Source: an uncultured Bacteroidota bacterium (GTDB taxonomy: Bacteria; Bacteroidota; Bacteroidia; Chitinophagales; Chitinophagaceae). From it: a stretch of DNA of 64,000 nt. Below the pieces are notes generated by a model that saw nothing but the letters and a program-made list of their open reading frames with translations, did not search any database and was not told the origin of the DNA. The stretch spans positions 62,001-126,000 of the forward strand of contig CAIPJS010000023.1 of assembly GCA_903865435.1 (NCBI GenBank), read 5' to 3'. The position numbers and the translations under genes are program-made. Shown piece after piece: positions 1 through 64,000 of this stretch; within the stretch, counting starts at the first letter, position 1, and each line of letters begins with the position of its first letter.

Positions 1-1
1 G

Positions 2-508
2 TCACCAGACCAAGATGTTTTTACAATGAATATGGAGGGGATGAAAAAAACAATGGACTTAAATGTTTGGGGAACTTTATTACCGGTGCAAGTTTTTGGT
101 CCTGCCATTGCAAAATCGGGTGCAGGAAGTATTGTCAATATTTCTTCTGTGAATGCTAAAAGAACTGTTACCCGTGGACTAGGTTATAGCATGGGAAAAG
201 CAGCTATTGATTTATATACAAAATGGTTTGCAGTTGAAATGGCCAATAGATATGGCGATACTGTAAGAATTAATTCCATCATGCCTGGTTTTTTTCTTAC
301 TAAACAGAATAAAAGTTTATTAACTAAAGAAGATGGAAGCTTAACGGATAGAGGAAATTTAATTATTAAAAACACTCCTTTTAAAAGATTTGGAAGTCCA
401 GATGAATTAACGGGAGCTTTAATATGGTTATTAAGCGACGCTTCGAAATTTGTAACAGGTATGGATATTGGTGTTGATGGAGGTTTTACCATTAACACTG
501 GTGTCTAA
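2..508 (+). CDS. SDR-family oxidoreductase, probable fructuronate/mannonate reductase (5' partial)
   Basis: Only the last 168 residues or so are present; the frame is open to the left edge. Visible short-chain dehydrogenase landmarks are the NVWG segment, the serine region VNISSVNA, the catalytic YSMGK (YxxxK) and a C-terminal DGGF motif. The family uses NAD(P)H to interconvert alcohols and ketones in the cytoplasm. Its place directly before mannonate dehydratase and glucuronate isomerase suggests that it reduces fructuronate to mannonate, the step done by the unrelated enzyme UxuB in enterobacteria. That substrate is inferred from context only; a generic sugar dehydrogenase is the alternative. 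Confidence 0.8.
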   Translation, partial: SPDQDVFTMNMEGMKKTMDLNVWGTLLPVQVFGPAIAKSGAGSIVNISSVNAKRTVTRGLGYSMGKAAIDLYTKWFAVEMANRYGDTVRINSIMPGFFLTKQNKSLLTKEDGSLTDRGNLIIKNTPFKRFGSPDELTGALIWLLSDASKFVTGMDIGVDGGFTINTGV

Positions 509-534
509 TTAAATTATAAAAAGGGTTGCCCTAA

Positions 535-1743
535 ATGCTCATGAATCAATTTCCTTCTTATGCGAATATTGAATACAGCATGGAACATACCATGCGTTGG
601 TTTGGTCCATCTGACCCTGTTTCATTAGCCAATATTAGGCAAGCAGGTTGCACAGGAGTGGTTACAGCCCTGCATCATATTCCCAATGGAGCAATTTGGA
701 CAGTAGATGAAATTAATACTAGAAAAAAATTAATTGAAGCCAGCGGATTAAATTGGTCGGTGGTGGAGAGTGTGCCTGTACATGAATTTATTAAAACACA
801 GAAGGGAGATTTTAAAAAATATATAGAAAACTATAAAACAAGCCTTCGAAATTTAAGCACTGCTGGTATTAAAGTAGTGACCTATAATTTTATGCCTGTT
901 GTAGATTGGACTAGAACAAATTTAGCCTTTCAAATGCCAGATGGTTCTTTGGCTTTGCGATTTGAAAAATTAGCACTGATAGCTTTTGATGTATTTATAT
1001 TAAAAAGAGCCGGTGCTGAAGCTAATTATACAAAGGAAGAAATGGCTGCTGCTCAAATTCGATTTACTGAAATGTCTACGGCTGAGAAAAATCAATTACA
1101 AGCCAATATTATTAAAGGACTTCCAGGGAGTGAAGAAAGTTTTTCTTTAGAACAATTTGCTGAAGCTTTAAAAACATATGAGGGTATTGGAGAAAAGGAA
1201 TTAAGAAAACATTTAATTTATTTTTTGGAACAAATAGTGCCAGTGGCAGATGAATGCGGTGTTCAATTAGCTATACACCCCGATGACCCACCTTATTCTA
1301 TATTGGGACTGCCCAGGGTAGTAAGTACTGCTGCAGACATTCAAGCTTTAATAGAGGCAGTACCTTCATTGAATAATGGACTTTGTTTTTGTACGGGTTC
1401 TTTTGGTGTTAGGCCCGATAATAATTTACCTGCCATGATTCAAGCATTTGGTAGTAGAATACATTTTCTTCATTTAAGAAATACAAGAAGAAATGAAAAA
1501 GGAGATTTTTTTGAAGACAATCATTTAGAAGGAGATGTAGATATGGTGGCAGTGATTAAGGAAATTGTTTTATTAATGCAGCAAAGAAAAAAAAAGCTAC
1601 CTATGCGTCCCGATCATGGGCATCAGATGTTGGATGATTTAAATAAAAATACAAATCCTGGTTATTCAGCTATTGGGCGTTTGCGTGGTTTGGCTGAATT
1701 AAGAGGGGTGGAGTTGGGTGTTGCTAGAAGCTTAATAGTTTAA
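535..1743 (+). CDS. uxuA: Mannonate dehydratase UxuA
   Basis: The 402-residue protein matches the metal-dependent (Fe/Mn) mannonate dehydratase family, which converts D-mannonate to 2-keto-3-deoxygluconate in the cytoplasm. Recognisable blocks are [10 protein letters not shown] near the N-terminus, [14 protein letters not shown] around residue 240, the CFCTGSFG segment, HLRNTRR and the C-terminal PMRPDHGHQ block, which carry the metal-binding His, Cys and Asp residues of the family. Length is normal. Translation could start at the first ATG or at a second ATG two codons on. It lies 26 bases after the SDR gene, in the same direction and clearly the same operon. Confidence 0.95.
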
Positions 1744-1755
1744 TGAAGCTTCTAG
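1724..1755 (+). other. Hairpin spanning the uxuA stop codon
   Basis: A perfect 10-bp inverted repeat (CTAGAAGCTT and AAGCTTCTAG) with a 12-base loop holding the uxuA TAA. No T-run follows, so it is not a standard terminator. It may stabilise the upstream mRNA or tune expression between uxuA and uxaC (inference). Confidence 0.4.
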
Positions 1756-1760
1756 TAAAA

Positions 1761-1790
1761 TAAAGTAAAGTATAGTATAGTATAGTAAAT
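1761..1790 (+). repeat. Pentanucleotide tandem repeat before uxaC
   Basis: Six consecutive five-base units read TAAAG, TAAAG, TATAG, TATAG, TATAG, TAAAT, in the only sizeable gap inside the uronate operon, about 45 bases upstream of the uxaC start. Three units are identical. Confidence 0.7.
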
Positions 1791-1834
1791 GAATTAATAA
1801 TTGTTTAAAGTGTAAATAGATAAACGAGTATACA

Positions 1835-3247
1835 ATGAAAAAAGGAACAACTGCAACCATATTTAATGATACATTTTTATTGGGAACTAAATTAGCCAAT
1901 ACATTATATCATAGTTATGCAGCAGGCCTTCCTATCATTGATTACCATAATCATTTATCGCCTAAGGCTATTGCCAAAAATTCATCCTACGATACCTTAA
2001 CAGATATTTGGTTAACAGGGGATCATTATAAATACAGAGCCATGCGCGCTTGGGGTGTGCCTGAAAAATTTATTTCAGGATCTGCCACCAAGGAGCAAAA
2101 GTTCTTAGCCTGGGCTGAATGCTTGCCACAAACTTTAAGAAATCCTCTTTTTCATTGGTCACATATGGAATTAAAAAATTCATTTGGGATTAATGAGTAT
2201 TTAAATAAAAACAATGCCTTGGCTATTTATAAAAATGCCAATAAGCAATTACAGAAAAAAGCTTTAAGTACAAGAGGCATACTTTCAAGTTATAAAGTGG
2301 AACTAGTGGGCACCACCGACGACCCTTCTGATAATTTGCAATACCATAAACTATTACAAAAAGAAGCATTGAAAGTGCTTCCTACTTTCCGCCCCGATAA
2401 AATTTTTCAAATTCAAAACAAGGATGCTTTTATGCAATACCTGCATGCATTAGAAAAGGCAGCCAATTGCAAAATCAAAACCATTTCCGATTTATTAGGG
2501 GCATTAGAGCAAAGAGTAAATTATTTTCATGATAATGGCTGCCGCATTGCAGACCATAGTTTTCCCAATATGCCTGCCACGCTTAGTTTCACTAAAGAAT
2601 TAGATATAGCCTTTACTCAGTTTATACAAAATAAAAAAGCCTTACATTTTTCTATGGCCGATAATTTTGTAGGGGTTGTTTTATTGGCGCTTTCAAAAAT
2701 GTATTATAAAAAAGGATGGGTGCAACAATTTCATTTAGGGCCTATTAGAAATAATAATACGAGGTTACATGAGAAACTAGGTTTTGATGCAGGGGCCGAT
2801 TCTATTGGCGATTATGCTCAAGCAAAAACCTTATCTCATTTCTTAAATACATTAGACAACAAGGGAGAGCTATGTAAAACAATATTATATAATTCTAATC
2901 CAGCAGACAATGAAGTATTTGCTACGCTTTGTGGCAATTTTAATGAAGGGGGCGTAAAAGCTAAAGTACAATTTGGTTCGGGCTGGTGGTTTTTAGATCA
3001 GAAAGACGGTATTGAAAAACAAATTAACGCCATCTCAAACATGGGACTTGTTTCTACATTTATAGGTATGACCACCGATAGTAGAAGTATATTATCCTAT
3101 TCCAGACATGAATATTTTAGAAGGGTTATTTGTAATTTATTTGCAAAGGATATGCTAGCCGGGCTTTTACCCAATGATGAAAAATGGGTAGGAGAGATAG
3201 TAAAAAATATTAGTTATTTTAATGCCAAAGAATATTTTAAGCTATGA
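1835..3247 (+). CDS. uxaC: Glucuronate isomerase UxaC
   Basis: The 470-residue protein belongs to the uronate isomerase family of the amidohydrolase superfamily. It interconverts D-glucuronate and D-fructuronate (and galacturonate with tagaturonate). The metal-binding DYHNHLSP motif near residue 36, the GTTDDPSDNL segment, QFGSGWWF and the C-terminal TDSRSILSYSRHEYFRR block are all family-typical. The length agrees with known UxaC proteins. Its stop overlaps the kdgK start by four bases (ATGA), which points to translational coupling. This is the entry enzyme of the pathway encoded here. Confidence 0.95.
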   Translation: MKKGTTATIFNDTFLLGTKLANTLYHSYAAGLPIIDYHNHLSPKAIAKNSSYDTLTDIWLTGDHYKYRAMRAWGVPEKFISGSATKEQKFLAWAECLPQTLRNPLFHWSHMELKNSFGINEYLNKNNALAIYKNANKQLQKKALSTRGILSSYKVELVGTTDDPSDNLQYHKLLQKEALKVLPTFRPDKIFQIQNKDAFMQYLHALEKAANCKIKTISDLLGALEQRVNYFHDNGCRIADHSFPNMPATLSFTKELDIAFTQFIQNKKALHFSMADNFVGVVLLALSKMYYKKGWVQQFHLGPIRNNNTRLHEKLGFDAGADSIGDYAQAKTLSHFLNTLDNKGELCKTILYNSNPADNEVFATLCGNFNEGGVKAKVQFGSGWWFLDQKDGIEKQINAISNMGLVSTFIGMTTDSRSILSYSRHEYFRRVICNLFAKDMLAGLLPNDEKWVGEIVKNISYFNAKEYFKL

Positions 3248-4245
3248 GTATAAACAAAGTATTTTGTTTTGGTGAAATATTACTGCATTATGCACCACCG
3301 GTGAATAGTAATTTTATGGAGCAGCAGCAAATGCCTTTTTATTTAGGGGGTGCTGAATTAAATGTGGCCACTGCATTAGCCAAATGGGATATGCCTGTAA
3401 AATATGGAACAGCCATGCCGTCTCATTTTTTAACCGATACTATTATAAGTTATTTATCGAAAAAAAATATTGATACTTCGGCCATTCAGTTTTCTGGTAA
3501 TCGTATAGGTTGCTTTTATTTAGCTACAGGCTTGGATATGAAAAGTGCAGGGGTAGTCTATGATAGAGCCCATTCTTCTTTTGCAGAAATTAAGAAGGGA
3601 AGTATTCATTGGAAAGAAGTTTTGAAAGATGTGAATTGGTTTCATTTTAGCGCTATATCTGCCTCTTTAACACAAAATGCAACAGATGTTTGCATGGAGG
3701 CTTTAATAGCGGCAATAGAACTTGGTATTCCTATATCTGTTGATTTAAATTATAGAGCCAAATTATGGCAGTATGGAAAAACGCCCATTGAAGTAATGTC
3801 TCAGTTGGTTAAGTACTGTACTGTATTAATGGGTAATCTTTGGGCGGTAGAAGATATGTTGGGTATTGCATCTAGTATAAAAACAAGTATCGGATGTTCT
3901 AATGAACAATTGTCAATAGCTGCAAATAATAGTATGTTGAAATTAAAAGAGCAGTACCCTTTGTTAAATACGATTGCCTATACATTTAGGCTAACTGAAA
4001 CTTATTTTGGAGTCATGTTTAATAAAAATAATTTTTATACGTCTCCAACTTATAAAATTATAGATGTAAAAAACATAGTGGGTACTGGAGATTGCTTTAT
4101 GGCGGGTCTTATATATGGAATGTATCATGAAAATACACCAGAGGAATTAATCAATTTTGCTGCAGCTGCTGCGGTTGGGAAATTATATGAATTAGGCGAT
4201 GCAACAGAGCAGAGCCCTGAACAAATTAAAAATAGAATGCTATGA
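3244..4245 (+). CDS. kdgK: 2-keto-3-deoxygluconate kinase (PfkB family)
   Basis: This 333-residue PfkB/ribokinase-fold protein would phosphorylate 2-keto-3-deoxygluconate to KDPG with ATP. It has the N-terminal GGAELNVATALAKW block and the C-terminal signature IVGTGDCFMAG. The usual GAGD reads GTGD, but the catalytic Asp is kept. It overlaps uxaC by four bases and kdgA by four, so the three genes are probably translationally coupled. The substrate is assigned from the flanking KDPG aldolase and mannonate dehydratase genes; the fold alone would allow another sugar kinase. Confidence 0.9.
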   Translation: MSINKVFCFGEILLHYAPPVNSNFMEQQQMPFYLGGAELNVATALAKWDMPVKYGTAMPSHFLTDTIISYLSKKNIDTSAIQFSGNRIGCFYLATGLDMKSAGVVYDRAHSSFAEIKKGSIHWKEVLKDVNWFHFSAISASLTQNATDVCMEALIAAIELGIPISVDLNYRAKLWQYGKTPIEVMSQLVKYCTVLMGNLWAVEDMLGIASSIKTSIGCSNEQLSIAANNSMLKLKEQYPLLNTIAYTFRLTETYFGVMFNKNNFYTSPTYKIIDVKNIVGTGDCFMAGLIYGMYHENTPEELINFAAAAAVGKLYELGDATEQSPEQIKNRML

Positions 4246-4901
4246 TGACAGAAGAACAAATGAAGGCTTATGTAAAAAAGGTAAAATTATTACCTTTATT
4301 TTATCATGATGATATTATAGTTTGTAAAGAAATTATCAAAGCATTATATACTGCGGATATAAGATGTATTGAATTTACCAACAGAGGGCCGCTGGCTTTG
4401 GAGAATTTTAAATTATTATTAGCGCATAGAAATGAAAATTACCCTGACTTATTGTTAGCTATTGGCACTATTCAAAATCAGAAAGAAGCCCAAGCCTTTA
4501 TAGAAGCGGGGGCCGATTTTTTAATTAGCCCATTTTTTGATCAGTCCATTGCAGATGCAGCTTATTTACATAAGAAGCTTTGGATACCAGGTTGTATGAC
4601 ATCAACGGAAATTCATGTAGCTGAAACGGCGGGCTGTGATTTAATTAAATTATTTCCAGGTAATGTACTTGGGCCTGGTTTTGTAAATGCTATTAAGCCT
4701 TTATTCCCAACACTTAGTTTTTTAGTAACAGGAGGGGTGGAACTAAGTAAAGAAAATTTAACTGCTTGGTTTAAAACCGGTGTAGTAGGTGTGGGTATGG
4801 GTAGTAAATTAATTAGTAATGAATTATTAGCTGCTAAGAATTATACCGCTATAGCCTCAGAGACTGCTAAGGCATTGGCAATTATTAATGCCATCAATTA
4901 A
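4242..4901 (+). CDS. kdgA: KDPG/KHG aldolase
   Basis: This 219-residue protein is a class I 2-keto-3-deoxy-6-phosphogluconate aldolase, cleaving KDPG into pyruvate and glyceraldehyde-3-phosphate. Family marks are the EFTNRGP segment, the AIGTI strand, FLISP, and the Schiff-base lysine block LIKLFPGN, followed by TGGV and the GVGMGS phosphate-binding turn. It is bicistronically coupled to kdgK (overlapping ATGATGA; either ATG could be used). It ends the five-step hexuronate route and feeds lower glycolysis. Confidence 0.94.
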   Translation: MMTEEQMKAYVKKVKLLPLFYHDDIIVCKEIIKALYTADIRCIEFTNRGPLALENFKLLLAHRNENYPDLLLAIGTIQNQKEAQAFIEAGADFLISPFFDQSIADAAYLHKKLWIPGCMTSTEIHVAETAGCDLIKLFPGNVLGPGFVNAIKPLFPTLSFLVTGGVELSKENLTAWFKTGVVGVGMGSKLISNELLAAKNYTAIASETAKALAIINAIN

Positions 4902-4906
4902 TTTAA

Positions 4907-6490
4907 ATGAAAGTCGCAGCCATTGGTAAATATCGTTGGACTATCTGCGCACTATTATTTTTTGCGACCACTGTTAATTATTTAGACAGGCAAGTATTAA
5001 GTTTATTAAAACCCACCCTTGAAAAGGAATTTGATTGGACGAATTCCGATTATGCAAATATTGCATCTGTGTTTCAGTTTGTCTATGCTATTAGTATGTT
5101 ATTTGCAGGGCGTATTGTAGATAAATTAGGCACGAAATGGGGTTATGCTTTGGCCATTATTATTTGGTCATTGGCGGCCATCATTCATGCTTTCGCTGTA
5201 CCTGTTGGAACAAGTATTATTAGTATTTTAGGTTGGATGGGTATTGCCGCAGTACCTGTATCTATTGCAGGCTTTATGTTTTCAAGAGCTTTATTAGGAT
5301 TTGGAGAAGCAGGTAATTTCCCTGCAGCCATTAAAGCCACTGCAGAATATTTTCCTAAAAAAGAAAGAGCCTTTGCTACTGGTATATTTAATTCAGGAAC
5401 TAATGTGGGAGCTATTTTAGCTCCTTTATCCGTTCCTTGGATAGCAAGCCATTGGGGATGGGAGGCCGCATTTATTATTATTGGAGCCATTGGTTTTCTT
5501 TGGTTAATAGCTTGGTTTATTTTTTATGACACACCTCAAAAGCAAATAAGACTAAGTACTGAAGAAAGAGCATACATTAATAGCGATAATGAAACAGAAG
5601 CTAAATTTGAAAATGGTATTCAAACCAATAAAATTTCATGGCTTACTTTACTAAAGTATAAACAAACATGGGCCTTTGCTATAGGTAAGTTTTTAACCGA
5701 TGGGGTATGGTGGTTCTTTTTATTTTGGTTACCTGGTTATTTGAAGGATCAATATAATATGCAAGGCACTGCTATCATACTGCCTTTATCGGTTTTATAT
5801 AGTATGACCATGGTGGGTAGTATTGGAGGGGGTTGGTTGCCTACCTATTTTATTAATAAAGGCTTCCTGCCTTATGAAGGTCGTATGAAGGCTATGTTAC
5901 GCATTGCATTTATTCCTTTAGTGGTACTAGCTGTGCAACCTTTTGGATATTTAAGTTTTTGGGTACCAGTAATATTTATTGGCCTAGGTGCTTCAGCGCA
6001 TCAGGCATGGTCTGCCAATATTTATACCACTGTTTCAGATATGTTTCCTAAGCGTTCCATTGCCACCGTTATTGGCATGGGAGGAATGGCAGGAGGTTTG
6101 GGAGGGGTAGTGGTTTCTAAAATAGGAGGTTGGTTATTTGATGCGTATAAATTAAAAGGTATTCAGCAAAGCATAGAATATGCTAATGCAAACGGTTTAG
6201 ATACTTATTATGCTAAAATAAAAAGCCTTTCCATTTTAGATGCTAAGGGAGAATTCATTTATCTTGTAAATAAAGAATGGAGCAATTTGCCAGCTAGTGC
6301 TATTGAGAAATTGCAAACCATTGACCCGATCAATTTTGAAAAATTTAGTCAAATGCAAAAATTATATATTCATGATTCAATGACCTTGGCCTATGGGTAT
6401 ATGTTTACATTTTGTGCAGTAGCTTATTTAATAGCTTGGCGTATTATGAAATGGTTGGTGCCAAAAGAAAAAATTATAAATGTTATTTAA
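4907..6490 (+). CDS. exuT: ExuT-like hexuronate MFS transporter
   Basis: This 527-residue major facilitator protein starts with YRWTICALLFFATTVNYLDRQ, a typical opening of the anion:cation symporter family that contains ExuT/GudP hexuronate carriers. About twelve hydrophobic segments are visible, with GRIVDKLG and RALLGFGEAGNFPA loops in the first half. It follows kdgA by five bases, so it is in the uronate operon and probably imports glucuronate across the inner membrane. It is longer than usual ExuT proteins (430-470 residues) because of a hydrophilic insertion of about 75 residues (about 412-488) before the last membrane helix. Confidence 0.9.
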   Translation: MKVAAIGKYRWTICALLFFATTVNYLDRQVLSLLKPTLEKEFDWTNSDYANIASVFQFVYAISMLFAGRIVDKLGTKWGYALAIIIWSLAAIIHAFAVPVGTSIISILGWMGIAAVPVSIAGFMFSRALLGFGEAGNFPAAIKATAEYFPKKERAFATGIFNSGTNVGAILAPLSVPWIASHWGWEAAFIIIGAIGFLWLIAWFIFYDTPQKQIRLSTEERAYINSDNETEAKFENGIQTNKISWLTLLKYKQTWAFAIGKFLTDGVWWFFLFWLPGYLKDQYNMQGTAIILPLSVLYSMTMVGSIGGGWLPTYFINKGFLPYEGRMKAMLRIAFIPLVVLAVQPFGYLSFWVPVIFIGLGASAHQAWSANIYTTVSDMFPKRSIATVIGMGGMAGGLGGVVVSKIGGWLFDAYKLKGIQQSIEYANANGLDTYYAKIKSLSILDAKGEFIYLVNKEWSNLPASAIEKLQTIDPINFEKFSQMQKLYIHDSMTLAYGYMFTFCAVAYLIAWRIMKWLVPKEKIINVI

Positions 6491-6501
6491 ATAAAGTTTT
6501 C

Positions 6502-7890
6502 ATGAAAGAAGTTAAATTAGGATTGCTTGGGGTATTCATTTTTTTGAGTGCTAGCTTATTGGCACAATCTAAAGTGGAAAACTTATTTAATAGCAAGGAT
6601 TTAAAAGGCTGGGTGCAATACAATGGTAAAGCAAAGTATACGGTTGAAAATGGAGAAATTGTAGGAAGAACAGTGCCGAATGAGCCCAATAGTTTTTTAT
6701 CTACTGAAAAATTATACGGCGATTTTATTTTAGAATTAGACCTTAAAGTAGATGAGCATATGAATTCGGGTATTCAGTTTAGAAGTGAAATAAACGATGC
6801 CAATGATAAATGCACTGTAACAGATAAACATACCCCCAATAGAGTACATGGTTATCAAATGGAGGTCGATCCTTCCCCTAGAGCCTGGAGTGGTGGTATT
6901 TACGACGAAGCTAGAAGAGAGTGGTTATATCCCTTAGAGTATAATACGTCAGCTAAATCGGCTTTTAAAAATAATGTTTGGAATCATTATAAAATTGAAG
7001 CCATAGGTAATAGTATAAGAACTTGGGTGAATGGTGTAGAATGCGCTCATATTATTGATAACATGACTTTAAAAGGTTTTATTTCTTTACAAGTGCATGA
7101 AATAGGAAATCCTAAGGACGCAGGTCAGGAAGTGCGTTGGAAAAATATTAAAATTCAAACTACCAATTTGAAACCGGCAGCGCCCTCTTCTTTATTTGTG
7201 GTGAATTTAATTCCTAATACCATTTCAGAAGACGAGCAAAGAAATGGTGTAAGGCTTTTATGGGATGGGCTAAGCAGCAAAGGTTGGAGAGGGGCGTATA
7301 AAAATTATTTTCCTGAAAATGTATGGTATGTAAAGGACGGTACTTTAAATGTGAAAGGATCTAATGGGAAAGAAGCTGCTAATGGAGGAGATATAGTAAC
7401 CGTGGATGAGTTTCATGCTTTTGATTTACAATTTGAATTTCAAATGTCCGATACTGCGAATAGTGGTGTAAAATATTTTGTGACTGAAAAAGAAAACAAT
7501 ACTGGTTCTGCGATTGGATTAGAATATCAAATATTAGATGATGATAAACATCCCGATGCATTACTTGGGTCTATTGGTAATAGAACCAACGCTTCTTTAT
7601 ATGATATGATTCCTGCTTTAAGAATTGGTGCTGGTAGAAGAGAAAAAATACCTATTGGCGCTTGGAACAGAGGTCGCATTATTGTTTTTCCTGATGGAAA
7701 AATTGAACATTGGATAAATGGATGGAAAGTAGTAGAGTACCAAAGAGGTACTCAATATTTTTATGCATTGGTAGCTAAAAGTAAATATGTGGTATGGCCA
7801 AATTTTGGAATGGCTGAAAAAGGGCATATCTTATTGCAAGAACATGGCTACCATGTAGCCTTTAGAAGTATTAAAATAAAAGAACTATAG
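6502..7890 (+). CDS. Exported tandem DUF1080 (3-keto-glycoside hydrolase-like) protein
   Basis: The 462-residue protein begins with a signal peptide (hydrophobic run ending SLLAQ). Two DUF1080 (3-keto-disaccharide hydrolase) domains of concanavalin-like fold follow, at about 27-225 and 253-462. Each opens with a similar block (NLFNSKDLKGW, then LLWDGLSSKGW) and has the NSGI/NSGV strand, the GYQ/EYQ strand and a late W-N segment. The ATG was chosen because it sits directly before the signal peptide; an upstream in-frame start would overlap exuT. Known family members hydrolyse 3-keto glycosides outside the cytoplasm. With the next gene and the uronate operon, a role in releasing sugars or uronates is inferred, not shown. 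Confidence 0.85.
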   Translation: MKEVKLGLLGVFIFLSASLLAQSKVENLFNSKDLKGWVQYNGKAKYTVENGEIVGRTVPNEPNSFLSTEKLYGDFILELDLKVDEHMNSGIQFRSEINDANDKCTVTDKHTPNRVHGYQMEVDPSPRAWSGGIYDEARREWLYPLEYNTSAKSAFKNNVWNHYKIEAIGNSIRTWVNGVECAHIIDNMTLKGFISLQVHEIGNPKDAGQEVRWKNIKIQTTNLKPAAPSSLFVVNLIPNTISEDEQRNGVRLLWDGLSSKGWRGAYKNYFPENVWYVKDGTLNVKGSNGKEAANGGDIVTVDEFHAFDLQFEFQMSDTANSGVKYFVTEKENNTGSAIGLEYQILDDDKHPDALLGSIGNRTNASLYDMIPALRIGAGRREKIPIGAWNRGRIIVFPDGKIEHWINGWKVVEYQRGTQYFYALVAKSKYVVWPNFGMAEKGHILLQEHGYHVAFRSIKIKEL

Positions 7891-7952
7891 AAATCAAAAT
7901 TATAAAAAGCAACATTTTCAACTTATTATAGTAAGTCATTAAAAACAAGTTT

Positions 7953-9311
7953 ATGAAAAATTCAAGAAGAAATTTTATTAAAACAACCACCAAGGCTACA
8001 GCAGCTACTTATGCTGCCACCTTAGGATTTTCTGCTAAAAGTTATGCCAATATCATGGGTGCTAATGATAGAGTAAGACTAGGTGTGGTAGGTTATTCAG
8101 ATAGGTTTAGACAAACGCATCTACCTTGTTTTTTGAATCATTATAAGGAATTGAATTTTGAAATTGTAGCCGTTTCAGATATATGGAAAATAAGAAGAGA
8201 AGAAGGTAAAGATTTTTTAGAAAAAACTTTTGGACATTCTATAAGAGCTGCGCGCAACAATGAAGAACTATATGCAGGAAAAGATATTGATGGCGTTTTT
8301 ATTAGTACAGCCGATTTTCAACATGCCATTCATGCCACAGAAGCTGTCAATGCAGGTATGGATGTTTACTGTGAAAAGCCTTTTGCAGAAACCATGGAAG
8401 ACAATAGAATGGCCTTAAAAACTATTAAAGCTTCTGATAGAATTGTACAAATTGGTTCACAGAGAAGAAGTGGCCCTAATTATCAGGCTGCTGCCGAATT
8501 TATTCAAGCTGGAAAGTTTGGACCCATTACCATGGTGGAATTAACTTGGAATGTAAACCAACCTGGCCGTTGGAGAAGACCAGACTTAGTCGCAAAATGT
8601 AAAGAAGAGGATTTAGATTGGAACCGTTTTTTATTAAATCGTCCGCATGAAAATTTTGATCCCAGAAAATATTTAGAGTATAGATTGTTCTGGCCTTATT
8701 CATCTGGCATGCCTGGACAATGGATGAGTCATCAAATAGATACAGTGAATTGGTTCAGTCAGTTACCACATCCAAGAAGTGTAACTGCTAATGGTGGGGT
8801 ATATGCTTGGAAAGATGGAAGAAAAAACTGGGATACCACTACAGCTGTATTTGACTACGGCCCTTTAGATGATATGTCTAAAGGTTTTCAAGTTGTATTT
8901 ATGTCTCGTATGCATAATGGCGATGAAAACCCTTCTGAAATTTATTATTCCAATGGAGGCGAATTAAATTTAGTAACTAATATGGTTTCATCTATTGGTG
9001 GTTTGCAAGCAGGTTCAGCTGCTGCTATGAAAATGCAGCCTAATTTATTAGAGAAGTATAATTTATCGGACAATGCAACCAAGGTGGCAGCCTCAGCTAA
9101 TACGGGTGGAGATGTACTCACTTCTGCACATGTGCGTAATTGGATGGAATGTATAAGATCAAGAAAACAACCTAATGCACCAGTAGAAGCGGGTTATCAG
9201 CATTCTATTGCTAATATTATGACCAATGCGGCTTGTCGCACAGGGGCAAAAGTAAGCTTCGATGAAAAAACACAGGAGGTAATGGCAAACGGGAAGGTAT
9301 TTAAGTATTAG
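7953..9311 (+). CDS. Tat-exported Gfo/Idh/MocA family oxidoreductase
   Basis: This 452-residue protein opens with a twin-arginine signal (SRRNFIK then a hydrophobic Ala/Thr stretch to about residue 33), so it is exported folded, presumably with bound NAD(P). An N-terminal Rossmann domain begins near residue 42 (RLGVVGYSD), followed by the hallmark EKPFAET at about 140, whose Lys-Pro is typical of the family. The C-terminal domain carries the substrate pocket (GQWMSHQIDTVNW). It follows the DUF1080 gene by 62 bases. Family members oxidise or reduce sugar hydroxyls; C3 oxidation of a glycoside for the neighbouring hydrolase is the inferred role. Confidence 0.88.
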   Translation: MKNSRRNFIKTTTKATAATYAATLGFSAKSYANIMGANDRVRLGVVGYSDRFRQTHLPCFLNHYKELNFEIVAVSDIWKIRREEGKDFLEKTFGHSIRAARNNEELYAGKDIDGVFISTADFQHAIHATEAVNAGMDVYCEKPFAETMEDNRMALKTIKASDRIVQIGSQRRSGPNYQAAAEFIQAGKFGPITMVELTWNVNQPGRWRRPDLVAKCKEEDLDWNRFLLNRPHENFDPRKYLEYRLFWPYSSGMPGQWMSHQIDTVNWFSQLPHPRSVTANGGVYAWKDGRKNWDTTTAVFDYGPLDDMSKGFQVVFMSRMHNGDENPSEIYYSNGGELNLVTNMVSSIGGLQAGSAAAMKMQPNLLEKYNLSDNATKVAASANTGGDVLTSAHVRNWMECIRSRKQPNAPVEAGYQHSIANIMTNAACRTGAKVSFDEKTQEVMANGKVFKY

Positions 9312-9325
9312 TTTTATGTACTAAT
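9307..9325. terminator. Short hairpin between convergent genes
   Basis: A 6-bp inverted repeat (ATTAGT and ACTAAT, 7-base loop) lies exactly over the two convergent TAG stop codons of the oxidoreductase and the phosphorylase. No clear T-run follows, so terminator function is uncertain. Confidence 0.3.
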
Positions 9326-10979
9326 CGACCTTATACATTTTCTCATAATACTCTTCGGCCATTCTATTGCTGTCAAATTGGAAACGAACATCCTTCATTC
9401 CGTTTTGTGTAATCTGACGCCAAGTATCTTTGTTGTCATAATACATAGGAACTATTTGTTGCTCTAAAATTTTATATAATTCATCTAAATCGTAGTCGTC
9501 TTGTTGTTGTGTGCTCATGTTTTCATAATCGGCCTTTGGAATTACAAAGCCATTATTTCCATGATTGATAAATTCTGGTATCCATCCATCATCGGTAGAA
9601 AAGTTAACGGCCCCATTCATTGCAGCAGTCATACCGCTGGTACCAGAGGCTTCACGAGGTACACGTGGATTGTTTAACCATACATCTGAAGCCTGTTTCA
9701 TTCTCTTGCTCAAAGCCAATTCGTAACCAATCAATACAGCAACGTTATTATATTTTTTACTCAAATGCACCAAATTGTTAAATTGAGAAATGGCTGGATG
9801 GTCTACTGGATAGGGTTTTCCTGCAAAAATAATTTGTACTGGATATTTGGCATTAGAAAGCAATTTTTCAAAACGTTGTAAGTCCCAAGATAAAAAATCG
9901 GCTCTTTTGTAACCTGCAAATCTTCTTGCCCAAACAATGGTCAGTACATTGGGGTCAAAAACTTTTCCTGTTTGATCGGCAACAATTTCAAAAGCACGTT
10001 TTTTCAAATACATTTTACGATCATCAAAGCCAGCATCGTCATTACTTTCTGCAAAACGATACAATTGCTTGTCGGCCCAATAGCGCCAGTTTTGTGCATT
10101 GGTAACATGTATAATTGGACAGATGCCTTCATACTTGCCCCAAAGTTCTCTACTTACATGACCATGTAATTCAGAAACTCCATTAGCCTTGCGTGCAAAA
10201 CGAAGGGCAGCCAAAGAGTGATTGAACTGATCATCTTCAATGCCAGTTAGTTTTCTTACTTCATCTATACTTAAGCCACAGAAATAACCCATTTTATGAC
10301 ATAAATAAATATCATGTTTTTCATTACCAGCTTCCTCTGGCGTATGGGTAGTGAATACCAAACGTTTTTTAACTTCTGCTAATGATTTGTATTTATTCAA
10401 TAAATAAAAGGCCGCAGAGAATCCATGGGCCTCATTTAAATGATATACTTCCGGATTAAAATTTAATTCATCAATTAATTTGGCGCCTGCCACACCCAAT
10501 AAAATAAATTGAGCCACTTTGGTGGCTACATTGGCATCATACAAACGGTGTGTGATGGTTTGAGAAACATAATCGTTCTCAGGTAAATCGGTGCTTAATA
10601 AAAATAGGGGAGCGCTACAAAAAGTATTAGGTGCTAAATAAAAAGCTTTTACCCAAACAGGATGATCGTGAATTAAAACCTGGTATTTGATGCCCGTATC
10701 TTCTAAAAAACTGTAAATTTTTTCCATGAAAGTTACTTGCAAAGTTTGGTCTTGGTTGCGCGCTTGGTCATAGTAGCCATACTTCCATAATATACCTACA
10801 CCAATTAAATTTTGGTTTAATTCAAAAGCACTTCTTAAATGGGAGCCAGCTAAAAATCCTAGTCCACCACTGTATATTTTTAGGGGTTGATGAATGGCGA
10901 ATTCCATAGAAAAATAAGCTGCCTTTTTTTTGAATTGATCATTGATTGTATAAGGCACTTGATAATTTCTAAAACTCAT
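9321..10979 (-). CDS. glgP: Short GT35 alpha-glucan phosphorylase homologue
   Basis: The 552-residue protein is related to glycogen/starch phosphorylases (GT35) of the short type: GGLGFLAGSHLRSA, HLNEAHGF, ARRFAGYKRADF, AGKPYPVDHP and EASGTSGM are all recognisable. Canonical phosphorylases of about 800 residues phosphorolyse alpha-1,4-glucans using pyridoxal phosphate bound to a lysine in the GTxxMK segment. Here that position reads GTSGMTAAMNG, so the Schiff-base lysine is replaced by Thr (about residue 451). It may be a PLP-free glucan-active enzyme or a regulator. Transcribed alone, convergent with the uronate operon. Confidence 0.82.
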   Translation of the reverse strand: MSFRNYQVPYTINDQFKKKAAYFSMEFAIHQPLKIYSGGLGFLAGSHLRSAFELNQNLIGVGILWKYGYYDQARNQDQTLQVTFMEKIYSFLEDTGIKYQVLIHDHPVWVKAFYLAPNTFCSAPLFLLSTDLPENDYVSQTITHRLYDANVATKVAQFILLGVAGAKLIDELNFNPEVYHLNEAHGFSAAFYLLNKYKSLAEVKKRLVFTTHTPEEAGNEKHDIYLCHKMGYFCGLSIDEVRKLTGIEDDQFNHSLAALRFARKANGVSELHGHVSRELWGKYEGICPIIHVTNAQNWRYWADKQLYRFAESNDDAGFDDRKMYLKKRAFEIVADQTGKVFDPNVLTIVWARRFAGYKRADFLSWDLQRFEKLLSNAKYPVQIIFAGKPYPVDHPAISQFNNLVHLSKKYNNVAVLIGYELALSKRMKQASDVWLNNPRVPREASGTSGMTAAMNGAVNFSTDDGWIPEFINHGNNGFVIPKADYENMSTQQQDDYDLDELYKILEQQIVPMYYDNKDTWRQITQNGMKDVRFQFDSNRMAEEYYEKMYKVD

Positions 10980-11085
10980 ATAAACTTGTTTGGTAATTTG
11001 GTTGCAATATAATGGTATTTAAAGAAAATTTAATTAATACACATTAAACTGTGGATAAGAACTTTATGCTGCGCTATATTGTGGA

Positions 11086-12033
11086 TTATTTTTTCTTCTT
11101 GGCCTTCCTTTTCTTCTCGTAAGAATTATTAAATAAACAAGTCATATTGCGATGGTTGCCACAATTTCCATCTTCTTTGATGCTTATTTCATTGCCTTCT
11201 ATCTTAAAATGTATGATACAGGCATCGCCTTTTTCTGAATAGATGGCTGTGTTTTTTGTAAAACTCATAAGCCCTTTTAATTCCCCCAAACAATTCCCAT
11301 TCTCTCTTTCAAAATGCATGAAAAATTGATATTTATTAGGAACTGTATAATCTCGAATGGATATAAAATTTTTCGGATCACGACCATAGTCTCCGCTAAA
11401 AATATTGTTCATCGGAAGGGTATCTAAGGGGTTGATCACTTTTGCATTTTCAGGTTTTTTGTTGCTGTCAAAATAGATCAATCTAAACGAACTATCGGTA
11501 TAAGCCCAACCCTTTTTTTCATAGATTAATGAATTGTCTTCATTCATTTTATTTTCTTCCACTAAAAAAGAAGGTTCTTTGTTGATGCTTAAAACTTTTC
11601 CATAATGTCTTGATCCTTTATTTTCATCTTGAAAATCGGTAAGCACTTTGAAGTCTAGGTATTTATTTTTCTTACTAAAAACAAGGACACAAATTTCGAA
11701 ACTATTTGCATGTTGCAAACGCAATAACAAATAATATTCTTGTTCTTTTTCTATTCTACATAACGGATGTAAAATGGATTTCTTATCTTTTTTACTAACA
11801 ATATTTTCTACAATGGAATCTGGGATAAATTGAACCAAAGCTTTGCGTCCAATGACCAAAGTGTCTGTAAAGTGTTTAAAATTGGTGTCAGATAAGGCAA
11901 TGGGTAAAGTAGCCAGCTTAAAAATTTTATTAAAGTCGTTGATTTTAATTGGCGTATTTCCAGTAAAGTCTGGCTTTTCATCAGAACAAGCCATCATTAA
12001 ACAGACCAAGCTTATAAGACAACACCTTCGCAT
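11086..12033 (-). CDS. Uncharacterised lipoprotein
   Basis: A 315-residue predicted lipoprotein with no recognised domain. It starts MRRCCLISLVCLMMAC, and the Cys in LMMAC followed by SDE fits a lipobox and signal peptidase II cleavage. The ATG was preferred over a TTG two codons upstream. The mature part is mixed polar sequence with no membrane segments, and the C-terminus is strikingly basic (KKRKAKKKK). It diverges from the Nramp-USP gene. No function can be assigned. Confidence 0.75.
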   Translation of the reverse strand: MRRCCLISLVCLMMACSDEKPDFTGNTPIKINDFNKIFKLATLPIALSDTNFKHFTDTLVIGRKALVQFIPDSIVENIVSKKDKKSILHPLCRIEKEQEYYLLLRLQHANSFEICVLVFSKKNKYLDFKVLTDFQDENKGSRHYGKVLSINKEPSFLVEENKMNEDNSLIYEKKGWAYTDSSFRLIYFDSNKKPENAKVINPLDTLPMNNIFSGDYGRDPKNFISIRDYTVPNKYQFFMHFERENGNCLGELKGLMSFTKNTAIYSEKGDACIIHFKIEGNEISIKEDGNCGNHRNMTCLFNNSYEKKRKAKKKK

Positions 12034-12107
12034 GTACAAGTTTTTTGCTAAAATAGACTATCAAACCGAGTTCCACAAAGCTTTTATGATTAAATTTACA
12101 TACAGTT

Positions 12108-13997
12108 ATGCAAGATAAATCCTTAGATACATTAAATGAGTCGGTGCCTGTTCAAAATAAGCGAGGTTGGCGTAAGCTATTTGCTTTTTTTGGCCCAGCT
12201 TATTTGGTAAGTGTAGGGTATATGGATCCGGGTAATTGGGCCACCGATTTGCAAGGTGGCGCCTTATTTGGTTATCAATTGCTTTGGATTTTACTGCTGA
12301 GCAATTTTATGGCTATCTTATTGCAAAGTTTAAGTGCAAGATTGGGTATCGTAAGAAGATTAGATTTAGCACAAGTAAATCGAGAAACCTATCCTCCTGT
12401 GGTTAATTTTTCTTTGTACATTCTTGCCGAATTGGCCATTGCTGCAACAGATTTAGCTGAAGTCTTGGGGATGGCCATTGGCATTAAATTACTAACGGGT
12501 GTGCCTTTGATGTATGGCACTTTAATAACCGTATTGGACACTTTCTTGTTTTTATTATTACAACGTTATGGAGTTAGAAAGATGGAAGCTTTTATTTTTT
12601 TACTGGTGGCGACTATTGGATTTAGTTTTTTAATACAATTGTTTATTGCGAAACCCGATTTAAGTACTGCAATGATTGGTTTGGTGCCAAGTAAATTAAA
12701 TCCAGCAGCATTGTATATTGCCATTGGTATTATAGGCGCTACAGTCATGCCCCATAATTTATACTTGCATTCGGCATTGGTGCAAACCAGAAAAATTGAT
12801 CGATCAAGTAAAGGCATCAAAAGAGCTATATTTTTTAATTTTATAGACAGTGCAGTTGCTTTAAATATTGCATTTTTTATCAATGCAGCTATTTTAATAT
12901 TAGCAGCCACCGTATTTTTTTCATCAGGACATCAAACTGTTGCAAGAATTGAAGACGCGCATGCTTTATTGGCACCCATCTTGGGTTCTAAATTGGCACC
13001 CATTTTATTTGCCATAGCATTGATTGCAGCTGGGCAAAGTTCTACAGTTACTGGAACTTTATCTGGGCAAATAGTAATGGAGGGTTATTTGCAAATAAGA
13101 TTAAATCCATGGATAAGAAGATTACTTACTCGATTGATTGCTATAGTACCTGCTGTATTGGTGATTGGCATCATGGGAGAGCAACGGGTAGATGCTTTAT
13201 TAATTTTTAGTCAAGTAATTTTAAGTTTACAACTTGGGTTTGCAGTTATCCCTTTAATACATTTTGTAAGTGACAAAGCTAAAATGGGTGAATTTGCCAT
13301 TGACAACAAAATTAAAATACTGGCATGGCTGGTGGCGTTTATTTTAGTTTTCTTAAATAGCAGGTTGGTGTATCAATTTTCAGATGCTTATTTACATTCA
13401 AATGCGCCATTTATTTTAAAATGCATTTTAGTGATAGCTGTTTTATTTTTCATCCTACTGCTTCTCTATATTTCGTTTTTCCCTTACATTTTAAGAAAAA
13501 AATTAAGCAATAGTCCAGATTTGCATGGTGCGACTATAGAGCTGGATTGGACAAATCCTGCACCCGTATATAAAATAGCCATTGCAGTTGATTTTTCATC
13601 TACTGATAAAAAACTAATTAAAACCGCTATTGCGCATTCGAATACTCAACTAAACCCGAACACAACTAATACAACTGAATTTATTTTTATACATGTGGTA
13701 GAAAGTGTTACGGCCAACTACTTATTGGAAGCCAGTGATGATGAAGAATCGAGAAAAGATCAAGAACGGTTGGATGAGTATGCAGCTGCTTTAAGGAATA
13801 AAGGGTATCAAGCAAGTACTGCATTGGGCTATAAGAATAGAGTCAAAGAAATTGTAAGGTTGGTTCATTTAAAAGAAGCTGAAATGTTGGTCATGGGTGC
13901 ACACAAGCATCGTGGCTGGAAGGATGCATTGTTTGGAGAAACCATCGAGTCGGTAAGGCACCAGGTTAAAATACCAGTGCTCATTGTGAACCATTAA
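12108..13997 (+). CDS. Nramp divalent-metal transporter fused to a UspA domain
   Basis: The 629-residue protein has an Nramp domain (about 1-450, some 11 membrane segments) with the metal-binding MDPGNWATD of helix 1 and GATVMPHNLYLHSALVQ of helix 6. The Asp, Asn, Ala and Met ligand residues are retained, so Mn(II) or Fe(II) uptake is likely. From about residue 486 a universal stress protein domain follows (YKIAIAVDFSS, FIHVVES, LVMGAHKHRGW, ending IPVLIVNH), a cytoplasmic nucleotide-binding fold that may sense energy state. MntH-type proteins normally end after the membrane domain. It is monocistronic. Confidence 0.92.
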   Translation: MQDKSLDTLNESVPVQNKRGWRKLFAFFGPAYLVSVGYMDPGNWATDLQGGALFGYQLLWILLLSNFMAILLQSLSARLGIVRRLDLAQVNRETYPPVVNFSLYILAELAIAATDLAEVLGMAIGIKLLTGVPLMYGTLITVLDTFLFLLLQRYGVRKMEAFIFLLVATIGFSFLIQLFIAKPDLSTAMIGLVPSKLNPAALYIAIGIIGATVMPHNLYLHSALVQTRKIDRSSKGIKRAIFFNFIDSAVALNIAFFINAAILILAATVFFSSGHQTVARIEDAHALLAPILGSKLAPILFAIALIAAGQSSTVTGTLSGQIVMEGYLQIRLNPWIRRLLTRLIAIVPAVLVIGIMGEQRVDALLIFSQVILSLQLGFAVIPLIHFVSDKAKMGEFAIDNKIKILAWLVAFILVFLNSRLVYQFSDAYLHSNAPFILKCILVIAVLFFILLLLYISFFPYILRKKLSNSPDLHGATIELDWTNPAPVYKIAIAVDFSSTDKKLIKTAIAHSNTQLNPNTTNTTEFIFIHVVESVTANYLLEASDDEESRKDQERLDEYAAALRNKGYQASTALGYKNRVKEIVRLVHLKEAEMLVMGAHKHRGWKDALFGETIESVRHQVKIPVLIVNH

Positions 13998-14023
13998 TCA
14001 GTGGTTTTTATAGCTAGTTTTTG

Positions 14024-14031
14024 TACATTTG
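14024..14031 (+). promoter_or_regulatory. -7 promoter element for icd
   Basis: TACATTTG fits the Bacteroidota -7 consensus TAnnTTTG, 19 bases before the chosen icd ATG. No good -33 partner is visible. It argues against an upstream TTG start, which would precede the element. Confidence 0.5.
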
Positions 14032-14050
14032 CATACAAAATTTTAAATCT

Positions 14051-15283
14051 ATGGGACAAAAAATCAAAGTGGCCAATCCAGTAGTAGAATTGGATGGCGA
14101 TGAAATGACAAGAATTATTTGGAAATTTATTAAGGACAAATTAATTCTTCCTTATTTAGAGATTGATATAAAGTATTATGACTTGGGCATGGAATACCGC
14201 GACGAAACCAATGATCAAGTAACCATTGATGCAGCCAATGCCATTAAGCAATATGGGGTGGGCATAAAATGTGCTACCATTACCCCCGACGAGCAAAGAG
14301 TAGAAGAGTTTAAGTTAAAGCAAATGTGGAAGAGCCCCAATGGCACCATTCGTAATATTTTAGATGGTACTGTTTTCCGTGAACCGATTGTGTGTAGCAA
14401 TGTACCTCGCTTGGTACCCAATTGGACAGCACCTATTTGTATTGGTCGTCATGCATTTGGAGATCAATACCGCGCTACCGATTTTGTAACCAAAGGAAAA
14501 GGAAAATTAACTATTAAGTTTGAAGGAGAAGATGGCAGCAAGCAAGAGTTTGAAGTTTTTAACTTTAAAGGAGATGGTGTAGCCATGGCGATGTACAATA
14601 CAGATGAAAGTATTTATGGATTTGCACGTGCTTGTTTCAATCAAGCATTGGCTAAGAAATGGCCTTTGTACTTGTCTACTAAAAATACCATTTTGAAAAA
14701 ATATGATGGCAGATTCAAAGATATCTTTGAAGAAGTATATCAAAATGAATTCAAAGCGAAGTATGCAGATGCTGGGATTACTTATGAGCACCGTTTAATT
14801 GATGACATGGTAGCCTCTGCTTTAAAATGGAATGGTAATTTTGTATGGGCTTGTAAGAATTATGATGGGGATGTACAGTCCGATACAGTGGCACAAGGTT
14901 TTGGTTCTTTAGGCTTAATGACTTCTACTTTAATTACACCTGATGGTAAAGTAATGGAGGCGGAAGCAGCGCATGGTACTGTTACACGACATTTCCGTGA
15001 ACACCAAAAAGGAAACAGAACTTCAACCAATCCAATTGCCTCCATTTTTGCATGGACAAGAGGTTTGGAATTCAGAGGTCAATTGGACAATAATAAAGAG
15101 TTGATTCATTTCTCTAAAGCATTAGAAGAAGTTTGTGTAGAGACAGTTGAATCGGGCATTATGACCAAAGATTTAGCAGTTTGTGTGCATGGCAATAAAG
15201 TAAAACATGGTGATCATTATGTATACACAGAAGAGTTCTTGGATGCACTTGATTCGAATTTGCAAAAAAAGCTTGCTAAATAA
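14051..15283 (+). CDS. icd: NADP-dependent isocitrate dehydrogenase
   Basis: This 410-residue enzyme is of the dimeric, eukaryote-like (IDH1/IDH2) class. It oxidatively decarboxylates isocitrate to 2-oxoglutarate in the TCA cycle with NADP. Signature parts are [15 protein letters not shown] at the N-terminus, [20 protein letters not shown] (isocitrate loop), [18 protein letters not shown] and the C-terminal [10 protein letters not shown]-like block [13 protein letters not shown]. Length is normal. It is transcribed alone, with a strong bidirectional terminator after it. Confidence 0.96.
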
Positions 15284-15340
15284 ATATAGCAAGCCCTTTT
15301 TGCAACTCTGTTTGATTTTAAATTTTCTATTTAGAAATAT

Positions 15341-15375
15341 AAAAAACCCGATAGCGTTTAACTATCGGGTTTTTA
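15341..15375. terminator. Bidirectional rho-independent terminator
   Basis: CCCGATAG and CTATCGGG form a perfect 8-bp stem with a 7-base loop, flanked by A6 on the left and T5 on the right. It can therefore end icd on the plus strand and the small Cys/His-rich gene on the minus strand. Confidence 0.9.
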
Positions 15376-15395
15376 TTTAATGACTGAGTGTAGAT

Positions 15396-15614
15396 TTACT
15401 TCTTCATGCATGCAGCAGTACAATCATGCTTACAATCCTTTGTAGTACACATATGTCCTTTCTCTCCATGATTAGCTATATGACCTGCTCCGTCTTTATG
15501 ACAAGCTTTTGTGCATTTATGCTCTGCTTTATGACAATCGGCTGTACATTTGTCAGCGGCAAAAGAAAAATTAGCGGCCATTAGAAACAATCCAGCGAAT
15601 AATAATTTTTTCAT
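15396..15614 (-). CDS. Small exported Cys/His-rich protein, possible metal binder
   Basis: A 72-residue protein with a clear signal peptide (MKKLLFAGLFLMAANFSFA, cleavage before ADK). The mature 53 residues hold eight Cys and seven His, arranged as repeated CT-x2-C units (CTADCH, CTKACH, CTTKDC, CTAAC), and are rich in Lys with almost no hydrophobic core. This suggests metal binding (Cu, Zn or similar) or redox buffering in the periplasm, but no family was recognised. It has its own terminator, shared with icd, and sits alone. Confidence 0.75.
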   Translation of the reverse strand: MKKLLFAGLFLMAANFSFAADKCTADCHKAEHKCTKACHKDGAGHIANHGEKGHMCTTKDCKHDCTAACMKK

Positions 15615-15737
15615 AGTATAATTTTTAGTATTAATATTTCCAACGCTAATAATTTACGAACTTACATAGCTCCAAATTTTTTAACTGCGTTGTTTTTTTG
15701 TTAAAGATTTGGAAATAATATTTAAGGTCATTATTTA

Positions 15738-17399
15738 CTATTTAAGTACTTCTAAAATAGGATTTCCTATAGAACCACTTGGCATTTGTATACCTAATAA
15801 AGTACTTACTGTAGGAGCAATATCGGTCATATAAGTAACTCCATTTACAGTACCTTTTTTAATACCTGCCCCATACCATAATAGTGGAATATGTGCATCA
15901 TAATTATACAATACCCCATGACTGGTTCCTGTAGGATAACCATCCACCACACCCGATTTGGTCACCAACATTAAATCGCCACTGCGTTGCGGCGTGTAGC
16001 CATTCACAATTTTTTCTCTCATGCTTTGTGGAATAGGCGCTATGGCAGCTTTTCTATTTTCAACTACTTGCAATACCAAGCTTTTCTTTTCTAAATAATT
16101 GGTAATGACATTGGTTAGTTTTTCATAAGAAACATTTAAACTATCCATGATGGCATGGTTGTAATAAATATTGTATTCGCTAACAGCACTAATTAGTTTT
16201 GGACTTAGGTTATTGCTATTTAAACAAGCAATGACATCTGTTTTTAATGCGCCATCATCATAATTATCTCCAGGAATATTGTGTTTTTTTGCAAAAGCTG
16301 GAATATTGGCAACAGCATGATCTGCCGTTAAAAATACAGTGTAATTGTCCTTACCTACTTTTTGGTCTAAGAAAGTAAATAAGCCTGCCATGGTTTCATC
16401 TAATTTAACATATCCATCTAATGTCTCCCAAGAATCAGGGCCAAAAGCATGACCAATATAATCGGGCGAAGAAAAACTAATGGCCAACATATCGGTTATT
16501 GAATCTGCACCTAAATGCTCATTGATCAAAGCTTGCTTGGCCATTTCAACCACTAAATCATTGCCATAAGGCGTATTGGCAATCTTACCATAATCTTTTC
16601 CAATAAATTCTTTCAAACTGTATGGGAAATGTTTTGCGTCTTTACCAAATGGGGTAGACTCATACGCGTTTTCATCAGTATCGCAATTGGCTTCGTAAAC
16701 AGCATTGGGCAAACTTAAATTCCAGTTTTTATTGTACAAACTATCTGGACGGTGTAATGCATTGTAATTATTTACCCATGCTGGCAAGGTTTTACCATAA
16801 TAAGTAGAACTTATAAAATTTCCAGTTTTGGAATCATACCAAAAAGCACCATCAGCAGCATGTCCTGCTGGAATAATGGCACCACGATCTTTTATAGAAA
16901 TACCATATACTTTACTTTTAAAATTAGAAGCTAATTTTAATTCATCCCCAATCGTACTTGTCCAAACATTTACTGGACTCATTTGACCAGCACTATTGTT
17001 TGTGCTTCCTACCGTTTGTACACTATTGTCTTCGACACAATAAACTGTTCTTTGTTTAACATTGTCAAACCAGTTGTTCCCTGTGATGCCATGAATGGAA
17101 GGGACACTCCCTGTATAAACACATGTATGTCCGCAAGCGGTAACCGTAGGAACATAAGGAATCATGGTATTGTTGCAAGAAGCGCCTTCATTTAAAAAAC
17201 GAAGAAATCCTTTATTGCTTGAAAAAAAAGGCTTGAATCGATTAACATAATCCCATCGCATTTGATCTACGACAATACCAATGACTAATTTGGGTTGATG
17301 GGCAGTTTTGGTAATGGGGGCAATTGTTTTTGAAATTGGATCTATTGCATAGGATTGAACAACAAATAGGCAAAAACATACGAGGACTAAATATCTCAT
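15738..17399 (-). CDS. pafA: PafA-type alkaline phosphatase
   Basis: The 553-residue exported phosphatase starts with a signal peptide (MRYLVLVCFCLFVVQSYA); the internal ATG before it was preferred. It belongs to the alkaline phosphatase superfamily. VVDQMRWDY supplies metal ligands, the Thr nucleophile lies in TVTACGHT, GNNW carries the Asn, and SIKDRGAI carries the Lys and Arg that define the PafA subgroup. SSPDYIGHAFGP, TADHAV and GTSHG supply the other Zn ligands. PafA enzymes hydrolyse phosphate monoesters in the periplasm and do not need phosphate starvation in some species. Divergent from the next gene. Confidence 0.9.
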   Translation of the reverse strand: MRYLVLVCFCLFVVQSYAIDPISKTIAPITKTAHQPKLVIGIVVDQMRWDYVNRFKPFFSSNKGFLRFLNEGASCNNTMIPYVPTVTACGHTCVYTGSVPSIHGITGNNWFDNVKQRTVYCVEDNSVQTVGSTNNSAGQMSPVNVWTSTIGDELKLASNFKSKVYGISIKDRGAIIPAGHAADGAFWYDSKTGNFISSTYYGKTLPAWVNNYNALHRPDSLYNKNWNLSLPNAVYEANCDTDENAYESTPFGKDAKHFPYSLKEFIGKDYGKIANTPYGNDLVVEMAKQALINEHLGADSITDMLAISFSSPDYIGHAFGPDSWETLDGYVKLDETMAGLFTFLDQKVGKDNYTVFLTADHAVANIPAFAKKHNIPGDNYDDGALKTDVIACLNSNNLSPKLISAVSEYNIYYNHAIMDSLNVSYEKLTNVITNYLEKKSLVLQVVENRKAAIAPIPQSMREKIVNGYTPQRSGDLMLVTKSGVVDGYPTGTSHGVLYNYDAHIPLLWYGAGIKKGTVNGVTYMTDIAPTVSTLLGIQMPSGSIGNPILEVLK

Positions 17400-17496
17400 T
17401 GGGGTTATTTTATAGTATTTTAATGGCAAGCTTATAACAAAACTACGCCTTTGCAATTTACGATTATTTATTAAGCTATTAAAGTGAAAAAATCAT

Positions 17497-17504
17497 TAAA
17501 TTTG
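17497..17504 (+). promoter_or_regulatory. -7 promoter element for the alpha-oxoamine synthase gene
   Basis: TAAATTTG matches TAnnTTTG, 19 bases before the start codon. The -33 region is not convincing. Confidence 0.5.
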
Positions 17505-17523
17505 CCTAATATAAAATGATAAT

Positions 17524-18780
17524 ATGGCAGATATATTTGAGAGATTGATCAAGAATTATGGTCCTATTGGTCAATATCGTGAAAGAGCACATGGTTATTT
17601 TGCATTCCCAAAATTAGAGGGGGAAATAGGTTCTAAAATGAAGTTTAGAGGACAAGAGATGATTGTTTGGAGTTTGAATAATTATTTAGGGCTGGCCAAT
17701 CATCCCGAAGTACGCAAGGCAGACGCAGCGGCAAGTGCACAATATGGGTTGGCATTACCTATGGGCGCTAGAATGATGAGTGGGAACAGTGATTTACATG
17801 AGCAATTGGAAAAAGAATTAGCAGCTTTTGTTTTTAAAGAAGATTCAATCCTAATGAATTATGGATATCAAGGCATCATGAGTGCTATAGATGCTTTGTG
17901 TGGTCGACACGATGTAGTGGTTTATGATGCAGAATGTCATGCATGTATTATTGATGCCTTAAGAATGATCCCAGGCCATCGATTTGTATACAAACACAAT
18001 GATCTAGAAGATTGTGAAAAGCAATTGTTAAGAGCGCAAGCCTTAATTGATAAGCAATTGTCTGGTGGGGTATTGGTGATTACCGAAGGGGTATTTGGTA
18101 TGGCAGGTGATCAGGGAAAATTAAAAGAAATAGCTGCTTTAAAAAAGAAAGTAGCTTTTCGTTTGTTGGTGGATGATGCCCATGGCTTTGGTACTTTAGG
18201 TAAAACAGGTGCAGGTGCAGGTGAGGAGCAAGGCTGTCAAGACGAAATTGATTTATACTTTTCTACTTTTGCAAAAAGTATGGCTTCGATAGGCGCATTT
18301 ATGGCGGGTCCAAGAACCATTATTGATTACATTCGTTACAATATTCGTTCTCAAATTTTTGCAAAAAGTTTACCCATGCCTTATGTGGTGGGCAATTTGA
18401 AAAGATTGGAATTGCTCAGATCTAAACCAGAACTTAAAGCCAATTTGTGGAAAAATGCATTGTCTTTGCAAAATGGTTTAAAAGAAAAAGGGTTTGATAT
18501 TGGCAAAACCGATTCTGTGGTAACTCCTGTTTATATGAAGGGAGGTGTAGAAGAAGCTACTGCGATGGTAATGGACATTAGAGAAAATTATAAAATATTC
18601 TGCTCAATTGTCGTGTATCCAGTGATTCCAAAAGGACATATCATTTACAGATTGATTCCAACAGCCGAGCATACTCAAGAAGAAATTGATTTAACACTCA
18701 AAGCATTTAGTGAGACTAAGGCAAAATTAGATGCAGGGGCGTATAAAACAGATGAGATTCCAGATATGGCCAATAAGTAA
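17524..18780 (+). CDS. PLP-dependent alpha-oxoamine synthase family enzyme
   Basis: This 418-residue fold-type I PLP enzyme belongs to the family of serine palmitoyltransferase, KBL and BioF, which condense an amino acid with an acyl-CoA. Visible are SLNNYLGLANHPEV, GARMMSGN, DAECHAC, the PLP-ring Asp-His in LVDDAHGFGTLG, and the Schiff-base lysine in STFAKSMAS. Bacteroidota make sphingolipids (serine substrate) and some make sulfonolipids (cysteate substrate), so a lipid-forming role is plausible, but the substrate cannot be read from sequence. It is not next to bio or tdh genes. Monocistronic. Confidence 0.85.
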   Translation: MADIFERLIKNYGPIGQYRERAHGYFAFPKLEGEIGSKMKFRGQEMIVWSLNNYLGLANHPEVRKADAAASAQYGLALPMGARMMSGNSDLHEQLEKELAAFVFKEDSILMNYGYQGIMSAIDALCGRHDVVVYDAECHACIIDALRMIPGHRFVYKHNDLEDCEKQLLRAQALIDKQLSGGVLVITEGVFGMAGDQGKLKEIAALKKKVAFRLLVDDAHGFGTLGKTGAGAGEEQGCQDEIDLYFSTFAKSMASIGAFMAGPRTIIDYIRYNIRSQIFAKSLPMPYVVGNLKRLELLRSKPELKANLWKNALSLQNGLKEKGFDIGKTDSVVTPVYMKGGVEEATAMVMDIRENYKIFCSIVVYPVIPKGHIIYRLIPTAEHTQEEIDLTLKAFSETKAKLDAGAYKTDEIPDMANK

Positions 18781-18787
18781 TGGCCAT
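18766..18787. terminator. Hairpin between convergent genes
   Basis: ATGGCCA and TGGCCAT form a 7-bp stem with an 8-base loop that contains the TAA stop of the alpha-oxoamine synthase gene. There is no T-run, so it is at best a weak terminator. Confidence 0.3.
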
Positions 18788-18793
18788 TCAACA

Positions 18794-19747
18794 TTAAAGT
18801 AAGTCTAATTGGTTTTGTTCTTTCTTAAGCACTTCAATACTTACATTTAACTCAAATCCAATAAGTAGGATCAATGCATTGATGTATACCAATGTCATGA
18901 CCACCAATACAGTGCCAATAGATCCGTAAATTTTATTGTAGCTACTAAAATGGTTTACCCAATAGGAAAACCCCAAAGTGGTAATCAACATAAGTAAAGT
19001 AGACAACAAAGCGCCTGGGGACATCAATGACCATTTCTCTTTAATAAGGGGTGCGTATTTGTAAATAAAAGCGTTTCCAAAAAACAACAACAATATAATT
19101 ACAGCCCATCTTACGCTATTCCAATAGGGTATAATAGTTTTTCTTTTGATATCGAATACTTCTCTTAATAAGGTTGTGAGCTGGTCTTGTCCAATCAATA
19201 CCAAAATACTTGCAAATACCAATAAGATTAAAATAATGGTTAAACGTATGGCCCGCATTCTTTGATGTAAAAAGAAGGGTTTGTTTTGCATAATAGATTT
19301 GTCAAAACTTCTAATAATACCCGTCATGGCATTGGAAGCATAAAATAAAAGCAATAAAAATCCAAAAGAAAATACCCCAACGTGTTGGCTGAGTAGGTCG
19401 TTGATGATGTCTAATATAAATTTATACGTACTTGAATTAGGTGCAATGTCTTTAAATACAGAAAGGATTTGCTTTTTTACTTTAAAAGTAGATGGAAAAT
19501 AGGGGATGATGGAAAACAAGAATAAAAAACCTGCAGGCAATGCCATGATCAAATTAAATGAGATGGCCGAGGCGCGATCGTATAAACCTAAAGTATTTAA
19601 TTGTTTGAATAAAAATTTTATGACTTGGTATAAGTTGACATGCTGAAAGCCTGGAATATAAATGCCTTTGGCTTTTCGTTTTAAAAATAAAAACGGAGGC
19701 CTGGCTATTTGAAAAAAAATGGTTCTTATTTGTTTGAACAAGTTCAA
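18794..19747 (-). CDS. YihY/UPF0761 family inner-membrane protein
   Basis: A 317-residue membrane protein with about six hydrophobic segments and the family-typical RASAISFNLIMALPAG region near residue 60, formerly mis-annotated as ribonuclease BN. The C-terminal half has IYGSIGTVLVVMTLVYINALILLIGFELN-like helices that mark the family. The start appears to be TTG, since no nearby ATG fits. Function is unknown. It lies 37 bases after mltG on the same strand and could be cotranscribed with it. Confidence 0.85.
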   Translation of the reverse strand: MNLFKQIRTIFFQIARPPFLFLKRKAKGIYIPGFQHVNLYQVIKFLFKQLNTLGLYDRASAISFNLIMALPAGFLFLFSIIPYFPSTFKVKKQILSVFKDIAPNSSTYKFILDIINDLLSQHVGVFSFGFLLLLFYASNAMTGIIRSFDKSIMQNKPFFLHQRMRAIRLTIILILLVFASILVLIGQDQLTTLLREVFDIKRKTIIPYWNSVRWAVIILLLFFGNAFIYKYAPLIKEKWSLMSPGALLSTLLMLITTLGFSYWVNHFSSYNKIYGSIGTVLVVMTLVYINALILLIGFELNVSIEVLKKEQNQLDLL

Positions 19748-19783
19748 GTATACTCAGTTTGATGTGTAAATTTACAATTTATT

Positions 19784-20806
19784 TTATTGTGCTTTTTGCT
19801 TCTTCTTTTCTTGATATTCGTCTAATTTATGCTGGTATTCTTTTGCAAATTTCATATGTTCTTCATAATTAGAACTAAAATGATGGTAACCGCTAAAATC
19901 GGCTTTGGCAACAAAGTAGATATAATCTGTGCTAGGTGCTTCTAAGACCAAGTCAATGGTTTTAGAAGAAGGCGTTCCAATAGGGCCTGGCGGCAAACCT
20001 TTATGTCGATAGGTATTGTAAGGCGAAGGGTTGCTTAAATATTTGTCATAGATTCTAGTGAGTGTAAAATCTTGCATGGCATATTTAATGGTAGGGCAAG
20101 CTTGAAGGGGCATACTTTTCTTAAGTCTGTTTTGATAAACACTGGCAATTATCTTTTTATCTGAATCGAAATTGGTTTCTTCATCTACTATAGAAGCCAA
20201 AGTATACACTTCATTTTTGGTAAGTCCTAAAGCCTTGGCTTTTTGAATACGATTGTTGTTGCTCCAAAATTGATCTGCCGTGGATTTCATTTTTTGTAAA
20301 AATTTAGCCATAGTGGTTGACCAATAAAATTCATAGGTATTGGGAATAAATAAAGTCAACAATTGAGTGGTATCAGTTTGGAATTTAACTAAGGAGTCAT
20401 TGCTGTTTAAATAAGTGGCACAAGTGGCACTATCTGTTTCAAAAGTGGTAGCAATTAATTTAGCCAACTCGCCTCTGGTTCTGACTCTATTTAAAATAAA
20501 TTTTACTTTTGCTTGCTGGTTGTTTCTTAACATGCGCAAAAGGGAAAGTAAACTTGTTTTTTTTGATACAAAAAATTTACCCGTTTTTAATTTTTCCTCA
20601 ACGCTTAAAAGCTTTGCCAAAATTAAAAAGCTAGGTTTGTCTAAAATTATTTTTTTAGCCAATAAAGTATCTGCCAAATCGGATAGGCCCGTTTTATTGT
20701 AAACGAAACTTGATTTTTCTCCATAAAAATGTGTTGTTTTAACCAGTACATTGTAACAGGTATACACCGCAACCATCAATAAGAGTAAATAAAATATTTT
20801 TTTCAT
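19784..20806 (-). CDS. mltG: Endolytic murein transglycosylase MltG
   Basis: The 340-residue protein has one N-terminal membrane anchor (MKKIFYLLLLMVAVYTC) and a YceG-like periplasmic domain. The catalytic Glu lies in SIVDEETNFDSDKK, followed by SVYQNRLKKSMPLQACPTIKYA and GLPPGPIGTPS, all typical of MltG, which cleaves nascent glycan strands and sets their length. The ATG at the anchor was chosen over an upstream one. It heads a likely two-gene unit with the YihY-like gene and is insulated from secG by a terminator. A TAAGTTTG element lies just upstream at 20819-20826. Confidence 0.92.
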   Translation of the reverse strand: MKKIFYLLLLMVAVYTCYNVLVKTTHFYGEKSSFVYNKTGLSDLADTLLAKKIILDKPSFLILAKLLSVEEKLKTGKFFVSKKTSLLSLLRMLRNNQQAKVKFILNRVRTRGELAKLIATTFETDSATCATYLNSNDSLVKFQTDTTQLLTLFIPNTYEFYWSTTMAKFLQKMKSTADQFWSNNNRIQKAKALGLTKNEVYTLASIVDEETNFDSDKKIIASVYQNRLKKSMPLQACPTIKYAMQDFTLTRIYDKYLSNPSPYNTYRHKGLPPGPIGTPSSKTIDLVLEAPSTDYIYFVAKADFSGYHHFSSNYEEHMKFAKEYQHKLDEYQEKKKQKAQ

Positions 20807-20851
20807 TACTTGGTACTTCAAACTTACTTTAAAAAGGGCATTCAATAATAC

Positions 20852-20883
20852 AAAAAAATCCCTCCCGATTGCTGGGGAGGGAT
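20852..20883 (-). terminator. Rho-independent terminator of the miaB-secG operon
   Basis: ATCCCTCCC and GGGAGGGAT form a perfect 9-bp stem with an 8-base loop, followed on the minus strand by seven T. It ends transcription after secG and before mltG. Confidence 0.92.
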
Positions 20884-20934
20884 CTTATTTTATAGAGTAG
20901 GGATTGATGATCCGACTAATTTAACAATGCAGTA

Positions 20935-21288
20935 CTATTTTTTGACAGGCGCTGCAGGTGTATTTGCAGGAGCAGCAGCTGGAGCAACAGGTGCTGGTGC
21001 CGCTGGTGCAGTAACAGAAGTATTTACTTTATTCAATAATCCTTTATCGGAATCTCCACCGCCAGATTTTAAGAATAAGGTAGAAGTCATAGCCAAAAGG
21101 GCAATGGCAGCAGCAAATATCCAAGTGCCTTTTTCCAATACATCGGTTGTTTGCTTAACACCCATGAAATTGTTGGTTAAACCACCTACATTGGCATTTA
21201 AACCACCGCCTTTTGGGTTTTGGATTAAAACCATAAATCCTAGGCCAATTGAGGCAGCAATAATTAATATTAAATAAAGTGTTATCAT
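20935..21288 (-). CDS. secG: Preprotein translocase subunit SecG
   Basis: This 117-residue protein has two hydrophobic helices (about 3-20 and 53-72) around the conserved loop QNPKGGGLNANVGG. This matches SecG, the small accessory subunit of the SecYEG channel. A long Ala/Pro-rich tail (about residues 90-114), common in Bacteroidota SecG, ends the protein. Its start overlaps the stop of the upstream gene by four bases, so it is translationally coupled as the last gene of the miaB operon. Confidence 0.93.
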   Translation of the reverse strand: MITLYLILIIAASIGLGFMVLIQNPKGGGLNANVGGLTNNFMGVKQTTDVLEKGTWIFAAAIALLAMTSTLFLKSGGGDSDKGLLNKVNTSVTAPAAPAPVAPAAAPANTPAAPVKK

Positions 21289-22001
21289 TTTCTTTGTTTT
21301 AGTTGTTCTATTATTGACGCAAAATAAACGGATTTTTCAGGAAAAATAAAACTTAATTTAGAATAGACGTCGATTGCCTTGCGTTTATTGCCCTGTTTGA
21401 GCCAAACCTCGGCCATGGCTTCTGTGATAACATCTGCAGTGGTATTGGCTTTCTCGGCTATGGCAGCGATCGCCTTTTCCTGTTCTTCGCCTATTTCAGC
21501 GACCTGTGGGCTTCCATCTTTGTTTTTGAGCACTTTAAGCCAGGCTGTAAAGCTTCTTAATTGCTTGGTGAACTTGTCTTGGGGTACTTTGGAAAGGTCT
21601 ATTTCAATGCCTTGTGCCGCAAAATAATCTCTTTGAAGTGGGGTAATTTCTTCTTCAAAGGCCAATGCAGCTTCCTGCACCGGTTCTTTAAATTGTGCCA
21701 ATTGTTCTGAGATAACACTTGATAATTTATTGTCATGTGGAGTAGATACAACAGCTTCCTCTTCTAAATGTATCAAATGATGCAATTGCAAATTATTGGG
21801 GAAATAAGCACTTGTTTTTTGTAATTGAGCTTCTAGTAAAGGGGAGGCGTCTAACTCATATTTTTTAGCCAATAAAAATTGGAGACTTGGGCTATAGGGA
21901 TGTTGATGTGCCCATTTTTCCAATTCGACAGTTTCGATGGTTTCCAATGAAGGATGACCTGTCCATTGATTTAAAATTGTATTAATGATGGTTGCGCCCA
22001 T
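21285..22001 (-). CDS. Uncharacterised TPR-like cytoplasmic protein
   Basis: A 238-residue protein without signal peptide or membrane helix. The C-terminus (about 200-238: AEVWLKQGNKRKAIDVYSKLS) looks like a tetratricopeptide unit, and the N-terminal part also looks helical. The middle is acidic and Lys/Glu-rich. It sits between lptE and secG in a tight operon (3-base gap upstream, 4-base overlap downstream), which hints at a role connected with envelope assembly or secretion; this is inference only. Confidence 0.8.
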   Translation of the reverse strand: MGATIINTILNQWTGHPSLETIETVELEKWAHQHPYSPSLQFLLAKKYELDASPLLEAQLQKTSAYFPNNLQLHHLIHLEEEAVVSTPHDNKLSSVISEQLAQFKEPVQEAALAFEEEITPLQRDYFAAQGIEIDLSKVPQDKFTKQLRSFTAWLKVLKNKDGSPQVAEIGEEQEKAIAAIAEKANTTADVITEAMAEVWLKQGNKRKAIDVYSKLSFIFPEKSVYFASIIEQLKQRK

Positions 22002-22004
22002 GAC

Positions 22005-22526
22005 TTACCAGTTTGAAAAAATTTGATTAAAGATATCATCTGTAATATTTCTAAGAATGTCATCCATTAATTGACTCTCCGCTGCCTGTAAAGTTAGATT
22101 GGCTGAGAAATCAAAATTTCTAGATACATCAAATTCTTGTTCTTTATTTTCTAAAGTCTTTTTTAATAGCACATGCACAGTAACAGTCAATCGATTGGTA
22201 CTTGCTTGTTGTGCACTTACCCCCACCGTTTGAGAAGGGTCGTAATTGGTGATGGTTGCAAATATTTGATAATGGGCATCGTCACTATTTGTTCTTGTAA
22301 GTTTGGTCCCACTGATAATTTTTTGAAGTAACTTATCTGTTAGCATAGGGGCCAACTGCGGGTTCACATACCTTGCTTTGTTTTCGACAAAAGCAATCTT
22401 AACCGTTTTGATATTATCTGGAATGACCGCATCTCTAAAACTATAAATGCCACAGCTAGTAAATAAAGTACCAACTAATAATGTGAATAGTAAAGATCTA
22501 ATGATATGCACTTTTGTCATTTTCAT
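22005..22526 (-). CDS. lptE: LptE-like LPS-assembly lipoprotein
   Basis: The 173-residue protein starts with a lipoprotein signal (LLFTLLVGTLFTSC) and continues GIYSF, the usual opening of Bacteroidota LptE-family lipoproteins. These pair with LptD to insert LPS in the outer membrane. The mature part has the alternating beta pattern and late helices of the family (LQAAESQLMDDILRNITDDIF). The ATG directly before the signal was chosen; longer readings run back into the sigma-54 activator gene. It lies 16 bases after that gene. Confidence 0.85.
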   Translation of the reverse strand: MKMTKVHIIRSLLFTLLVGTLFTSCGIYSFRDAVIPDNIKTVKIAFVENKARYVNPQLAPMLTDKLLQKIISGTKLTRTNSDDAHYQIFATITNYDPSQTVGVSAQQASTNRLTVTVHVLLKKTLENKEQEFDVSRNFDFSANLTLQAAESQLMDDILRNITDDIFNQIFSNW

Positions 22527-22542
22527 GGTGGTGGATATAAAA

Positions 22543-23811
22543 TTATTCTTCAATATCGTATTCTTTAATTTTTCTGTATAAAGTTCTTTCACTAATTCCC
22601 AAATCGGTGGATGCGTCTTTACGGCGTCCACGATGTTTCTTCAATGCCTTTAAAATTAGTTCTTTTTCTTTATCCATAATGTTTAAGGATTCTTCCACTT
22701 CATAATGACCATTCAACTCGTTGTCAAGAATAATGGGTTGGTGCGTGTTAAGATGAACTGTTGGACTGATAGGGCTTGCATGATTGTTATGATGGATTGT
22801 ATTGTTTACTGGCATTAAATCCTCTTTTAATTCATTGATTAAAGACTCTTTATTAAAATTAGCATTGTTGGCACCTGAAATGCTTGGGTTTTGTAATATT
22901 TCTAAAAACATTTTTTTTAATTCGTTCACGTCTTTTTTCATGTCAAAGAAAAGTTTGTACAAGATTTCTCTTTCATTAGCAAATTCACCCACTGGGGTAT
23001 TGCCTGTGAGCATGGGCACATTGTTCACATTTTGAACAGGCAAGAAGCCTGCCAATACTTCGGCATTGATGTGTTCCACTTTACTCAATACAGAAATTTG
23101 TTCGGCAATATTTTTCAATTCTCTTACATTGCCAGGCCAAGGGTATTCTATTAATAATTTGCGCGCTTCTTCGTCTAAGAAAATAGGTTTGGTTTTGTAT
23201 TTTTCAGCAAAATCCACCACGAACTTTCTAAACAACAAAGGAATGTCTTCTTTGCGGTCTCTTAAAGAAGGCACTCTAATTGGTACTGTATTTAAACGAT
23301 AATATAAATCTTCTCTAAACTTTCCTTTTTGTGTAAACTCTAATAATTCTCTATTGGTAGCAGCTACTACGCGCACATCTGATTTTTGAACCTTAGAAGA
23401 ACCTACGCGTATAAATTCGCCTGTTTCTAAAACGCGCAATAAACGGGCTTGTGTGCCCAAAGGCAATTCTCCAATTTCATCTAAGAAAATAGTACCACCA
23501 CTTACGGTTTCGAAATAACCTTTTCTACTATCCACTGCACCAGTAAAAGAACCTTTTTCATGTCCAAATAATTCAGAGTCAATGGTCCCTTCGGGAATAG
23601 CGCCACAATTGACTGCAATAAATGGATTGTGTTTTCTTGCAGATAAACTATGAATGATTTGAGAAAAAACTTCTTTACCCACACCGCTTTCTCCAACAAT
23701 AAGCACCGTTAAATCGGTACTAGCAACTTGCTCGGCGGTATTCAATGCATGATTGATGGCAGGCGTGTTGCCAATAATACTAAATCTATTTTTTAATGCT
23801 TGTAAATCCAT
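22543..23811 (-). CDS. Sigma-54-dependent transcriptional activator without sensory domain
   Basis: The 422-residue protein starts directly with an AAA+ sigma-54 interaction domain: Walker A GESGVGKE near residue 40, GSFTGA (the sigma-54 contacting loop, usually GAFTGA), Walker B GGTIFLDEIGEL and the R-finger region. A linker of about 120 residues leads to a Fis-type helix-turn-helix at the end (GISERTLYRKIKEY). There is no receiver, GAF or PAS domain in front, so activity must be controlled by partners or expression. It lies between miaB and lptE (one base after miaB). Confidence 0.93.
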   Translation of the reverse strand: MDLQALKNRFSIIGNTPAINHALNTAEQVASTDLTVLIVGESGVGKEVFSQIIHSLSARKHNPFIAVNCGAIPEGTIDSELFGHEKGSFTGAVDSRKGYFETVSGGTIFLDEIGELPLGTQARLLRVLETGEFIRVGSSKVQKSDVRVVAATNRELLEFTQKGKFREDLYYRLNTVPIRVPSLRDRKEDIPLLFRKFVVDFAEKYKTKPIFLDEEARKLLIEYPWPGNVRELKNIAEQISVLSKVEHINAEVLAGFLPVQNVNNVPMLTGNTPVGEFANEREILYKLFFDMKKDVNELKKMFLEILQNPSISGANNANFNKESLINELKEDLMPVNNTIHHNNHASPISPTVHLNTHQPIILDNELNGHYEVEESLNIMDKEKELILKALKKHRGRRKDASTDLGISERTLYRKIKEYDIEE

Positions 23812-23812
23812 G

Positions 23813-25249
23813 TTAAATATTGTTTATAGCTCCAATTAAAGTGCCTTTCGTATAATCTTTTATAAGTATGTTCACATAATCTCCTTTTTTTAGAGGGGTA
23901 TGATTTCCAATATTTATTTTAGGAAATACCACCACTTTATTTTGACTGGTTCGGCCCATCCATTCGTTGTCGCTTTTTTTGCTATTGCCTTCTATCAAAA
24001 CTTCATAAGATTTTCCCATTTCTTTTTTATTACTATCGTTAGACAAATGCCATTGAACATCTACTATTTCTTGTAATCTTCTTTTTTTAACATCTAAGGG
24101 TACATCATCTTTGTATCTTTTTTCGGCAAGGGTACCAGGACGCTCCGAATAAAAGTACATATAGCAATAATCATACTGTGCCAATTGCATAATGCTCATG
24201 GTGTCTTGATGATCTGCTTCGGTTTCGGTACAAAAGCCGGCAATGATGTCTGCGGAAATACTACATTCGGGCATCAATTCTTTAATGCGTGCCACTTTAG
24301 ACAAATACCATTCACGCGTATAAGTGCGGTTCATTAATTGCAAAATTCTTGTGCTTCCACTTTGAACAGGCAAGTGAATGTATTTGCAAATATTATGGTA
24401 CTTCATCATGATAAACAAAACTTCATCTGTAATGTCTTTAGGATGTGAAGTGCTAAAACGTACTCTCAATTGAGGATTAATTAAAGCAACACTTTCTAAT
24501 AGTTGCGCAAATGTAACCTGCGTATTCGTTTCGGGATTGGTCCAATAATAACTGTCCACGTTTTGTCCTAACAAAGTCACTTCTTTATAGCCTTTATCAA
24601 ACAAATCTTTACATTCTGCTACAATCGAAAAAGCATCCCTACTTCTTTCTCTTCCCCTCGTAAATGGAACTACGCAGAAGCTACACATATTATTACAGCC
24701 ACGCATAATAGAAACAAATCCACTAATGCCATTGCTGTCTAATCGAACAGGAGAAATGTCGGCATAAGTTTCGTCTCGGCTTAATAAAACATTCACTGCT
24801 TTTTGTCCAGTACCAGCTTCTATAATTAAATCGGGTAGGGTCCGGTAAGCATCAGGACCTACCACTAAGTCCACCAATTTCTCTTCTTCTAATAATTTTG
24901 ATTTTAATCTTTCGGCCATGCATCCTAAAACACCTAGCAACATCCCTGGCTTTTGTACTTTGTATTTTCTAAACTCCGTTAATCTTTTACGAACCGTGAG
25001 TTCAGCTTTTTCTCTAATGGAACAAGTATTAATTAATATCAAATCAGCCATCTCTACATTGCGGGTACTGCCATATCCATTTTTTTCCAAAATAGATGCC
25101 ACTACTTCGCTGTCGGCAAAATTCATCGCACAACCATAACTTTCGATCAGAAAAAATTTGGTAAAGGGTGTCTTATCTTGTGTAGATACATAGGCTTCCC
25201 CCTGTCTCAATTCATCATGTTCCTTGGTGGCCGTTGTAAATAATTCCAT
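23813..25249 (-). CDS. miaB: tRNA methylthiotransferase MiaB
   Basis: The 478-residue radical SAM enzyme adds the 2-methylthio group to i6A37 of tRNAs. The N-terminal domain has the three auxiliary-cluster cysteines ([30 protein letters not shown]). The radical SAM cluster is in [21 protein letters not shown], and a C-terminal TRAM domain ends the protein. It is the first gene of a five-gene minus-strand operon running to secG and has a strong promoter upstream. Confidence 0.96.
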
Positions 25250-25268
25250 TCAATCTGGTTTTGAAACG

Positions 25269-25299
25269 CAAATTTAGTTAAAAAAACAGAATGTGTCAA
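25269..25299 (-). promoter_or_regulatory. Promoter of the miaB-secG operon
   Basis: On the minus strand TTG (within TTGACA) is followed by 20 bases and TAAATTTG, a good Bacteroidota -33/-7 pair, with a 19-base gap to the miaB start. Confidence 0.7.
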
Positions 25300-25413
25300 C
25301 TTGTCAGCCAAAACTTCTAATTATTTGATAATGAAACCATTATTGCACAAATGCTGGGATACCTTATAAATAATTATATATAATTAGCAATCAATGGTTT
25401 AGTATTCCCTTGC

Positions 25414-25421
25414 TATATTTG
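25414..25421 (+). promoter_or_regulatory. -7 element for the DUF3078 gene
   Basis: TATATTTG matches TAnnTTTG, 15 bases before the ATG. It supports that ATG over an upstream in-frame TTG, which overlaps the element. Confidence 0.5.
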
Positions 25422-25436
25422 AGTAAAATAATAGAA

Positions 25437-26402
25437 ATGTATAAAGGCATTGTCGTTTTCTGCTTTTTGATATGCGCACAATGGTCAATGGCCCAAAACA
25501 TTGGCGTGACTAAATTAAGAAACGAAACCTCACGTAATATCAACAAAGCAATAGATACGGCCTATTTTAATTGGAAGCGAGGGGGCATGTATAATTTTAA
25601 TCTTGCTCAAAGCTCTTTAAGCAACTGGGCGGCAGGGGGAGACAATTTCAATATGTCTATCAATACTTTCTTTAATTATTTTGCTTATTACCAAAAACCT
25701 AGGCAAAGCTGGGACAATAATTTTGATGCCAATCTTGGTTTTGTTCAATCTACAACATTAGGAGGCAGGAAGAATGATGATCGACTAGATTTACTTAGTA
25801 AATATGGTTATAGAATTGATACCACTGGAGTATGGTATTTGTCTGGACTTTTTAATTTTCGTTCTCAAATTTTTGATGGATATAGTTTTAGTGGTACCAA
25901 TTCAACTTTTACTTCTTCGTTTTTTGCACCTGCCTATATTATCTTATCTGCGGGTTTGGATTACAAGCCCAATAAAACTTTTTCAGTTTTCTTTTCACCC
26001 CTTACTTCCAGAACTACTTTATTATTAAATACTAAACTATCTAATTTAGGTAGCTATGGTGTACCCAAAGGAGACAAAGTATATAAGGAAACAGGTTTAT
26101 TTGTAACAGTAAATTATAATAACGAAATTGCCCCAAACATCATGTATAAAGGTCGTGCCGATTTTTTCTCTAACTATTATGAAAAGCCAGAGAATATCAA
26201 TTTGTACATGACCAATATGTTTACATTTAAGATCAATAAAAACTTTTCGGCCAACTATAGTTTGGATTTAATTTATGACGATAAAATTAAAAATTTTGGC
26301 CCCAATAAAAATTCACCCGGATTGCAATTAAAAAGCATCATAGGTGTGGGGTACTATAAAAACTTACAAGTAAAAAAACTAGTGTTGGTGCCAAAGTCCT
26401 AA
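25437..26402 (+). CDS. DUF3078 outer-membrane-type protein
   Basis: This 321-residue exported protein has a signal peptide (FCFLICAQWSMAQ) and the DUF3078 pattern: FNLAQSSLSNWAAGGDN near residue 60, then alternating aromatic strands typical of an outer-membrane beta-barrel (SGLFNFRSQIFDGY, SFFAPAYIILSAGLDY, VTVNYNNEI). The family is widespread in Bacteroidota and has no established function. It is transcribed alone and convergent with purK. Confidence 0.85.
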   Translation: MYKGIVVFCFLICAQWSMAQNIGVTKLRNETSRNINKAIDTAYFNWKRGGMYNFNLAQSSLSNWAAGGDNFNMSINTFFNYFAYYQKPRQSWDNNFDANLGFVQSTTLGGRKNDDRLDLLSKYGYRIDTTGVWYLSGLFNFRSQIFDGYSFSGTNSTFTSSFFAPAYIILSAGLDYKPNKTFSVFFSPLTSRTTLLLNTKLSNLGSYGVPKGDKVYKETGLFVTVNYNNEIAPNIMYKGRADFFSNYYEKPENINLYMTNMFTFKINKNFSANYSLDLIYDDKIKNFGPNKNSPGLQLKSIIGVGYYKNLQVKKLVLVPKS

Positions 26403-26417
26403 TAGCAGGTTAATGTA

Positions 26418-27539
26418 TTATTTAGCAATTGCTTTTAAGGTATGCTTTATCTTGTTTGCCTTATGCGTTAAGTCTTGATAGTCTTTGCTGATAATGGTTA
26501 CATGTCCCATTTTTCTTCCTGGCTTGGTCTGTTTTTTTCCATATATATGAACAAATACATTGTCCATCTTAAGCACTTCTTCTAAACCTTCGTAATGCAC
26601 AGCGCCTGTATGGCCTTGGCTTCCAACAATATTTACAATTGCCGAAGGTAAGATGGCATCCGTATTGCCTAAAGGATAATCTAATAATATTCTAAGCAAC
26701 ATATCATATTGGCTGCAGTAATTGGCTTCGATGGTATGGTGTCCACTATTGTGCACACGAGGCGCAGTTTCATTCACCCATATTTCACCTGCAGTATCAA
26801 TAAATAATTCAATGGCAAATAAGCCTGGGCTATTCAATCCTTTCACCACTTTACGCGCAATGGCTTGCGCTTTCCATAATTGTTTTTCTTCTAGCTTGGC
26901 TGGACTTATTTGATAATCTAATAAATTGTACACTGAATCAAAAACCATTTCGGCCGGCGGATAAATGATGGTTTCTCCTTTTGCATTCATTCCTACAATT
27001 AATGCAATTTCACTGGCAATCTTTACTTTTTTTTCTAATACAGCGGGTACATTAAAAGCCCATTCTACTTCTTTCTCGGTTTGAATAATTTGTACACCTT
27101 TGCCATCATAACCTCCTTCACCCATTTTATGCACAGCAGGTAGGAAATTGATATGAGCTAAAACTTCCGAAGCATTTTGCGTAATAAAAAATGGTGCAGT
27201 TGGAATTTCGTTGTCTTTATAAAATTGCTTTTGACGCAGTTTGTTTTTGATGGTTCTAATGGCAGCGGGTGTTGGGTATACTTTAACGCCTTGTTTTTCT
27301 AATTGTTCTAATGCATCCACATTCACCGCTTCAATTTCAATGGTAATGGCATCTAAACCTATCCCAAAATTATAAACGGCATCATAATCCTGAATATTGC
27401 CTAAAGTAAAATGATGGCATAAATGTGCTGCAGGACAATGGGCATCGTTTTCTAATACATAGGTGGTCACATCAAAATTTGCTGCAGCTTGCAATAACAT
27501 TCTCCCCAATTGGCCACCGCCGAGTATACCTACTTTCAT
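26418..27539 (-). CDS. purK: 5-(carboxyamino)imidazole ribonucleotide synthase PurK
   Basis: The 373-residue ATP-grasp enzyme carboxylates AIR to N5-CAIR with bicarbonate and ATP in purine synthesis. The N-terminus KVGILGGGQLGRML is diagnostic; the ATP-grasp core follows with GGYDGKGVQ and the late ETAPRVHNSGHHT block. The chosen ATG lies right before the glycine loop; an upstream start is less likely. No purE is next to it. A possible -7 element TATCTTTG lies at 27557-27564 on the minus strand. Confidence 0.95.
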   Translation of the reverse strand: MKVGILGGGQLGRMLLQAAANFDVTTYVLENDAHCPAAHLCHHFTLGNIQDYDAVYNFGIGLDAITIEIEAVNVDALEQLEKQGVKVYPTPAAIRTIKNKLRQKQFYKDNEIPTAPFFITQNASEVLAHINFLPAVHKMGEGGYDGKGVQIIQTEKEVEWAFNVPAVLEKKVKIASEIALIVGMNAKGETIIYPPAEMVFDSVYNLLDYQISPAKLEEKQLWKAQAIARKVVKGLNSPGLFAIELFIDTAGEIWVNETAPRVHNSGHHTIEANYCSQYDMLLRILLDYPLGNTDAILPSAIVNIVGSQGHTGAVHYEGLEEVLKMDNVFVHIYGKKQTKPGRKMGHVTIISKDYQDLTHKANKIKHTLKAIAK

Positions 27540-27586
27540 TATTTTGATACTTTTAACAAAGATAAGGGTATGGCGCAAGTTTTCAT

Positions 27587-27617
27587 TTTGCATAGCGCTT
27601 AAAAGCAGTTAAATTTG
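27587..27617 (+). promoter_or_regulatory. Promoter of the ABC ATPase gene
   Basis: TTTG, 19 bases and TAAATTTG exactly match the Bacteroidota consensus, with the ATG 18 bases downstream. Confidence 0.75.
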
Positions 27618-27634
27618 TTGTGTAAATAAGTAAA

Positions 27635-28399
27635 ATGTCATTATTGCCCATCATCACTGTAAAGAATTTGGTAAAAAGCTATGGTGCATTCCATGCTGTC
27701 AAAGGAATCAATTTTGAGGTATTTGAAGGGGAGATTTTTGGCTTATTGGGTCCCAATGGTGCAGGTAAGTCAACTACTTTGGAAATTATAGAAACTTTGA
27801 GAGCCAAAACCAGTGGGGAAGTTTGGGTAGATGGATTTAATATAGATGAATCGCCTGAAGACATAAAAAAAATCATTGGCGTACAATTGCAAACAGCGGG
27901 ATTTTATCCCAATTTAAATTTAACCGAATTGATGCAATTGTTTATTGGTTTGTATCAAACCAATGTGGAGCCAATGGCATTGTTGAAGAAAGTAAATTTA
28001 GAGGATAAGGCAAAATCAAAATTCAAGGAATTAAGCGGGGGACAGAAACAACGTTTTTCTATTGCTACCACTTTAATCAATCAGCCCAAAATTATATTCT
28101 TAGATGAACCTACTACGGGCTTGGATCCTCAAGCACGCAGAAATTTATGGGATTTGATTAAAGAAATTAGAGACAACGGCACTACAGTAATTATTACGAC
28201 ACATTATATGGATGAAGCCGAAGTGCTATGCGATAGAGTGGCCATCATAGACAGTGGTGAAATTATTGTCATCAATACCCCCAATGAATTGATTGATCAA
28301 TTAGTGGCTTCTGGTTTTGAAAAAGTAAAAGAAGTAAAAAAAGCCAATTTGGAAGACGTGTTTATTCAAAAAACAGGAAAGGCTTGGAGAGAAGACTAA
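27635..28399 (+). CDS. ABC transporter ATP-binding protein
   Basis: A 254-residue ABC ATPase of the DrrA/CcmA-like type: Walker A GPNGAGKST, Q-loop QLQTAGF, signature LSGGQKQR, Walker B IIFLDEPTTGLD and the switch His in TTHYMDEAE. Such proteins power export or membrane-remodelling permeases. No permease gene is next to it, so its partner must be elsewhere. The next gene, 46 bases on in the same direction, is a YfiT-like enzyme and may be cotranscribed. Confidence 0.92.
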   Translation: MSLLPIITVKNLVKSYGAFHAVKGINFEVFEGEIFGLLGPNGAGKSTTLEIIETLRAKTSGEVWVDGFNIDESPEDIKKIIGVQLQTAGFYPNLNLTELMQLFIGLYQTNVEPMALLKKVNLEDKAKSKFKELSGGQKQRFSIATTLINQPKIIFLDEPTTGLDPQARRNLWDLIKEIRDNGTTVIITTHYMDEAEVLCDRVAIIDSGEIIVINTPNELIDQLVASGFEKVKEVKKANLEDVFIQKTGKAWRED

Positions 28400-28445
28400 A
28401 AAAATAAGTACATAAAAATAAATTATAAAAAATAAATTGAATAAA

Positions 28446-28973
28446 ATGACACAAGATCCACGTTATCCCATTGGTAAATTCGAAGCCATGCCTTTTACAG
28501 AAGCTACAAAAAAAGCTTGGATACATGAAATAAGAATTGCACCCACCAATTTAGAATTGACTTTGCAACATTTGGATAAAGCCCAATTGGATACACCTTA
28601 CAGAGAAGGGGGTTGGACTGTTCAACAAGTGGTTCATCATTTGGCAGACAGTCACATGAATGCATTTATACGTTTTAAATTGGCTTTGACCGAGGAAGTG
28701 CCACCCATTAAAACATATGACGAAAAAGCCTGGGTCAATACAGCAGATGCATTGTTAACGCCCATCAATTATTCTTCTACCATTTTGCATGCATTGCATG
28801 AGCGTTGGGCGAATCTATTGGAATCAATGACGGATGAACAATGGCAAAGAAAATTATTTCATCCAGTACGCAATGCCGAAGTAAGTTTATGGGATATGCT
28901 TTCTATTTATTCATGGCATGGCAAACACCATATCGCACATATTAAAAATTTATGTGAGCAAAAAGGCTGGTAA
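28446..28973 (+). CDS. YfiT/DinB-family putative bacillithiol S-transferase
   Basis: The 175-residue four-helix DinB-fold protein matches the YfiT group: RYPIGKF at the start, YREGGWTVQQVVHHLADSH, IRFKLALTEE and the closing SWHGKHHIAHI. The three metal-binding His are kept. Members of this group, including BstA, transfer bacillithiol to electrophiles; a bshB1 gene and a bacilliredoxin elsewhere in this window agree with that. An ATG three codons after an in-frame TTG was used. It ends exactly where convergent folC ends. Confidence 0.85.
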   Translation: MTQDPRYPIGKFEAMPFTEATKKAWIHEIRIAPTNLELTLQHLDKAQLDTPYREGGWTVQQVVHHLADSHMNAFIRFKLALTEEVPPIKTYDEKAWVNTADALLTPINYSSTILHALHERWANLLESMTDEQWQRKLFHPVRNAEVSLWDMLSIYSWHGKHHIAHIKNLCEQKGW

Positions 28974-30299
28974 TTAGTTAAATAGTTTTCTATCTACTTC
29001 TGCAACTAAGTAAACGCTACCAATAACTAAAATCAAATCGGTAGGGAAGGCATTTTGTTTGGCAACTTGGATGGCATTATTGACATCTACATAGCATTTA
29101 CCTTTCAATCCAAGCGCATTTCCTTTTTCTGCAAGTTCAGTTGAAGCAAGGGCTCTAGGGATATTGGATTGTGTATAATAATAATTAGCTTTTGTAGGCA
29201 ATAATTTTAATACAGCTTCCACATCTTTGTCTTTTACCATTCCGGTGACGATGTGCAAATGATCATAATGCATCGTTGCCAACTGATCCAACATGGCTGT
29301 AATACCATGTTCGTTATGGGCAACATCCAAAACAAGATGGGGGGAAGATTGTAAACATTCCCAACGGCCCATCAATCCTGTTGTTTTTTTTACCTGCGTT
29401 AAAGCGCTACGCATATTTTCAGCATTGATATTCCAACCCATGTCTGCTAATAATTGCGCAGCTACTATTACTCCTTTTAAATTTTTTGCTTGATATTTTC
29501 CTGGCAGATCGCAAGCGATGGTGAAACTTTCTGGAAATAGGGGGGCCTTTAATAAATGAAACAAAGGTTGATTGAATGAAAAGTGAGCGCTATCCCAATT
29601 GTTTTCAAAATGAGTTGCCGTTAAAAAGTTTTCGCTAAAATAAATCGGTGCATGGACTGCTTGAGCTTTATTTTCAAAAACTTTTGTAGTAGCCTCAATG
29701 CGTTCGCTAATGACCACGGGCACATTTTGTTTGATGATGCCTGCTTTTTCGGCAGCTATTTGTTCTAAAGTATTGCCCAGTAAATTCATGTGGTCCCAGC
29801 CAATATTGGTAATGATGCTTAAAAGGGGAGTAATGACATTGGTGCTGTCTAATCTTCCACCTAAGCCAGTTTCTATAATGGCAATAGCACATTTTTCTTG
29901 TGCAAAATAATCAAAAGCCATGCCTACAGTAATTTCAAAAAAAGAAGGCTCAATTTTTTCTATGACTGGTTTTATTTTATTGGTGAAATCAATCACAAAT
30001 TCTTGGGTACACATTTCACCATTCACTTTAATTCGTTCTCTAAAATCATATAAATGGGGGGAGGTGTACAATCCAGTCTTATAGCCTGCTGCTTGAAAAA
30101 TGGCTGCCAACATATGGCTGGTAGAACCTTTTCCATTGGTGCCAGCAACATGAATGGTTTTGATTTTATCTTGAGGGTTGTCTAAAAATTTACAAATCTC
30201 AAGCGTATTGTACAAATCATTTTTAATGGCTGCTGCACCAATTCTACTAAATAATGGAAGGCGACTGTATAAATAGTCGATGGATGCTTGATAAGACAT
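28974..30299 (-). CDS. folC: Folylpolyglutamate synthase / dihydrofolate synthase FolC
   Basis: The 441-residue Mur-ligase-fold enzyme attaches glutamate to dihydropteroate and to folates. The P-loop HVAGTNGKGSTSHM near residue 50, SPHLYDFRERIKVNG, the ETGLGGRLDSTN block and the C-terminal DVAHNEHG are typical. It is the last gene of a six-gene minus-strand operon, six bases after the TonB-like gene. Because no folP or other folate gene is adjacent, its operon partners appear unrelated in function. Confidence 0.95.
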   Translation of the reverse strand: MSYQASIDYLYSRLPLFSRIGAAAIKNDLYNTLEICKFLDNPQDKIKTIHVAGTNGKGSTSHMLAAIFQAAGYKTGLYTSPHLYDFRERIKVNGEMCTQEFVIDFTNKIKPVIEKIEPSFFEITVGMAFDYFAQEKCAIAIIETGLGGRLDSTNVITPLLSIITNIGWDHMNLLGNTLEQIAAEKAGIIKQNVPVVISERIEATTKVFENKAQAVHAPIYFSENFLTATHFENNWDSAHFSFNQPLFHLLKAPLFPESFTIACDLPGKYQAKNLKGVIVAAQLLADMGWNINAENMRSALTQVKKTTGLMGRWECLQSSPHLVLDVAHNEHGITAMLDQLATMHYDHLHIVTGMVKDKDVEAVLKLLPTKANYYYTQSNIPRALASTELAEKGNALGLKGKCYVDVNNAIQVAKQNAFPTDLILVIGSVYLVAEVDRKLFN

Positions 30300-30305
30300 A
30301 TTGTA

Positions 30306-31088
30306 TTATTGAACTTCGAATTTAAACTTAACAGTGATCAAGGAACTATGATCGGTGCTATTGAAATTAATTTTAGTTAAGTATTCGACGATGGCATTTT
30401 TATATTTAGGATCGTTGGAAGAGGAGCCTTTCACAATTTGTATAAATTTTCCTTGACCCGATGGATTCACTTCAATTTCTGCATAAATGGTTGCAGCTTC
30501 CACATCACCATTAAAAGAATAAGCTTTGGTAACATGTCTATCTCCTTTAGTTACAAAAGGGCCCCCAGTTCCCGTATAATTTTTTCCATCAATACTTCCA
30601 TTGGCTGCGCCTTGATCTCCTTTGCCGCCTGCAATGCCCTGGTCTTTGACGTTATTGTAACTGTCTTGATTGTTTCCACCTTTACCATCGCCGCCTGCAT
30701 ATTTTCCCATTAAGGCTTTTGGTTTGGTTGCAGGTGGTAGGGGTAAATTTTTAATATTGGTTTTCGCTTTTTCGGAACGAATGGCTTCGTCATTAGGATC
30801 GTTGGAATGGGAATTTATTTTTACTGCCTTATTAATGGCCGTTGCTTTTACTTTTTTACTCGATCCTACTTCAGGTGCTGGGGCTTCTTTGCTTTTTGGA
30901 GCTATATCGCCAAGGCCAGTGCTACTGTTGCCTAAATTCACTTCCATATAAGAGGCTTCTGGCGGCACAATACTAGGAGCCGCTTGCTGCCAATGCATTA
31001 CTACAAACAATAAAGACAAGACAATGCATATTAAAATAGTGTACACACCAGCTTTAATATTTTTTTCTTGTTCGAAACTTAATTGCAT
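30306..31088 (-). CDS. TonB-like energy transducer
   Basis: The 260-residue protein has one N-terminal membrane helix (about 12-28, VYTILICIVLSLLFVV), a long Pro/Lys/Gly-rich periplasmic linker (about 40-185) and a C-terminal domain of mixed strands ending in the ITVKFKFEV-like tail. This matches TonB family proteins, which pass proton-motive energy from ExbB/ExbD to outer-membrane receptors. No exbBD or receptor gene is adjacent. It is nine bases after the TSUP gene. Confidence 0.78.
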   Translation of the reverse strand: MQLSFEQEKNIKAGVYTILICIVLSLLFVVMHWQQAAPSIVPPEASYMEVNLGNSSTGLGDIAPKSKEAPAPEVGSSKKVKATAINKAVKINSHSNDPNDEAIRSEKAKTNIKNLPLPPATKPKALMGKYAGGDGKGGNNQDSYNNVKDQGIAGGKGDQGAANGSIDGKNYTGTGGPFVTKGDRHVTKAYSFNGDVEAATIYAEIEVNPSGQGKFIQIVKGSSSNDPKYKNAIVEYLTKINFNSTDHSSLITVKFKFEVQ

Positions 31089-31097
31089 GTTATAAAA

Positions 31098-31859
31098 TTA
31101 ATGCAAAAAAACATCATAACCCAATCTGCAAAGGGTAGCAATCATTACAATTAGGAAAAAGCTTCTTATAAACTTATTGCCTTTGGCAATAGCCATTTTA
31201 GAACCTAAAAAACCACCTAATGCATTGCAAATAGCCATAGGTAGGGCCAGTGACCACATAATCGAGCCCTTTAAAACAAATAAAAGTATTGAACCCATAT
31301 TGGTGGCTAGATTGACCACTTTAGCATGTGCGTTGGATTGAAGAAAATCAAATCCGAGCACACTAATAAAAGCCAGCACCAATAAGCTGCCGGCACCCGG
31401 TCCAATAAATCCGTCATAAAAACCAATCACCAAACAAATCAAAGCACCTTTGTACCATTTGAATTTAAAATGAGTGCTTTGAATTTCAAGACCTAAATTT
31501 TTATTGGTATAAGTATAACTTGCAATGAAGACCAATATGATAAAAATTACCGGCTTCATAAAAGCATTAGTTACTATGGTCAAACAGTAGGATCCAGTAA
31601 AAGCTGCTACAAAAGCAATGCTTGTAAAAAGCAATAACCTTGGCAATGGAATTTTTACTTTTTTTAAATACTGTCTGGCTGCAAAAAAAGTTCCAGTAAA
31701 AGATGGAATTTTCAGAGAACCAATGACTCTAGAAATGGGTTCGTGTGGGAACAAGATAATTCCTGCAGGGGTTTGTATGAGTCCACCCCCTCCAACAATG
31801 GCATCCACAAATCCAGCAACAAATGCAATGCAACATAAAATAATCACTGTTGAACTCAT
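31098..31859 (-). CDS. TSUP (TauE/SafE) family permease
   Basis: The 253-residue membrane protein has seven or eight hydrophobic segments and the family marks AGFVDAIVGGGGLIQTPA at the start and GFYDGFIGPGAGSLLVL in the middle, whose repeat shows the internal duplication. TSUP proteins export or import small sulfur or organic anions such as sulfite or sulfoacetate; the substrate here is unknown. It follows EamA by eight bases. Confidence 0.9.
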   Translation of the reverse strand: MSSTVIILCCIAFVAGFVDAIVGGGGLIQTPAGIILFPHEPISRVIGSLKIPSFTGTFFAARQYLKKVKIPLPRLLLFTSIAFVAAFTGSYCLTIVTNAFMKPVIFIILVFIASYTYTNKNLGLEIQSTHFKFKWYKGALICLVIGFYDGFIGPGAGSLLVLAFISVLGFDFLQSNAHAKVVNLATNMGSILLFVLKGSIMWSLALPMAICNALGGFLGSKMAIAKGNKFIRSFFLIVMIATLCRLGYDVFLH

Positions 31860-31867
31860 TGCAGAAA

Positions 31868-32785
31868 TTAGGATTGGTGTACGATGGGTTTACTGGGGCT
31901 TGGCCAAGTATTGATCACAATGCCTGTAATAATAATAAGCCCACTGATAATTTGTGCATTGGAAAATTTTTCATCTAAAAATAAAACGGCTTCAATAGAA
32001 CTAAGAAAAGGAATTAAAGTCCCAAATAAAGCGGCTTTCCCAGCACCAATTTTTTGAATGGCATTGTTCCAAATTAAATAGGAGATGGTAGAGTTGCCAA
32101 TACCAATATATAAGACAATCCAAAGAAGGTGCTTATTGAAAACCACAGGTTGAATAAAATTCATTTCGTAAATGGCAGCTGGTAATAATAAAATAGCGCC
32201 AATAGCAAATAAGACCAATAAGAAACTATTGTTAGAAATGCCTTGAGGTTTTTTACGCACAAAAACATTGTAAATTCCAAAACAAAAACCTGCTAAAATC
32301 ATCCATAAATCTCCAGCGCCAATTTCAAAATGGACGATATTGGATAACTGCCCTTTGGTTAATAAATAAAGCGTACCCAATAAACCTAGAAAGATGCCTG
32401 TGATGTTTTTCCAATGTAATTTTTCATTTACAAAATAGGCAGCCAAGAGTGCTGCTACAATAGGATGCACTGTAGATCCAAAAAGTGCCATATTGATGGC
32501 GGTGGTATAATGGCCTGCTGTATATATTAAAGTATTGTAAACCGAAAAGCCAATGAAACCCATCCAAAAGAAATAAGCTTTATTGGCTTTGAAAATTGGC
32601 ATTTCATTTTTTAAATTTTTATACGCAAAAGGAAACATGCAAATAGTAGCTACTGTCCATCTAAAAAAAGCCAAACTTAATGGGCCTGATAAATGAATGG
32701 CATAACGGGATACAATAAAATTACCCGACCAGATCACACTAGAAGTAATGGCAAGTGCTGCGCCTATTTGATTTTGTCTTCTCAA
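31868..32785 (-). CDS. EamA/DMT-family transporter
   Basis: The 305-residue protein has ten hydrophobic segments in two EamA repeats (GNFIVSRYAIHLSGPLSLAFFRW and the second half after about residue 150). The family exports amino acids, metabolites or nucleotide sugars. The start is TTG, overlapping the TGA stop of the radical SAM gene (TTGA), so translation is likely coupled to it. This suggests that it might export that enzyme's product (inference). Confidence 0.88.
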   Translation of the reverse strand: MRRQNQIGAALAITSSVIWSGNFIVSRYAIHLSGPLSLAFFRWTVATICMFPFAYKNLKNEMPIFKANKAYFFWMGFIGFSVYNTLIYTAGHYTTAINMALFGSTVHPIVAALLAAYFVNEKLHWKNITGIFLGLLGTLYLLTKGQLSNIVHFEIGAGDLWMILAGFCFGIYNVFVRKKPQGISNNSFLLVLFAIGAILLLPAAIYEMNFIQPVVFNKHLLWIVLYIGIGNSTISYLIWNNAIQKIGAGKAALFGTLIPFLSSIEAVLFLDEKFSNAQIISGLIIITGIVINTWPSPSKPIVHQS

Positions 32786-34083
32786 TGGTGTGCAAAGTTT
32801 TGAGTAAAATCGCCTTTAATTCTTTCAATAGGTGGGTTGTAATAACCAAATTTCAAATTAGGAAATTCTTCATGAATTAAATCCATCATTTGTTTGATAC
32901 CCATAATTTCTCCCATATCAGTCACCCCAATTTTTCCTAAATACCAATCGGGATCAATATTAAAATTGCGCCATTGAATCATTTTTAAATTGGTATCTCT
33001 GATGAATTTTCTTAAAGCTTCATATTCTTCTACACTATCGGTCATGCCAGGAAAAACAAAATAATTAATGCTAGTCCATTTACCTGCAGCAGACATTACA
33101 CGTACGCTTTCTTTAATATCTGCAAAAGTATAATTGTTGGGGCGGTAATAAGCATTGTAAATATTTTCACGTACCGAATTGGTACTAACTCTTAAACTAT
33201 CCAATCCTGCTTCTGCTAAAATTTTAACGGCTACTGGATTAGAACCATTGGAATTAATATTGATACTTCCTTTACCTGTATGTTTTCGAATTTCAATAAT
33301 GGCTTCTTTGATGGTTTCCCACATTAATAAAGGTTCTCCTTCGCACCCTTGACCAAAACTTACAATAGGGAAAGGAGCGGTCATCAAATGGGGCACGGTG
33401 TATTCCACTACTTCAGCAGCGGTAGGTCTGAATACCAAACGTTCTTGGTTAGAAATAATTTCTTCTTCAATAGGTTGAAAAGAAATACATCCAATACAAT
33501 TGGCATTACAAGCAGGAGATATTGGAATAGGACATTCCCATCTGCCCATGGCAAAATTTCTGGCAGCAGGACAATGATAGGTCATGCAACAATTTTCCAT
33601 TAAATGTTTCACCAATCTATTTTGACTATAGGTCTCCAGTAATTTACTTGTTCCTGTTTCAATTATTTTTTGGTCATACCCTTCGCAATCCTGTCGAATG
33701 TCTTTTTCAATTCGAACAGCAGGTACATAATTTTTTCCATCCTGCCAGCCCACAGCAGTATAGCAAAATAAAGGAAGTGTAGGGGCATTGGGTAAGGTTT
33801 CGTAAGCGGCGACATACAAACCAGTATGCGCAGGTGGAATGAATGCAGCAACGGCCCAGCCTTTTTCACAAACACGCATTTCGCCAGTTTCCACATCAAT
33901 GCCAATGCCTCTTCGCTCAGGCAATTCATATAAACTTCCACCATTGGGTAATTCCATCCAATCTTCTAATGGAATGGGATATGCATCCCAACCCGCCCGG
34001 CCTGTAACATACAAACTGGTGTCTTCAAATATTTGGCCTTTGCCATCAGAATATAAAATATAAGGGGAGCTTTGTAACGACAT
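32782..34083 (-). CDS. Uncharacterised radical SAM protein
   Basis: The 433-residue protein has the radical SAM cluster motif CNANCIGC at about residues 192-199, followed by the GEPLL, NSNGSNP and RVSTNS beta-barrel segments. An extra Cys group precedes it (ENCCMTYHCPA, then WECPIP), which could hold a second iron-sulfur cluster. The first 160 residues resemble no family I recognise. It lies 16 bases after a small membrane protein gene and overlaps an EamA transporter gene. Its substrate is unknown; it may modify a small molecule or peptide. Confidence 0.85.
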   Translation of the reverse strand: MSLQSSPYILYSDGKGQIFEDTSLYVTGRAGWDAYPIPLEDWMELPNGGSLYELPERRGIGIDVETGEMRVCEKGWAVAAFIPPAHTGLYVAAYETLPNAPTLPLFCYTAVGWQDGKNYVPAVRIEKDIRQDCEGYDQKIIETGTSKLLETYSQNRLVKHLMENCCMTYHCPAARNFAMGRWECPIPISPACNANCIGCISFQPIEEEIISNQERLVFRPTAAEVVEYTVPHLMTAPFPIVSFGQGCEGEPLLMWETIKEAIIEIRKHTGKGSININSNGSNPVAVKILAEAGLDSLRVSTNSVRENIYNAYYRPNNYTFADIKESVRVMSAAGKWTSINYFVFPGMTDSVEEYEALRKFIRDTNLKMIQWRNFNIDPDWYLGKIGVTDMGEIMGIKQMMDLIHEEFPNLKFGYYNPPIERIKGDFTQNFAHH

Positions 34084-34099
34084 TGGGTAAAGGTATCAA

Positions 34100-34666
34100 T
34101 TAGGATTTAATTAAATTGGAATTGGAAATTTGTTGCGCACAAAAGGCATTAAATTCTTGGGTAATGGCTGCAGTTACAGGTTCATTGATTTGTTTTTGTA
34201 TCAATTTATTGTTTTTAAAATCGATCGTGATCAAATCGTCTTTGATAAGTGCATTTTGAACCAAATTCCAGGAATAATATTTTTTAGGAAAAGTGTTGAT
34301 GACAAGGCCTGCAGGGTCAAAAGCGAGTTCATAGGGGAATTTTACTTGTCTTTCAAATAAGGCCCCAATCAAAAAGATGCCTGCAATCAACAATCCATTG
34401 GGTTGTAAAAACCAGCCCCAGGAAGCCAATAATAAACCCAACCGATAATAGGGCAAGCCGCCTCTTTTTCTTTGAAATAAGCAAAAAATCCACCAGCTTA
34501 TAAAAGAAGTCATGATGGCGAAAATCAATGCTGGCTTAGGGAAAAGGCCCAAATAAATGGAATATGAAAAGGCTAGAACAGATATCAAAAGCATAAATTG
34601 GCTAATTCGGTCTACGTTTTTAAAATCGGGACTTTTGCAAACAATGATATAATCAAAAACACGCAT
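34100..34666 (-). CDS. Uncharacterised membrane protein
   Basis: A 188-residue protein with about three or four hydrophobic segments in the first 115 residues (MLLISVLAFSYSIYLGL, ALIFAIMTSFISWWIF, LLIAGIFLIGALF) and a soluble C-terminal part. The layout resembles short PH-like membrane proteins, but no family is certain. It is the first gene of the six-gene minus operon ending with folC and diverges from ccmE. Confidence 0.7.
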   Translation of the reverse strand: MRVFDYIIVCKSPDFKNVDRISQFMLLISVLAFSYSIYLGLFPKPALIFAIMTSFISWWIFCLFQRKRGGLPYYRLGLLLASWGWFLQPNGLLIAGIFLIGALFERQVKFPYELAFDPAGLVINTFPKKYYSWNLVQNALIKDDLITIDFKNNKLIQKQINEPVTAAITQEFNAFCAQQISNSNLIKS

Positions 34667-34693
34667 ATAAATTTAGTTTCTAGTGGAGTAATA

Positions 34694-34727
34694 TTTGGTG
34701 CAATTTAAGCCCATTTGGTTAACTTTG
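34694..34727 (+). promoter_or_regulatory. Promoter of ccmE, candidate leaderless start
   Basis: TTTG, 22 bases and TAACTTTG precede ccmE. The -7 element ends only four bases before the ATG, so transcription would begin at or next to the start codon. Confidence 0.55.
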
Positions 34728-34731
34728 CACT

Positions 34732-35142
34732 ATGAAGAAAACACATCTTATTTTATTAGTATTGATTGCAGCTGCAATTGTTGTTTTGGTTAGCTATACG
34801 GGCGATTTAAGTAGTTATGAAACCATTGGCTCTGCGAAGCAAAAAGAAGGCAAATTTGTGAACTTGATTGTGAAAATGGATAAGTCTAAAGCGGTGCAAT
34901 ATGACCCTGCCAAAGACCCCAATTTGTTGGAATTTAATGTGCAAGACAGTTTAGGTGGTAAAATTGCGGTGGTTTATCACAATACCATGCCAACTGATAT
35001 GGAAAAATCGGAAAGATTGGTATTGAAAGGTAAAGTACAAGGAGATCATTTTGAATGTTCTGCGATTGTGATGAAATGCCCTTCTAAATACAAGGACAAT
35101 CCCAATGCGTTGAAAGATCAACCCGTAACCATTAGCAATTAA
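34732..35142 (+). CDS. ccmE: Cytochrome c maturation protein CcmE (CxxxY variant)
   Basis: The 136-residue haem chaperone has an N-terminal membrane anchor (about 6-22) and an OB-fold periplasmic domain. Typical CcmE binds haem through a His in a HxxxY motif. Here the site reads KCPSKY, so Cys116 replaces the His, with Tyr120 kept (CxxxY), as known for some deltaproteobacterial and archaeal CcmE proteins. It precedes ccmF by 16 bases. No other ccm genes are nearby. Confidence 0.9.
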   Translation: MKKTHLILLVLIAAAIVVLVSYTGDLSSYETIGSAKQKEGKFVNLIVKMDKSKAVQYDPAKDPNLLEFNVQDSLGGKIAVVYHNTMPTDMEKSERLVLKGKVQGDHFECSAIVMKCPSKYKDNPNALKDQPVTISN

Positions 35143-35158
35143 TAATTTAATTAGGTAA

Positions 35159-37597
35159 ATGAATACAACAAAATTTATTGGTGAGCAATTGCTGCCTGGA
35201 CAAATAGGTTATTTTTTAACGATACTTAGTTTAGTGGCATCATTAATGGCCACATTTGCATTTGCAAAAGCTTTTTTTTCAAAAGAACTTTCGGTACAGA
35301 GTCAATGGAATAAACTGGCTAAAATTGCTTTTTATATCGAAGCGGTTTCGGTCTTTTCTTGTTTTATTGTTCTTTTCTATATTATTTCCAATCATTTGTT
35401 TGAATACAAATATGCCTACTTGCATAGTGATAAGAATTTACCCTTTCAATATTTATTAAGTTGTTTTTGGGAAGGGCAGGAAGGCAGTTTTTTACTTTGG
35501 AGTTTTTGGCATTGTGTATTAGGAATGTTTGTATTGACAAGATTAAAAAGATGGAACAACAATATCAATGGGATAATGATGGTATTGAATTTTGTTCAGT
35601 TTGTACTTGCCACCATGGTAGTGGGGTTATTTATTTTTGATGCTAAATTAGGCAGTAGTCCTTTTTTGTTGTTAAGAGAAGAAATGAATTGGCCCATACT
35701 TTCTCGTCCCGATTATTTACACTTAATTAAAGATGGTACAGGTTTAAATACATTATTACAGAATTATTGGATGGTGATTCATCCACCTATATTATTTTTA
35801 GGTTTTGCCTCTACGACGATTCCATTTGCATTTGCAGTGGTGGGCTTAATTAAAAAAGAACATGATTGGATGGACCTTTGTATGCCATGGGCAAGTTTTT
35901 CGGCAGGTATATTAGGATTGGGCATTATGATGGGTGCAGCTTGGGCTTATGAGAGTTTAACCTTTGGGGGTTATTGGGCCTGGGATCCGGTAGAAAATGC
36001 ATCATTAGTGCCATGGCTTACCTTGGTATCGGCCATACATGCTTGTATTATTTATAGAAAAACTGGAAGCAGTTTAAAAACTACTTATCTATTTTTTGGC
36101 TTAAGTTTTTTACTTGTTTTGTATTCTACTTTTTTAACAAGAAGTGGCATATTGGGAGATACTTCGGTACATGCTTTTACTGATTTAGGAATGAATACAC
36201 AATTATTAAGCTTCCTATTAATTTTTGTGCTTCCTTACTTTGCGTTATTTTCATTTAGGATGAAGGACATGAAAGCGCCACAAAAAGAGGATGAAATTAA
36301 AAGCAGAGAATTTTGGATGTTGGTAGGGTCTTTAATTTTATTTTTATCTGCCGTAGTCATCATAGCCATTACTTCTATTCCTGTTTTCAATAAATTGTTT
36401 GGAACCAAAATTGCGCCCCCTGAAGATGCGGCTTTTGCACACAATCAAGTGCAGGTATTTGTGGCCATCATCATTGGACTGCTCACGGCAGTTGGGCAGT
36501 ATTTAAAATTCAAAGGAACCACTGGAGATTATTTTAAAGAAAAAATAAAAATACCTTTAATCATTTCAGCAGCACTAAGTGCATTGGTATTTATTTATGT
36601 GGGTGTTAATTTTACAGAAAAGGGCATTGGTTTTACAGGGGCCCTCTACGTAGCATTATTTGCTTCCATCTTTACAGTGGTTGCCAATTTATTTTATTTT
36701 ATTTCTGTTCAAAAAGGAAAATTAAAATCTGCAGGAGCATCCATCGGACATATTGGTTTTGGAATGGTCTTAGTAGGTATATTAATTTCTTCTTCCAATA
36801 AGACTGTATTAAGTTGGAATACGACGGGCATCAGTCCATTGCGTATGGAATCAAAAAAGAATCCGGCCGGCAATCCAAAAGAAAATATTACTTTATTCGA
36901 AGGCATTGCCACAGACATGGGTAAGTACATGGTCACTTATGTAAGAGACACGTTTGATATTTTAGACAAAAGATTTTTTGAATTAAAATTCAAAGAGAAA
37001 AAAACCAAAGAGGAATTTTTCTTGTATCCAGATGTTTTAAAAAATAATAAAGGCATGGAAGGCTTTTCGGCCAATCCATCTTCAAAACATTATTTGCAAA
37101 AAGATATTTTTGTTTACGTTACTTCTTTTCAAGATCATTCTAAAGAAGATACCAGTAGTTTTATACCGCATCAAATTTCGATAGGGGATTCTATTTTTTA
37201 TAGCAATGGCTATATTAAATTAGATAAAGTTTTGGTGAATCCCAATGCCAATAGACCCGCAGGAACTAATGAATTGTTTTTGCAATTGTCTGTCACCTCT
37301 AAAGAAGGGTTAAAGTATCCATCCACACCTAGTATTACTTTGCAAGGCATGAATTTGCAGGCCAATTTAGATACCGTAAAAGCACAGAATTTGGTATTGA
37401 GTTTTAATAAAGTGGTAGATCAGAAAAAAGGAATATTAGAAATAGGGATCAAAGAATCGGCGTCTTTGACGAATTTAATTACTTTAAAAGTATACGAATT
37501 TCCCTATATCAATATTTTATGGACTGGGATCATTGTGATGGTATTTGGTTTCGGCTTGGCCACTTTTAACCGCGTTAAGAAATTTAAGGCCAAATAA
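35159..37597 (+). CDS. ccmF: Haem lyase CcmF
   Basis: An 812-residue polytopic membrane protein of the CcmF/NrfE family that attaches haem to apocytochrome c together with CcmE and CcmH. The tryptophan-rich haem-handling segment GGYWAWDPVENASLVPWL is at about residue 270, flanked by conserved histidines (WMVIHPPILFLGF and later VHAFT). A large periplasmic domain follows at about 550-770, before the last helix. It is longer than typical 640-residue CcmF, mainly in that domain. Cotranscribed with ccmE. Confidence 0.92.
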   Translation: MNTTKFIGEQLLPGQIGYFLTILSLVASLMATFAFAKAFFSKELSVQSQWNKLAKIAFYIEAVSVFSCFIVLFYIISNHLFEYKYAYLHSDKNLPFQYLLSCFWEGQEGSFLLWSFWHCVLGMFVLTRLKRWNNNINGIMMVLNFVQFVLATMVVGLFIFDAKLGSSPFLLLREEMNWPILSRPDYLHLIKDGTGLNTLLQNYWMVIHPPILFLGFASTTIPFAFAVVGLIKKEHDWMDLCMPWASFSAGILGLGIMMGAAWAYESLTFGGYWAWDPVENASLVPWLTLVSAIHACIIYRKTGSSLKTTYLFFGLSFLLVLYSTFLTRSGILGDTSVHAFTDLGMNTQLLSFLLIFVLPYFALFSFRMKDMKAPQKEDEIKSREFWMLVGSLILFLSAVVIIAITSIPVFNKLFGTKIAPPEDAAFAHNQVQVFVAIIIGLLTAVGQYLKFKGTTGDYFKEKIKIPLIISAALSALVFIYVGVNFTEKGIGFTGALYVALFASIFTVVANLFYFISVQKGKLKSAGASIGHIGFGMVLVGILISSSNKTVLSWNTTGISPLRMESKKNPAGNPKENITLFEGIATDMGKYMVTYVRDTFDILDKRFFELKFKEKKTKEEFFLYPDVLKNNKGMEGFSANPSSKHYLQKDIFVYVTSFQDHSKEDTSSFIPHQISIGDSIFYSNGYIKLDKVLVNPNANRPAGTNELFLQLSVTSKEGLKYPSTPSITLQGMNLQANLDTVKAQNLVLSFNKVVDQKKGILEIGIKESASLTNLITLKVYEFPYINILWTGIIVMVFGFGLATFNRVKKFKAK

Positions 37598-37641
37598 AGG
37601 GTTAAAAAGGTTACTTTTTTTAATTTAGCGTATCAAATAAT

Positions 37642-38253
37642 ATGAACAATAAGGTAAAATATAGCTTGGTGTTTTGTTTGGCATTGCTTAGTGCATCCAA
37701 ACTTAATGCGCAAACTGGGGTCTATGATACCCTCAGAGTAGAAGCATACATTACCCCCGAAGGAGATACCATCCCGCAATCTTGGTTGCCACCTGCTCAG
37801 GTCACTTCTATTCAAACTGCACATTGGAAAAAATATTGGAAGGATTGGACCCGACTTAGAAATGCAGTCTATGTAACCTATCCTTATGCAAAAACAGCAG
37901 GAAAAATTATTTCCGAAGTGAATATGCAATTGGCCAATGTACCCGATGAGCGTCAAAGAAAACTAATTATAAAATCGAGAGAGAAAGAGTTGAAAAGAGA
38001 TTTTGCAGATAAAGTAACAAATTTATCGGTGTATCAAGGAAAAGTCTTGATGAAATTAATCAATCGAGAAACCGGAAACAATTGTTACGAAATTATCAAA
38101 GAGTTTAAAGGTGGCTTTAATGCTGGTTTCTGGCAAACAGTTGCTTTTGTATTTGGAAGTAGTTTAAAGCAACAATACGATGCCAAAGGAGATGACAAAG
38201 AGATTGAAAAGATAGTCATAGAATTGCAAAAATTATACGGGTACAAAGGGTAG
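37642..38253 (+). CDS. DUF4294 exported protein
   Basis: A 203-residue Bacteroidota-specific protein with a signal peptide (FCLALLSASKLNAQ) and the DUF4294 pattern GDTIPQSWLPP, YWKDWTRLRNAVYVTYPYAK, LYKREKELKRDF-like helices and LMKLINRETGNNCYEIIKEF. The function is unknown. It follows ccmF by 44 bases and may share its transcript. Confidence 0.85.
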   Translation: MNNKVKYSLVFCLALLSASKLNAQTGVYDTLRVEAYITPEGDTIPQSWLPPAQVTSIQTAHWKKYWKDWTRLRNAVYVTYPYAKTAGKIISEVNMQLANVPDERQRKLIIKSREKELKRDFADKVTNLSVYQGKVLMKLINRETGNNCYEIIKEFKGGFNAGFWQTVAFVFGSSLKQQYDAKGDDKEIEKIVIELQKLYGYKG

Positions 38254-38301
38254 GTTTTTGAGCCCTATTTTAGTATCTTTACCCGAATAGTTCCATCCAC
38301 A

Positions 38302-39960
38302 ATGAGCGAAGAAAAAAGTTTGAATTTTATTGAAGAAATTATTTCCCAAGATTTAGCAACTGGGAAACATAAATCTATTTTAACCAGGTTTCCGCCCGAG
38401 CCCAATGGCTATTTGCATATTGGGCATGCAAAAAGTATTTGTTTGAATTTTGGCTTAGCAAAACATTTTGGCGGCGGCACCAATTTAAGATTTGACGATA
38501 CCAATCCAACCACCGAGGAAACTGAATATGTTCAAAGTATCAAAGCCGATGTTAAATGGTTGGGTTTTGATTGGGTAAAGGAATGTTATGCATCAGATTA
38601 TTTTGATACTTTATACGGTTTTGCAATTCAATTAATTGAAAAAGGATTGGCCTATGTAGATGATAGTAGTCCTGAAGAAATAGCCTTACAAAAAGGGACA
38701 CCAATTGTTGCAGGAACTGGTAATGCCTATCGCAATAGATCTATCGAAGAAAACAAAACATTGTTTGAAGCGATGAAAGCGGGTGCTTTTGAAGATGGCG
38801 CTAAAGTGTTGCGTGCTAAAATTGACTTAAGCAATTCCAACATGCATTTGCGTGATCCGCTTCTTTATCGCATTAAGAAAGCGCATCATCACCGTACCGG
38901 AGATAAATGGTGTATTTATCCCATGTACGATTTTGCCCATGGTCAAAGTGATTCGATTGAAAATATCACTCATTCTATTTGTACACTTGAATTTATACCT
39001 CATCGTGCTTTGTATGATTGGGGCATTGAGCAATTAGGCATATTCCCGTCTAAACAATATGAGTTTGCACGATTGAACATGACGTATACCATTATGAGTA
39101 AACGTAAGTTGTTGCAATTGGTGCAAGAAAATCATGTAGAAAGCTGGGATGATCCGCGTATGCCCACCATTAGTGGCATGCGCCGTAGAGGCTATACTCC
39201 AGAAAGCATTCGTGATTTTTGTGAAAGAATAGGCATTGCAAAAAGAGAAAATATCATTGATTTCAGTTTGTTAGAATTTTGTGTAAGAGAGCATTTAAAT
39301 AAGATTGCGCAAAGAAGAATGGTGGTGACTGATCCGATTAAATTAATTATTTCCAATTTTGAATTGGGAGATGAAATTTTACATTCCGAAAACAATCCCG
39401 AAGATCCAAATGGTGGTGTGAGAGTGGTTCCATTTAGTAAAGAATTGTGGATAGAAAGAGATGATTTTATGGAAACCCCTACTAAAAAGTATTTTAGACT
39501 TGGACCCGATTTAATGGTACGTTTGAAAAGTGCCTACATCATTAAATGTGACAGTTTTGAAAAAGATGAACAAGGCAATATCAAAACGGTGTATGCCAGT
39601 TATTTTGCTGACAGTAAAAGTGGATCAGATAGTTCTGGTTTGCATGTAAAAGGAACCTTACATTGGGTGAGTGCAAAACATGCAGTACCTGTGGTTTTAA
39701 ATGAATATGATAGATTGTTTAAGGTAGAAGATGTGGCAGGCGCCGAAGGTGATTTTAAAGATTATATCAATCCCAATTCATTAACCAGAGTGACTACTGC
39801 CTGGGGTGAACCAGCATTGTTAGAAGACAATAAAGAAGCGCATTTTCAATTTTTAAGAAAGGGCTATTTTTATCAGGATACGACAAGCACCAAAGGGGCA
39901 TTGGTTTTTAATCGCACAGTAACTTTAAAGGACGCTTGGGCCAAAGAGCAAAAAAAATAA
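38302..39960 (+). CDS. glnS: Glutaminyl-tRNA synthetase
   Basis: The 552-residue class I synthetase charges tRNA-Gln. RFPPEPNGYLHIGHAKS holds HIGH, and MSKRKLLQL holds the KMSKS equivalent. The GlnRS-specific acceptor-binding and the two beta-barrel anticodon domains follow to the C-terminus. Length is normal. It has its own short upstream region and is followed 19 bases later by tilS. Confidence 0.96.
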   Translation: MSEEKSLNFIEEIISQDLATGKHKSILTRFPPEPNGYLHIGHAKSICLNFGLAKHFGGGTNLRFDDTNPTTEETEYVQSIKADVKWLGFDWVKECYASDYFDTLYGFAIQLIEKGLAYVDDSSPEEIALQKGTPIVAGTGNAYRNRSIEENKTLFEAMKAGAFEDGAKVLRAKIDLSNSNMHLRDPLLYRIKKAHHHRTGDKWCIYPMYDFAHGQSDSIENITHSICTLEFIPHRALYDWGIEQLGIFPSKQYEFARLNMTYTIMSKRKLLQLVQENHVESWDDPRMPTISGMRRRGYTPESIRDFCERIGIAKRENIIDFSLLEFCVREHLNKIAQRRMVVTDPIKLIISNFELGDEILHSENNPEDPNGGVRVVPFSKELWIERDDFMETPTKKYFRLGPDLMVRLKSAYIIKCDSFEKDEQGNIKTVYASYFADSKSGSDSSGLHVKGTLHWVSAKHAVPVVLNEYDRLFKVEDVAGAEGDFKDYINPNSLTRVTTAWGEPALLEDNKEAHFQFLRKGYFYQDTTSTKGALVFNRTVTLKDAWAKEQKK

Positions 39961-39979
39961 TTACCTCAAATTAATTGGC

Positions 39980-41326
39980 ATGTTAACGCTCGAAAACTTT
40001 ACTAAACATTGGGAGAAAAAGTTTCCAGCGCTAAACTTAAAACACACGCATTTTTTAATTGCTATTAGTGGCGGTGTGGACAGTATTGTGCTAGCACATT
40101 TAATGCATCTTTGTAAAGCCAAGATTACCTTAGCCCATGTCAATTTTCAATTAAGAGGAGAGGAAAGTATACGTGATGAAAATTTTGTACGCTCTTTTGC
40201 GGAACAATTAAATGTCCCTATTAAAGTACATAGTTTGGATACCCATAAATATGCAGCCACTTACAAAATGGGTTTGCAAGAAGCGGCTCGTGAAATAAGA
40301 TATGCTTGGTTTGAATCTTTATTAGAAAAAGGAGCTGTATTGCTTACTGCGCATCATGCAGATGATCAAACAGAAACCGTATTAATGCAATTGTTTAGAG
40401 GTACTGGTTTGCATGGACTCACAGGCATACCAGCCAGACGAATTGATGTTTTAAATTTAGCAAGGCCCTTGTTGCCTTTTACCAAAGAACATATAAAGCA
40501 ATATGCCATCAATAATGAGTTGACATTTGTAGAAGATAGTTCTAATAATAAAGATGATTATACCCGTAATTTAATTCGCAATAAAATCATTCCTCAAATA
40601 CAAGAAGTGTATGCCAATGTAAATGAAAACATTTTTTCCACCGCAGAAAAATTAAAAGAAGCAGAAGCCATTGTAGAAGCTACGGTAGCATTGTTTTGGA
40701 AAAAAGGGTTTAAAATAAAAAAAGGCATTCCTACTTTGCCAATTAGTTATTTTAACAAGGTTAAAGACAATGCTACGTATACCTGGGGTTTGATTCAATC
40801 TTATGGGTTTAAGCCTGCTCAAATTACCGAAGTACATAAATTATTAGAGGCATCTAATGGTGCTTATATTGCAACACCCACACACCGCTTTATTAAATAC
40901 AATGAGGTCATTCAAATTGTATCCAATGATACACCCAAAGAACATTTGGTGATTTATGTGGGCGAAGGGGTATTGCAAACTAAAAATGGAAGTTTGCATT
41001 TAGAACTATTGGAGGCAAAGCAAATTTCAAAAATGGATCCAAGCAATACCATTGCCTATATAGATGCAGCTAAATTAGATTGGCCCATTGTATTTAGAAC
41101 CTGGCAATCCACAGATTATTTTTATCCATTAGGATTAAGAAAGAAAAAGAAACTCAATCATTTTTTGGGCAGTTTAAAATTAAGTCCTGCCATTAAAGAG
41201 CAGGTAGGTATTGTTTCAGTTGGGGATAAAATATGTTGGGTAGTGGCCCACCGATTAGATGATCGATTTAAAATTACGCCGCAAACAACTAAGGTTTTAA
41301 AAATTACCTACCAAGATAAGTCCTAA
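39980..41326 (+). CDS. tilS: tRNA(Ile)-lysidine synthetase TilS
   Basis: The 448-residue enzyme converts C34 of tRNA-Ile(CAU) to lysidine. The N-terminal PP-loop SGGVDSIVLAH near residue 32, HHADDQTETVLMQLFRG and GLHGLTGIP match the family, and a long C-terminal half holds the TilS substrate-binding domains. It follows glnS by 19 bases and its 3' end overlaps the convergent rhomboid gene by 23 bases. Confidence 0.95.
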   Translation: MLTLENFTKHWEKKFPALNLKHTHFLIAISGGVDSIVLAHLMHLCKAKITLAHVNFQLRGEESIRDENFVRSFAEQLNVPIKVHSLDTHKYAATYKMGLQEAAREIRYAWFESLLEKGAVLLTAHHADDQTETVLMQLFRGTGLHGLTGIPARRIDVLNLARPLLPFTKEHIKQYAINNELTFVEDSSNNKDDYTRNLIRNKIIPQIQEVYANVNENIFSTAEKLKEAEAIVEATVALFWKKGFKIKKGIPTLPISYFNKVKDNATYTWGLIQSYGFKPAQITEVHKLLEASNGAYIATPTHRFIKYNEVIQIVSNDTPKEHLVIYVGEGVLQTKNGSLHLELLEAKQISKMDPSNTIAYIDAAKLDWPIVFRTWQSTDYFYPLGLRKKKKLNHFLGSLKLSPAIKEQVGIVSVGDKICWVVAHRLDDRFKITPQTTKVLKITYQDKS

Positions 41327-41942
41327 TCTGATCTATAAATAAGCTCACTACTTCTACATGTCCAATAAAATGGGCAGTTACAATTAAGAATATTACCCCA
41401 TAAATAGAACCCCATAAATGGGCACTGTGATTGATACCCCCTTGTCCTTGTTTGGATAAATAAGCAGTAAGTCCCAGATAGATAGGGCCAAATATAAAAC
41501 CAGGAATGATTGGCGGAATGATAAAAAATCCAATTTGCATTGTAGGTTGAAGAAAAATACCCACAAATACAATGGCAGATACAGCACCTGAAGCACCTAA
41601 GCTGCGGTAATTGTATTGTTTAAAATGATGGAGATAGGTTGGAATCAAGCATATTAATAAAGAAGATATATAGAGTAGGATAAAGAAGCTAGATCCTGCT
41701 GATCCAAAAATCATGGTAAAATATTGTTCTACATAATCCCCAAACATGTAAAACGAAAACATATTGAATGCCAAGTGCATAAAATCGGCATGAATAAAGC
41801 CAGAACTAAAAAAACGATACCATTGGTTGTGCTGATGCACTGTATAAGGATGAAAAATTAATTTATCCATTAAGACCTCGTTGTACATAGCTGCCACAGA
41901 AATGCCTACTGTAATGATAGTAATATATAAAGTAATGCTCAT
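41304..41942 (-). CDS. Rhomboid-family intramembrane serine protease
   Basis: The 212-residue protein has six or so membrane helices and the rhomboid core: the HADFMHLAFNMFSFYMFG segment, the nucleophile GASGAVSAIVF and the catalytic His in SAHLWGSIYG. The family cleaves membrane proteins inside the bilayer; the substrate is not known. It is downstream of rlmH on the same strand (17-base gap) and its 3' end runs 23 bases into tilS. Confidence 0.9.
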   Translation of the reverse strand: MSITLYITIITVGISVAAMYNEVLMDKLIFHPYTVHQHNQWYRFFSSGFIHADFMHLAFNMFSFYMFGDYVEQYFTMIFGSAGSSFFILLYISSLLICLIPTYLHHFKQYNYRSLGASGAVSAIVFVGIFLQPTMQIGFFIIPPIIPGFIFGPIYLGLTAYLSKQGQGGINHSAHLWGSIYGVIFLIVTAHFIGHVEVVSLFIDQIRTYLGR

Positions 41943-41959
41943 AATGCTTTAATTAATAA

Positions 41960-42469
41960 TTAATCGTGATGATATTTTTCATTGGCCAAGATACTGCATG
42001 CGCGGTATACTTGCTCTGCTAAAATTAATCGAACCAGCATATGCGGAAAAACCAATTCAGACAAAGACCAAGTAAATTGAGCACGTTGTTTGATGTCATT
42101 GGATACGCCATAGGCACCTCCAATTAAAAAAACAATGCGTTGGGCACTTTGATTGGCTTTTTGTTGAATCAATTTTGCCAAACCAGGAGAACTCAACATT
42201 TTGCCTTGTTCATCAAGTAATATTAATACATCGTTAGGATGAATTGCTTTGAGAATTGACAAGGCCTCAGCTTTTTTAATTTGCTCCGGATCGGTGGCTT
42301 TAGCTGGAACAATCAATTGCCAAGCTATGGGGTAGTAATGTCCAATTCTACCAGTAAAATTATCAATACCTTCTTTAATATAAGGTTCATTGGTTTTGCC
42401 AACTGAAAGAAAAGCTATTTTCAAAAGTGGTGGTTTCTTCAAAAATACTGCATATAAATTAAGGGGCAT
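41960..42469 (-). CDS. rlmH: 23S rRNA pseudouridine-1915 methyltransferase RlmH
   Basis: The SPOUT-family methyltransferase has KIAFLSVGKT at the N-terminus, LLDEQGKMLSSPGLAKLI, the AdoMet loop FLIGGAYGVSND and the closing LVRLILAEQVYRACSILANEKYHHD, all family-specific. It is 169 residues from the ATG given. A TTG 15 codons further in (42424) would give 154 residues, the usual length, so the true start may be there. Confidence 0.93.
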   Translation of the reverse strand: MPLNLYAVFLKKPPLLKIAFLSVGKTNEPYIKEGIDNFTGRIGHYYPIAWQLIVPAKATDPEQIKKAEALSILKAIHPNDVLILLDEQGKMLSSPGLAKLIQQKANQSAQRIVFLIGGAYGVSNDIKQRAQFTWSLSELVFPHMLVRLILAEQVYRACSILANEKYHHD

Positions 42470-42618
42470 TGTTTACGCAAATGAATTAGTAAAAAATTCT
42501 ATAAATATTATTTATAATATGTTGAATATCAGTGGTATAAATCAATTCTTTTCCTAAGACAAAGTGTATGATTATTTAATAATTCACCTATTTTCGTGCT
42601 CAACTTAACCCCCCTAAC

Positions 42619-43059
42619 ATGAAGTTACTATACCCCCGTAGTATGTTTTTTTTAGTGCTATTGATTTCCGCTCAATCTTATGGACAACAAACCATCAGCC
42701 AATCTAAAATTGGAGGCTTGATTTGTAGTTATTTTAAATCCAATGACAACAATCATTTGGTTCAGATTATTTTTAAAAATCAAAAGTACATCTACCAACA
42801 AGAGTCGGACACCATCACTTTAACAGACCCTGTAAAAACAAACCTTTTGATTAAAGATTTAAAAGAGGGATTGGCGATTATTGAAGATGATCAAAAAACA
42901 GCTAGTTATAATAGGGGCTATTACATTATAGTGAAAGACAATATTTACATGAACAATAAAGTACTTACATTTTGGAATAAAGAATACAATATCAGTGCAT
43001 CCATTAATAAGAGCGCATTAACCCAATTAATTGATTGGTTGGAATCCATTAAGTTTTAA
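42619..43059 (+). CDS. Uncharacterised small exported protein
   Basis: A 146-residue protein with a signal peptide (MFFLVLLISAQSYGQ) and no recognised domain. The mature part has mixed polar and aromatic strands with one Cys. It stands alone, followed by a terminator shared with the convergent tRNA-Arg gene. Confidence 0.65.
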   Translation: MKLLYPRSMFFLVLLISAQSYGQQTISQSKIGGLICSYFKSNDNNHLVQIIFKNQKYIYQQESDTITLTDPVKTNLLIKDLKEGLAIIEDDQKTASYNRGYYIIVKDNIYMNNKVLTFWNKEYNISASINKSALTQLIDWLESIKF

Positions 43060-43084
43060 GAAGGATACTTCCCTCTATTCGCAT

Positions 43085-43117
43085 AAAAAAGCCTCCCTAA
43101 GTAAAGGAGGCTTTTTT
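43085..43117. terminator. Bidirectional terminator
   Basis: GCCTCC and GGAGGC form a stem flanked by A6 on one side and T6 on the other, with a 9-base loop. It serves the small exported gene on the plus strand and tRNA-Arg on the minus strand. Confidence 0.9.
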
Positions 43118-43120
43118 ATG

Positions 43121-43197
43121 TGGTGACCGCGTTAGGATTCAAACCTAAAACCCCCTCATCCGTAGTGAGGTACTCTATTCAGTTGAGCTACGCAGCC
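43121..43197 (-). tRNA. tRNA-Arg (anticodon ACG)
   Basis: Reading the minus strand, a 7-bp acceptor stem (GGCTGCG with CGCGGTC), a D-arm, an anticodon stem CCTCA/TGAGG with loop CTACGGA (anticodon ACG, bases 43161-43163), a 5-base variable loop and a T-arm TTAGG/CCTAA with loop TTTGAAT fold into a complete cloverleaf. The 3' CCA is encoded. It reads CGN arginine codons, with A34 presumably edited to inosine. Confidence 0.95.
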
Positions 43198-43219
43198 ATT
43201 TCCCTATTTATAGGGGGAG

Positions 43220-43251
43220 CAAATATAACTTAAAATCCTATTTTACCCAAG
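43220..43251 (-). promoter_or_regulatory. Promoter of tRNA-Arg
   Basis: CTTG, 20 bases and TATATTTG on the minus strand, 22 bases before the mature tRNA 5' end. Confidence 0.7.
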
Positions 43252-43278
43252 TAAAAACCTTAAATATTGCTACGAATA

Positions 43279-45177
43279 CTAATAATGCCAGCGCACAAAT
43301 GCCTCTATAGCAGCGTATTTGGTCAAACCAAGACGTGCATACAAGTCTGCAGTATGGGCATTTCTAATTTCAGCTCTTTGCCAAAATTCTCTAGCATCGG
43401 TACCTTGAAAGGGTACACTGTCCTTTTGTGATTGATGGATAAAAATACCAAATCGCTTTTTCATTACTTGATCAGGGCTCATAGGTACAGCCATTTCAAT
43501 TTCAGAAATGTCCCATTCCTGCCAAGCGCCTTTGTATAACCAAACCCAACAATCTTTAACCCAAACTTCACCTTCGGCTTTTAAACGGCGTAAACTTTCA
43601 AAAATAATATCCAAACAAACTTTATGCGTACCATGTGGATCGGCTAAGTCGCCAGCGCAAAATACTTGATGCGGTTGTATTTGTTTCAACAAATCCATTG
43701 TAATGCGAATGTCTAATTCACTCATAGGTTTCTTTTCGATGGCCCCTGTTTCATAAAAAGGCAAGTCCATGAAATGGTAATTGTCTTCTTTGATGCCTAC
43801 ATATCTACAAGTTGCTTTGGCTTCGCATCTTCTAATCAATCCTTTAATGGCTCTAATTTCAGCTGTATCTAAATGATCCGATTTTTTTCCAGCTAAAAAG
43901 GTTCTAGCAGTGCTTAAGATTTCTTCACTTTTTTTATTGTCTATGCCAAAAAGTTCTTCAAAGCCTACAGCAAAATCTAAGAAACGTGTTACAAATTCAT
44001 CTGTCACCGCAATATTACCACTGGTTTGATAGGCTACATGTACATCGTGCCCTTGTTCTTGCAAACGCATAAATGTACCACCCATACTAATAATGTCATC
44101 ATCGGGATGCGGTGAGAACAACAATACTTTTTTTGGATGCGGGGCACTGCGTTCTGGATGTGCAGGTATAATGGCATTGGGTTTACCTCCAGGCCATCCA
44201 GTAATGGTATCCCTAAGCATATAGAATACTTGTAAATTAATGTCGTAAACAGATTCTTTTATTACCAATAAATCAGATAAGCTGTTTTCTTTGTAATCAT
44301 CTGCAGTTAAGCTTAAAACAGTTTTGTCTAATTTTAAAGCCAAAGCAATGACTGCTTTTTTAATCATGATAGGTGTCCAGTCATTGGCGCCTGTTAACCA
44401 GGGCGCTTTGTTTCTAGTTAAATCTAAAGAAGCTATTTCATCAATTACAAAAGTACAATCATCATGATTTTGTAATACACTTGCTGGTAATTGTTCGGTC
44501 ACATCGCCTTCAATGGCTTTTGCAACAATAGAGGCTTTATCGCCCCAAGCAAGTAATACAATTTTTTTTGCTTTCATGATGCTACTAATACCCACTGTAA
44601 TGGCCAGTTTGGGCACTTTATTTAAATCATGAAACTCATAGGTATTGGCAAGTCTTGTTTGTTGATCTAAATGAATGACTCTTGTTTTTGAATGAAAACT
44701 AGAGCCTGGTTCATTAAATCCAATATGTCCATTTTTACCAATGCCTAAAATTTGCAAGTCAATACCCCCAAATTTTTCAATAGTTTGCTCGTAAATTAAA
44801 CAGCTTTCTTTTAAATTGTCTTTTGTCCATTCACCGTTAGGTAAATAAATATTTTTTGGATCAATATCTACTAAATTAAATAAATGACGATGCATAAAGC
44901 TCCAATAACTTTGGTAAGCCGATTTTTCAATTGGATAATATTCATCTAAATTAATAGTGACCACATTTTTAAAACTCAAACCTTCTTCTTTGTGCAAACG
45001 CACCAATTCTTTATACAATAAAATAGGGGTAGTGCCCGTAGCCATGCCCAATACACAAGGTAATTTTTTTGCTTGCTTCTCTTTAATAAGTGCAGCAATT
45101 TGAGCTGCTACTGCATTAGATCCTTCTGTTGCATTTTTATAAATAACAAGAGAAATTTTTTCAAATGATTCTAGCAT
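43279..45177 (-). CDS. nagB: Glucosamine-6-phosphate deaminase fused to a PIG-L deacetylase domain
   Basis: The 632-residue protein has an N-terminal NagB domain (about 1-260: TINLDEYYPI, LGIGKNGHIGFNEPG) that turns glucosamine-6-phosphate into fructose-6-phosphate and ammonia. A C-terminal PIG-L/LmbE deacetylase-like domain follows from about residue 345 (LLFSPHPDDDIISMGG, then DPHGTHKV supplying Zn ligands). Such fusions occur in Bacteroidota and could deacetylate and deaminate amino-sugar phosphates in turn; the second activity is inferred. It lies after pyk but beyond a terminator. Confidence 0.93.
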   Translation of the reverse strand: MLESFEKISLVIYKNATEGSNAVAAQIAALIKEKQAKKLPCVLGMATGTTPILLYKELVRLHKEEGLSFKNVVTINLDEYYPIEKSAYQSYWSFMHRHLFNLVDIDPKNIYLPNGEWTKDNLKESCLIYEQTIEKFGGIDLQILGIGKNGHIGFNEPGSSFHSKTRVIHLDQQTRLANTYEFHDLNKVPKLAITVGISSIMKAKKIVLLAWGDKASIVAKAIEGDVTEQLPASVLQNHDDCTFVIDEIASLDLTRNKAPWLTGANDWTPIMIKKAVIALALKLDKTVLSLTADDYKENSLSDLLVIKESVYDINLQVFYMLRDTITGWPGGKPNAIIPAHPERSAPHPKKVLLFSPHPDDDIISMGGTFMRLQEQGHDVHVAYQTSGNIAVTDEFVTRFLDFAVGFEELFGIDNKKSEEILSTARTFLAGKKSDHLDTAEIRAIKGLIRRCEAKATCRYVGIKEDNYHFMDLPFYETGAIEKKPMSELDIRITMDLLKQIQPHQVFCAGDLADPHGTHKVCLDIIFESLRRLKAEGEVWVKDCWVWLYKGAWQEWDISEIEMAVPMSPDQVMKKRFGIFIHQSQKDSVPFQGTDAREFWQRAEIRNAHTADLYARLGLTKYAAIEAFVRWHY

Positions 45178-45208
45178 AAAATGGTAATCTATTGTATTTT
45201 AAATATAA

Positions 45209-45235
45209 TAAAAAAGCTCTAAATGAATTAGAGCC
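45209..45235 (-). terminator. Rho-independent terminator after pyk
   Basis: GCTCTA and TAGAGC (6-bp stem, 7-base loop) followed on the minus strand by a T6 run. It separates pyk from nagB, so nagB may depend on read-through or its own promoter. Confidence 0.75.
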
Positions 45236-45245
45236 AATTTATTTT

Positions 45246-46700
45246 TTAGTCCACCTTGGTAATTTTAATCATATTGGTTGGCAAGTGCAATTGAATAGGG
45301 GTGCTTCCAGTATTGACCACCACGTCTCCAGTTTGTACAAAACCATTCTTCTTTAATATTTGAATTTGATCTGTGATAATGCCATCCAAACTTTCTTCTT
45401 TATTATAGTAAATCGCCCTAACACCCCAGCTTAAACTTAATTGATTCACTAAACTTTTTTCTTTTGTGAAGATGAATAGCGGAGATTTTGGGCGGAAACT
45501 GCTTAACATAAAAGCAGTGTAACCACTTTGTGTCATGCCTACTAATGCTTGCGCATTGGTATCTTCGGATAATTTACATCCATTGTAACACAATGCATCA
45601 CTTAAAAATGAAGGAGAATGCGGTTGTGGTTTTAAATCTTCGGAACGATTGTATTTATAACCATGTTCTTCTACTTCAGAAATAATTTTACGCATGGTTT
45701 CAATAACCAAAACTGGGAATTGACCAGTTGCTGTTTCACCACTTAACATAACGGCATCAGCACCTTCAATTACCGCATTGGCTACGTCGGTAATTTCACT
45801 ACGATTTGGTTTTACGCGATCAATCATGGATTCCATCATTTGCGTAGCAACAATGACGGGCTTTGCTCTATGCAAACACTTTCTAATTAATTCTTTTTGA
45901 ATTAAAGGAATTTTTTCAACAGGTAATTCAACCCCTAAATCTCCTCGGGCAATCATGATGCCATCGCTTGCGATAATAATATCTCTGATATTGACCAATG
46001 CTTCAGGCATTTCAATTTTAGCAATAATTTTTGATTTGCTCTTACTCTTATTTAAAAGGTCTCTTAGCATTTCAATATCGGCTACTCTTTTAACAAAACT
46101 CAAAGCCACCCAGTCCAATTCTTCTTGGATAATAAATTTAGCGTCTTCTAAATCTTTTTCAGTTAATGCAGGTAGGGATATTTTTGTATCTGGTAAATTC
46201 ACGCCTTTTTTAGAAGAGATGATACCACCTAAAGTTACAGTTACTTTTACATCTCCATTTTTTTCAACACTGCTTACTTTAACTTCAATTTTTCCGTCGT
46301 CAATCATGATTAAATTTCCAACCACAACATCCCCAGCCAAATTAGGGTAGGAGACATAAATTTTTTCAAGGGTACCCATGCATTTGGTATTGGTGAAAGT
46401 TAAAACATCGCCTTCTTTTACTTCCAATCGGTTATTTTCTATTTCACCTACTCTTAATTTAGGACCTTGCAAATCTCCAAGTATTGCAACATTACAACCT
46501 AGTTCTTTGTTGATACCCCTTATATTTTCTATAATGGCTTTTTTATCTTCATGTGTACCGTGTGAAAAATTTAAACGAAAAACATTGACGCCTGCAATAA
46601 CTAAGTTTTTTAATTGATCGTAGGTTTCGCAAGCTGGGCCTACGGTTGCAACAATTTTAGTTTTGTGGTGTTTTAGTTTGAATTCTGGATTTGCGCTCAT
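45246..46700 (-). CDS. pyk: Pyruvate kinase
   Basis: The 484-residue enzyme makes pyruvate and ATP from phosphoenolpyruvate. KTKIVATVGPA, NFSHGTHE, the catalytic Lys region IIAKIEMPEALVN, ARGDLGVELP and the K+/substrate segment MLSGETATGQFP are all family-typical, with the C-terminal allosteric domain following. It starts 23 bases after pfkA, so the two glycolytic genes form an operon. Confidence 0.96.
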   Translation of the reverse strand: MSANPEFKLKHHKTKIVATVGPACETYDQLKNLVIAGVNVFRLNFSHGTHEDKKAIIENIRGINKELGCNVAILGDLQGPKLRVGEIENNRLEVKEGDVLTFTNTKCMGTLEKIYVSYPNLAGDVVVGNLIMIDDGKIEVKVSSVEKNGDVKVTVTLGGIISSKKGVNLPDTKISLPALTEKDLEDAKFIIQEELDWVALSFVKRVADIEMLRDLLNKSKSKSKIIAKIEMPEALVNIRDIIIASDGIMIARGDLGVELPVEKIPLIQKELIRKCLHRAKPVIVATQMMESMIDRVKPNRSEITDVANAVIEGADAVMLSGETATGQFPVLVIETMRKIISEVEEHGYKYNRSEDLKPQPHSPSFLSDALCYNGCKLSEDTNAQALVGMTQSGYTAFMLSSFRPKSPLFIFTKEKSLVNQLSLSWGVRAIYYNKEESLDGIITDQIQILKKNGFVQTGDVVVNTGSTPIQLHLPTNMIKITKVD

Positions 46701-46723
46701 TTTTTTTGTAAGGGTTGTTTTAT

Positions 46724-47710
46724 TTAACTAGCTAAGATTTTTACAATCTTTAACCATTCGTCTGAAATTTTTTGTTTTGCTTTAACCGCTTTGTCTAGTG
46801 GGGTATACTTCATTTTATTATCTACAATTCCCACCATAACATTGTGTGTGCCATTGATTAAACATTCTACAGCATGAAAGCCCATGCGACTTGCAATCAA
46901 ACGGTCTAAACAACTTGGTGATCCACCTCTTTGAATATGACCTAAGATACAAACACGAATATCTGCATTGGGTAATTTTTCTTTTAAGAAATTGCCTACC
47001 TGAGTAGCCCCACCAAACTCATCACCTTCGGCTACCACAATTAAGTTGACTAATTTTTTTCTTTTTTCTTTTTCAGTCAAGGAAGCAATCATGCCATCCA
47101 TATCTGTTTTTGATTCTGGAATCAAGATGTTTTCTGCACCTGTGGCAATACCACTGTGTAAAGCAATATAACCAGCATCACGCCCCATCACTTCCACAAC
47201 AAACAATCTATCATGCGCGTCTGCGGTATCTCTAATTTTATCGATGGCTTCTACAGCCGTATTGACAGCAGTATCAAATCCAATTGTAAAATCGCTGCCT
47301 GCAATGTCTTTATCAATAGTGCCTGGGATACCAATACAAGGAATGTCAAATTCATGGCTAAATATTTGCGCACCTTTGAAACTTCCATCTCCACCTATGA
47401 CAACGATCCCGTTAATGCCTCTTTTTTTTAAGTTTTGATAAGCAATTTTTCTTCCAGCGGGTTCTAAAAACGCTGCACTTCTTGCAGTCTTTAATATCGT
47501 ACCCCCGCGTTGAATGATATTGCCTACCGATTTTGATTCCATTGGAAAAATATCGTCATCAATCATTCCATTGTATCCTCTAGCTACACCAAAAACCTCA
47601 ATGCCATAGTGAACACTGGTTCTAACAACAGCTCTAATCGCAGCATTCATACCGGGAGCATCTCCACCAGAAGTCAAAACAGCGATTTTTGTTACTTTTT
47701 TAGCAGACAT
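46724..47710 (-). CDS. pfkA: ATP-dependent 6-phosphofructokinase
   Basis: The 328-residue enzyme phosphorylates fructose-6-phosphate. LTSGGDAPGMNAAIRA and VVIGGDGSFKGA mark an ATP-type PfkA. The catalytic loop PGTIDKDI has Lys where Asn is common but keeps both Asp. EVMGRDAGYIA and LGHIQRGGSPS follow. It heads the pfkA-pyk operon and has a 233-base upstream region with a TAAATTTG element and a palindrome. Confidence 0.95.
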   Translation of the reverse strand: MSAKKVTKIAVLTSGGDAPGMNAAIRAVVRTSVHYGIEVFGVARGYNGMIDDDIFPMESKSVGNIIQRGGTILKTARSAAFLEPAGRKIAYQNLKKRGINGIVVIGGDGSFKGAQIFSHEFDIPCIGIPGTIDKDIAGSDFTIGFDTAVNTAVEAIDKIRDTADAHDRLFVVEVMGRDAGYIALHSGIATGAENILIPESKTDMDGMIASLTEKEKRKKLVNLIVVAEGDEFGGATQVGNFLKEKLPNADIRVCILGHIQRGGSPSCLDRLIASRMGFHAVECLINGTHNVMVGIVDNKMKYTPLDKAVKAKQKISDEWLKIVKILAS

Positions 47711-47782
47711 AATATATTCAATTGTGCATTAAATGATTGATTTACAAGAGCCAATCAATTCATTATAAAATTAACCGAGCTA

Positions 47783-47790
47783 CAAATTTA
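47783..47790 (-). promoter_or_regulatory. -7 element before pfkA
   Basis: TAAATTTG on the minus strand, about 70 bases upstream of the pfkA start, next to the palindrome listed below. The rest of the 233-base gap holds no further gene. Confidence 0.5.
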
Positions 47791-47793
47791 ATC

Positions 47794-47807
47794 AATTGAG
47801 CTCAATT
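47794..47807. promoter_or_regulatory. 14-bp palindrome, candidate operator of pfkA-pyk
   Basis: AATTGAGCTCAATT is a perfect 14-bp palindrome, three bases upstream of the -7 element for pfkA, inside the core promoter spacer. Its place suits a repressor site (inference). Confidence 0.4.
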
Positions 47808-47943
47808 TACCATTCAATTTTGTAAACAGTTTGGGAATACTAACAGGCGTTAATACTTAATCCTGCCATAACTGCTCATAGAATAGTGGCTTAGGAATGC
47901 TCATTTAGAATTTTGCAAGATCCTATTGTAGCAATAAGGAGGC

Positions 47944-49905
47944 CTATTTGCTTTCTAAAATCAATAAATCGTTAAAGGCAATTTCATATTCTTTGTTCAT
48001 GGATCGAATCAAGGCATTTTTGTCTTGATAGCTTTTTTCTATAATATGAAATTTGGCAGCATCTGAATATACAGTAGGATCGGCCATATGTAACTCAATC
48101 TCGGCTTTTTCTTTATGTAAAGTTTCAATATTGTGTTCGATTTGAGCAATTGCTTTTTGTAATTTTTGGATTTGTTTTTGCAAATCTTTGTCTATGGCTT
48201 GAGGTTTAGCATCAATGGGTGCAGCAGTTTCTTGCTTGGATTGTTTGCGATTGTCTTTAGAAGGCGCTACTTTGTTGGATTCTGTTGCTTGCAATTTTTG
48301 CTTGGCCATTCTATCTTTCCATTCCAACCATTCTTTATAATCGCCTTTAAATTCTATAATTTTCTCCTCTTCAATCTCCCAAATTTTATTTGCAGTTTTA
48401 GAAATAAAATAACGATCGTGACTTACCAAGATAATCGTACCATCGTATTTGGTTAAGGCATCTGCTAAAAGTTCTACAGTAACCATATCCAAGTGGTTGG
48501 TAGGCTCATCTAGCATTAAGAAATTCGCTTTGCTAATAATAGTTTTTGTTAGGGCGACTCTTGCTTTTTCACCACCACTTAATACTTTAATTTTTTTATC
48601 TATCTCGTCACCACCAAATAAAAAGCAACCTAATAGTGCGCGCAATTCTAATTCAGTATTCTTGGTGCCGCATTCTTGTACTTCTTTTAATATGGTATTG
48701 TTTAAGTTTAAAGATTCTAGTTGGTGTTGTGCGTAAAAACTTTCTTCTACATTGTGTCCCCAAACTCTTTCTCCTTCAAATTTTTCCATGCCTGCTACAA
48801 TTCTAAGTAGGGTAGACTTTCCTTTTCCATTCGCACCAATGAGGGCAATTTTATCCCCTCTTTCAATTTCAGCAAATGCATTGTCTAAGATTTGAACATT
48901 CGGGAAAGCTTTGCCTACCCCTTTTAAGTCTACCAATACTTTACCTGGTGTTTTATCTACCGCAAAGTTGATTCTAATATTGGGTCTTTCAATTTTAACG
49001 TCTTCAATCACATCTAATTTATCTAAGCGCTTTTGAATAGACTGTGCCTGCGCTGCTTTAGAAGCTTTTGCTTTAAACCTTTCAATGAACTTTTCTTGTT
49101 GCTTTATATAATCTTGTTGATTCTCAAAAGCGCGTTGTTGTATTTCTACTCTTTGTTCTTTTTCAATTTCATAATGCTCATAATCGCCTGTATAAAAATG
49201 AAGTTGTTGTTGGTATACCTCCACAATCTTATTGACCATTTTATTTAAGAAGTATTTATCGTGACTTACAATCACCACGCTTCCTTTATAATGCAATAAA
49301 TACTTCTCTAACCATTCGATACTGGGTAAGTCTAAGTGGTTGGTAGGCTCATCCAATAACAAGACATCGGGTTGTTGTAAAATCATTTTAGCAAGTAGAA
49401 CACGCATTCTCCAACCTCCACTAAATTCTTTGTAGGGGCGGGTTAAATCTTTGATAGCAAATCCAAGACCATGTAAAACTTCTTCTGCTTTGTGATTGAT
49501 ATTGTAACCATCTAATAAATCTATTTCGTGTAAAGCGTCGGTATACTTAATTAATAAATCATTGTCCTCCGAATTGGCTTCTAATTCTTTACCCAATTGT
49601 TCTACTTCTTTTTCTAATTCACGCACTCTTTCAAAAGCACCTAAAGCCACTTCGGTAATGGATTCATTTGTATCAAAACTCAATAAATCTTGGTGTAAAT
49701 AGCCAATGGTGGTATCTCTTCCTTTTTCGACAGTTCCCTTGCTTGGATTCAATTGTCCCACCAATATTTTCAATAAGGTAGATTTCCCTGTACCATTATA
49801 GCCAATAAGACCAATACGTTCTCCTGGTTGAATGGACCAATTGGCCTCACTCACAATAACTCTAGCCCCAAACTCGAATGTCACATTTTGTAATCCTATT
49901 AGCAT
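47944..49905 (-). CDS. ABC-F family ATPase
   Basis: The 653-residue soluble protein has two ABC ATPase domains with no membrane part: Walker A GYNGTGKST and GANGKGKST, signatures EFSGGWRMR and LSGGEKARVAL, and Walker B LLLDEPTNHLD and MLDEPTNHLD. An inter-domain linker (about 230-300) contains the ribosome-contacting helices, and a C-terminal coiled coil (about 560-640) follows. This fits translation-factor ABC-F proteins of the Uup/EttA/YdiF group; which one cannot be fixed. It diverges from the lipoprotein gene. Confidence 0.93.
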   Translation of the reverse strand: MLIGLQNVTFEFGARVIVSEANWSIQPGERIGLIGYNGTGKSTLLKILVGQLNPSKGTVEKGRDTTIGYLHQDLLSFDTNESITEVALGAFERVRELEKEVEQLGKELEANSEDNDLLIKYTDALHEIDLLDGYNINHKAEEVLHGLGFAIKDLTRPYKEFSGGWRMRVLLAKMILQQPDVLLLDEPTNHLDLPSIEWLEKYLLHYKGSVVIVSHDKYFLNKMVNKIVEVYQQQLHFYTGDYEHYEIEKEQRVEIQQRAFENQQDYIKQQEKFIERFKAKASKAAQAQSIQKRLDKLDVIEDVKIERPNIRINFAVDKTPGKVLVDLKGVGKAFPNVQILDNAFAEIERGDKIALIGANGKGKSTLLRIVAGMEKFEGERVWGHNVEESFYAQHQLESLNLNNTILKEVQECGTKNTELELRALLGCFLFGGDEIDKKIKVLSGGEKARVALTKTIISKANFLMLDEPTNHLDMVTVELLADALTKYDGTIILVSHDRYFISKTANKIWEIEEEKIIEFKGDYKEWLEWKDRMAKQKLQATESNKVAPSKDNRKQSKQETAAPIDAKPQAIDKDLQKQIQKLQKAIAQIEHNIETLHKEKAEIELHMADPTVYSDAAKFHIIEKSYQDKNALIRSMNKEYEIAFNDLLILESK

Positions 49906-49925
49906 AATTATTTAAATATAGTCCG

Positions 49926-49933
49926 CAAAGTTA
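49926..49933 (-). promoter_or_regulatory. -7 element for the ABC-F gene
   Basis: TAACTTTG on the minus strand, 20 bases before the start codon. Confidence 0.45.
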
Positions 49934-49958
49934 GCTAGTTGAAGTATCTAATTATGCA

Positions 49959-49966
49959 TAAATTTG
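49959..49966 (+). promoter_or_regulatory. -7 element for the lipoprotein gene
   Basis: TAAATTTG 12 bases before the ATG, with a TTG 17 bases upstream that could be a short-spaced -33 partner. Confidence 0.45.
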
Positions 49967-49978
49967 TAAAAATATTTT

Positions 49979-50542
49979 ATGAATAGGGTATTCATTGCTT
50001 TTATGGCCTTTATTTTACTAGGTTGCAACAATTCCAATCCGCCAAGCACCAACAGTATGCTTTGGGAATTTCACGCCAAAAACAATCAAATAGCCTTTGA
50101 CAATGCTTGTCAACCATTATTAATAAACTATCAAGAAATTTTAAAAGGAGTACAGGCCAAGGATACCGCCTTTTTATTTAATGCTGCTAAAAATTTAAGC
50201 ACTTTGATGGATTCCTTTCCAGTATTCACTTCTTCAAAAGACAGTGCCTTAAACGATCATATCAAACATGGTCTAACCAATATCCAATCCGAAATTCAAG
50301 GTTTAATGGCCGAGACTTCTTGGTTTGAAATGTACAAAGCTGCCAATATGATATCCATTCAAATGATTCATTTATTAGGGGAGGCAGGCTATGGAAAAAA
50401 TAATATCTATATTTTCCATACTTCATTTGAACAACAGGAAGATGGTTTTTACTGGTTTGGAATCAATAAGACTGCGAGAGATCCTTATCATCCAGAACAA
50501 AAAGAGTTGGTGGAAGCCCCATCAATTTTACAAGAGCCTTAG
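49979..50542 (+). CDS. Uncharacterised lipoprotein
   Basis: A 187-residue protein with a lipobox (FMAFILLGC, then NNSN) and no recognised domain. The mature part looks helical, with several Asp, His and Phe residues. It is transcribed alone and overlaps the convergent gene by four bases at the stop codons. Confidence 0.7.
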   Translation: MNRVFIAFMAFILLGCNNSNPPSTNSMLWEFHAKNNQIAFDNACQPLLINYQEILKGVQAKDTAFLFNAAKNLSTLMDSFPVFTSSKDSALNDHIKHGLTNIQSEIQGLMAETSWFEMYKAANMISIQMIHLLGEAGYGKNNIYIFHTSFEQQEDGFYWFGINKTARDPYHPEQKELVEAPSILQEP

Positions 50543-51651
50543 TTGGGGGCTATGTAATTAAGGATCAGCATGGCATTGGTTTGTAAATTAGAAGTGATGT
50601 AGATTTCTTTTCGTGTATTGCCATCTTTTAAAATCATCAATGCGGTATTGGGAGGGAGGGTGCCTAAATTTTCTGCAACAATAATTATTTCATGTTCGGT
50701 TACCTCTTTGCTAAAGTCTAATTCGAAATGAATGGATTTGTAACTTAATCTTTGATTTTTTAGAATCTGAACTTTATTGTCATACACCATGATGCTGTCA
50801 TTGTCGATGGTGCCATTGTCAAACATTTCAAAACTAATATGTGGATTGTTGACCGTAATCTTATTCACCAATTTGTTTTCTCTTCCAACCAAAACATAAG
50901 GTAAAATTTGATTTCGATTGATTGTTTTTGAATTGTCTGCTTTGCCGACTACTTTGTTGGTTTCTGCTAAACTTGTACTTGGAGGTTCCGTAATAGAGTT
51001 GGATGCAGCCACAGCTTGGTTTATTGAAGGTGTATTCGTAATTGAATTTGCTGTTGCTTTTGCTGCTGAATTGGTAGAAGTGGCAGAAAGTAAATTAGCT
51101 GCATTGGGAATTATTTTAACTTGATTCAATTTTTTTTCTTGTGCAACTGATTTATCAGCTACCATTGATTTATTTTGTGTAGGTAATTTTTTTGTTAAAA
51201 GCTTTACAATAGGAATTACTTTTTCTAAATAAACAGTTCCGCTTCCGCAGTCTTTGCCTAATTTGGAATTATTTGAAATATAAGTACCTTCTAAAGTTTC
51301 AACACCTCTAATCGTATTAAAGGTGAGGTAATTGGTCATTAAACAGGCTTCAAAATTGCCAACCAGTTTCATGTTTTCAAATTTTGTTTCTAGCACACTT
51401 ACCAATTCTGTTTGTGGCGAATGCATGCCAGTGGCGATGGCCTTGGCAGAAAAATTATTTGAATAATGGGTGTAAGTAATAACAGATAAACTATGGTTGG
51501 GCAATTCTTTAATGTCCAACTCGTAATTGTACACTTTACCATCTGGATCGTTATTAGGAGTAAAAATACCTTTCCACTTTCCGCTTAGGTCTTGGCCAAT
51601 AAGCAGGGTGGGTAACCAAATGGGGAGCAGAAGCAAAATGATGCGGCGCAT
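50539..51651 (-). CDS. Uncharacterised exported protein
   Basis: A 370-residue protein with a signal peptide (ILLLLPIWLPTLLIGQ). The N-terminal part (about 20-150: LSGKWKGIFT, LDIKELPNHSLSVITY, TLEGTYISNNS) is a beta-rich domain of lipocalin-like look. A low-complexity Ser/Ala/Asn linker (about 170-235) separates it from a C-terminal beta domain (about 245-370). No function known. Its -7 element sits four bases before the ATG. Confidence 0.72.
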   Translation of the reverse strand: MRRIILLLLPIWLPTLLIGQDLSGKWKGIFTPNNDPDGKVYNYELDIKELPNHSLSVITYTHYSNNFSAKAIATGMHSPQTELVSVLETKFENMKLVGNFEACLMTNYLTFNTIRGVETLEGTYISNNSKLGKDCGSGTVYLEKVIPIVKLLTKKLPTQNKSMVADKSVAQEKKLNQVKIIPNAANLLSATSTNSAAKATANSITNTPSINQAVAASNSITEPPSTSLAETNKVVGKADNSKTINRNQILPYVLVGRENKLVNKITVNNPHISFEMFDNGTIDNDSIMVYDNKVQILKNQRLSYKSIHFELDFSKEVTEHEIIIVAENLGTLPPNTALMILKDGNTRKEIYITSNLQTNAMLILNYIAPN

Positions 51652-51655
51652 ATTG

Positions 51656-51663
51656 CAAAGCTA
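51656..51663 (-). promoter_or_regulatory. -7 element next to a start codon
   Basis: TAGCTTTG on the minus strand, ending four bases before the ATG. Transcription would then start at or near the start codon. Confidence 0.5.
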
Positions 51664-51688
51664 TGTATAAAATATGAACCGCTTTTAT

Positions 51689-51696
51689 TACCTTTG
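51689..51696 (+). promoter_or_regulatory. -7 element for thrS
   Basis: TACCTTTG, 25 bases before the thrS ATG, back to back with the divergent -7 element of the exported-protein gene. Confidence 0.5.
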
Positions 51697-51721
51697 CAGA
51701 CATATATTATAGACAAAAAAT

Positions 51722-53662
51722 ATGGTTCAAATTCAATTTCCAGACGGTGCAGTACGTTCTTATGAAAAAGGGATTACTGCTTTAGGCATTGCAAAATCAA
51801 TTAGTGAAGGTTTGGCAAAAAAAGTATTGGCAGCTTCTGTAAACGGAGAAGTGTATGATGCCACGCGTGCCATTAATGAGGACGCAGCCTTAAAATTATT
51901 AACCTGGGACGATGCCGATGGTAAAAATACCTTCTGGCATTCTTCTGCACATTTATTAGCAGAGGCAGTGGAAATGCAATTTCCTGGTGCTAAATTTTGG
52001 GTAGGACCCGCTTTAGAAAAAGGCTTTTATTATGATATCGATTTAGGAGATAAAACCATTAAAGAGGAAGATGTATTGTCTCTTGAAAAAAAGATGAATG
52101 AATTGGCTAAACAAGCCAACGCTTATATCCGCAAAGAAATGTCAAAGGCCGAAGCCATTGCTTATTTCACAGAGAAAGAAGATGAATACAAATTAGATTT
52201 ATTGTCAGGTTTAGAAGATGGATCTATTACTTTTTATACACAAGGGGCATTTACCGATTTGTGTCGTGGCCCGCATATTCCGAATACTGGTTTTATTAAA
52301 GCTATAAAAATCACCAATATTGCTGGTGCGTTTTGGAAAGGCGATGAGAAAAATAAAATGTTGACGAGGGTATATGGTATTACATTTCCCAATCAAAAAG
52401 AATTGGATGAATATTTATTGTTATTAGAAGAAGCTAAAAAAAGAGACCACAGAAAATTAGGAAAAGAATTAGGCATTTATACCATGGATGATGATGTAGG
52501 GCCTGGTCTTCCTTTATGGATGCCCAACGGAACCATTATCATTGAGGAGTTAGAAAATTTAGCCAAACAAACCGAAGAGGATGCAGGCTACAAGCGCGTA
52601 GTGACGCCACATATTGCAAAAGAAAGCATGTACATTAAGAGTGGTCACTTGCCTTATTATCAAGACAGCATGTTCCCTCCTATGGAATTGGATGGCACGA
52701 AGTATTATTTAAAAGCAATGAACTGTCCGCATCATCATAAGATTTTTGAAGCGGAACCAAAGAGTTATAAAGACATGCCACTTCGTTTAGCAGAATATGG
52801 CACTTGTTATAGATATGAGCAAAGCGGAGAATTGTTTGGACTCATGCGTGTGCGTTGTTTACACATGAACGATGCGCATATTTATTGTACCAAAGAACAA
52901 TTTGCACAAGAGTTTAGAGCGGTGAATGAGATGTATTTAAAGTATTTTAAAATTTTTGGAATTGATAAATACGTGATGCGTTTAAGTTTACATGATCCCA
53001 AAAAATTAGGACAGAAATACATTAACGAACCTGAACTTTGGTTAGAAACAGAAGCCATGGTGCGTGCTGTATTAATTGAAACCGGAACGCCGTTTGTAGA
53101 AGTGCAAGACGAAGGGGCATTTTACGGACCTAAGATTGATGTGCAAATATGGAGCATCATAGGACGAGAATTTACATTAGCGACCAATCAAGTAGATTTT
53201 GCACAAGGCAAAAGATTTAATTTAAGTTTCACCAATAAAGACAATGAGCCAGAAACTCCATTAATTATTCATCGCGCACCTTTAGGCACTCATGAGCGCT
53301 TTATTGGCTTTTTATTAGAGCATTATGCTGGTAAGTTTCCGGTTTGGTTGGCGCCGATGCAAGTTAAAATTTTACCTATAAGCGATAAGTTTATGCCTTA
53401 TGCAGAAACGGTGATGGCTGAATTTAAGAAAGCAGGTGTGCGCGTAGCCATTGATGATAGAAATGAAAAAATTGGTAAAAAGATTAGAGATACTGAAATC
53501 ATGAAAGTGCCCTATATGTTGGTGATTGGAGAGAAAGAAGTAGCCGAAAATAAATTGTCTGTTCGCAGGCAAGGCAAGGGGGACATGGGGATGCTAGACA
53601 AATCATCGTTTTTGACGCAGGTAGTGGCCGAAATTGAGGAAAGAAGGGCTCCTGCGGAATAA
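51722..53662 (+). CDS. thrS: Threonyl-tRNA synthetase
   Basis: The 646-residue class II synthetase has an N-terminal TGS domain (about 1-60), an editing domain with the HSSAHLLAEAV metal site, and the catalytic core (AMNCPHHHKIF, RYEQSGELFGLMRVR, RAPLGTHERFI) plus a C-terminal anticodon-binding domain. It charges tRNA-Thr and edits Ser-tRNA-Thr. It begins the thrS-infC-rpmI-rplT translation block, a conserved bacterial gene order. Confidence 0.97.
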   Translation: MVQIQFPDGAVRSYEKGITALGIAKSISEGLAKKVLAASVNGEVYDATRAINEDAALKLLTWDDADGKNTFWHSSAHLLAEAVEMQFPGAKFWVGPALEKGFYYDIDLGDKTIKEEDVLSLEKKMNELAKQANAYIRKEMSKAEAIAYFTEKEDEYKLDLLSGLEDGSITFYTQGAFTDLCRGPHIPNTGFIKAIKITNIAGAFWKGDEKNKMLTRVYGITFPNQKELDEYLLLLEEAKKRDHRKLGKELGIYTMDDDVGPGLPLWMPNGTIIIEELENLAKQTEEDAGYKRVVTPHIAKESMYIKSGHLPYYQDSMFPPMELDGTKYYLKAMNCPHHHKIFEAEPKSYKDMPLRLAEYGTCYRYEQSGELFGLMRVRCLHMNDAHIYCTKEQFAQEFRAVNEMYLKYFKIFGIDKYVMRLSLHDPKKLGQKYINEPELWLETEAMVRAVLIETGTPFVEVQDEGAFYGPKIDVQIWSIIGREFTLATNQVDFAQGKRFNLSFTNKDNEPETPLIIHRAPLGTHERFIGFLLEHYAGKFPVWLAPMQVKILPISDKFMPYAETVMAEFKKAGVRVAIDDRNEKIGKKIRDTEIMKVPYMLVIGEKEVAENKLSVRRQGKGDMGMLDKSSFLTQVVAEIEERRAPAE

Positions 53663-53724
53663 TGAAGCACCATATCATAACATTGACTATCTTTACAAAA
53701 CTTAAATAAACGTTTAATTACTTA

Positions 53725-54306
53725 ATGGCATTACCGAACAGAGGACCCAGATTTAACCCAAGGTTTCAAAGACAACAAGAACCAGAGCATCGCATTAATG
53801 ATCGCATTCGAGTTCCACAAATTAGATTGGTTGGAGACAACATTACAGTGGGTGTTTACAATACACAAGAAGCGCTGAAAATAGCTGCAGACCAAGGTTT
53901 GGACTTAGTAGAGATTTCTCCAACAGCCGATCCCCCAGTTTGTAAAGTCATAGATTATAAGAAGTTCCTTTACGAGAAAAAGCGTAAGGAAAAGGAAATG
54001 AAAGCGAACTCAAAGCAATCAGAGATCAAAGAGATTCGTTTTACCCCAGGTACCGATGACCACGATTTCGATTTTAAAGCAAAACATGCTGAAAAATTTT
54101 TACAAGACGGAAATAAGGTTAAGGCCTATGTTCAGTTCAAGGGTCGTGCCATTATGTTCCAAGACCGTGGACAGTTGCTTTTATTGAAATTTGCAGAACG
54201 TTTGGCCGAAGCGGGGACTTTAGAAAGCATGCCTAAATTGGAAGGAAAAAGGATGTTTGCCATTTTTCAACCTAAAGCCGGTGGTAAAAAGAAAGCAGCT
54301 TCTTAA
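53725..54306 (+). CDS. infC: Translation initiation factor IF-3
   Basis: The 193-residue protein binds the 30S subunit and checks start-codon selection. After a short basic N-terminal extension come the family marks INDRIRVPQIRLVGDN, GLDLVEISPTADPPVCKVIDY, EIRFTP, AEKFLQDGNKVKAYVQFKGR and the Lys-rich tail. The start is a plain ATG, not the AUU that many species use for self-control. It is 62 bases after thrS and ends in a strong terminator before rpmI. Confidence 0.97.
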   Translation: MALPNRGPRFNPRFQRQQEPEHRINDRIRVPQIRLVGDNITVGVYNTQEALKIAADQGLDLVEISPTADPPVCKVIDYKKFLYEKKRKEKEMKANSKQSEIKEIRFTPGTDDHDFDFKAKHAEKFLQDGNKVKAYVQFKGRAIMFQDRGQLLLLKFAERLAEAGTLESMPKLEGKRMFAIFQPKAGGKKKAAS

Positions 54307-54339
54307 CTAAGTAACTGATTATCAGCATCATTATACCTG

Positions 54340-54371
54340 AGTGCTTCTTTCAATAGAAGCACTTTTTTTTT
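54340..54371 (+). terminator. Strong terminator between infC and rpmI
   Basis: AGTGCTTCT and AGAAGCACT form a perfect 9-bp stem with a 6-base loop and a T-run of nine. Its position inside a usually continuous operon is notable. Confidence 0.88.
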
Positions 54372-54399
54372 GCTATATCATTATTCCAACGTACCTTCG
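54369..54399 (+). promoter_or_regulatory. Promoter of rpmI-rplT overlapping the infC terminator
   Basis: TTTG formed by the last T of the terminator T-run, 19 bases, then TACCTTCG (one mismatch to TAnnTTTG). A transcript would start near 54406, leaving a leader of about 75 bases before rpmI. Confidence 0.55.
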
Positions 54400-54479
54400 C
54401 CGTCCATTTCCCACATGGCCCAAAAAGTGTTCCGCCCGTGCAGAACCGCCAGCAGGGAGTAATCGTAAAGATTATAATA
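54400..54479 (+). promoter_or_regulatory. rpmI 5' leader, candidate r-protein autoregulatory element
   Basis: This leader is markedly more GC-rich than nearby gaps and holds several short inverted repeats: CCAT/ATGG, GTTC/GAAC and, directly before the start, TAATC/GATTA with a 5-base loop (54460-54474). Such a structure could sit over the rpmI ribosome site and respond to L20 or L35 (inference). Confidence 0.4.
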
Positions 54480-54680
54480 ATGCCAAAAGTAAAAACTAAC
54501 TCGAGCGCAAAAAAGCGTTTTAAAGTTACTGGAACCGGTGAAATCACCTTCCAAAAAGCCTTCAAAAGACACATTCTTACCAAGAAATCAACTAAGCGCA
54601 AAAGAGCGATGAGAAAAAAAGGACTTGTTGGGTCAACTAACAAAGACTTCGTTCTTCGTTTATTAAGATTGAAAGGATAG
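54480..54680 (+). CDS. rpmI: 50S ribosomal protein bL35
   Basis: A 66-residue basic protein beginning [20 protein letters not shown], the standard bL35 opening, with [14 protein letters not shown] and a Lys/Arg-rich tail. The ATG at this block was chosen over an upstream in-frame GTG. It is 96 bases before rplT. Confidence 0.97.
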
Positions 54681-54776
54681 TCAAACACTTAACCAAGTAA
54701 GGTTTATTTAAACAAAATTTAATTCACCGGATCCGATCATCAACTTGATAAAACAGGATTCAAAAAAATATTAATT

Positions 54777-55121
54777 ATGCCACGTTCAAAAAATGCCGTT
54801 GCATCTAGAGCAAGAAGAAAAAAGATATTCGAACAAGCGAAAGGATTTTATGGTAAACGTAAAAACGTTTATACCGTTGCCAAAAACGTATTAGAGAAAG
54901 GTTTGACTTACAGTTATGTAGGTCGTAAGTTAAAAAAGCGTGAGTACCGTACTTTATGGATTGCACGTATCAATGCAGCAGTGCGTGAAGAAGGACTTAC
55001 CTACAGCCAATTCATCAACCTTTTAGCAAAAAAAGGATCTGATTTAAACCGTAAGGTTTTAGCAGACTTAGCAATGAACGAGCCAGCAAGCTTCAAAGCC
55101 TTGGTTCAATCGGTGAAGTAG
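54777..55121 (+). CDS. rplT: 50S ribosomal protein bL20
   Basis: A 114-residue protein starting [17 protein letters not shown] and containing [23 protein letters not shown] and GLTYSQFI, which mark bL20, an early 50S assembly protein that also represses its own operon in many bacteria. It ends the block with a terminator 20 bases after the stop. Confidence 0.97.
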
Positions 55122-55141
55122 ATCCATTCTCAAAATTTTAA

Positions 55142-55177
55142 AAATCCTGCTCCGACAATGTCGAGGCGGGATTTTTT
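55142..55177 (+). terminator. Terminator after rplT
   Basis: A 15-bp stem (AAATCCTGCTCCGAC with GTCGAGGCGGGATTT, one mismatch and two G-U pairs), 3-base loop and T6. It closes the translation block. Confidence 0.9.
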
Positions 55178-55232
55178 GTTTCTGCCCTAACACCCGCGCA
55201 AAATTTCCGTCCCCAATATCCGTTCAAAGAAC

Positions 55233-55240
55233 TATTTTTG
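55233..55240 (+). promoter_or_regulatory. -7 element for the arginine decarboxylase gene
   Basis: TATTTTTG matches TAnnTTTG, 34 bases before the ATG; no clear -33 partner. Confidence 0.45.
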
Positions 55241-55274
55241 TGCTCTAAAAATAACAAGCTAACCCTGTTTAAAA

Positions 55275-56711
55275 ATGAACAATACCTACACATCGTTGGT
55301 GAATCAAACCTTTCATTTTCCTCAAGAAGGTTTTGAAGTGGATGACAATGGTTATTTACAATTTAATGGATTGGATTTAAAGGCCATTATTGAAAAACAT
55401 GGTACGCCATTAAAGTTAACCTACTTACCAAAAATAGGAATGCAAATTAAAAAAGCGAAGCAAATGTTTGCGGCGGCTTTTAAGAAACACAAATACGAGG
55501 GGGAATATTTTTATTGTTATTGCACCAAGAGTTCTCACTTTTCATTTATTGTAGAAGAGGCATTGGGGCATAATGTTCATTTAGAAACCTCTTTTGCTTA
55601 TGATATCGACATCATCAATCAATTGTACAAGCGCAGAAAAATAAATAAAGAAATTTTCATTATTTGCAATGGGTACAAGCAAAAATTGTACATGAGTCGA
55701 ATTTCAAAACTAATCAATACAGGATTCAAAAATGTAATTCCTGTATTAGATAACAAAGAAGAATTACAATTTTACAAACGCAATACCAAAGAGCCTTTTA
55801 AATTAGGCATTAGAGTAGCATCCGAAGAAGAACCTAGTTTTCCATTCTATACCTCTCGCTTAGGAATAAGGGCCAAGGATATTTTAGAATTTTACGTTGA
55901 TGAAATTGAGGGCTATGAAGATAAGTTTCAATTAAAAATGTTGCATATCTTTTTAAATAAAGGTATTAAAGACGATATCTATTATTGGTCTGAGTTAAAC
56001 AAGATCATTAACTTGTATTGTCAGCTTAAAAAAATATGTCCCGAATTAGATTCCATCAATATTGGAGGTGGTTTTCCTATTAAACATTCATTAGGCTTTG
56101 AATACGATTATCAATTCATGATCAATGAAATTGTATCCAATATTAAAAAAGCATGTAAGAAGGCTAGAGTGCCCATGCCTAATATCTATACAGAATTTGG
56201 AAGCTTCACAGTGGGAGAGAGTATGGCACATATTTATAAAGTATTAGCCGAAAAGAAACAAAACGATAGAGAGTGTTGGTACATGATTGATTCTTCATTC
56301 ATTACTACATTGCCAGATACTTGGGGTATTGGCGAGAAATTCCTCATGCTTCCTGTGAACAAATGGGAGAATGATTACCAACGTGTGGTATTGGGAGGAC
56401 TTACCTGTGATAGCCACGATTATTATGATTCAGAAGAGCACATCAATGAAGTGTTCTTACCTAAATTAAAAAATGACTTATTGGAAGATAAGGCCGAAGA
56501 GAACAATGAATCCTTGTATGTTGGGTTTTTCCATACAGGCGCTTATCAGGACCAAATTAGCGGTTATGGTGGGATTAAACATTGTTTGATTCCTTCCCCT
56601 AAACATGTCATTGTAGAAAAAGATGCGAAAACTGGTAAGTTAGTTGACTGGGTATATGCTAAAGAGCAAACTGCTCAATCTATGTTAAAGATATTGGGCT
56701 ACTTAAGATGA
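55275..56711 (+). CDS. speA: Arginine decarboxylase (PLP, short Bacteroidota type)
   Basis: The 478-residue protein is a fold-type III PLP decarboxylase (ornithine/arginine/diaminopimelate decarboxylase superfamily). The PLP lysine lies in YCYCTKSSHFS near residue 85, SINIGGGFPIKHS and YTEFGSFTVGE follow, and the late CDSHDYYDSEEH and VGFFHTGAYQ blocks carry the active-site Cys and Tyr. This short version is annotated as arginine decarboxylase across Bacteroidota. aguA and aguB in this window complete a route from arginine to putrescine. It is monocistronic with its own terminator. Confidence 0.87.
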   Translation: MNNTYTSLVNQTFHFPQEGFEVDDNGYLQFNGLDLKAIIEKHGTPLKLTYLPKIGMQIKKAKQMFAAAFKKHKYEGEYFYCYCTKSSHFSFIVEEALGHNVHLETSFAYDIDIINQLYKRRKINKEIFIICNGYKQKLYMSRISKLINTGFKNVIPVLDNKEELQFYKRNTKEPFKLGIRVASEEEPSFPFYTSRLGIRAKDILEFYVDEIEGYEDKFQLKMLHIFLNKGIKDDIYYWSELNKIINLYCQLKKICPELDSINIGGGFPIKHSLGFEYDYQFMINEIVSNIKKACKKARVPMPNIYTEFGSFTVGESMAHIYKVLAEKKQNDRECWYMIDSSFITTLPDTWGIGEKFLMLPVNKWENDYQRVVLGGLTCDSHDYYDSEEHINEVFLPKLKNDLLEDKAEENNESLYVGFFHTGAYQDQISGYGGIKHCLIPSPKHVIVEKDAKTGKLVDWVYAKEQTAQSMLKILGYLR

Positions 56712-56733
56712 TGAAACCTGTATTCAAATAATT

Positions 56734-56767
56734 AAAGGCCTCCTTCCATTTTTGGGGAGGCCTTTTT
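56734..56767 (+). terminator. Terminator after speA
   Basis: AAAGGCCTCC and GGAGGCCTTT form a 10-bp stem with a 12-base loop, followed by T residues. The 190 bases after it hold an imperfect inverted repeat (TAATAAGA at 56849-56856 and TCTTATTA at 56872-56879) and the next promoter, but no gene. Confidence 0.9.
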
Positions 56768-56907
56768 AGGTTAATTAGTTTTTGACATTTTCATACTATT
56801 CATACGTAAGTAAGTTTAAACTATTTTTTTATTTAGATTTTCGTCTATTAATAAGACAAAATGGCATATTATCTTATTATTAACTGACTAAATGACTTTA
56901 AAACAAA

Positions 56908-56939
56908 TTTGTAGGGCATTTTTAAAATCCCTAATTTTG
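56908..56939 (+). promoter_or_regulatory. Promoter of the bacilliredoxin gene
   Basis: TTTG, 20 bases and TAATTTTG fit the consensus and lie inside the longest possible reading frame, so the ATG 18 bases downstream is the true start. Confidence 0.72.
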
Positions 56940-56957
56940 ATTCAAATAGTAGAAGTT

Positions 56958-57374
56958 ATGTACCCTGAAGAGTTTGTTTTACCAATGAAGGCTGAGTTAG
57001 TTGACAATGGGTTTGAAGATTTAACAACAGCATTAGAAGTAGAAAATGCAGTAAAAAAACAAGGTACAACATTGTTAGTGATTAATTCAGTTTGTGGTTG
57101 TGCCGCAGGCGCTTGTAGACCAGGAGTTTTAATGGCCATAGCAAATGCACCTATCAAACCAGATTACATCACTACCAGTTTTGCGGGATTTGATATTGAA
57201 GCAATAAATAAAGTAAGAGAATTACAATTACCTTATCCACCTTCTTCACCAGCAATTTTACTATTTAAAGATGGTCAATTGGTCAATATGGTAGAAAGAC
57301 ACCAAATTGAAGGTAGACCCGCTCAATTGATTGCTCAACACTTAATTACAGTTTTTCAAGAACATTGTAATTAG
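56958..57374 (+). CDS. BrxA/BrxB-family bacilliredoxin
   Basis: The 138-residue protein has a thioredoxin-like fold and the family CGC motif in VINSVCGCAAGACRPG, with EEFVLPMKAELVDNGFE at the start and PYPPSSPAILLFKDG near the end, matching YphP/YqiW. These proteins remove bacillithiol from oxidised protein thiols. The start was moved from an upstream in-frame ATG because the promoter lies between them and the shorter form has family length. Confidence 0.92.
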   Translation: MYPEEFVLPMKAELVDNGFEDLTTALEVENAVKKQGTTLLVINSVCGCAAGACRPGVLMAIANAPIKPDYITTSFAGFDIEAINKVRELQLPYPPSSPAILLFKDGQLVNMVERHQIEGRPAQLIAQHLITVFQEHCN

Positions 57375-57423
57375 TTAAAAATATAGCTAAACAGTTTTTG
57401 TTTTTAGATGGGTTAGTAAACAC

Positions 57424-57454
57424 GGCCGCACTTTCTAGTGTGGCCTTTTTTTTT
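57424..57454 (+). terminator. Terminator after the bacilliredoxin gene
   Basis: GGCCGCACT and AGTGTGGCC form a 9-bp stem (one G-T pair) with a TTCT loop and a T9 run. Right after it, TACATTGC at 57457-57464 may be a variant -7 element for lgt. Confidence 0.9.
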
Positions 57455-57481
57455 CGTACATTGCAGTACATAATAAAATAA

Positions 57482-58642
57482 ATGTACCCTAATTTATACT
57501 ATCTAGTTGAAGATTTGTTTGGCATCAAACTAAGTGCTTTAAAGTTGGTTAATTCATTTGGCTTTTTTGTAGCCCTAGCTTTTATTGCATCGGGCTATGT
57601 ACTGTATTCTGAAATAAAAAGAAAGGAAGCTTTAGGCCAATTTGGATTTATTGAAGAAAAGATCATTGTTGGTGCGCCTGCTTCAATAATGGATTTAGTC
57701 ACTAATTTTTTGTTTGGCTTTTTCTTTGGTTATAAGCTTGTTGGAGCGTTTACAATAGAAAATGCTTTAAATAATACACAGGCATATATATTTTCATTAC
57801 AAGGAAATTTTATTGCAGGTTTGATAATGGGTTTTTTGCTTTTGTATTTAAAATGGAAAGAAAAGGATAAAGTGAAATTGGCTGTACCTGAAGCCAGGAC
57901 TGTGATTGTATGGACCCATGATAGAGTGGGTGACATCGTTTTACAAGCAGCTTTATGGGGTTTTATTGGTGCTAAAATTTTTCACAATCTTGAAAATTTA
58001 GATGATTTTGCTAAAGATCCTTTAGGGGCTTTAATTTCTTTTAGTGGACTTACTTTTTATGGAGGACTTATTTTAGCTACCATTGCAATTATTGTATACA
58101 TCAAAAAATATAAGATTAGGGTGATTCATTTTGCAGATGCGATGGCACCCACCATGATCTTTGCATATGCAGCAGGAAGAATTGGATGTCATGTTAGCGG
58201 AGATGGTGATTGGGGTGTTCCAAGTTTATCGCCTAAGCCATTTTCATGGTTGCCTAATTGGATGTGGGGGTATACTTATCCGCACAATGTAGTGAACGAA
58301 GGGTTACATATTCCCAATTGTGTGGGCAATTACTGCAATCAACTTCCAGTGACAGTTTACCCAACTACTTTTTATGAAATCATCATCATGTTTTTGCTCT
58401 TTGGCATCATGTGGATGATGCGCAAAAAAATTACACAACCAGGGATACTCACGGGTGTCTATTTATTATTTGCAGGTGGGGAGCGTTTCTTTATTGAAAA
58501 GATTAGGGTAAATAATAAAATTCTTTCTTTGCCTTTTCAACCCACACAAGCCGAATTAATTTCAACTATTTTAATTGTGTTAGGTATTGTATTTTTAGCA
58601 ATGTCTAAAAAATGGTTTCCTAAAAATATTGTAAAATCTTAA
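57482..58642 (+). CDS. lgt: Prolipoprotein diacylglyceryl transferase Lgt
   Basis: The 386-residue membrane enzyme moves diacylglycerol from phosphatidylglycerol to the lipobox Cys. Seven or so hydrophobic segments and the family signature AAGRIGCHVSGDGDWG are seen, with GGERFFIEKIRVN near the end. In the position where E. coli Lgt has the essential His103 (HGG), this protein reads FYGGL, and it is about 100 residues longer than E. coli Lgt. Both features seem shared with Bacteroidota homologues (from memory). Confidence 0.9.
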   Translation: MYPNLYYLVEDLFGIKLSALKLVNSFGFFVALAFIASGYVLYSEIKRKEALGQFGFIEEKIIVGAPASIMDLVTNFLFGFFFGYKLVGAFTIENALNNTQAYIFSLQGNFIAGLIMGFLLLYLKWKEKDKVKLAVPEARTVIVWTHDRVGDIVLQAALWGFIGAKIFHNLENLDDFAKDPLGALISFSGLTFYGGLILATIAIIVYIKKYKIRVIHFADAMAPTMIFAYAAGRIGCHVSGDGDWGVPSLSPKPFSWLPNWMWGYTYPHNVVNEGLHIPNCVGNYCNQLPVTVYPTTFYEIIIMFLLFGIMWMMRKKITQPGILTGVYLLFAGGERFFIEKIRVNNKILSLPFQPTQAELISTILIVLGIVFLAMSKKWFPKNIVKS

Positions 58643-58652
58643 ATTAAAAATT

Positions 58653-59141
58653 ATGCCATCCTTTGATATTGCTAGTTCTGTAGACATTCAAACATTGGAT
58701 AATGCAGTGAACATTGTAAAAAAAGAAATCACCAATCGTTTCGATTTTAAAGGCAATCATGTAGTGATTGATTTAAATAAAAAAGATTATGTATTAAAAT
58801 TAGAGTCCGATTCTGAAATGAAAATTCAGCAAATTGTGGACGTTTTAATTAGTAGATCTATGAAACAGGGGATTGAGGCTTCGTCCTTTGATTTCTCAAA
58901 AGATGCTTTCCCAAGTGGAAAAATCTTCAAAAAAGACATTTCTGTAAAAAACGGCCTAAAACAGGAAGACGCCAAAAAGGTAGTCAAACTCATTAAAGAG
59001 AGCGGATTAAAGGTACAGGCCGCCATAATGGACGATATTGTCCGTGTTACAGGCAAGAAAATTGATGATTTACAGGATGTTATAGCGGCTTGCAGGGCGG
59101 GAAATCTAGGCCTTCCTTTGCAGTATATCAATATGAAATAA
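58653..59141 (+). CDS. YajQ-family protein
   Basis: The 162-residue protein has the YajQ opening MPSFDIASSVD, ITNRFDFKG and the two ferredoxin-like halves ending LGLPLQY(I/V)N. YajQ proteins bind nucleic acid or cyclic di-GMP in some species; the role here is unknown. It lies 10 bases after lgt and is probably cotranscribed. Confidence 0.93.
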   Translation: MPSFDIASSVDIQTLDNAVNIVKKEITNRFDFKGNHVVIDLNKKDYVLKLESDSEMKIQQIVDVLISRSMKQGIEASSFDFSKDAFPSGKIFKKDISVKNGLKQEDAKKVVKLIKESGLKVQAAIMDDIVRVTGKKIDDLQDVIAACRAGNLGLPLQYINMK

Positions 59142-59170
59142 GGGTTTTTGGCTCCTTTTAAGCTTATAAA

Positions 59171-59202
59171 TTTGGCTACAACCTAGGTTTAGGCTAAATT
59201 TG
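59171..59202 (+). promoter_or_regulatory. Promoter of rpmE
   Basis: TTTG, 20 bases and TAAATTTG match the consensus closely. The leader to the ATG is about 50 bases and contains the hairpin listed next. Confidence 0.75.
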
Positions 59203-59219
59203 CGTCCTATTAAATAAAT

Positions 59220-59239
59220 TGTACGGCAAAATCCGTACA
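59220..59239 (+). promoter_or_regulatory. Hairpin in the rpmE leader
   Basis: TGTACGG and CCGTACA form a 7-bp stem with a 6-base loop (CAAAAT), 18 bases before the rpmE start. It has no T-run. A leader of this kind before a ribosomal protein gene may allow autoregulation (inference). Confidence 0.5.
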
Positions 59240-59257
59240 TCCTTAAAAATCATAATT

Positions 59258-59509
59258 ATGAGAGAAGGTATCCATCCAGAAGCTTATCGTTTTGTAGTGT
59301 TCAAGGACATGTCAAACGGTATTCAATTCTTAGGCAAATCAACTGCCCAAACCAAAGAAACGGTAATGTTTGAAGACGGTAAAGAGTATCCAGTAATTAA
59401 ATTGGAGATTTCTAACACTTCACATCCTTTTTACACTGGTAAAAACATGTTGGTTGACACCGCTGGTCGTATTGATAAATTCAACAAGCGTTACGCCAAG
59501 AAAAAATAA
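59258..59509 (+). CDS. rpmE: 50S ribosomal protein bL31 type B
   Basis: The 83-residue protein starts [19 protein letters not shown] and contains [28 protein letters not shown]. It lacks the zinc-binding Cys of type A L31, so it is the Zn-independent (RpmE2/YkgM) form; no type A copy is seen here. The ATG at this block was preferred over an upstream TTG that precedes the hairpin. Confidence 0.95.
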
Positions 59510-59550
59510 AAGAGAGACAATTAAAAAACATTTCTTTTTATACTTTATTA

Positions 59551-59584
59551 AACCCTTTCTTACGCAAGTAAGAGAGGGTTTTTT
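59551..59584 (+). terminator. Terminator after rpmE
   Basis: A 13-bp stem (one G-T pair) closed by a GCAA tetraloop and followed by six T. Confidence 0.93.
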
Positions 59585-59615
59585 GTCAAAAAAGACTTTT
59601 GAGTACTTACCTTTG
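59582..59615 (+). promoter_or_regulatory. Promoter of bshB1-aguB
   Basis: TTTG at the end of the rpmE terminator, 22 bases, then TACCTTTG, 18 bases before the bshB1 ATG. The spacing is slightly long. Confidence 0.5.
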
Positions 59616-59633
59616 TACTGTAAAATATAAATT

Positions 59634-60365
59634 ATGCAAACACTAGATATACTTGCTTTCGGAGCCCATCCTGACGATGTGGAGTTGGGTTGTGCTGGCG
59701 CATTGTTGGTAGCGGTGTCGGAAGGCAAAAAAGTGGGTATTGTAGATTTAACTAAAGGAGAATTGGGAACCAGAGGAACTACTTCGCAAAGATTAAAAGA
59801 AGCACAATTGGCTTCCGAAGTGATGGGCATTGGGGTGAGAGAAAATCTAGGAATGGCCGATGGCTTTTTTGAGAACAATAAAGAAAATCAATTCGCGATT
59901 ATTGAAACCATTAGAAAATATAAACCTTCTATTATTTTTTGTAATGCACCCGAGGACCGTCATCCCGATCATGGACGCGCGGCTAGCTTAGTAGTAGACG
60001 CCGCATTTTTATCTGGTCTTGTTAAAATACAAACCACACACAATGGAGTAGTACAAGCACCTTGGAGACCTAGTCAAGTTTTTCATTATATACAATCGAG
60101 AAATTTAACACCCAATTTTGTAGTAGATATTAGTGCCTTCATGGATAAAAAAATGGAAGCGATACTTGCACACAGTTCTCAGTTTTACGACCCCAATTCT
60201 ACCGAGCCAGCTACTTTTATTTCAGGCAATGCGTTCTTGGATTTTGTGAAAGGAAGAGCCAAGGAATTGGGACATCAAATAGGCGTAGATTATGCAGAAG
60301 GTTTTATTACGCAAAAGTTATTAGGTATTCGTAGTTTTGAAGCAATCATTCAAAAGACAACCTAG
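59634..60365 (+). CDS. bshB1: Bacillithiol biosynthesis deacetylase BshB1
   Basis: The 243-residue PIG-L/LmbE-fold zinc hydrolase has FGAHPDDVELGCAGAL at the start, TKGELGTRGTTSQRL, DRHPDHGRAASLV and the SQFYDPNS and GHQIGVDYAEGF blocks that mark BshB1. It removes acetyl from GlcNAc-malate in bacillithiol synthesis. It is followed by aguB 32 bases later, and with the bacilliredoxin and YfiT-like genes it points to a bacillithiol thiol system. Confidence 0.93.
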   Translation: MQTLDILAFGAHPDDVELGCAGALLVAVSEGKKVGIVDLTKGELGTRGTTSQRLKEAQLASEVMGIGVRENLGMADGFFENNKENQFAIIETIRKYKPSIIFCNAPEDRHPDHGRAASLVVDAAFLSGLVKIQTTHNGVVQAPWRPSQVFHYIQSRNLTPNFVVDISAFMDKKMEAILAHSSQFYDPNSTEPATFISGNAFLDFVKGRAKELGHQIGVDYAEGFITQKLLGIRSFEAIIQKTT

Positions 60366-60397
60366 CAAAATATTTTAACCCTTTATAATTTAAAATT

Positions 60398-61279
60398 ATG
60401 GCCATTGTTAAAGTAGGATTAGTGCAAATGACCTGTGCGGCATCTAAAACTGCCAACATTGTAAAAGCTATTGAAAAAGTAAGAGAGGCAGCTAAAAAGG
60501 GTGCTAATATTATTTGCTTACAGGAATTATTTACCTCTCTTTATTTTTGCGATGTGGAAGCCTATGAAAATTTTAAATTAGCTGAACCCATTCCTGGCGA
60601 AACCAGCAATAAACTTGCTGCCTTAGCGAAAGAATTAGGCGTGGTAATTATTGCGTCATTATTCGAAAAAAGAGCCGAAGGCTTGTATCATAATACCACA
60701 GCGGTTTTAGATGCCGATGGAACTTATTTAGGTAAGTACCGTAAAATGCATATCCCAGATGACCCTGCTTATTACGAGAAGTTTTATTTTACTCCAGGTG
60801 ATTTAGGATACAAAGTTTTCAAGACAAAATTTGCCACCATTGGGGTTTTAATATGTTGGGATCAATGGTATCCAGAAGCTGCAAGAATTACTACATTGAT
60901 GGGCGCCGAAATGTTGTTTTATCCCACCGCTATAGGTTGGGCCACTGCACAAGACGAGTTTACGAATAAAGAACAATACAATGCATGGCAAACCATACAG
61001 CGAAGTCATGCAGTAGCCAATGGTGTTCCAGTAATTAGTGTAAATAGAGTAGGATTGGAACAAGATGGATTGATGAAGTTTTGGGGTGGATCTTTTGTAA
61101 GCAACCCATTTGGAACTTTATTGTACGAAGCTTCACATGATAAGGAAGAAGTAGCCATAGTTGATATTGATACAGAAAAATCGGATAGTTATAGAACACA
61201 TTGGCCTTTCCTACGCGATCGCCGTATTGATTCTTATGGGCCTATTTCGAAAAGATATTTAGACGAAGAGGCTGAGTAA
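60398..61279 (+). CDS. aguB: N-carbamoylputrescine amidase
   Basis: The 293-residue nitrilase-fold enzyme has the Glu-Lys-Cys triad: QELFTSLYF (Glu), YRKMHIPDDPAYYEKFYF (Lys) and LICWDQWYPEAAR (Cys). The WYPEAAR and HIPDD details are typical of carbamoylputrescine amidase, which yields putrescine, CO2 and ammonia. It lies between bshB1 and agmatine deiminase, which makes its substrate. Confidence 0.93.
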   Translation: MAIVKVGLVQMTCAASKTANIVKAIEKVREAAKKGANIICLQELFTSLYFCDVEAYENFKLAEPIPGETSNKLAALAKELGVVIIASLFEKRAEGLYHNTTAVLDADGTYLGKYRKMHIPDDPAYYEKFYFTPGDLGYKVFKTKFATIGVLICWDQWYPEAARITTLMGAEMLFYPTAIGWATAQDEFTNKEQYNAWQTIQRSHAVANGVPVISVNRVGLEQDGLMKFWGGSFVSNPFGTLLYEASHDKEEVAIVDIDTEKSDSYRTHWPFLRDRRIDSYGPISKRYLDEEAE

Positions 61280-61369
61280 TTAAACTAACTAAATATTTCT
61301 TTCCAGTATAAATAAGATATAACTTTAAGAAAACATACAAATAAGATTAAGCAGACATACTAATACAAT

Positions 61370-62437
61370 ATGACCAACGCGACTCCAAAATCTTTAGGCT
61401 ATTATTTCCCAGCTGAATTTGCAGCACATGATGCCATTTGGTTAAGTTGGCCACATAAAGAAGAAAGTTGGCCTGGTAAAATTGCAAGTATTTATCCATC
61501 CTATACCGAGTTTGTAAAAATTGTTTCCCTAACAGAAAAAGTTTGTATCAATGTTGTAGATGAAAAAATGCGTAACTCGGCAAATAAAATGTTGCAATTG
61601 GCTGGCGTAAATTTAGATCGTGTTCAATTTTTCTTTCATCCAACCAACGATGCTTGGTGTCGTGATCATGGGCCTTCTTTTTTAATTAGAGATAATGCAG
61701 ATGCGCCTAAAGCCATAGTAGATTGGAATATCAATGCATGGGGTGGAAAATATCCTCCTTACGATTTAGATGATGTGATACCTACGCATATTGCCGAATC
61801 TTTAGGGTTGCCTGTATTTTATCCTGATATCATTATGGAAGGCGGCTCTGTAGATTTTAATGGTGCAGGAACGGTGATGACATCAAAATCTTGTTTGTTA
61901 AATCCCAATAGAAATCCACATTTGAATCAAGCTCAAATTGAAAAGTATTTGAGCGACTATTATGGAATAGATCAAGTATTGTGGGTAAGTGATGGCATTG
62001 TGGGAGATGATACCGATGGTCACATTGATGATACTGTTCGCTTTGTCAATGAAGACACCGTGATTACTGTGCTAGAGCCGAATGTACTTTCAGCGAATCA
62101 TGAAATATTAGAACAGAATTTAAAAGAATTAAAGCAGATGCGTTTATTAAATGGCAAACAATTGAATATTGTAGAATTACCTATGCCTGCGGAAGTAATT
62201 TATGAAGGTCAAAGCCTGCCTGCTTCTTATGCTAATTTTTATATCAGCAATGGACATATTATAGTGCCAACATTTAAATGTGCGCAAGACGACCAAGCCA
62301 TGCAAATCATACAATCCTGTTTTACTACTCGAGAAGTTGTGGGTATTGATTCAACCGATATCATTTGGGGCTTGGGTAGTTTTCATTGCTTAAGTCAACA
62401 AGAGCCTTCTATAGTAATCAAGAACTCATCTTTATAA
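61370..62437 (+). CDS. aguA: Agmatine deiminase
   Basis: The 355-residue enzyme of the guanidino-group modifying (PAD-like) family hydrolyses agmatine to N-carbamoylputrescine and ammonia. WLSWPHKEESWPG near the N-terminus, WCRDHGPSF, MEGGSVDFNG, DDTDGHIDDTVRF and the catalytic Cys in GSFHCLSQQEP are all present. It is 90 bases after aguB. Confidence 0.95.
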   Translation: MTNATPKSLGYYFPAEFAAHDAIWLSWPHKEESWPGKIASIYPSYTEFVKIVSLTEKVCINVVDEKMRNSANKMLQLAGVNLDRVQFFFHPTNDAWCRDHGPSFLIRDNADAPKAIVDWNINAWGGKYPPYDLDDVIPTHIAESLGLPVFYPDIIMEGGSVDFNGAGTVMTSKSCLLNPNRNPHLNQAQIEKYLSDYYGIDQVLWVSDGIVGDDTDGHIDDTVRFVNEDTVITVLEPNVLSANHEILEQNLKELKQMRLLNGKQLNIVELPMPAEVIYEGQSLPASYANFYISNGHIIVPTFKCAQDDQAMQIIQSCFTTREVVGIDSTDIIWGLGSFHCLSQQEPSIVIKNSSL

Positions 62438-62466
62438 TTTAGATCTCCATCAATAATTCAAACCTC

Positions 62467-63300
62467 ATGTTATTTTCAAAAAGAACTTCGTTTGCAATTG
62501 TATTTTTCGTGCTATCAACTTTGGTTGCATGTAATTATTTTCCCTATGCAAAAACCAATCAAGTATACCGAAAGCACAATAAAGAATTAATAAAATTAGT
62601 GAAAGAGGATCCTAGTATACAAACCATTGATCAATTGCCCAAAGCAGCTGAATGGGTAGGAACTACCAATTTTGATTTGCGCAAACCGAATTTTGTCATC
62701 ATTCATCATACTGCACAAAATTCTTGTGAACAAACTTTAAGAACATTTACATTGGAAAGAACTAAGGTAAGTGCCCATTATGTCATTTGTAAAGACGGCA
62801 CCATTCATCATATGCTCAATGATTATTTAAGAGCTTGGCATGGAGGGGTTGCTAAGTGGGGGAATAACACAGACATCAATTCTAGTTCAATTGGAATTGA
62901 ATTAGACAACAATGGTTTCGAACCATTTGATAGTGCACAAATTAAAAGTTTGCTTTTATTATTATCTAAATTAAAAGAGACGTATAAAATACCTGCGAAC
63001 AATTTTATAGGGCATGGAGATATTGCACCTGTAAGAAAGAACGATCCCAACATTCAATTTCCATGGATTGATTTGGCAAAAAATGGATTTGGGGTATGGT
63101 TTCAACCCAATTTAATAGATACTTTGCCAGCGGGTCTTTCCATTCCACTTGCTTTATCGATGGTGGGTTATGATATTAAGGATACCAATGCTGCTATCCT
63201 TGCTTTTAAGCGTCATTTTAGACAAGACAGTACCAGTATTATTAATGAATCGGATAGATCGGTTTTGGCACAATTAATTCAAAATAAATTATTACACTAA
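62467..63300 (+). CDS. N-acetylmuramoyl-L-alanine amidase lipoprotein (AmiD-like)
   Basis: The 277-residue protein begins with a lipoprotein signal (LSTLVAC) and carries an Amidase_2 (type 2 amidase/PGRP-like) domain: FVIIHHTAQNS holds the first Zn His, VSAHYVICKDG and GIELDNNG follow, and GHGDIAPVRKNDP holds the second His. It cleaves the bond between MurNAc and L-Ala in peptidoglycan. It is 29 bases after aguA; the role of the extra C-terminal 60 residues is unclear. Confidence 0.92.
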   Translation: MLFSKRTSFAIVFFVLSTLVACNYFPYAKTNQVYRKHNKELIKLVKEDPSIQTIDQLPKAAEWVGTTNFDLRKPNFVIIHHTAQNSCEQTLRTFTLERTKVSAHYVICKDGTIHHMLNDYLRAWHGGVAKWGNNTDINSSSIGIELDNNGFEPFDSAQIKSLLLLLSKLKETYKIPANNFIGHGDIAPVRKNDPNIQFPWIDLAKNGFGVWFQPNLIDTLPAGLSIPLALSMVGYDIKDTNAAILAFKRHFRQDSTSIINESDRSVLAQLIQNKLLH

Positions 63301-63310
63301 CAATTGTTAG
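63297..63310. promoter_or_regulatory. 14-bp palindrome before the acyl-CoA dehydrogenase gene
   Basis: CTAACAATTGTTAG is a perfect palindrome overlapping the amidase TAA, two bases upstream of the TAATTTTG element. It could be an operator (inference). Confidence 0.4.
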
Positions 63311-63312
63311 CG

Positions 63313-63320
63313 TAATTTTG
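63313..63320 (+). promoter_or_regulatory. -7 element for the acyl-CoA dehydrogenase gene
   Basis: TAATTTTG matches TAnnTTTG, 16 bases before the start codon. Confidence 0.5.
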
Positions 63321-63336
63321 TAGAAATAATTAAGCC

Positions 63337-64000
63337 ATGGATTTTAAGTTAACAGAAGAGCAGTTGATGATTCAAAAAGCTGCGCGTGCCTTTGCACAAC
63401 AACAATGTTTACCAGGTGTCATAGAACGTGATGAGCATCAAAAATTTCCCAAAGAACAAGTAGAACAATTAGCCGACTTGGGTTTTTTAGGCATGATGGC
63501 TTCGCCTGAATACGGCGGTGCCGGAATGGACACTATAAGTTATGTTATTGCGATGGAGGAGATTAGTAAGGTAGATGCAAGTGTATCTGTCATCATGAGT
63601 GTGAACAATAGTTTAGTATGTTGGGGTTTAGAACATTTTGGAACAGAAGCGCAAAAGAAAAAATATTTAACCCCTTTAGCTCAAGGTAAAAAAGAGGGGC
63701 TGATGCACATTGGTGCATTTTTATTGAGTGAACCAGAAGCGGGAAGTGACGCTACACATCAACATACTTCTGCTATTGATAATGGAGATCATTATTTAAT
63801 CAATGGAGTAAAGAATTGGATTACCAATGGTTCTTCTGCATCCATCTATTTAGTGATGGCACAAACCGATGCTTCTAAAGGGCCAAAAGGAATCAATGCT
63901 TTTATTGTTGAAAAAAATACACCTGGCATCACCGTAGGCGCTAAAGAAAATAAATTGGGCATTAGAGGTAGTGATACCCATGCCGTTTCGTTTGCAGATG
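63337..64000 (+). CDS. Acyl-CoA dehydrogenase (3' partial)
   Basis: The frame is cut by the right edge; 221 residues are visible. MDFKLTEEQLMIQKAARAFA is the usual N-terminal helix, PEYGGAGMDTISYVIAMEEIS follows, and LLSEPEAGSDATHQ is the family FAD/substrate signature. The length fits the N-terminal and middle domains of a short- or medium-chain enzyme (butyryl-CoA type). It oxidises acyl-CoA at C2-C3, passing electrons to ETF; the chain length is unknown. Confidence 0.93.
   Translation, partial: MDFKLTEEQLMIQKAARAFAQQQCLPGVIERDEHQKFPKEQVEQLADLGFLGMMASPEYGGAGMDTISYVIAMEEISKVDASVSVIMSVNNSLVCWGLEHFGTEAQKKKYLTPLAQGKKEGLMHIGAFLLSEPEAGSDATHQHTSAIDNGDHYLINGVKNWITNGSSASIYLVMAQTDASKGPKGINAFIVEKNTPGITVGAKENKLGIRGSDTHAVSFAD

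Follow-up and report, generated by a model that had tools for sequence, protein, structure and literature searches.

A cysteine-type CcmE of the System I* pathway in a Chitinophagaceae genome and its breadth among sampled Bacteroidota

The ccmE gene of an uncultured Chitinophagaceae bacterium encodes a CcmE of System I*, a type of cytochrome c maturation pathway that is already in print, in which the haem-binding position is occupied by a cysteine. Within the Bacteroidota genomes sampled here, this Cys type is the norm of the phylum and the only haem-binding type. The gene was analyzed in a window of 64,000 nucleotides (contig CAIPJS010000023.1, positions 62,001 to 126,000), where the gene for the haem lyase CcmF follows it directly. 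We consider it highly probable that the protein acts as haem chaperone in a System I* pathway, with haem bonded to Cys116 and passed to CcmF without CcmH. The features on which this reading is built are collected in Table 1.

Table 1. Positions of the ccmE and ccmF features in the window, and of the CcmC gene found elsewhere in the genome.
Feature	Coordinates	Strand	Basis or remark
ccmE, haem chaperone, 136 aa	34732..35142	+	Open frame; Pfam PF03100; OB-fold model
N-terminal helix of CcmE, residues 3-23, taken as membrane anchor	34738..34800	+	Model helix
Cys109 of CcmE, second cysteine, common in Chitinophagaceae CcmE	35056..35058	+	Alignment counts
Haem-attachment motif MKCPSKY	35071..35091	+	Translation; C, P, S, Y invariant in 164/164 rows
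Cys116, at E. coli His130 position	codon 35077..35079	+	Alignment with E. coli CcmE
Tyr120, at E. coli Tyr134 position	codon 35089..35091	+	Invariant in 164/164 rows; alignment
ccmF, haem lyase, 812 aa, directly 3' of ccmE	35159..37597	+	Cytochrom_C_asm 84.5 bits, CcmF_C 58 bits (Pfam)
CcmF His208 = E. coli His173 (P-His1)	35780..35782	+	30/30 own-class rows and E. coli
CcmF WWD motif GGYWAWDPVEN	35966..35998	+	W273, W275, D276 in 30/30 own-class rows and E. coli
CcmF His294 = E. coli His261 (TM-His1)	36038..36040	+	30/30 own-class rows and E. coli
CcmF His338 = E. coli His303 (P-His2)	36170..36172	+	30/30 own-class rows and E. coli
CcmF His531 = E. coli His491 (TM-His2)	36749..36751	+	30/30 own-class rows and E. 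coli
Periplasmic beta region of CcmF, enlarged and without Cys (residues 540-790, 251 aa)	36776..37528	+	Lengths; all-beta model
Own CcmC	L090:1265-1945		WWD motif eroded: WGSPWVGDPKQ, last Trp lost

Textbook CcmE carries a histidine at its haem-binding position. In the present protein, the motif lies within the segment CSAIVMKCPSKYKDNPN (translation of 35056-35106), and when its VMKCPSKY is set over LAKHDENY of E. coli, Cys116 stands in place of the haem-binding His130. The E. coli K-12 reference for this alignment was the protein from the annotated ccm operon. The HxxxY hallmark of System I is thus absent, with Cys116 where His is expected, and the CxxxY hallmark of System I* is present. An earlier note had placed KCPSKY at 35071-35091 with Cys116 and Tyr120, which translation confirms in both coordinates and numbering; its proposals that Cys replaces the haem-binding His and that the motif is of the CxxxY type agree with the E. 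coli alignment and with the System I* motif. The Tyr at the Tyr120/Tyr134 position is, according to the literature, an axial ligand. CcmE contains two cysteines in all, at positions 109 and 116. The family profile PF03100 matches residues 53-122 with 39.6 bits against a cut-off of 24.6, which places the protein within the CcmE family.

Upstream of the gene, we observed TAACTTTG at 34720-34731, which ends four bases 5' of the ccmE start codon and which we take to fit the Bacteroidota -7 promoter box (TAnnTTTG). With such a box this close to the start codon, the ccmE transcript may have almost no leader.

The CcmE model, built from 36 relatives, has a mean pLDDT of 88.3. It predicts the anchor helix (residues 3-23) and OB fold expected of the family, the latter with five strands (42-49, 66-71, 77-82, 96-103, and 106-114), and positions Cys116 shortly past the last strand. 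The top three Foldseek rows were all CcmE structures, with 8ce8 (CcmABCDE) first, followed by 1lm0 and 1j6q. In VIA-align, the CcmE entries 1j6q, 1sr3, 1lm0, 8ce8, and 2kct scored at Z 9.2-10.0, and many other OB folds tied with or exceeded them, up to Z 11.1. Since these other OB folds score as high as the CcmE entries, the fold alone identifies an OB protein, and the assignment to the CcmE family rests on sequence. Among PDB chains, the profile search ranked the Cys-type CcmE of D. vulgaris best (2kct, E 1.9e-5), with E. coli 1sr3 behind it (0.0015).

To follow the motif across the phylum, 296 genomes sampled from Bacteroidota were searched with the PF03100 profile, and 192 of them matched above the cut-off. 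CcmE was read from loci in 159 of these Pfam-positive genomes, and the remaining 33 were read separately. Aligning Bacteroidota CcmE, which the earlier note had suggested as a check, finds the Cys kept: a CcmE bearing CPS[K/R]Y is present in all 192 Pfam-positive genomes (of 296 searched), and no His-type CcmE was seen among the 192. Absence of the Cys from relatives, one of two outcomes named at the time as speaking against the reading, is thereby removed. The note's attribution of the motif to some non-enterobacterial CcmE proteins holds in that the type is known, but it is understated, as the phylum sample showed no haem-binding CcmE of any other type.

More specifically, the C, P, S, and Y columns are invariant in the 164 of 164 aligned rows that reach the motif, and the K position holds Lys in 162 rows and Arg in two. 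The alignment left out 17 of 181 rows, consisting of 15 motif-less OB proteins and two CcmE ends cut by the locus edge (L055, L056). Most other CcmE columns are variable, and within residues 21-128 only F68, D72, and G100 are otherwise invariant across the 164 rows. This invariance of the motif amid variable columns, with which the 33 further Pfam-positive genomes agree, argues that the motif is not due to chance. Individual genomes with irregular loci show the same motif. The Pfam search did not pick up G253, a genome of the organism's own family, yet a CPSKY-type CcmE adjoins CcmF there; in G268 the motif is readable although a frameshift or sequencing error splits CcmE into two overlapping frames (L224); and the CcmE of G119, cut by the contig end, still shows it. 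A further scan of named genomes, from which the best 80 of 571 loci were retained, required the KCPSKY pattern and therefore provides no test for a His form. Among these best 80, the nearest relatives are Chitinophagaceae, including Sediminibacterium, with 65-72% identity over the seven best rows. One record titled as an Alphaproteobacteria MAG (L347) holds a Chitinophagaceae-like CcmE at 49% identity on a long branch, perhaps from a misbinned or misnamed contig.

In a 2011 review (PMC3601427), Cys replaces His in System I* and CcmH is often absent, with about one third of the systems possessing it, and CPSKY is the majority variant motif (25/36 bacterial genomes). Section 8 of that review names delta-proteobacteria, Chloroflexi, and Firmicutes as hosts, and Bacteroidota are unnamed in that section. 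Judged by titles and the starts of abstracts, searches of an open-access library yielded no paper on Cys-type CcmE of Bacteroidota; the founding papers (Allen 2006, Goddard 2010), which possibly name such genomes, lie outside it. In the same library, CPSKY in the CcmE sense was found only in PMC3601427, and the extracts of PMC10663686, PMC5492636, PMC10470608, and PMC10117432 are silent on Cys-type CcmE in Bacteroidota.

We compared the protein with three known systems. Like its System I* counterpart in Desulfovibrio (D. desulfuricans; D. vulgaris 2kct), it combines CxxxY with an OB fold in a setting without CcmH (PMC3601427). It differs in belonging to another phylum, in having its ccm genes spread over two or more contigs, and in the extra Cys109. 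With the CcmE of Methanosarcina acetivorans (Cys120), it shares CxxxY and a machinery without CcmH (PMC9084895), and this organism, used as a control genome, was likewise matched for CcmE and not for CcmH. The archaeon has a split CcmF1/CcmF2 and no CcmD, whereas one long CcmF and a CcmD_alt are present here. The E. coli System I protein shares the family, the fold, and the Tyr four residues on, but differs by His130 in place of Cys116, by the presence of CcmH, for which there is no match here, and by a longer tail after the motif Tyr (25 residues versus 16).

CcmF, the product of the adjoining gene, has a single PDB match at E 0.01, the CcmF structure 6zmq (E 1e-36). In 78 of the 80 named loci (best 80 of 571), a CcmF match in the same orientation is located no more than 3 kb from ccmE, and the remaining two loci (L275, L318) are truncated where their contig ends. 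The histidines 173, 261, 303, and 491 of E. coli CcmF are haem ligands. All four have counterparts here, so that the protein carries the P-His, TM-His, and WWD elements of a System I* CcmF (terms as in PMC10663686).

The part of CcmF from His531 to the last helix spans 249-387 aa in 29 own-class relatives versus 117 in E. coli. Of 30 rows, our own included, 28 lack Cys in the enlarged beta region altogether, and the other two have one Cys each. Its model is all-beta (mean pLDDT 83.9), and Foldseek gave no match for it at E 0.001 or better. VIA-align superposed residues 666-771 on the beta domain of CcmF 6zmq (Z 10.7, rmsd 2.5, 95 aligned) and on CcsBA 7s9y (Z 9.4, rmsd 3.3, 92 aligned). Sequence alignment instead pairs the beta region of E. 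coli with CcmF residues from about 590 onward, leaving long gaps, and profile comparison of either half of the region was not significant (E about 0.2). Being free of Cys, the region cannot stand in for CcmH as a thiol reductant; we speculate that it could replace CcmH as a docking surface.

The System I* partners CcmB, CcmC, and CcmD_alt are encoded on contig C39 of the same genome, where the genes for CcmC and CcmD lie together and that for CcmB follows after about 3 kb on the opposite strand. Their Pfam scores all exceed the cut-offs (CcmB 41.1, CcmC as Cytochrom_C_asm 67.8, and the 52-aa CcmD_alt 42.4 bits), and CcmB and CcmC fall under the NCBIfam ccmB/ccmC cut-offs. CcmC keeps the equivalents of E. 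coli His60 and His184. Across 88 CcmC rows, which are rows and not genomes as some genomes occur twice, W114, W119, and His184 are kept in all 88 and His60 in 85 with three gaps, while only 28 rows retain the Trp corresponding to E. coli W125, and 29 have Glu instead of the Asp. Within the own class, this last Trp is kept in two and lost in 28 of 30 genomes. In five own-family CcmC proteins (L041, L042, L044, L045, L053), a different stretch, lacking the two later Trp, takes the place of the WWD segment. Erosion of the CcmC WWD motif was considered as a partner trait of Cys-type CcmE and ruled out: other families combine Cys-type CcmE with an intact WxWD (e.g., L003, L005, L019), so the traits are uncoupled.

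The CcmA profile TIGR01189 found 29 ABC matches in the genome, none above the cut-off of 131.6 and the best at 117 bits; this candidate is nearer to GldA (323 bits), though under the GldA cut-off of 402.6. There is no ABC ATPase in the 12 kb around the CcmB gene, and of the CcmB loci of near relatives, examined with 1.5 kb flanks, a single one (L040) encodes an ABC ATPase, at a distance of about 0.5 kb from CcmB. The lack of a CcmA above cut-off and the missing last Trp of the CcmC WWD motif were counted against the System I* reading. Within the window, an ABC ATPase at 27635-28399, about 6 kb from ccmE, is nearest to the DrrA profile (244.9 bits, under cut-off) and is also among the CcmA-profile matches under the CcmA cut-off. 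A single 632-aa frame at 43279-45177 looks, by eye, like a glucosamine-6-phosphate deaminase fused to a deacetylase domain of the LmbE/PIG-L type.

No match to CcmH (PF03918) was found in the genome, at variance with System I and in line with the usual absence of CcmH in System I*. In the phylum sample, PF03918 matched in seven of 296 genomes, two of them above cut-off, and in four of 14 control genomes, including E. coli. Read as protein, the matches L033 and L035 have zinc-ribbon-like starts followed by CxCGxCG segments, and L035 scores 36.7 bits for CcmH over residues 132-196 in addition to zinc-ribbon families. L032, L034, L036, and L038, known by their CxxC pairs only, have pairs that look like those of L033 and L035. 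L032-L036 and L038 come from six genomes, none of them of the own class, and may represent divergent forms of a CcmH-like protein. The own-class match L037 covers only profile positions 87-135 and has no CxxC. The genome has ten cytochrome c domain matches, and as its only two PF01578 genes are CcmF and CcmC, it has no System II CcsA.

From this set of components, we infer the following course. CcmC, together with the small CcmD, would give haem to CcmE in the periplasm, where Cys116, just past the last strand of the OB barrel, would bond it, most likely as a thioether to a haem vinyl, and Tyr120 could ligate the haem iron. Holo-CcmE would pass its haem to CcmF, which, by means of a membrane haem and its WWD/P-His site, would release the haem from the thiol and join it to CXXCH motifs without CcmH. 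Attachment through the thiol is the best reading because of experiments on homologues: the M. acetivorans C120A variant was produced but gave no haem stain (PMC9084895), and Desulfovibrio CcmE binds haem covalently (PMC3601427).

An unlikely alternative is that Cys116 merely ligates the haem iron and forms no covalent bond, which would make CcmE a non-covalent thiolate chaperone. The assay of the D. vulgaris protein of 2kct was reportedly performed without the CcmC partner, which counts against this alternative. This protein, the best profile match in the PDB, is reported to bind ferric haem non-covalently via its Cys (PMC3884852, where D. desulfuricans CcmE is cited as covalent), so covalent attachment may not hold in all cases, and a non-covalent carrier would sidestep the hard-to-break thioether, a problem raised in PMC3601427; set against this, the Cys-type CcmE of both M. 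acetivorans and Desulfovibrio are reported as covalent (PMC9084895, PMC3601427).

It is very unlikely that, beyond thiol attachment at Cys116 itself, Cys109 and Cys116 of Chitinophagaceae CcmE work jointly, for instance by forming a redox pair through which the haem thiol is protected or freed. The distribution of Cys109 lends this idea some support. The residue occurs in ten of 11 own-family genomes (absent in G253) and in G249 and G190 from another family of the same class. Of the 80 nearest named loci, which are mostly Chitinophagaceae (best 80 of 571; nearest by design of the scan), 68 have it as well. It is clustered on a quick tree of 93 CcmE rows, where its state changes five times, with at least three changes forced by supported branches, versus 20 with shuffled labels; resolution of the tree is poor, with 38 of its 89 inner branches open, and column 109 itself was included in building it. 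Across the 164 phylum rows, position 109 holds Ala in 147, Cys in 11, Ser in five, and Ile in one. These mostly small residues make packing the plain reading. Moreover, position 109 is modeled within the last strand (106-114), seven residues ahead of Cys116, where close contact is not obvious, and 12 of the 80 named loci (best 80 of 571) have no Cys109.

A second CcmE-like OB protein, ending where the haem motif would start, was seen after or overlapping CcmE in at least 15 of the 160 genomes read (L013, L024, L027, L113, L114, L117, L120, L121, L124, L132, L134, L135, L136, L137, L140), and two more genomes have such proteins away from CcmE (L354, L355). Their ends are mostly GHVHG...PYFHATQV-like; one copy has no Pfam match and three have no NCBIfam match. 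G062 and G294 each have a second PF03100 match (that of G294 under cut-off), and both second proteins end before the motif and carry no haem motif.

That the gene in the window could itself be a CcmE-like OB protein outside cytochrome c maturation, as the existence of these motif-less proteins beside CcmE in 15 sample genomes and elsewhere in two more might suggest, is scarcely conceivable, given the intact motif, the adjoining CcmF (as in 78 of the best 80 of 571 named loci, within 3 kb and in the same orientation), and the CcmB, CcmC, CcmD, and c-type cytochromes of the genome.

Going beyond the System I* assignment, the class might run an undescribed offshoot of that pathway, with a Cys-type CcmE (carrying Cys109 in most Chitinophagaceae), a CcmC without the last WWD Trp, a CcmB that has no dedicated CcmA, and a CcmF that, in the absence of CcmH, would take over the docking of the apocytochrome with its enlarged periplasmic beta domain free of Cys; we regard this as possible but doubtful.

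The value of the finding lies in its breadth, as the Cys form is the sole haem-binding form within the phylum sample. System I* poses the question of how a carrier can bind haem by a thiol and yet release it (PMC3601427), and the phylum offers many hosts, some of them cultured, in which to pursue it. The exclusive use of Cys in haem-binding CcmE together with the rarity of CcmH matches (7/296) in the sample suggests that the Cys form is commoner in bacteria than the few Desulfovibrio examples imply.
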